A stretch of DNA of 15,213 nt, taken from positions 1-15,213 of the forward strand of contig JAJZOC010000015.1 of the NCBI GenBank assembly GCA_021852095.1. The letters run 5' to 3'. A model generated the notes under the pieces. It searched no databases, had not been told where the DNA came from, and saw only the letters and a list, made by a program, of their open reading frames with translations. Numbering within the stretch: the first letter of the stretch is position 1; every line of letters begins with the position of its first letter. This document shows, one piece after another, positions 1 through 15,213 of this stretch. This DNA is from a bacterium. Lineage in GTDB: Bacteria; Patescibacteriota; Microgenomatia; Levybacterales; UBA12049. The translations under genes were made by a program, and so were the position numbers.

Positions 1-22
1 CCAATTAAAGCATAAATACTGC

Positions 23-51
23 TTGACATTGGGTACTAAATACATAATAAT
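23..51 (+). promoter_or_regulatory. Promoter of the first toxin-antitoxin operon
   Basis: A perfect TTGACA lies at 23-28. An AT-rich -10-like stretch (TAATAAT, 45-51) follows after 16-17 bases. The ATG at 61 is only about 10 bases past the -10, so the mRNA would have almost no leader, and no Shine-Dalgarno is visible. GACATT occurs twice (25-30 and 53-58), and there is a weak 5-bp inverted repeat (47-51/56-60) that could bind the antitoxin. The exact -10 is uncertain. Confidence 0.6.
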
Positions 52-60
52 AGACATTAT

Positions 61-321
61 ATGCCACAGATTAGGTTAAACAAAACACCGGAGATAGAAG
101 AAGTTTTAGCTTTCTTACGAAGCAAGTATCGTGTGCTGTCTGAAGCTGAAATTATAAAAGTAGCTCTGGCTGAGAAATTTAAAAAAGATTTTGGAGATTT
201 ACCTCTTGTGGATGAAGAAACGGAAAAATTGATCGCAAAAGGGATGAAAGATTTTAAAAATGGACGATATACCGTGGTTAAAACAGATAAAGAACTTGAT
301 ATTTATTTAAAGAGCCTTTAA
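61..321 (+). CDS. Putative antitoxin of a RelE-type toxin-antitoxin pair
   Basis: An 86-residue, charged protein. Its first half (about residues 3-45) has the short strand followed by two helices expected of a ribbon-helix-helix DNA-binding antitoxin: IRLNKTPEI, then the helix around EVLAFLRSKY, then a turn and the helix EAEIIKVALAEKF. The second half is Lys/Asp/Glu-rich and would wrap the toxin. It is followed after 4 bases by a RelE-family toxin in the same direction, the usual antitoxin-first order, so function is inferred mostly from context. Antitoxins of this kind neutralise the toxin by direct binding and repress their own promoter. No specific family name can be given from sequence alone. 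Confidence 0.7.
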   Translation: MPQIRLNKTPEIEEVLAFLRSKYRVLSEAEIIKVALAEKFKKDFGDLPLVDEETEKLIAKGMKDFKNGRYTVVKTDKELDIYLKSL

Positions 322-325
322 GTTT

Positions 326-616
326 ATGTACATACTTCATTTTGCAAGCTCCTTTTCTCCAAGTTATAAAGCATTAATTAAAGGCAACAAGAAATTTGAA
401 AAACGCGCAGACAAAGCATTAAGATTATTAAAAAGCAATCCTTTCTATCCTTCGCTCAAAAGTCATAAAGTAAATACACGAAATTTCGGAGAAAAATGGA
501 GCAGTTGGATAACTAGCGATATACGAATTATCTGGGATTTTAACAAAGCAGAGGCACAAATTATTCTTTTATTTGCGATTGCTAAACATTCGGGATCGCA
601 TAGAGAATATAAATAG
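326..616 (+). CDS. RelE/YafQ-family mRNA interferase toxin
   Basis: 96 residues, the usual RelE size. The recognisable pattern is the central strand SWITSDIRIIWDF followed by the hydrophobic strand IILLFAIAKHSG and a basic tail ending HREYK, as in RelE/YafQ/ParE-fold toxins. These cut mRNA on the ribosome when free of antitoxin. The His/Arg/Tyr-rich C-terminus (KHSGSHREYK) is the likely catalytic region by family analogy. The start ATG at 326 is 4 bases after the antitoxin stop, so the two are probably translationally coupled. It converges on the sigma factor gene, with only 9 bases between the two stop codons. A ParE-like gyrase poison cannot be excluded, but the C-terminus favours RNase activity. 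Confidence 0.8.
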   Translation: MYILHFASSFSPSYKALIKGNKKFEKRADKALRLLKSNPFYPSLKSHKVNTRNFGEKWSSWITSDIRIIWDFNKAEAQIILLFAIAKHSGSHREYK

Positions 617-625
617 TTTTTTATA

Positions 626-1672
626 TTATTCAGGGTCTAACCGCAACGTAAAACTTTCATACCTTAATTTTCGAAGAGCTGTCTTTTCAAGCTGTCTGGC
701 TCTTTCTCGGGTTACACCAAGCTCCTGGCCTATTTCCGCCAAAGTCCTTTCTTTATCATCTTCCATGCCAAGCCTACGCCACAATACGTATATCTCTCTT
801 TTGGTTAAGTTATTTCTTACTAATCGTTTTAGTTCGTCATTATTAAAGTTTCTATGAACAATTTCTTCAGGAGATAAGGCGTCTTTGTCTGATAAAACAT
901 CAGCAAGATATGTATATCGATTGTTATTCTGTATAGGCTTATCTATGCTTTGCGGGGTTCTTGTGTAGGTCAAAATTTCGCCTACTTCTTCTGTATCCAT
1001 ATTCATAGCTTCTGCGATTTCCCGCAAGCTTGGTTCGCGTTCAAGCTCGTTTTCCAGCCGCTCCGTTATTTTTTCTAGTTTATTTATAGTCTCCGCCATG
1101 TAAACAGGAATACGAATTGTTCTTGCTTGATTCAAAATCGCCCTTGTGATGCCTTGTCTAATCCACAAAACCGCGTATGGTGAAAACCGAACACCCCGTC
1201 TCCAGTCATATTTTTCAACAGCCTTTGTTAATGCAATATTGCCTTCTTGGATTAAATCCATAATGTCCATGCCGTATCCCGTATATTTTCTTGCTATATT
1301 GACAACAAGACGTAGGCTGGATTCTATTAATTGCTGTTTGGCATTTTCTCCTTTCCGAACATCTATGTCGCATTGTTCCTTTTCCTTTGTAGGGATATTA
1401 GGGTTTTTCAGGCGTTCGCTGGCTGATTTTCCAACTTCAATATCTTGAGCAAGTTCAACTTTTTGATTGGTAGTTAAGAATGGAGCCGCGTTTACTTCTT
1501 TTAACCATATTCGTAAACTGGTAGTCTTAGTGTCCGCGTCCGTTGAGTAATCATCTTCGGAAATTTCAGCTTCTTTTAAATTGTTCCATGCTGACTTTCG
1601 ATATCCATTCTTTGGTTTTATTTTCCCTTTGCCATCTTCGGATACGGTTTCAGTTATTCTTTCTTTGCCCAT
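626..1672 (-). CDS. RNA polymerase sigma-70 family factor (RpoD/SigA-like, divergent)
   Basis: 348 residues with sigma regions 1.2 to 4.2 in order. Region 1.2 starts about residue 53 (LRIWLKEV), region 2 covers about 112-195 (DLIQEGNIALTKAVEKY; QARTIRIPVYMAE), region 3 about 195-270, and the region 4.2 helix-turn-helix about 310-337 (GVTRERARQLEKTALRKLR). The -35-contacting R-E-R-x-R-Q of region 4.2 is kept. In region 2.3 the canonical TYATWWIRQ reads PYAVLWIRQ (165-173), so the first Trp of the promoter-melting pair is Leu169 while Trp170, Gln173 and Thr176 are kept. It lacks a long region 1.1. No clear Shine-Dalgarno precedes the ATG. A perfect palindrome TTGTATACAA (1676-1685) sits 3 bases upstream of the start. 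It is probably cotranscribed with the 75-residue gene 25 bases upstream. The toxin converges at its 3' end. Confidence 0.93.
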   Translation of the reverse strand: MGKERITETVSEDGKGKIKPKNGYRKSAWNNLKEAEISEDDYSTDADTKTTSLRIWLKEVNAAPFLTTNQKVELAQDIEVGKSASERLKNPNIPTKEKEQCDIDVRKGENAKQQLIESSLRLVVNIARKYTGYGMDIMDLIQEGNIALTKAVEKYDWRRGVRFSPYAVLWIRQGITRAILNQARTIRIPVYMAETINKLEKITERLENELEREPSLREIAEAMNMDTEEVGEILTYTRTPQSIDKPIQNNNRYTYLADVLSDKDALSPEEIVHRNFNNDELKRLVRNNLTKREIYVLWRRLGMEDDKERTLAEIGQELGVTRERARQLEKTALRKLRYESFTLRLDPE

Positions 1673-1697
1673 ATTTTGTATACAATAGTCTTAATAA

Positions 1698-1925
1698 TTA
1701 TCGATCTTGCCGAAATGCCTCTTCTGCCCGGCGGGTAATTTCTCCTTTATATTTATGCGGGTCTTTCTTTTCTTTCTCTTGCATATCAAACGCAACACCG
1801 TTAACAATCTGTTGCCATGGTGTCAATTTAGCAACTTCATTTAACGATAAAGTTGGATCCAATGGATCAATTCCTTCTTTTGACACTTCCGGTCTTATTT
1901 TTCCAAGCATTTCATGAAGATTCAT
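1698..1925 (-). CDS. Small hypothetical protein upstream of the sigma factor
   Basis: 75 residues, soluble and strongly charged, with no membrane segment. It reads MNLHEMLGKIRPEV at the N-terminus, has a central LTPWQQIVNGVAFDM segment and ends with a helical KYKGEITRRAEEAFRQDR. No family was recognised. A well-formed promoter (1965-1994) precedes it, and the sigma gene follows after 25 bases, so it is probably the first gene of a two-gene transcript. A role as a partner or regulator of the sigma factor is only a positional guess. Confidence 0.6.
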   Translation of the reverse strand: MNLHEMLGKIRPEVSKEGIDPLDPTLSLNEVAKLTPWQQIVNGVAFDMQEKEKKDPHKYKGEITRRAEEAFRQDR

Positions 1926-1964
1926 ACGCTGTTTTCCCCTGTAATAGTTGTCGGAGTGCGTTTG

Positions 1965-1994
1965 AGTATACTACATTATAAGCGCTTAAGTCAA
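1965..1994 (-). promoter_or_regulatory. Promoter of the sigma-factor operon with palindromic spacer
   Basis: On the minus strand a -35 TTGACT (1994-1989) and a -10 TATACT (1970-1965) are separated by 18 bases, 39 bases before the 75-residue gene's ATG. The first ten spacer bases form the perfect palindrome TAAGCGCTTA (1979-1988), a possible operator. Confidence 0.65.
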
Positions 1995-2037
1995 TACTAT
2001 GGGTTGTAACCGTTCAGGAGTTTTCTAAGAAAGAAAG

Positions 2038-2769
2038 TTAATGTCCAAAGCGGGCGAGATCCTTTTTATGCTCTAGCAACTCTTTCTTATTAATCATTGC
2101 CGCCATCACCGGTCGCCTTTTTAAAACAATACGGGCTTGATCAGGATCTCCCAGCGGCGGAAGCCCAATCTGGTCCTTATAGTGCACCACTTTAAACCCA
2201 AACCGGCCTAACAGCGGATTAACCATCGTTGAAACCCCTATAAAATAATTAAAATCTTTGAGTTTGGGATCGTTTTTCTCAACAGCCTCTGCCAATATAT
2301 AAAGGTCATGAAAGAGATTTGCCATAACAGTATGGGGATTTTCGCCCGAATATCTACTTTTCCACTTGCCTTTAAAATGCATCTCGCCGACAAACCGTTC
2401 ATCCGCCAACTCGTTGGGATAGAGTAATCTATATGCGGAATTACAGGCTACCTTACTCACTGTAAGATATTGTCCGAACGGAACGCGATTTTGCACTTCT
2501 CTGATGCTTAATGCTGTAAATATTACTCCGGCAGTAAGGAGTCCCGGTACCGCCAACGCTCCGGCTTTCTTCGAGAGGTCGTCAATTTTCTCCGCGGTTT
2601 CTTCTCCGAGACCGGCAATGACATCCGATTTATTGGAAGATACATGATGTACGACTCCCGCCAGCATTAAAAGACTGGAGGGAGGGACTAATTTTTTAAG
2701 CACTTCTTTTCCGTCTTGCGAAGAGGGATAGAGGAGCCGGTCGTGAATTTCCCTGAATCTTTCTCTCAT
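2038..2769 (-). CDS. Hypothetical protein with two hydrophobic segments
   Basis: 243 residues, not recognised. The N-terminus is basic and helical (MRERFREIHDRLLYP). Two hydrophobic stretches follow, about residues 31-42 (SLLMLAGVVHHV) and 70-90 (GALAVPGLLTAGVIFTALSI), separated by an acidic helix. The rest, about 100-243, is soluble with FHDLYILAEAVEKNDPKLKDF and a basic C-terminus. Membrane attachment is likely, but topology is unclear. It lies 35 bases downstream of the HTH gene and 112 bases upstream of the promoter for the sigma pair, so it may belong with the HTH gene rather than the sigma factor. Confidence 0.65.
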   Translation of the reverse strand: MRERFREIHDRLLYPSSQDGKEVLKKLVPPSSLLMLAGVVHHVSSNKSDVIAGLGEETAEKIDDLSKKAGALAVPGLLTAGVIFTALSIREVQNRVPFGQYLTVSKVACNSAYRLLYPNELADERFVGEMHFKGKWKSRYSGENPHTVMANLFHDLYILAEAVEKNDPKLKDFNYFIGVSTMVNPLLGRFGFKVVHYKDQIGLPPLGDPDQARIVLKRRPVMAAMINKKELLEHKKDLARFGH

Positions 2770-2804
2770 TCGGTTATAGCAGGATCACGGCGACATTTTA
2801 AAGA

Positions 2805-3017
2805 TTAGTTGTCGCTTTTATTAGGCATGCCGAGGATCCACAGCACCGCTTCTTTTTTATATCGTCTGTCGCCTCGGGAATTAATTCTAATCGCCGGAAG
2901 TTTTCCTCTTTTGCCCCAGCGTTTAATTGTAAGAGGGGAGACCCGCAAAACCTGCGCCACCTCTCGAACGGTTAAAAGATCTGGAAGTTTATCTATTGAT
3001 ATGTTTTGATTATCCAT
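2805..3017 (-). CDS. MerR/excisionase-type helix-turn-helix DNA-binding protein
   Basis: 70 residues, almost entirely one winged helix-turn-helix of the excisionase/HTH_17 type: LLTVREVAQVLRVSPLTIKRW (about 14-34), then GKRGKLPAIRI and the wing/second helix RGDRRYKKEAVLWIL. Such single-domain proteins bind DNA and act as local regulators or recombination directionality factors. No integrase lies nearby, so regulation is the better guess. Upstream on the minus strand is an extended -10-like TGTTATAGT, with the ATG about 10 bases further on, so the transcript may be nearly leaderless. An inverted repeat (3044-3070) in the promoter zone is a candidate autoregulatory site. Confidence 0.8.
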   Translation of the reverse strand: MDNQNISIDKLPDLLTVREVAQVLRVSPLTIKRWGKRGKLPAIRINSRGDRRYKKEAVLWILGMPNKSDN

Positions 3018-3043
3018 AGGCTTAAAACTATAACATTCTCAAT

Positions 3044-3070
3044 CTTTGTAAACGTTATATACTTACAAAG
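3044..3070. promoter_or_regulatory. Inverted repeat upstream of the HTH gene
   Basis: CTTTGTAA (3044-3051) and TTACAAAG (3063-3070) are perfect 8-bp arms around an 11-bp spacer. They lie 27-53 bases upstream of the HTH protein's start codon. The position and symmetry fit an operator for that protein. Confidence 0.45.
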
Positions 3071-3365
3071 TAACAAACTGCAACACTTTTGTCAAGAGAT
3101 AAAAGACACAAGAGTTTGTATATGCTCTTAAAAGTATCCAGAGTATTCCTCTAAATTATCTTTTCAATGATTATCATACCCGTAACATTGTACGATCGTC
3201 CAAATATATGTCAACTGAAAATTAACAGCTGTTCATTAATTGGGGAGTAATTCGGTAATTCGGGGGCGGTCCTTAACCTTCTTGATTTAGCAATCCAACT
3301 CTGCATGTTTATTTCTAATCAAATCCGTGCATTGTCCATTGTTATGTACATTTCTATATATTATA
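3071..3365. other. Intergenic region without a recognised gene
   Basis: No convincing coding sequence is seen in this stretch between the HTH gene and the BrnT promoter. It holds nested inverted repeats: ACAAACT (3073-3079) with AGTTTGT (3113-3119), enclosing CTTTT (3086-3090) with AAAAG (3101-3105). It also has a direct repeat TAATTCGG around 3248-3263. None is diagnostic of a known RNA. Confidence 0.4.
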
Positions 3366-3397
3366 TTGACAAACAATATTGTATGTAATACAATATT
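3366..3397 (+). promoter_or_regulatory. BrnT/BrnA promoter with palindromic operator over the -10 box
   Basis: TTGACA (3366-3371), a 17-bp spacer and TACAAT (3389-3394). A perfect inverted repeat, AATATTGTAT (3375-3384) and ATACAATATT (3388-3397) with a 3-base centre, covers the spacer and the whole -10 box. This is the expected geometry for repression by the ribbon-helix-helix antitoxin. The GTG start at 3406 is 11 bases past the -10, so the leader would be only a few bases. Confidence 0.8.
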
Positions 3398-3405
3398 TAC
3401 GTCTT

Positions 3406-3687
3406 GTGAAGATAGCGATTAAGAAATTAGTTTGGGATGAATGGAACGTAGCACATATTGCACGCCATAAGGTTATACCAGATGAAGTAGAAGAAATTTG
3501 TCAAGCAAATTCACAAACCGAAGTAGCTGACAAGGGACGTATAAGAATAACAGGATTAACAAAGAAAGGACGAATAATTTCAGCTTTTCTTGATCCTGAA
3601 CCAGAGGATGGCGTCTATTATTTAGTTTCAGCCAGAGACGCAAACAAAAAAGAACGAAAAAGTTATAAAGTATGGAACAGGGAGTGA
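3406..3687 (+). CDS. brnT: BrnT-family toxin (type II toxin-antitoxin)
   Basis: 93 residues. It has the BrnT signature: an N-terminal LVWDEWNVAHIARHKV (equivalent to the family's W-D-x-x-K-x-x-x-N-x-x-K-H-G-V), then DEVEEICQ, a middle strand region GRIRITGLTKKGRIISAFLD and the C-terminal block YYLVSARDANKKERKSYK, corresponding to the family's I-S-A-R-x-A-x-x-x-E-R-x-x-Y. BrnT folds like RelE and is an mRNA interferase. GTG 3406 is chosen because a TTG further upstream (3379) falls inside the promoter/operator. The toxin gene precedes its antitoxin, as in brnTA operons. Confidence 0.85.
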   Translation: MKIAIKKLVWDEWNVAHIARHKVIPDEVEEICQANSQTEVADKGRIRITGLTKKGRIISAFLDPEPEDGVYYLVSARDANKKERKSYKVWNRE

Positions 3688-3690
3688 AAA

Positions 3691-3978
3691 ATGAGAATGA
3701 CAACAAATAAACTACACAAAAAACCAGTTCCAGATTTTAAGAGCCGTAAGGAAATGGCAGAGTGGTTTGATGCCCATGACATGACTGATTATAATTTAAA
3801 GCCAGTCAATGTGAAATTTGATTTAGGAAAACCCAAAGAAGAAACTGTCATGTTTCGTTTAGACACGGGAGTAAAACAGTACCTTGCTCAATTAGCCCGG
3901 CATAAAGGACTAAATACTTCAAGTTTGCTGCGAATGTGGGTTATGGAAAAATTTCACGAGCTTCAGCAAGCCCCTTAA
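3691..3978 (+). CDS. brnA: BrnA/CopG-type antitoxin
   Basis: 95 residues. The N-terminal part KSRKEMAEWFDAHDMTDY resembles the toxin-binding segment of the CopG-antitoxin family (E-x-A-x-F-W-x-x-H-D). The C-terminal ribbon-helix-helix, VMFRLDTGVKQYLAQLARH then GLNTSSLLRMWVMEKF (about 50-88), should dimerise and bind DNA. It starts 3 bases after the brnT stop, with a Shine-Dalgarno GGGAG about 6 bases before the ATG. The protein likely neutralises BrnT and represses the operon through the palindrome at 3375-3397. Its stop codon lies inside the palindrome at 3972-3987. Confidence 0.83.
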   Translation: MRMTTNKLHKKPVPDFKSRKEMAEWFDAHDMTDYNLKPVNVKFDLGKPKEETVMFRLDTGVKQYLAQLARHKGLNTSSLLRMWVMEKFHELQQAP

Positions 3979-4020
3979 GCTTAAGGGTTCTTAACCTCTT
4001 TAGAAGTAGGCTAAGCCTAC
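3972..4020. terminator. Palindromes between convergent brnA and rplL, possible terminators
   Basis: A perfect 16-bp palindrome CCCTTAAGCTTAAGGG (3972-3987) spans the brnA stop codon. GGTT-CTT-AACC (3986-3996) follows, then GTAGGCT-A-AGCCTAC (4006-4020). Convergent gene ends make a bidirectional terminator plausible, but no proper T-run follows either stem, so the assignment is weak. Confidence 0.35.
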
Positions 4021-4104
4021 CTCAATGCAATCTAACATCTGAAGGCTACAAAAATATTCTGCTGTTGATCAGGCTACTACCGGTTTGTAATGCCTCCTCT
4101 TGGA

Positions 4105-4152
4105 TTATTTAAGCTCAACAGTTGCTCCGGCTGTTGTTAATTTAGCCTTAGT
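4105..4152 (-). pseudogene. Detached second copy of the L7/L12 C-terminal tail
   Basis: Reading 4152 to 4105 on the minus strand gives [15 protein letters not shown] and a TAA stop. This matches the last residues of the intact rplL product ([15 protein letters not shown]). Nearly every codon differs at the wobble position (for example GGA against GGG, GCA against GCG, TTA against CTC, TAA against TAG) while the peptide is nearly the same. It is therefore not a fresh duplication but a tail from a diverged rplL allele, or the old native end. It has no start codon and lies 73 bases downstream of the intact rplL stop, separated by palindromic repeat DNA. Confidence 0.8.
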
Positions 4153-4205
4153 CCCTCGGCCTTGCTCGGGATTTCGCTTCGCCGAGTATGACTCGGCTTC
4201 GCTCA
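4153..4205. repeat. Palindromic repeat element separating the two rplL tails
   Basis: GC-rich insert-like DNA with GCCGAGT (4181-4187) and ACTCGGC (4191-4197) as a 3-base-loop hairpin, and CTCGG/CTTGCTCGGG motifs at 4155-4170. Its wording (CTTGCTCGGG, GGCTTCGCTC) resembles the other palindromic repeats of this window. It fills the gap between the intact rplL end and the detached tail. Confidence 0.55.
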
Positions 4206-4225
4206 ACTTCCTTCTTCTTCGTCTG

Positions 4226-4615
4226 CTACTTGAGTTCAACTGTCGCCCCAGCCGCGGTGAGCTTAGTTTTGGCCTCTTCGGCTGTTTTCTTGTTAACTGC
4301 TGTCATTACTTCTTTCGGAGCCGCGTCAACCAAGTCTTTTGCTTCCTTGAGTCCCAAGGTTGGAACTAATTCTCGAAGCGCCTTGATTACCGAAATCTTG
4401 TTTGCTCCGGAACTTGCGATAACAACATTAAAGACTGTTTGTTCCTCCTTTGGTTCGCCGGAATCAGCCGTACTGCCTCCTGCGGGTGCCGCCGCAACCA
4501 TTGCTTGAGCCGAAACTCCAAACTTTTCCTCCAAAGCCTTTACAAATTCAGAAAGTTCCAAAACCGACATTTCTTCAACCGCTTTTAATAATTCTTCTTT
4601 AGTTAATTTTGCCAT
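4226..4615 (-). CDS. rplL: Ribosomal protein bL12 (L7/L12)
   Basis: 129 residues, normal length. The N-terminal dimerisation domain is about 1-33 ([31 protein letters not shown]), followed by an Ala/Gly-rich hinge ([13 protein letters not shown]) and the C-terminal factor-binding domain from about 57 ([37 protein letters not shown], ending AGATVELK). Multiple L12 dimers on L10 form the ribosomal stalk that recruits translation GTPases. A Shine-Dalgarno AGGGGG lies about 10 bases before the ATG. It follows rplJ but is separated from it by a 143-base gap holding a palindromic repeat. Downstream is a second, silently diverged copy of its tail (4105-4152). Confidence 0.97.
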
Positions 4616-4642
4616 TATTTATCACCCCCTCGTCTTTTTTGG

Positions 4643-4738
4643 TGTCATGCCGAACTAGTTTCGGCATCTCGTAGATCCTGAAATCCATTCGACAGGCTCA
4701 GGATCCTGAGTTTACCGAAGGACGAGTTCAGGATGACA
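4643..4738. repeat. Palindromic repeat element in the rplJ-rplL gap
   Basis: A 96-base unit bounded by TGTCAT (4643-4648) and ATGACA (4733-4738). Inside are TGCCGAA/TTCGGCA (4648-4654/4660-4666), GATCCTGA/TCAGGATC (4674-4681/4698-4705) and ATCCTGA/TCAGGAT (4703-4709/4728-4734). The motif CCATTCGACAGGCTCAGGAT (4685-4704) recurs inverted at 15136-15155 with 18 of 20 matches. It is a dispersed repeat, probably a non-autonomous element, located between two essential cotranscribed genes. Confidence 0.8.
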
Positions 4739-4758
4739 ACTTGTTTTTAAACTTTTAG

Positions 4759-5313
4759 CTAGTTTTTGTCCGCCAGCTGGCGGATTGATTTTTGATCTTT
4801 GATTTGTTCAATCGTCAACACTAATTTCTGCATATTCCAGTTAAGCGCCCTGTGCAGTCCGATTATCGGTGACTTAATTCCAAAAACAAGCTGGGTTAAA
4901 AGTACTTCACGGGAGGGAAGAGTAGAAAGTTTTAGCAGTTCGTCAGCATTTAGTGCTTGTCCGTCCATAATGCCAAACTTGATTGCCGGAACGTTTAAGA
5001 GCTTAATCGTTTTTACTAGTTTTTTAAGAGGTTCGACAATGTCATTGTAGGCAAAGAGAGTTAGGGTTGGGCCTTTGAGAGGTGAGAGGTGAGAGGCGAG
5101 AGGCGAGAGTTCAAGAGCGCGTTTAAGAAGCGTGTTTTTGCTCACAACCAGTTCTGTCTCTAGGTTTCTTACTTCTTTCTTAAGGTCTTCAATCTGCACG
5201 TGCGTCATGCTGGTATAGTCGGCAAACACAATTCCTTTTGCTTTTTCTACCTTTTCGTAAAGCTTCGCCACTATTTTTTCTTTTTTCTCCCGATTTGGAC
5301 TAATTTTATTCAT
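4759..5313 (-). CDS. rplJ: Ribosomal protein uL10
   Basis: 184 residues. The N-terminal rRNA-binding domain begins NREKKEKIVAKLYEKVEKAKG, followed by VFADYTSMTHVQIEDLKKEVR, then LVVSKNTLLKRALE and GPTLTLFAY, all typical of L10. The C-terminal long helix (WNMQKLVLTIEQIKDQK) binds L12 dimers. Residues between KRALE and GPTL, LSPLASHLSPLK, keep the usual length (12, as in E. coli) but are encoded by a 7-bp tandem repeat (5075-5109). The ATG directly follows the U-tract of an attenuator hairpin whose 3' arm carries the only Shine-Dalgarno-like GAGG, so expression should be tightly autoregulated by L10-L12 binding to the leader. Confidence 0.96.
   Translation of the reverse strand: MNKISPNREKKEKIVAKLYEKVEKAKGIVFADYTSMTHVQIEDLKKEVRNLETELVVSKNTLLKRALELSPLASHLSPLKGPTLTLFAYNDIVEPLKKLVKTIKLLNVPAIKFGIMDGQALNADELLKLSTLPSREVLLTQLVFGIKSPIIGLHRALNWNMQKLVLTIEQIKDQKSIRQLADKN
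5075..5109. repeat. Heptanucleotide tandem repeat inside rplJ
   Basis: Five 7-bp units on the plus strand: TTGAGAG, GTGAGAG, GTGAGAG, GCGAGAG, GCGAGAG. On the coding strand they read as CTCTCGC/CTCTCAC units giving the LSPLASH-type peptide. Gain or loss of one unit would shift the reading frame of an essential gene. Confidence 0.9.
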
Positions 5314-5336
5314 AAAAAACCTCGGTTTAACCGAGG
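5314..5336 (-). terminator. Intrinsic terminator/attenuator abutting the rplJ start codon
   Basis: On the minus strand CCTCGG (5336-5331), a 5-base loop and CCGAGG (5325-5320) are followed by six T (5319-5314) and then immediately the rplJ ATG (5313). The 3' arm contains GAGG at normal Shine-Dalgarno distance, so the hairpin could both terminate transcription and hide the ribosome site. An identical CCGAGG lies upstream (5388-5383) and can compete for the 5' arm. Confidence 0.85.
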
Positions 5337-5474
5337 CATACTTAAATTAACATAGGCTATATTTCCTTGTATTAATTTGTTTCCTCGGTAGGATTTATCA
5401 AGCCTTGCGGATGGAATACTTCGGCTTTCAGGCCTCAGTATCTCGTCTGCGGACTCGACCTACTGTCTTAGGTT
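5314..5474 (-). ncRNA. L10 (rplJL) mRNA leader, autoregulatory
   Basis: The leader from the predicted start near 5474 to the rplJ ATG contains CTAAGACAGTAGG and later ATCCTACCGAGG, the paired arms typical of ribosomal L10 leaders. GTAGG (minus, around 5463-5459) pairs with CCTAC (5392-5388). The segment just after it, CCGAGG (5388-5383), can alternatively pair with the 5' arm of the terminator. Binding of the L10-L12 complex to the leader would favour the terminator, the attenuation logic established for the Bacillus subtilis rplJL operon. The match was made by eye and a covariance-model search was not run. Confidence 0.82.
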
Positions 5475-5480
5475 AAGTTT

Positions 5481-5509
5481 ATTTTAACAGACGGATTGAC
5501 TGGCGTCAA
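5481..5509 (-). promoter_or_regulatory. rplJ-rplL operon promoter
   Basis: Minus-strand -35 TTGACG (5509-5504), 17-bp spacer and -10 TAAAAT (5486-5481). Transcription would start about 5474, giving a leader of about 160 bases. On the plus strand TTGACT (5496-5501) overlaps the spacer, making a TTGAC-N4-GTCAA palindrome, so a divergent second promoter toward the cytochrome gene is possible. Confidence 0.8.
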
Positions 5510-5529
5510 TAGCTGTATTTATTCATACC

Positions 5530-5559
5530 TTGACCTGCAGAGAAAAACCACAGTATAAT
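5530..5559 (+). promoter_or_regulatory. Promoter of the cytochrome b gene
   Basis: TTGACC (5530-5535), 18-bp spacer and a perfect TATAAT (5554-5559). The ATG at 5575 lies 16 bases past the -10, so the predicted leader is about 9 bases. The in-frame TTG at 5530 is part of the -35 box, so it cannot be the start codon. Confidence 0.75.
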
Positions 5560-5574
5560 AAAAATGCGGTAGTT

Positions 5575-7119
5575 ATGGACAACAAAGAAGACATAAGCAT
5601 ATTCTCGATACTCAAAAACCTCATGATAGAGAATGTTCCCTCCTACGCAAACAAAATTTTCTATTCTCTGGGATTTTTATCCATGACCTCTTTTTTTATA
5701 CTCATCATAACCGGCGTAGTGATGGTTTCCTTCGGTCCGGATTGGTGGCTCACAAGCCCTGCCGGAATTTTTGTCCGAAGCATTCATTTGTGGGCAACGC
5801 AGGCTTTTGTACTTTTTATATTGCTTCATGTTCTTATAGTTTTTTTAACCTCCGGATATAAACCGCCCAGGCAGTTAACTTGGGTTTTGGGCGCTTTAAT
5901 GCTTTCTCTTGTTTTGGCAGAAGCGGAGTTTGGCTATGTGTTGAGAAACGACTTTTCTTCCCAGTGGAGGAGTCTTCAGGGAGCTGATTTTTATAATGGT
6001 TCGGGTTTAGGACGTTTTATAAACACCCTAAACTACGGGCAGATTTATGGCATCCATATAATTATTATGCCGCTTCTTCTCATTGTCCTTTTGTTTTTGC
6101 ACTATTTGCTTATTAAAACGCGCGGCATAGCCAAGCCCTACAAAAAAGATTTTAAGTACAAAATGGTTAGGGCTAACCATAGTATTCTTTTTGTTCGAGG
6201 AGGAGTTCTCGCGGGAGTAATTGTTATATTAGCTTTGCTTTTCCCATCCCCTCTGATCGCGCCTGTTACCATAAAGCAGGTGGCAATCGAAGACCCTGCC
6301 TTAATGGCAAAAACACTACTTAGCGAAATGAATCATACCTCGGATACGGCAACTTATATGGATAGCATTGATCCGTATAAATTCGACACCAGAAAAGTAT
6401 ATATAGAAATGCCTTATAAGGACTATATTAGTCTTTCAAACAATGAAGCTCCCCGTAGCAAGCGGGGTATCAAAGCGAAATTCCCCCGAAGCCAACAACC
6501 CCACTTCGCTAAAGCTACGTTAGGGGTTCCCCTGTCGCCTTCATCCTCAGAGCAAGCTCCGAGGTTTTCGGCGAAGGGGAATAAAAACATGCTGGCGGTT
6601 TTTAACCACGAAACTAAACAAAAACAAGATCAAGACATGAAACAGGCAGGGGATTATTTTGCCGCACATTTTGCCCTATATACTTCGCAAAACCTACAAA
6701 ATCCGGTAATTCCCATCATAAGCTCATTGGTTCTTATGGCTAAAAGCGGTTTATATGAATCTTTTCTAAAAAACCAGCCGTTTCAAGGCTATAATTTAAC
6801 CTATACGCTTCGTTTCTTATCCGATACCGGAACGCTTGAAAATAAGGCAGATGTTTTAAAAATTACAACCGATCAATACGGCATGCTTCGCGAGGGCAAG
6901 GGTTTTCTGCCTCCCGGGGCGTGGTGGCTTGCTCCGCTTGGGGTTTTAGATAATACAGTTCTTAAAAACGATGATAATCAGGATAGGGACGGGGCAGAGA
7001 TTCTTGGAGTTTTAATGCTTTTGCTTGTGGCTTTTCCCTACATACCTATTTTAAATGATCTCCCGGAAAAACTGGGATTTTATAAATTCTTCTGGAAAGA
7101 CACAGCGGAAAAGTTTTAA
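5575..7119 (+). CDS. Cytochrome b6-type diheme membrane protein (orphan)
   Basis: 514 residues from ATG 5575. The N-terminal domain resembles cytochrome b/b6. Transmembrane segments lie at about 30-52, 65-92, 101-117, 155-182 and 203-225, with a last one near 475-495. Four His residues fit two b-hemes: His71 and His85 in helix B (14 apart), and His161 and His176 in helix D (15 apart, the b6 spacing). GYVLRNDFSSQW corresponds to the loop after helix C. The C-terminal half is mostly extracytoplasmic, with PPGAWWLAPLGVLDNT near the end, and is not recognised. No Rieske protein, cytochrome c or oxidase gene lies nearby, so the redox partner is unknown. An in-frame palindromic repeat occupies about residues 292-336. 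It starts near-leaderless from the promoter at 5530-5559. Confidence 0.87.
   Translation: MDNKEDISIFSILKNLMIENVPSYANKIFYSLGFLSMTSFFILIITGVVMVSFGPDWWLTSPAGIFVRSIHLWATQAFVLFILLHVLIVFLTSGYKPPRQLTWVLGALMLSLVLAEAEFGYVLRNDFSSQWRSLQGADFYNGSGLGRFINTLNYGQIYGIHIIIMPLLLIVLLFLHYLLIKTRGIAKPYKKDFKYKMVRANHSILFVRGGVLAGVIVILALLFPSPLIAPVTIKQVAIEDPALMAKTLLSEMNHTSDTATYMDSIDPYKFDTRKVYIEMPYKDYISLSNNEAPRSKRGIKAKFPRSQQPHFAKATLGVPLSPSSSEQAPRFSAKGNKNMLAVFNHETKQKQDQDMKQAGDYFAAHFALYTSQNLQNPVIPIISSLVLMAKSGLYESFLKNQPFQGYNLTYTLRFLSDTGTLENKADVLKITTDQYGMLREGKGFLPPGAWWLAPLGVLDNTVLKNDDNQDRDGAEILGVLMLLLVAFPYIPILNDLPEKLGFYKFFWKDTAEKF
6446..6582. repeat. Palindromic repeat inserted in frame in the cytochrome b gene
   Basis: Hairpins follow one another: CCCCG/CGGGG (6451-6455/6463-6467), ATTCCCC/GGGGAAT (6480-6486/6576-6582), AACCCC/GGGGTT (6497-6502/6523-6528), CCCC..TCGCC with GGCGA.GGGG (6529-6539/6570-6579) and CCTCaGAGC/GCTCcGAGG (6545-6553/6556-6564). 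The encoded peptide is low-complexity (EAPRSKRGIKAKF, PLSPSSSEQAPRF) between normal-looking protein segments. The exact boundaries are uncertain. Confidence 0.75.
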
Positions 7120-7273
7120 AATTCCGTGCGGCGATCCCATATGACTGAACATGCTATAACCAGATTCCCCGCTTGTTAAAGAAGAGTCTAAATTACTATA
7201 AGCCACGGAGTTTTCCAGATAAAAATGTGGATAACTTTCGACTTTTATTTCTATAGGCTCATAAGTCAACCTA
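7120..7273. other. Spacer with a doubtful minus-strand reading frame
   Basis: A minus-strand frame (7269 to 7051, TTG start, 72 codons) runs through this gap and 69 bases into the cytochrome gene. Codons in the gap look coding-like (TYEPIEIKVESYPHFYLENS), but the frame has no ATG start, no Shine-Dalgarno and overlaps a real gene. It may be a decayed gene fragment, and no family was recognised. Confidence 0.25.
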
Positions 7274-7306
7274 TTGACATCTAATCTATTTTATATATAA
7301 TAGATT
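7274..7306 (+). promoter_or_regulatory. RelB/RelE promoter with 24-bp palindromic operator
   Basis: Perfect TTGACA (7274-7279), 16-bp spacer and perfect TATAAT (7296-7301). The ATG at 7309 begins 8 bases after the last -10 base, so transcription should start at or next to the A of ATG (leaderless mRNA). A palindrome at 7283-7306, with outer arms AATCTATT and AATAGATT, has 11 of 12 base pairs and covers the -10, as expected for antitoxin autorepression. Confidence 0.88.
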
Positions 7307-7308
7307 GT

Positions 7309-7596
7309 ATGAATACAGCGACAGTTAATTTTAAAACAGAACAGGAGATTAAAGAACAAGCACAGGAGATAGCTGAACATCTTGGTTTTACGCTAAGTTC
7401 TGTGTTGAATGCTTTTTTAAAACAGTTTATACGAACTAAAACCGTGTACTTTTCCGACAGAAAACCGGAAGTGCCAACACAGTACTTTCTGGATGCGATA
7501 AAAGAAGCAAAGAAAAATTTTAAAGAGGGTAAGCACTCTCCAGTATTTAAAACAGGAAAAGAAACAGTTGCGTGGCTTGAAAAACAGGGTATATGA
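7309..7596 (+). CDS. RelB/DinJ-family antitoxin
   Basis: 95 residues. The N-terminus has the RelB/DinJ ribbon-helix-helix: ATVNFKTEQEIKEQAQEIAEHLGFTLSSVLNAFLKQFI (about 4-42), with the typical G-x-T-x-S-x-x-x-x-x-F-L turn and second helix. The C-terminal part (YFLDAIKEAKKNFKEGK) is the toxin-binding helix region. It overlaps the toxin gene by 4 bases (ATGA). The dimer should bind the palindrome at 7283-7306. No Shine-Dalgarno is needed because the transcript is predicted to be leaderless. Confidence 0.88.
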   Translation: MNTATVNFKTEQEIKEQAQEIAEHLGFTLSSVLNAFLKQFIRTKTVYFSDRKPEVPTQYFLDAIKEAKKNFKEGKHSPVFKTGKETVAWLEKQGI

Positions 7597-7877
7597 ATGT
7601 AGTTTTAGATCCTGCCATCCACAAGAAACTTAAAAAACTTAATGTACGAACAAGAAAGAGCTTCAAAGAGAGAATAGAAATTTTTCAACTTAATCCTTTT
7701 GATCCGATTCTTGACAATCACCCGTTAGAACGGGAGCTCATCGGATACCGAAGTATAGATATCACAACAGATTATCGTGCAATATTTGAAGAATTACACG
7801 AAGGAGGAGAAAGAATATATTATTTCTTCCTTATCGGAACACATGATGAATTGTATAAACCGATAGAGGAATATTAA
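7593..7877 (+). CDS. RelE/YafQ-superfamily toxin
   Basis: 94 residues. The pattern is an N-terminal amphipathic helix region (HKKLKKLNVRTRKSFKERIEIF), then NPFDPILDNHPL, the strands GYRSIDITTDYRAIFEE and RIYYFFLIGTHDELY, as in RelE/HigB/YoeB-fold mRNA interferases. The strand D-I-T-x-D-Y-R-A-I-F is characteristic. It starts inside the antitoxin's stop codon (ATGA overlap), so translation is coupled. The exact subfamily (YafQ-like or mRNA-degrading HigB-like) is not certain. Confidence 0.85.
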   Translation: MNVVLDPAIHKKLKKLNVRTRKSFKERIEIFQLNPFDPILDNHPLERELIGYRSIDITTDYRAIFEELHEGGERIYYFFLIGTHDELYKPIEEY

Positions 7878-7966
7878 AGAATCGGTTCTTCGTAAATTTG
7901 TGAATAGCTAAGCTTGTTCTGGTTTCTAATTACAGTCTGCGTCATTCTGGCAAGCGAGGATTACGA

Positions 7967-8548
7967 TTATTTAACAGGAGTTAAGGTAACTCCGTCAGTG
8001 TAATCGGTAGGAATATTAGGATGAGCGGGAGCATTATTAAAGCCGCCTAGACAATCAATGCGATATCCGCTTGGATCAGGAGATCCTTGAACTGGAGCAG
8101 TTAATTCTACATCGCTAGGTGCATAAATATCCGGAGAATAATAAGCATCGCCTGCGGCTGCTATTGCGCAACCTCTTCCTTCAAGGTGGAATTTACCCGT
8201 AGCCGGGCTCTCGATATATATCGTAAACTGCTTTGTATAGGGCGTACGTAGCTCATCTTGAGAAAAGGTTTTTGTTTTTGAATTAAAGATGAGCCTTGTT
8301 TCAGTATCGTTGGAACTGACAATTTCCTCGTTTGGACCAGGAATCCTATATTCATTATATACACGCGGAAAAAAAAGTTGGGTTGGAGCACTCGAAGATT
8401 CAGCAGCTTGTGTTGGATCAGCTGTATGTTGTGATTCGAAAATCGTGCCGGCAGTTAATCCTCCCGCCAGAGCCAATGCCCCAAGCGCGAGCTTTGCAGT
8501 TCTAAACTTTCTATTGCTAATTTGACTTATTGTTTCTTTTGTTGACAT
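7967..8548 (-). CDS. Exported, membrane-anchored hypothetical protein
   Basis: 193 residues, family not recognised. A basic N-terminus (NRKFRTAK) precedes a hydrophobic segment at about 20-37 (LALGALALAGGLTAGTIF), acting as signal peptide or membrane anchor, then a Ser/Thr/Ala/Pro-rich linker and an extracytoplasmic domain of about 140 residues. Two Cys (RGCAIAAAG and RIDCLGG) could form a disulfide. It starts 17 bases after the large membrane protein's stop, without a clear Shine-Dalgarno, and looks like the last gene of the 12652-7967 operon. Its position suggests a surface protein or a substrate of the neighbouring glycosylation genes, but this is inference. Confidence 0.7.
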   Translation of the reverse strand: MSTKETISQISNRKFRTAKLALGALALAGGLTAGTIFESQHTADPTQAAESSSAPTQLFFPRVYNEYRIPGPNEEIVSSNDTETRLIFNSKTKTFSQDELRTPYTKQFTIYIESPATGKFHLEGRGCAIAAAGDAYYSPDIYAPSDVELTAPVQGSPDPSGYRIDCLGGFNNAPAHPNIPTDYTDGVTLTPVK

Positions 8549-8565
8549 ACGGCGCTATTTTACTA

Positions 8566-11556
8566 CTAAAGCTTTTTAGAGTCAATCAACCACCAGACAG
8601 CGGCCAGCGCCGCGGCTAAGAATACGAATCCTAAATATTCGAGGTACTGGGGCCAGAAAATAACGACGATTGTTTCATTGTTAAATTGTTTCATTGTTAA
8701 ATTGCTAAGACCCCAGCCGTTTTCCCAATTATTTACCAACGTATGATCCCTTAGCTCAGTGCCAAAAAGGAAGGGAAAAGTTATTTCGAGTGAATTTTGA
8801 ATTTTGAATTTTGAATTTTGAATTTCGTACGCTTTCCAACCTTCGTGATAAGCTTGATTTAAGATCAAATACTCATTTTTGCTTTTGGCGTTTTGTACTT
8901 TAACAGAGTACAAATAATATTGTAATTTTTGTGCGGTAAACTTGGATTGGGCTTTTGCTGTAATGATATTTTTATCGGACCTTTTAACTAAAGTTAAATT
9001 TTTAAGATAGTCGTAGGGCATTAAATAAATATTTAAATTGTCTAGTTCATTAACAGACGGAATGTTTTTATAGGAATTATTTTGAAAAGAAAGTTGGTAT
9101 CCGATGCCAGATTTGTATCTGGATCCGATTATGTAATATTGAGTATTATTAATCAGCCTATCCTCCGTATAGGATTGTTCATTGGTTTGATCTAGTATAT
9201 AGAAGAATAATTTTCTGCCCTTAATATTTCTATTTTCTATTTTTACTATATAACCATATTCTTGAGGTAAGCTATTATCCGGGTAGCCAAAACAGGCAAT
9301 GGCTCCGCCGTTTGAAGAAATAATTAATTTTTTATCCTTTGTTAGGGATAGAATATTTCCTTTTTTGCCGCAATTTGAGATCTTGGTTTTTGTAGGGTTA
9401 AAATCGTCAATTACTATTTTAGGGAATTTAACAACTATTTTTTGGCTGTCAATAGAGGTATAAATAGGAAGAATGAAGCTAATGGATGAGTTATCCTTAT
9501 ATAAGTTTATATCAATACTATTTGTCTTATTTAATACTCTATATTCGTTTTGATTTTTCGGCAATGAACCAATCATGTGCCAGTCGGAGTTTGATTCGCC
9601 CATAGTCCAGTTTTTTTTCTCAAGTCGTGTTTGAGTTGTCAGATCAAGAAACGGATAAAAAACGTCATAGTTTTTATTTGGATTAGTAATATAATCGCCA
9701 AATTTTAGATAAGCTGTGTCTTCGTTGGTTGTTTGTATGGCAGGTCCTATGTTTGGCAGATTTTTCTCAACACCCACAAAATTATCAATTTTTTTGCCAT
9801 GATTTACTTTATAAAGAGAAATAAAGCCCCATTTTTTAACCAGGCTGATTTTTTTACTGGCTGCAAAGATTGAGGCGAGCTCTGTATATTGTATTGATTT
9901 TGCGCTTGAGGCAATTGGATTTTGAGACTGGTCAAAAATTAGATAATTAATATCATACTTGTCAAGTACCTTTTCAAAGGCATTAATGTTTCCTGCGTCA
10001 AGCGCGTTCTTTTCTTCCCAGTAGTAATTTTCACTTTGTTTGCTCCAAACATCAAAGGTGCGGGAAACAATAGGCTGTTCTATGCCATACCATAAAAATC
10101 CTGAACCGTCATAGCCCCATTTAGTCTGAAACCAGCCCCAAAAAGTGGAATCGGGGAGAAGGGCAATTCGCTTATTCGGATCAACATGGCGGAAATAGTT
10201 AATCACAGAAAAATACTCCTTAGGAATCTTTACTTTCATAGCAGGTGAAATGTAATAGCCTTTGAAAGCCGGCAGGCTTTGAAAAATAATTAAGCTTGTC
10301 AAAATTAAGCCAAATAATGTAAGCATTATATTATTATTTTTAATTTTTTTTAGATAGAACCAGATCAAGTAAGTTCCGCAAGAGAAGAAATAGCTGGCAG
10401 TAAGTGCGTAGACTATACTAAACCGTGTAAAGGGCGATCTAAAAATTTCACTCAAGAATGAATTACTGTGCACAGAATCGGATATTAGATTAAAGGGGGG
10501 AGTATTGTTTAAGAGCGCAACTGCTACAAATGCGTATAAAATACTAAAAGAGGAACCATAGCGATTTTTATAGAAAAATCCCAAGATACACATACCGCTT
10601 AAAGCATAAATTACAATGGTTACTATTTCGTTATTTCTATGCTGTTTCCAGGCGGAGAAGATGGGGTTTTGGTTATTGTCAAGAAGATCGTAGTAATAGC
10701 CTGTAAAAGTCAGAAAGTTTTTAATTGAGCCGTTATCTTTATTGCTGTACCAGACATCGTTTGTAGATAGTTGATTAATCTTTGCCTGCTGTACGGTCTT
10801 TTCAGAAGTTTTTAGAAAATAGATTTGGGGTAGAATCCAGAAGCTGTTTATGGCTAGAATAAGAATAAAAGCTAGGATAGATTTTTTAAGAATAATTAGT
10901 TTTCTGGTATTAATTATCTGTCCTAAGGCAAGGATTCCCAGCACTAATCCATAAACCATAAATAGTTGTTGGGTGTAGCTTTGAGGGGTTGAAAGAATAT
11001 TTATGAGTAAAAATATCATCCAATTTTTGCGCGATGGCTTTTCGGATGTAATAATTTTTAAAAAAATCCAGATTTCCCAAGGAAGCATACCCAAAAAAAC
11101 AGAGAAAGCCTCGTAAGGCAGAAACATCATTTGAACCGTGGCAAAGTTTAAGATATAAAATAAAGCGCCCAAAACAGCAAAAACCTTTTTGTCTTTGTCA
11201 AATCCGGCAAATGTCAAAAGTTTAAGCATTCCGACTCCCGCAACAGCAACCATTGCCATATTAAAAAAATAGCGGATAATATTATTAGGCAAGATAAAAG
11301 AAAGAATCCAGATTATAAAAGCTCTGACAAGATCGGCAGAATGCGCCATGCCGGCAATTAGTCCAAAACTTTGGTATTCTTCCCAGACGGAAAACAGGGC
11401 GCGTTTTACTCCAAGAAAGGGATAAAGTTCTGTTTGTAAACTATCCCAGCCGACAAGATATGTCCCCGGTTTGTAATTGACAAAAAATAATACAAGAGCA
11501 ATACTAAAAACTGCTATAAAATGCCAACGCTTTCGGATAAGATTGTAAAAATTCAT
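8566..11556 (-). CDS. Large polytopic GT-C-like glycosyltransferase (YfhO/AftD-like)
   Basis: 996 residues. A basic N-terminus is followed by about 11-13 transmembrane helices to about residue 430. A long extracytoplasmic region (about 430-970) ends with a C-terminal helix (YLGFVFLAAALAAVWWLI). The first loop contains LVGWDSLQTELYPFL, with the acidic residues (GWDS and E) expected for lipid-sugar-dependent GT-C enzymes. Near the C-terminus NQAYHEGWKAYE resembles a motif of YfhO-type proteins. It probably transfers sugars from a polyprenyl carrier to a surface polymer or protein. It overlaps the upstream GT2 gene by 4 bases (ATGA). Two DNA tandem repeats are embedded in frame near the 3' end (8792-8826 and 8669-8704). 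The precise substrate is unknown. Confidence 0.75.
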   Translation of the reverse strand: MNFYNLIRKRWHFIAVFSIALVLFFVNYKPGTYLVGWDSLQTELYPFLGVKRALFSVWEEYQSFGLIAGMAHSADLVRAFIIWILSFILPNNIIRYFFNMAMVAVAGVGMLKLLTFAGFDKDKKVFAVLGALFYILNFATVQMMFLPYEAFSVFLGMLPWEIWIFLKIITSEKPSRKNWMIFLLINILSTPQSYTQQLFMVYGLVLGILALGQIINTRKLIILKKSILAFILILAINSFWILPQIYFLKTSEKTVQQAKINQLSTNDVWYSNKDNGSIKNFLTFTGYYYDLLDNNQNPIFSAWKQHRNNEIVTIVIYALSGMCILGFFYKNRYGSSFSILYAFVAVALLNNTPPFNLISDSVHSNSFLSEIFRSPFTRFSIVYALTASYFFSCGTYLIWFYLKKIKNNNIMLTLFGLILTSLIIFQSLPAFKGYYISPAMKVKIPKEYFSVINYFRHVDPNKRIALLPDSTFWGWFQTKWGYDGSGFLWYGIEQPIVSRTFDVWSKQSENYYWEEKNALDAGNINAFEKVLDKYDINYLIFDQSQNPIASSAKSIQYTELASIFAASKKISLVKKWGFISLYKVNHGKKIDNFVGVEKNLPNIGPAIQTTNEDTAYLKFGDYITNPNKNYDVFYPFLDLTTQTRLEKKNWTMGESNSDWHMIGSLPKNQNEYRVLNKTNSIDINLYKDNSSISFILPIYTSIDSQKIVVKFPKIVIDDFNPTKTKISNCGKKGNILSLTKDKKLIISSNGGAIACFGYPDNSLPQEYGYIVKIENRNIKGRKLFFYILDQTNEQSYTEDRLINNTQYYIIGSRYKSGIGYQLSFQNNSYKNIPSVNELDNLNIYLMPYDYLKNLTLVKRSDKNIITAKAQSKFTAQKLQYYLYSVKVQNAKSKNEYLILNQAYHEGWKAYEIQNSKFKIQNSLEITFPFLFGTELRDHTLVNNWENGWGLSNLTMKQFNNETIVVIFWPQYLEYLGFVFLAAALAAVWWLIDSKKL
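8669..8704. repeat. 16-bp tandem repeat inside the large membrane protein gene
   Basis: ATTGTTTCATTGTTAA occurs at 8669-8684 and 8685-8700, with a partial third copy. It encodes the NLTMKQFNNET part near residues 951-962. The 13-mer CATTGTTAAATTG (8676-8688) occurs inverted at 12691-12703, upstream of the same operon. Confidence 0.85.
8792..8826. repeat. Heptanucleotide tandem repeat inside the large membrane protein gene
   Basis: GAATTTT four times, then GAATTTC (8792-8826, 35 bp). It encodes the IQNSKFKIQNS segment at about residues 911-921. The total length equals that of the rplJ repeat (five units of 7). Confidence 0.92.
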
Positions 11557-12452
11557 TTCTGTACCTCTTTTTCAAACTTTAAGTAAGAGATTTTAGAAAA
11601 TATAGAAGATAATGTATTTTGAGTTGTAATTCCTGTTCTTATTTGTTTATAAATTTTTAAACTGACCTTTTGGGGCAGAAGAAGGACAACAAAGGTTTCT
11701 ATAAGGGAAATAAAGACAACTTTAACAGAAGGGCGATACCCGTATTTGAATATAGATTTTATTCTTGTGTAGAGAGTAAGCATAAAAGTATTTTTTATAT
11801 TTATAAGCGAGGTATTTGATTCATGGAGTCTGTATTTTAAAACCGTTTCCGGTAGATTTTCCACTTTTCCGTGAGAGAACAATTTAAAAATTAGCTCTAC
11901 TTCTTCTGCGGTATTCATGCCGTCTACATAATATTCAAAATCTATGGGAAGTCTTTTGCCGGCTATCATAAGCGTTGGCTGTTGAACCGGTACAAATTGA
12001 AAAATATAGTTATAAACATCTTTGAACTTGGTTGGAAATTTTTTTACGCCTATATTATTGCCATCCTTATCAATAATGATGCATTGTCCGCCAATAGCAA
12101 CAGTTTTTTTATGCCTTTGCAGATAGTTTATTTGTGTTTCCAATCGTTGAGGCATTGCTATATCGTCAGCATCCATACGAGCTATAAAAATACCTCTTGA
12201 TTTATTTATTATTTCTCTAACCGTTGCGGAAATGCCAAGATTGCGACTATTTCTAAATAGTTTTATTCTTTTATCCTGCGCAGCGTACTTTTTAAGTATT
12301 TTCCACGATTCATCGGTTGATGCGTCATCGGTAATAATAAACTCAAAGTTTTTATAGGTTTGACTAAGAATGCTCTCAACAGCCTCTGCGAGATACTTTT
12401 CCGCGTTATAAACAGGCATTATAACCGAAACTAACGGCTTTGTTTCTTTCAT
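11553..12452 (-). CDS. Family 2 glycosyltransferase
   Basis: 299 residues from the ATG at 12452. The GT-A fold is clear: VSVIMPVYNAEKYL (about 8-21), AVESILSQTY, FIITDDASTDES (39-50), then the metal/nucleotide-binding D-A-D at 94-96 in ARMDADDIAMPQRLE. The acceptor half ends in a membrane-associating hydrophobic helix (VVFISLIETFVVLLL). It transfers a sugar from a nucleotide-sugar donor at the cytoplasmic face. The start is chosen because the ATG overlaps the stop of the upstream small gene (ATGA), with AAGGA 6 bases ahead. A GTG-type extension to 12488 would overlap that gene by 40 bases. Its 3' end overlaps the 996-residue gene, so the genes form a coupled operon. Confidence 0.92.
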   Translation of the reverse strand: MKETKPLVSVIMPVYNAEKYLAEAVESILSQTYKNFEFIITDDASTDESWKILKKYAAQDKRIKLFRNSRNLGISATVREIINKSRGIFIARMDADDIAMPQRLETQINYLQRHKKTVAIGGQCIIIDKDGNNIGVKKFPTKFKDVYNYIFQFVPVQQPTLMIAGKRLPIDFEYYVDGMNTAEEVELIFKLFSHGKVENLPETVLKYRLHESNTSLINIKNTFMLTLYTRIKSIFKYGYRPSVKVVFISLIETFVVLLLPQKVSLKIYKQIRTGITTQNTLSSIFSKISYLKFEKEVQK

Positions 12453-12652
12453 TTTAATCCTTTCTCTTTCATGCAAAATTGATACCAATAGCCGTCTGGC
12501 ACCTGCGCATCTTGACCGGCCGAGTTTTTAAATCTATCTGTTCCTGCATGAAGGCATCCGTCAATTGCCTGATAACGGATTGCCTCCTGTGCCGCAAAAT
12601 AGGTAGCAGCTAAAGTAAATATTGCTAGAATGGTAATAATAATAGTCTTCAT
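12449..12652 (-). CDS. Small exported hypothetical protein
   Basis: 67 residues, not recognised. An N-terminal hydrophobic segment (TIIITILAIFTLAATYFAA, about 3-21) acts as signal peptide or anchor, followed by a roughly 45-residue extracytoplasmic part with two Cys (DGCLHAG and YQFCMKE) that could form a disulfide. Its stop overlaps the GT2 start, so it is the first gene of that operon. No Shine-Dalgarno precedes the ATG. A 12-bp inverted repeat (12663-12694) lies 10 bases upstream, and the hammerhead ribozyme lies 66 bases upstream. Confidence 0.7.
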   Translation of the reverse strand: MKTIIITILAIFTLAATYFAAQEAIRYQAIDGCLHAGTDRFKNSAGQDAQVPDGYWYQFCMKEKGLK

Positions 12653-12662
12653 ATTTTATTTA

Positions 12663-12694
12663 ATTGTTAGATTGCTTATTAACAATCTAACAAT
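12663..12694. repeat. 12-bp inverted repeat before the small exported protein
   Basis: ATTGTTAGATTG (12663-12674) and CAATCTAACAAT (12683-12694) are perfect arms around an 8-base loop. On the minus strand it would be a hairpin in the 5' region of the 67-residue gene. It is flanked by the 13-mer shared with 8676-8688. There is no T-run for a terminator, so an operator or RNA stability element is possible. Confidence 0.75.
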
Positions 12695-12718
12695 TTAACA
12701 ATGCAACAATAGTTTTTG

Positions 12719-12786
12719 TCCCTTTCGTCCTGCCCCTCGACTTTGCTCGGGGAGGAACTCATCAGTCCGGCTTTGCCGGAAAGGGA
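12719..12786 (-). ncRNA. Type III hammerhead ribozyme
   Basis: The minus strand has every conserved core element. Stem III: UCCCU (12786-12782) with AGGGA (12723-12719), including the U16.1-A15.1 pair. The residue at H17 is U (12781). Stem I: UCCGGC (12780-12775), loop AAA, GCCGGA (12771-12766). The core CUGAUGA is at 12765-12759. Stem II: GUUCCUCCCC (12758-12749) with GGGGCAGGAC (12736-12727), having two single-base bulges and a 12-base loop. GAAA is at 12726-12723. Stem III is the open helix, hence type III. Predicted cleavage is between 12781 and 12780, leaving a 2',3'-cyclic phosphate on the upstream RNA. U at H17 is less common than C but allowed. It separates the GC-rich surface-protein unit and its structured RNA from the glycosyltransferase operon. 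Confidence 0.88.
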
Positions 12787-12802
12787 AAGGTATACAGGGG
12801 TT

Positions 12803-13066
12803 GGGGTTTTGTCTCGTGAGAGACGATCGCGTAAACGCGATTAAAACCTCTCCCGAGAACCTTCCCACACTGTGGATTAATCGTAAACGATCATCTCGAT
12901 TTCACCAGCTTTTGGTGAGTCAAAATGAAAGTTTCGACCTCCATAGTTCTAACAGGATAATTCTGCTCGCCGCACACCGTTGTGCATTTTCATACATCGT
13001 TGTATGAGAGAGCGAGCAAAACCGCTAGTGGCAGAGAGAAGCTTGCGCTTGCTCTCCACGAGTAGG
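12803..13066 (-). ncRNA. Highly structured RNA region upstream of the hammerhead
   Basis: Perfect hairpins cover this 264-base stretch. In minus-strand order they are: a long hairpin GTGG-AGAG-C-AAGC-GCAA-GCTT-CTCT (about 13057-13028) with a GNRA loop; a three-way junction closed by TGCTCGC/GCGAGCA (13018-12964) holding CATACA/TGTATG and GCACA/TGTGC hairpins; TCACCA/TGGTGA (12918-12902); ATCG/CGAT (12891-12880); CCACA/TGTGG (12875-12865); and a second three-way junction closed by GGTTTT/AAAACC (12848-12805) holding ATCGCG/CGCGAT and GTCTC/GAGAC. The strand is chosen from the flanking genes and ribozyme. It matches no RNA family known to me. It overlaps the last 42 bases of the upstream gene. 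Confidence 0.7.
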
Positions 13067-13618
13067 GTTACGAACACCATCCGTTAACGTTCCCGACGTG
13101 GGTGCGTTAAGCATTAGACACTGACCAAAAGTTTGGCCATTGTCTAACTGGATGCTGTATGCGAGGACGTTGTCGCCGGCCGAGAATCGGAGAGTGGCAC
13201 CTTTGCCGCTTATCACCCGAGGGTGATTTAGATCGCATGGCTTTTGGCCATGGATTTCAGCCCCCCAGGGGTTTACTACTCCGGATGTAACGGTTCCGCC
13301 AGTTGGCGCTATAGAAAGATAACATCCTTCAAACCCACCTAGATTGGGAATTTGGATATATCCTCCAAGCACCGCTTCATTCGGATCGAACGAAATCGTT
13401 CCTGTGGAACCAGAGGTTCGGCGTGTAGCCAAACTCCCGATCGTAAATTCTTGCGTACCGCAAGAATTTCCAACGTTATGCCCGACCCAGACCGGATGGT
13501 TGGGATGGAAAACGTTGTCAACATACCAGAAGGTCTGGCATGTTTCGGCGTGCGTTGGAACGGGAGTAGCAGCTATAACAATCGCGAGCGCGAAGAGAGC
13601 GATAAAAAACTTTTTCAC
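13025..13618 (-). CDS. Secreted protein with two copies of a Cys-containing module
   Basis: 197 residues from GTG 13618, preceded by GGAG 6 bases upstream. ATG 13630 is an alternative. A classical signal peptide runs from KKFFIALFALAIVIAATPV to a likely cleavage after THA (about residue 24). The mature part begins with a roughly 45-residue segment with two Cys, then two repeats of the same module: about 71-128 and 139-196. The shared pattern is F..(4-5)..V..Y.I......(F)..C...(A)AP..GT...GV..P...E......C. One further copy ends the neighbouring 13791-14840 protein. Fold and function are unknown; a disulfide-stabilised surface or binding module is likely. Base composition is GC-rich, unlike most of the window. 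Longer start choices (to 13750) have no Shine-Dalgarno and would run through hairpin-rich leader DNA. Confidence 0.75.
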   Translation of the reverse strand: MKKFFIALFALAIVIAATPVPTHAETCQTFWYVDNVFHPNHPVWVGHNVGNSCGTQEFTIGSLATRRTSGSTGTISFDPNEAVLGGYIQIPNLGGFEGCYLSIAPTGGTVTSGVVNPWGAEIHGQKPCDLNHPRVISGKGATLRFSAGDNVLAYSIQLDNGQTFGQCLMLNAPTSGTLTDGVRNPTRGEQAQASLCH

Positions 13619-13630
13619 GGAAATCTCCAT

Positions 13631-13790
13631 CCTGAAATTTTTGGTCGCTAGGATCGCGAGATTTGCTGGGGTCACGACATAGCATATGCGCATTTCGGTT
13701 TCCCGAACTAAGCGGCTCGCTCGCCCAGCACAGAACGTTTGGGTTCCCAACCCGAACTAGGATCAATCTCCCTTTCGCGAATGAAGACTC
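13631..13790 (-). promoter_or_regulatory. Hairpin-rich leader between the two exported-protein genes
   Basis: On the minus strand GGGTT-GGG-AACCC (13753-13741) and TTCGG-GAAA-CCGAA (13707-13694, GNRA loop) each follow a TAGTTCGGG copy (13759-13751 and 13710-13702). Further down TCGC/GCGA (around 13657-13644) precedes the AGGATGGAG Shine-Dalgarno region. A regulatory or processing role is inferred only from structure. Confidence 0.45.
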
Positions 13791-14840
13791 TTACTGGTTG
13801 CACCGTTGTGCTTTGGTAACCTCGGCCTTCCATGGGTGTACGACTCCGTCTACGACAGTGCCGTTTCCGGGCGCGGAAGCGAACCAGCAGTTATTATAGG
13901 TGTTGCCATTAACCGTGATTCGGTATCCGTAGACCGCGTCTCCCTGCTGGAAGGTTGTTGAACCACCGGTGTCCGCCGTTGCTTTTCGAGGTTTTCCATC
14001 GACCGTGTCGCTGGATCCTCCTGAGCTAGGCGATGGGTTGGTTGGCGGCGGCGACGCTTGGGTATTTGACTGCGTAGCAGGAGTAGCAACACTCTGTTGC
14101 TTCTGTCCCGGCCCGCAGTTGTTAAACCCAGGCGTTCCACACGGGGGCGATGCGATGGGAGATCCCCATTGCTCAACCTGATCGTACGACTTTACCGGAC
14201 AACCATAGTCGGCATGCTGTTCGTACGCGTTCTGAACGACCAACGTCTTAACCCATCCGGCAATATCGCTGGTAGCGACATTGTAAACAGTGACGTTAGC
14301 GTCCTTCACGGTGAGGTTCTCGAACCATCCATTCGGGCTCAACACCACCAGCGCGCAACGTCCGTTGGAACTAGAGTTCGCAACTTTGTTGCCCCAAGTG
14401 ATGCTTGCGCCCTTGACGATCCCGACCTGAGTCGCGTTCTGTCCCGAAGGAAGTGTCAACGAGCCCATCGTCCCAATGTCCCAGACGCAACCGCCGAGAG
14501 AGTTTTTCTCCGGGCCGCAACTCTGAGAGTAGAAGGGGTAGGGGTTGAACGAACTACCAGTCGGAACGCTCGTCGGCTGGGGAGCCGGCGTCGATACGGC
14601 CGTTGCGGCGGGCACCGGAGTGGTGCTCGCTGCAGGCGCGGCGGTCGGCGGCACGGTTGCCGTCGGTACCGCGGTCGCGGTCGGCGCAGGCGCTGCCTGT
14701 GCTGCCGGCGGATTCTGCTGCGTCGTTGCAGCAGAGGAGATGGACCAACGTGGCCAAATCAATGCTGAAATCAGCACAATCACCACTAGTGCGGTGACGA
14801 TGCCTATCCAGACCAATCTGGCCAAGATCCATGCAAGCAT
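13791..14840 (-). CDS. Membrane-anchored surface protein with Pro/Thr/Ala-rich stalk
   Basis: 349 residues. An N-terminal transmembrane helix (about 5-29) is followed by a Pro/Thr/Ala/Val stalk (about 38-98) of the kind used to span a cell wall. A globular part with Cys (about 99-245; QSCGPEKNSLGGCVWDIG, RCALVVLSPNGWF) follows, then a second Gln/Ser/Pro-rich linker (about 246-293). The C-terminal module (294-349) is homologous by eye to the two modules of the 13025-13618 protein. The strong Shine-Dalgarno AAGGAG is 7 bases before the ATG. The stalk codons are very GC-rich (47 of 60 bases in 14641-14700). The protein family was not recognised. It likely acts with the secreted neighbour on the cell surface and may be a glycosylation target of the downstream operon. 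Confidence 0.78.
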   Translation of the reverse strand: MLAWILARLVWIGIVTALVVIVLISALIWPRWSISSAATTQQNPPAAQAAPAPTATAVPTATVPPTAAPAASTTPVPAATAVSTPAPQPTSVPTGSSFNPYPFYSQSCGPEKNSLGGCVWDIGTMGSLTLPSGQNATQVGIVKGASITWGNKVANSSSNGRCALVVLSPNGWFENLTVKDANVTVYNVATSDIAGWVKTLVVQNAYEQHADYGCPVKSYDQVEQWGSPIASPPCGTPGFNNCGPGQKQQSVATPATQSNTQASPPPTNPSPSSGGSSDTVDGKPRKATADTGGSTTFQQGDAVYGYRITVNGNTYNNCWFASAPGNGTVVDGVVHPWKAEVTKAQRCNQ

Positions 14841-14969
14841 GGATTTTCTCCTTTCGAGAATTTTCGGTTCGTTTTTCCCTTCTTAATCCTGCAAGTTTCC
14901 TCACAAGAAGGCGATACCCACAAGGGTACTAAGGGGCGCCTATTCGTTTAGGAAAAGAAATCTCTCCTA
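14841..14969 (-). promoter_or_regulatory. Structured 5' leader of the surface-protein gene
   Basis: A bipartite hairpin at 14909-14941: AGGCG/CGCCT outside and TACCC-ACAA-GGGTA (14915-14928) inside. On the minus strand TAGGA/TCCTA (around 14970-14948) gives another stem. The Shine-Dalgarno AAGGAG sits near 14852-14848. No confident promoter was found; AT-rich DNA with TTGATT and TAAAAT words around 15010-15052 is a candidate. Confidence 0.45.
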
Positions 14970-15213
14970 GTTTCCCTCCTTTTTTTATTCTTGGAATCCA
15001 TTATGAAGACGAACAGACTAATTTTAAATTTAAAATTTTTAATTTTTAATCAATTTTTAAATCCAAACGATCAAATTAATCGTCATTCCCGCGAAGGCGG
15101 GAATCTAATTAATGCTTCGACTTCGCTCAGCATTAATCCTGAGCTTATCGAATGGATTAACCCGAAGCTTTAATGTGCTAATTGGATTCCCAGAATAAAA
15201 AAAGGAGGGAAAC
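14970..15213. repeat. Element bounded by 34/35-bp inverted copies
   Basis: The minus-strand sequence 15003-14970 and the plus-strand sequence 15179-15213 are the same apart from one inserted T and one A/C change: TAAT(T)GGATTCC, then AGAATAAAAAAAGG and AGGGAAAC. They face outward, 175 bases apart, and the right copy ends at the last base of the window. Between them are AT-rich DNA and GC-rich palindromic repeats. This could be a MITE-like element with terminal inverted repeats, or duplicated outward-facing leaders (each ends in a Shine-Dalgarno-like AGGAGG). Confidence 0.75.
15083..15155. repeat. Nested palindromic repeats (dispersed repeat family)
   Basis: ATTCCCGC-GAAG-GCGGGAAT (15085-15104) is a perfect hairpin of the widespread ATTCCC...GGGAAT type. 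ATTAATGCT/AGCATTAAT (about 15108-15116/15128-15136) encloses TCGACTTCGCTC. ATCCTGAGCTTATCGAATGG (15136-15155) is the inverted relative of 4685-4704. Confidence 0.8.

Follow-up and report, generated by a model that had tools for sequence, protein, structure and literature searches.

The window, that is, the whole stretch of 15,213 nt that was analysed, carries on its minus strand a series of genes interrupted by a putative hammerhead ribozyme. The series begins with a gene for a probable surface protein of 349 aa (13791..14840), in which an N-terminal membrane segment and a Pro/Ala/Thr-rich linker were recognized by eye and whose one relative with a group name comes from a Microgenomates bacterium, most likely also the group of the host, followed by a GC-rich gene (13025..13750) for a probably exported protein, 241 aa as listed, with an N-terminal hydrophobic segment by eye; searches of Pfam, NCBIfam and PHROG returned no family for the latter. 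Behind the surface-protein gene lies a highly structured spacer (12789..13024, minus strand; minimum free energy -86.2 kcal/mol), then the hammerhead (12719..12786), a gene for a 67-aa protein (12449..12652), a gene for a family 2 glycosyltransferase (GT2; 11553..12488; PF00535, E = 3.4e-38), and a gene for a 996-aa protein (8566..11556), all on the minus strand. The 996-aa protein had no Pfam match of its own; its relative in genome G039 gave a weak match to GT-C_AftD (PF11847; E = 5.4e-5, 21.8 bits, cut-off 26). When the six neighbouring proteins were compared with PHROGs, the GT2 alone matched (a GtrB-like family and one unknown family). A promoter at TGTATACC was considered and rejected, as none was called there by a sigma-70-type scan.

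Several other features of the window were recorded. A Ribosomal protein L10 leader (RF00557; 5490-5305, minus strand) scored 55.8 bits, above its gathering score, and the ORFs after it look like L10 and L7/L12 by eye. A palindromic repeat containing TCATTCCCGCGAAGGCGGGAATC (15067-15176, plus strand) gave a weak FtrB match of 28.8 bits, below gathering. Small ORF pairs resembling toxin-antitoxin modules by eye were located at 7309-7877 and 61-616 on the plus strand.

The hammerhead was delimited by reading of the sequence, by the Rfam model RF00008 and by a new covariance model, R1 (R1 match 12788-12717), and has type III topology, with stems I and II closed and stem III open. Stem III comprises 5 bp, its 5' strand (12782..12786) pairing with 12723-12719 both on reading and in constrained folds, and includes the U16.1 (12782)-A15.1 (12723) pair. 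The stem I hairpin (12766..12780; 6 bp, loop AAA) is formed by 12780-12775 with 12771-12766, including U1.1-A2.1, and its pairing is also reflected in compensatory changes relative to G039. The catalytic core CUGAUGA (C3 U4 G5 A6 N7 G8 A9) occupies 12759..12765, and G12 A13 A14 (12726-12724) with A15.1 (12723) occupy 12723..12726. Stem II (12727..12758), which was read from the sequence and seen in constrained folds, carries a bulged U (12757) and a bulged C (12732); the G10.1-C11.1 pair (12758/12727) is followed by pairing of 12756-12749 with 12736-12728 around the bulged C. Under the hammerhead cleavage rule, by which the cut falls between positions 17 and 1.1, cleavage is predicted between U17 (12781) and U1.1 (12780). 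An initial annotation had assigned 12719..12786 of the minus strand to a complete type III hammerhead, with cleavage between 12781 and 12780; the type and coordinates were right, the cleavage position agrees with our reading, and every feature that could be tested on the sequence (CUGAUGA, GAA, the three helices, A15.1-U16.1 and U1.1-A2.1) was found on rereading.

Imposing the hammerhead fold cost 2.2-3.6 kcal/mol relative to the unconstrained minimum in the window and its near copy G022, and 1.2 kcal/mol (G091) and 2.1-9.6 kcal/mol (G039) in relatives, with an energy model that ignores hammerhead core contacts. In the predicted folds, the spacer of the window was able to pair with the 5' strand of stem III, a pairing that might act as a regulatory switch. 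A contact between stem I and stem II makes hammerheads fast; in the window such a contact is not evident, because loop I is only AAA and stem II is long and bulged (U12757, C12732), and none could be named from the sequence. The H17 residue is U (12781), which usually cleaves more slowly, and not G, which blocks cleavage. Judged by its sequence, the stretch is almost certainly a real hammerhead, and the ribozyme is quite likely to be active.

Detection with RF00008 was marginal. On 141 nt around the hammerhead the model gave 20.8 bits (E = 0.02) and did not reach the gathering score of 48.5; over the entire window it reported no hammerhead at E <= 1, and over the genome of origin no match at E <= 0.001, the window hammerhead having there E = 0.022. 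Among 373 genomes of the class, 45 had matches at E <= 0.1 and none exceeded the gathering score; the gathering score therefore does not define the ribozyme here, and the Rfam cut-off misses the hammerhead copies of the class. Because chance matches are not negligible for RF00008 at E <= 0.1, the model R1 was built from 17 RF00008 hits of the class (alignment A2), with the window excluded. In A2, 14 of the 17 pairs showed both-sided changes, and the covariation score was 0.80 against 0.17 or less for slid structures. R1 recognized the window hammerhead at 34.0 bits (E = 1.9e-7 in 115 kb; E = 1.1e-6 in its own genome). Across a sample of 379 genomes of the phylum, 48 had R1 matches at E <= 0.001, and among 82 genomes of the order, 14 had them at E <= 0.01. 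The lack of a significant covariance-model hit, which the initial annotation had named as speaking against a ribozyme, applied only to the Rfam model at its gathering score; with R1 the hit was significant. A pattern search of the order matched 4 of 82 genomes, compared with 2 when the pattern was read backwards; the match in G082 was discarded as chance, as it lies inside an ORF and has no visible stem I, and on reading, G047 and G010 proved to have partial DNA matches that are not hammerheads.

Conservation was evaluated on 119 copies (alignment A5), which leave out the seven loci L055, L099, L140-L143 and L145. Double changes occurred in 16 of 17 pairs, and the doubly changed cells numbered 690 compared with a shuffled mean of 199.5 and at most 141 for slid structures in this alignment, which is fitted to the model. 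The core varied at positions 4 and 7 only. At H17, C was present in 89 copies, U in 18, A in 10 and G in none, with a gap in 2. U is also found at H17 in the divergent relatives G039 and G091 and therefore looks kept rather than decayed. The initial annotation had named a changed core with kept stems as the pattern that would speak against a ribozyme; the opposite was found, the related loci keeping the core and changing the stems. Chance resemblance, or a decayed ribozyme without function, could draw on the score below Rfam gathering, and is scarcely credible against the covariation, the conservation of H17 and the core, and the recurrent gene order described below. Chance agreement had been called unlikely from the start, and the E-value of R1, which was trained without the window, together with the covariation in G039, bears this out.

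A DNA search of 60 related genomes recovered the hammerhead almost unchanged in G022 (99%) and in a divergent form in G039, a genome from a different family within the order (78% across 87 bases of the query). Most of the other matches in this search were made up of AT-rich stretches, scattered in the genome of origin and in related genomes, that resemble the AT-rich inverted and direct repeats behind the hammerhead at 12656-12710. In the G039 copy (L003/L023), the core is kept, the free position N7 is changed from U to C, and stem I shows, on our reading of the alignment, two compensatory pair changes. The gene order is of the same kind, with a probable surface protein, a spacer, the hammerhead, a glycosyltransferase and a relative of the 996-aa protein. 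The first glycosyltransferase differs by family, being GT2 in the window and group 1 (PF00534) in G039 and G093, and a relative of the 67-aa protein stands after the G093 hammerhead. Between 13694 and 11406, where the comparison ends, the window shares 99.7% identity with G022, and at 15192-14858 it shares 92%; between 13694 and 14858 on the minus strand, the window has the 349-aa gene and G022 (L203) a different gene of 223 aa, the two resembling each other only in short stretches and in the N-terminal membrane segment. The motif CCTGTATACC stands directly 5' of the hammerhead (12789..12798, minus strand) and also precedes the hammerheads of G022, G039 and G091, with close variants in G083, G001 and G069; the G083 version forms one arm of a hairpin.

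Among the 82 genomes of the order, 39 encode a relative of the 996-aa protein, hereafter GT-C-like. Fourteen of the 82 bear hammerheads, and ten of these (G000, G022, G093, G027, G083, G069, G039, G001, G091 and G007) have one upstream of the GT-C-like gene on the same strand, at a distance of 0.04 to about 5.2 kb; not all of the ten are independent lineages, since they include G000/G022 and two same-genus pairs. GC-rich ORFs precede the hammerhead in most of them. Because the place recurs in related genomes, the initial description of the location, in a CPR genome beside glycosyltransferases, as unusual does not hold. In 29 of the 39 genomes with a GT-C-like gene, no R1 match was present at that place. 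With the R1 filters off, the upstream regions of 27 of these 29, some of them shortened by contig ends, yielded one weak candidate, in G079 (18.3 bits, E = 0.011), all others having E >= 0.2; a scan of 12 of the 27 regions with Rfam models detected no ribozyme. Accordingly, the notion that every genome carries a ribozyme ahead of its glycan genes was rejected.

In family f30, of the same class, the hammerhead, a GT2 and a relative of the 996-aa protein stand in a row at L029, L049 and L057, and a hammerhead and a GT2 at L032 and L040. The next same-strand gene within 150 nt encoded a glycosyltransferase in 11 of 56 cases (9 PF00535, 2 PF00534). Upstream genes within 400 nt were represented by proteins of 91 out of 94 loci (L087, L122 and L145 dropped) together with the two window surface proteins; among these 93, PF00535 or PF00534 was found in none and any Pfam match in at most 22, and 25 PHROG families were hit, most by one protein each. 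The upstream genes were GC-richer than the 600 nt behind the hammerhead, with a median difference of 8 points and a difference above 5 in 58 of 94.

Glycosyltransferases are the sole recurrent downstream family, which would suit a leader of the glycosyltransferase operon, in which cleavage, perhaps tuned by a ligand or a protein, would remove the 5' part, set a 5'-OH and free or block the start region, so that control would act mainly downstream. The GT2 start codon lies a few bases from the 3' edge of the hammerhead at the f30 loci L029, L032, L040, L049 and L057, and the published HHphage is located 13 nt before a helicase start (PMC3088659). In the window, however, 65 nt and the 67-aa ORF separate the hammerhead from the GT2, and a naive caller put the nearest downstream ORF on the opposite strand 47 times out of 123, where a leader is impossible. 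We consider this account rather unlikely.

The position of the hammerhead relative to gene ends was determined for 126 loci, a set from which G022 was excluded as a near copy and in which L055 (21.3 bits, perhaps chance) was retained. According to the naive ORF caller, 102 loci had their nearest upstream ORF on the same strand and 20 on the opposite one, while 4 had none; for the nearest downstream ORF the corresponding numbers were 76, 47 and 3; in the window itself the caller took an antisense ORF as the upstream gene, which counts against the claim on orientation. Among the GTDB loci listed, a same-strand ORF ended within 400 nt upstream in 97 of 101, and in 61 of 101 the other flank had the end of an opposite-strand ORF at no more than 400 nt. 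These orientation counts suggest that hammerheads tend to mark gene ends; in CPR and viral contigs alike, most of them come after the end of a gene.

The RNA between the gene end and the ribozyme is strongly folded. The window spacer had z = -6.2, with none of 100 shuffles as stable, and spacers at seven further loci in the order gave z-values of -5.3 to -8.1; the mean z of spacers was -4.8 (n = 71) compared with -2.4 for other 3' gaps of the same loci (n = 62). A hairpin of up to 55 nt and -15 kcal/mol or lower abutted stem III in 41 of 125 loci, where shuffles gave 6.9; the counts were 33 of 112 among the GTDB loci listed (shuffles 7.0) and 36 of 73 in viral contigs (shuffles 4.0). Equal-width windows further upstream contained a hairpin of this stability in 12-21 of 125 loci; the spacers are therefore hairpin-rich overall, and the position at the edge adds about twofold to threefold. 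No abutting hairpin of up to 55 nt was found in the window or in G039, and 61 of 125 loci had none at -10 kcal/mol. When spans of up to 99 nt were allowed, longer structures appeared in the window, two of them overlapping or reaching stem III, a result obtained without shuffle comparison.

The excess of abutting hairpins in all three sets is what would be expected if the folded 3' UTR, often a hairpin, and the hammerhead together formed a terminator-like end of the upstream gene, the downstream gene being incidental. Such a 3'-end module appears improbable, since the excess over neighbouring positions is about twofold to threefold, the short hairpin is missing from the window, from G039 and from nearly half of the loci even at the relaxed threshold, and the recurrent glycosyltransferase neighbour is left unexplained.

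The ribozyme of the window is one of many predicted from sequence in tiny, mostly uncultured bacteria. The exact pattern CTGANGAGTCCNAAAGGACGAAA matched at least 118 stretches in GTDB-220 genomes; the 80 matches listed, some of which share a genome, comprised 61 with CPR names, 17 from bacteria without a group name and 2 others, a Phycisphaerales and a Polynucleobacter bin. By the same pattern, 86 stretches of viral contigs (IMG/VR) carried the hammerhead core. A fold finder independent of R1 recovered the full type III fold in 116 of 130 among the GTDB matches listed, a set that partly overlaps the loci found with R1 (H17: C 83, U 19, A 14, G 0), and in 74 of 90 viral matches (H17: C 63, A 10, U 1, G 0). 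Arrays of similar hammerheads on one strand, cassette-like between different ORFs, were observed at L106 (six; G529), L107 (six; G027) and L109 (three; G570).

Such arrays, and the presence of the core in viral contigs, raise the question of whether the hammerhead is the trace of a mobile unit, in which a GC-rich orphan gene and the hammerhead would move as a cassette and the ribozyme would process an RNA intermediate, as described for plant retrozymes. The GC-rich islands do end at the hammerhead, and the surface gene differs in G022. On the other hand, the window has a single hammerhead, no reverse transcriptase or target duplication was noticed, and the difference between G000 and G022 ends at 13694, leaving the hammerhead untouched; a mobile unit is therefore highly improbable.

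Our best explanation, which we hold to be reasonably probable, is that a cis-acting self-cleaving ribozyme divides a single primary transcript into two messages. Transcription would run on one strand from the surface-protein gene or genes through the folded spacer and the hammerhead into the glycosyltransferase genes, and the hammerhead, once transcribed, would cleave after U12781. The upstream message would then end a few bases behind a folded 3' UTR, with a 2',3'-cyclic phosphate, and the downstream message would carry a 5'-OH followed by the hairpins of stems I and II. Decay and translation may then proceed at different rates for the two messages, for example with an abundant surface protein and a scarce glycosyltransferase. 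The motif, its covariation, the conservation of the core and H17, the strand, the recurrent gene order and the structured spacer come from the sequences themselves; a transcript that reads through the site, its cutting inside the cell and unlike fates of its two parts are proposed. Against it stand the stem I-II contact that is not evident and the usually slower U at H17, the order genomes that have a GT-C-like gene and lack an R1 match before it, the missing short hairpin that abuts many other hammerheads, the ability of the spacer to pair with the 5' strand of stem III, and the dependence among the supporting relatives. A broader and distinctly more tentative proposal is that CPR bacteria and the viruses that share the hammerhead may have an RNA-only system for making mRNA ends, in which a folded 3' UTR, often closed by a hairpin, is followed by a ribozyme that sets the 3' end and separates cistrons; in the order of the window, this element may have become a conserved component of the locus linking a rapidly changing surface protein with glycan genes.

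Several related genera keep a chromosomal hammerhead between the same kinds of genes, and in the window this occurs without adjoining phage genes. More than 100 further CPR loci, the majority preceded by the end of a gene and a folded spacer, bear on the role of bacterial hammerheads, which PMC6155905 and PMC3088659 state as open.

The ribozyme was finally compared with known systems. It resembles the type III hammerhead of RF00008 in the core, the order of helices, the open stem III, the U16.1-A15.1 pair and an H17 other than G, and differs from it in the low score, the long and bulged stem II, the 3-nt loop I and U at H17. The likeness to the glmS ribozyme lies in self-cleavage in bacterial mRNA beside a sugar-related gene, with cleavage in the window being predicted only; the fold of glmS is unrelated to that of the hammerhead, and it uses a metabolite cofactor. 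Retrozymes have tandem hammerheads flanking a unit, whereas the window, in which the contig ends at 15213, gave one R1 match. The mammalian Clec2 hammerhead is likewise of type III and located in a 3' UTR, but is discontinuous and eukaryotic (PMC6155905). A further parallel concerns the prophage clusters, hammerheads between co-directional genes, for which Perreault et al. 2011 (PMC3088659) showed cleavage both in vitro and in E. coli and suggested a role in cutting phage transcripts into single messages. These clusters contain several hammerheads beside phage genes, whereas the window has a single copy in a CPR genome, the six neighbouring proteins compared match no phage family except those of GT2 type, and glycosyltransferase neighbours recur in several genera. 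Among the literature matches listed, from a scope that mostly leaves out subscription papers, no paper joined hammerhead ribozymes with CPR. Since the cutting of transcripts was already proposed for prophages (PMC3088659), the mechanism is not new; relative to that proposal, and with no claim to priority, what is new is the setting of the hammerhead between surface-protein and glycan genes of CPR bacteria.
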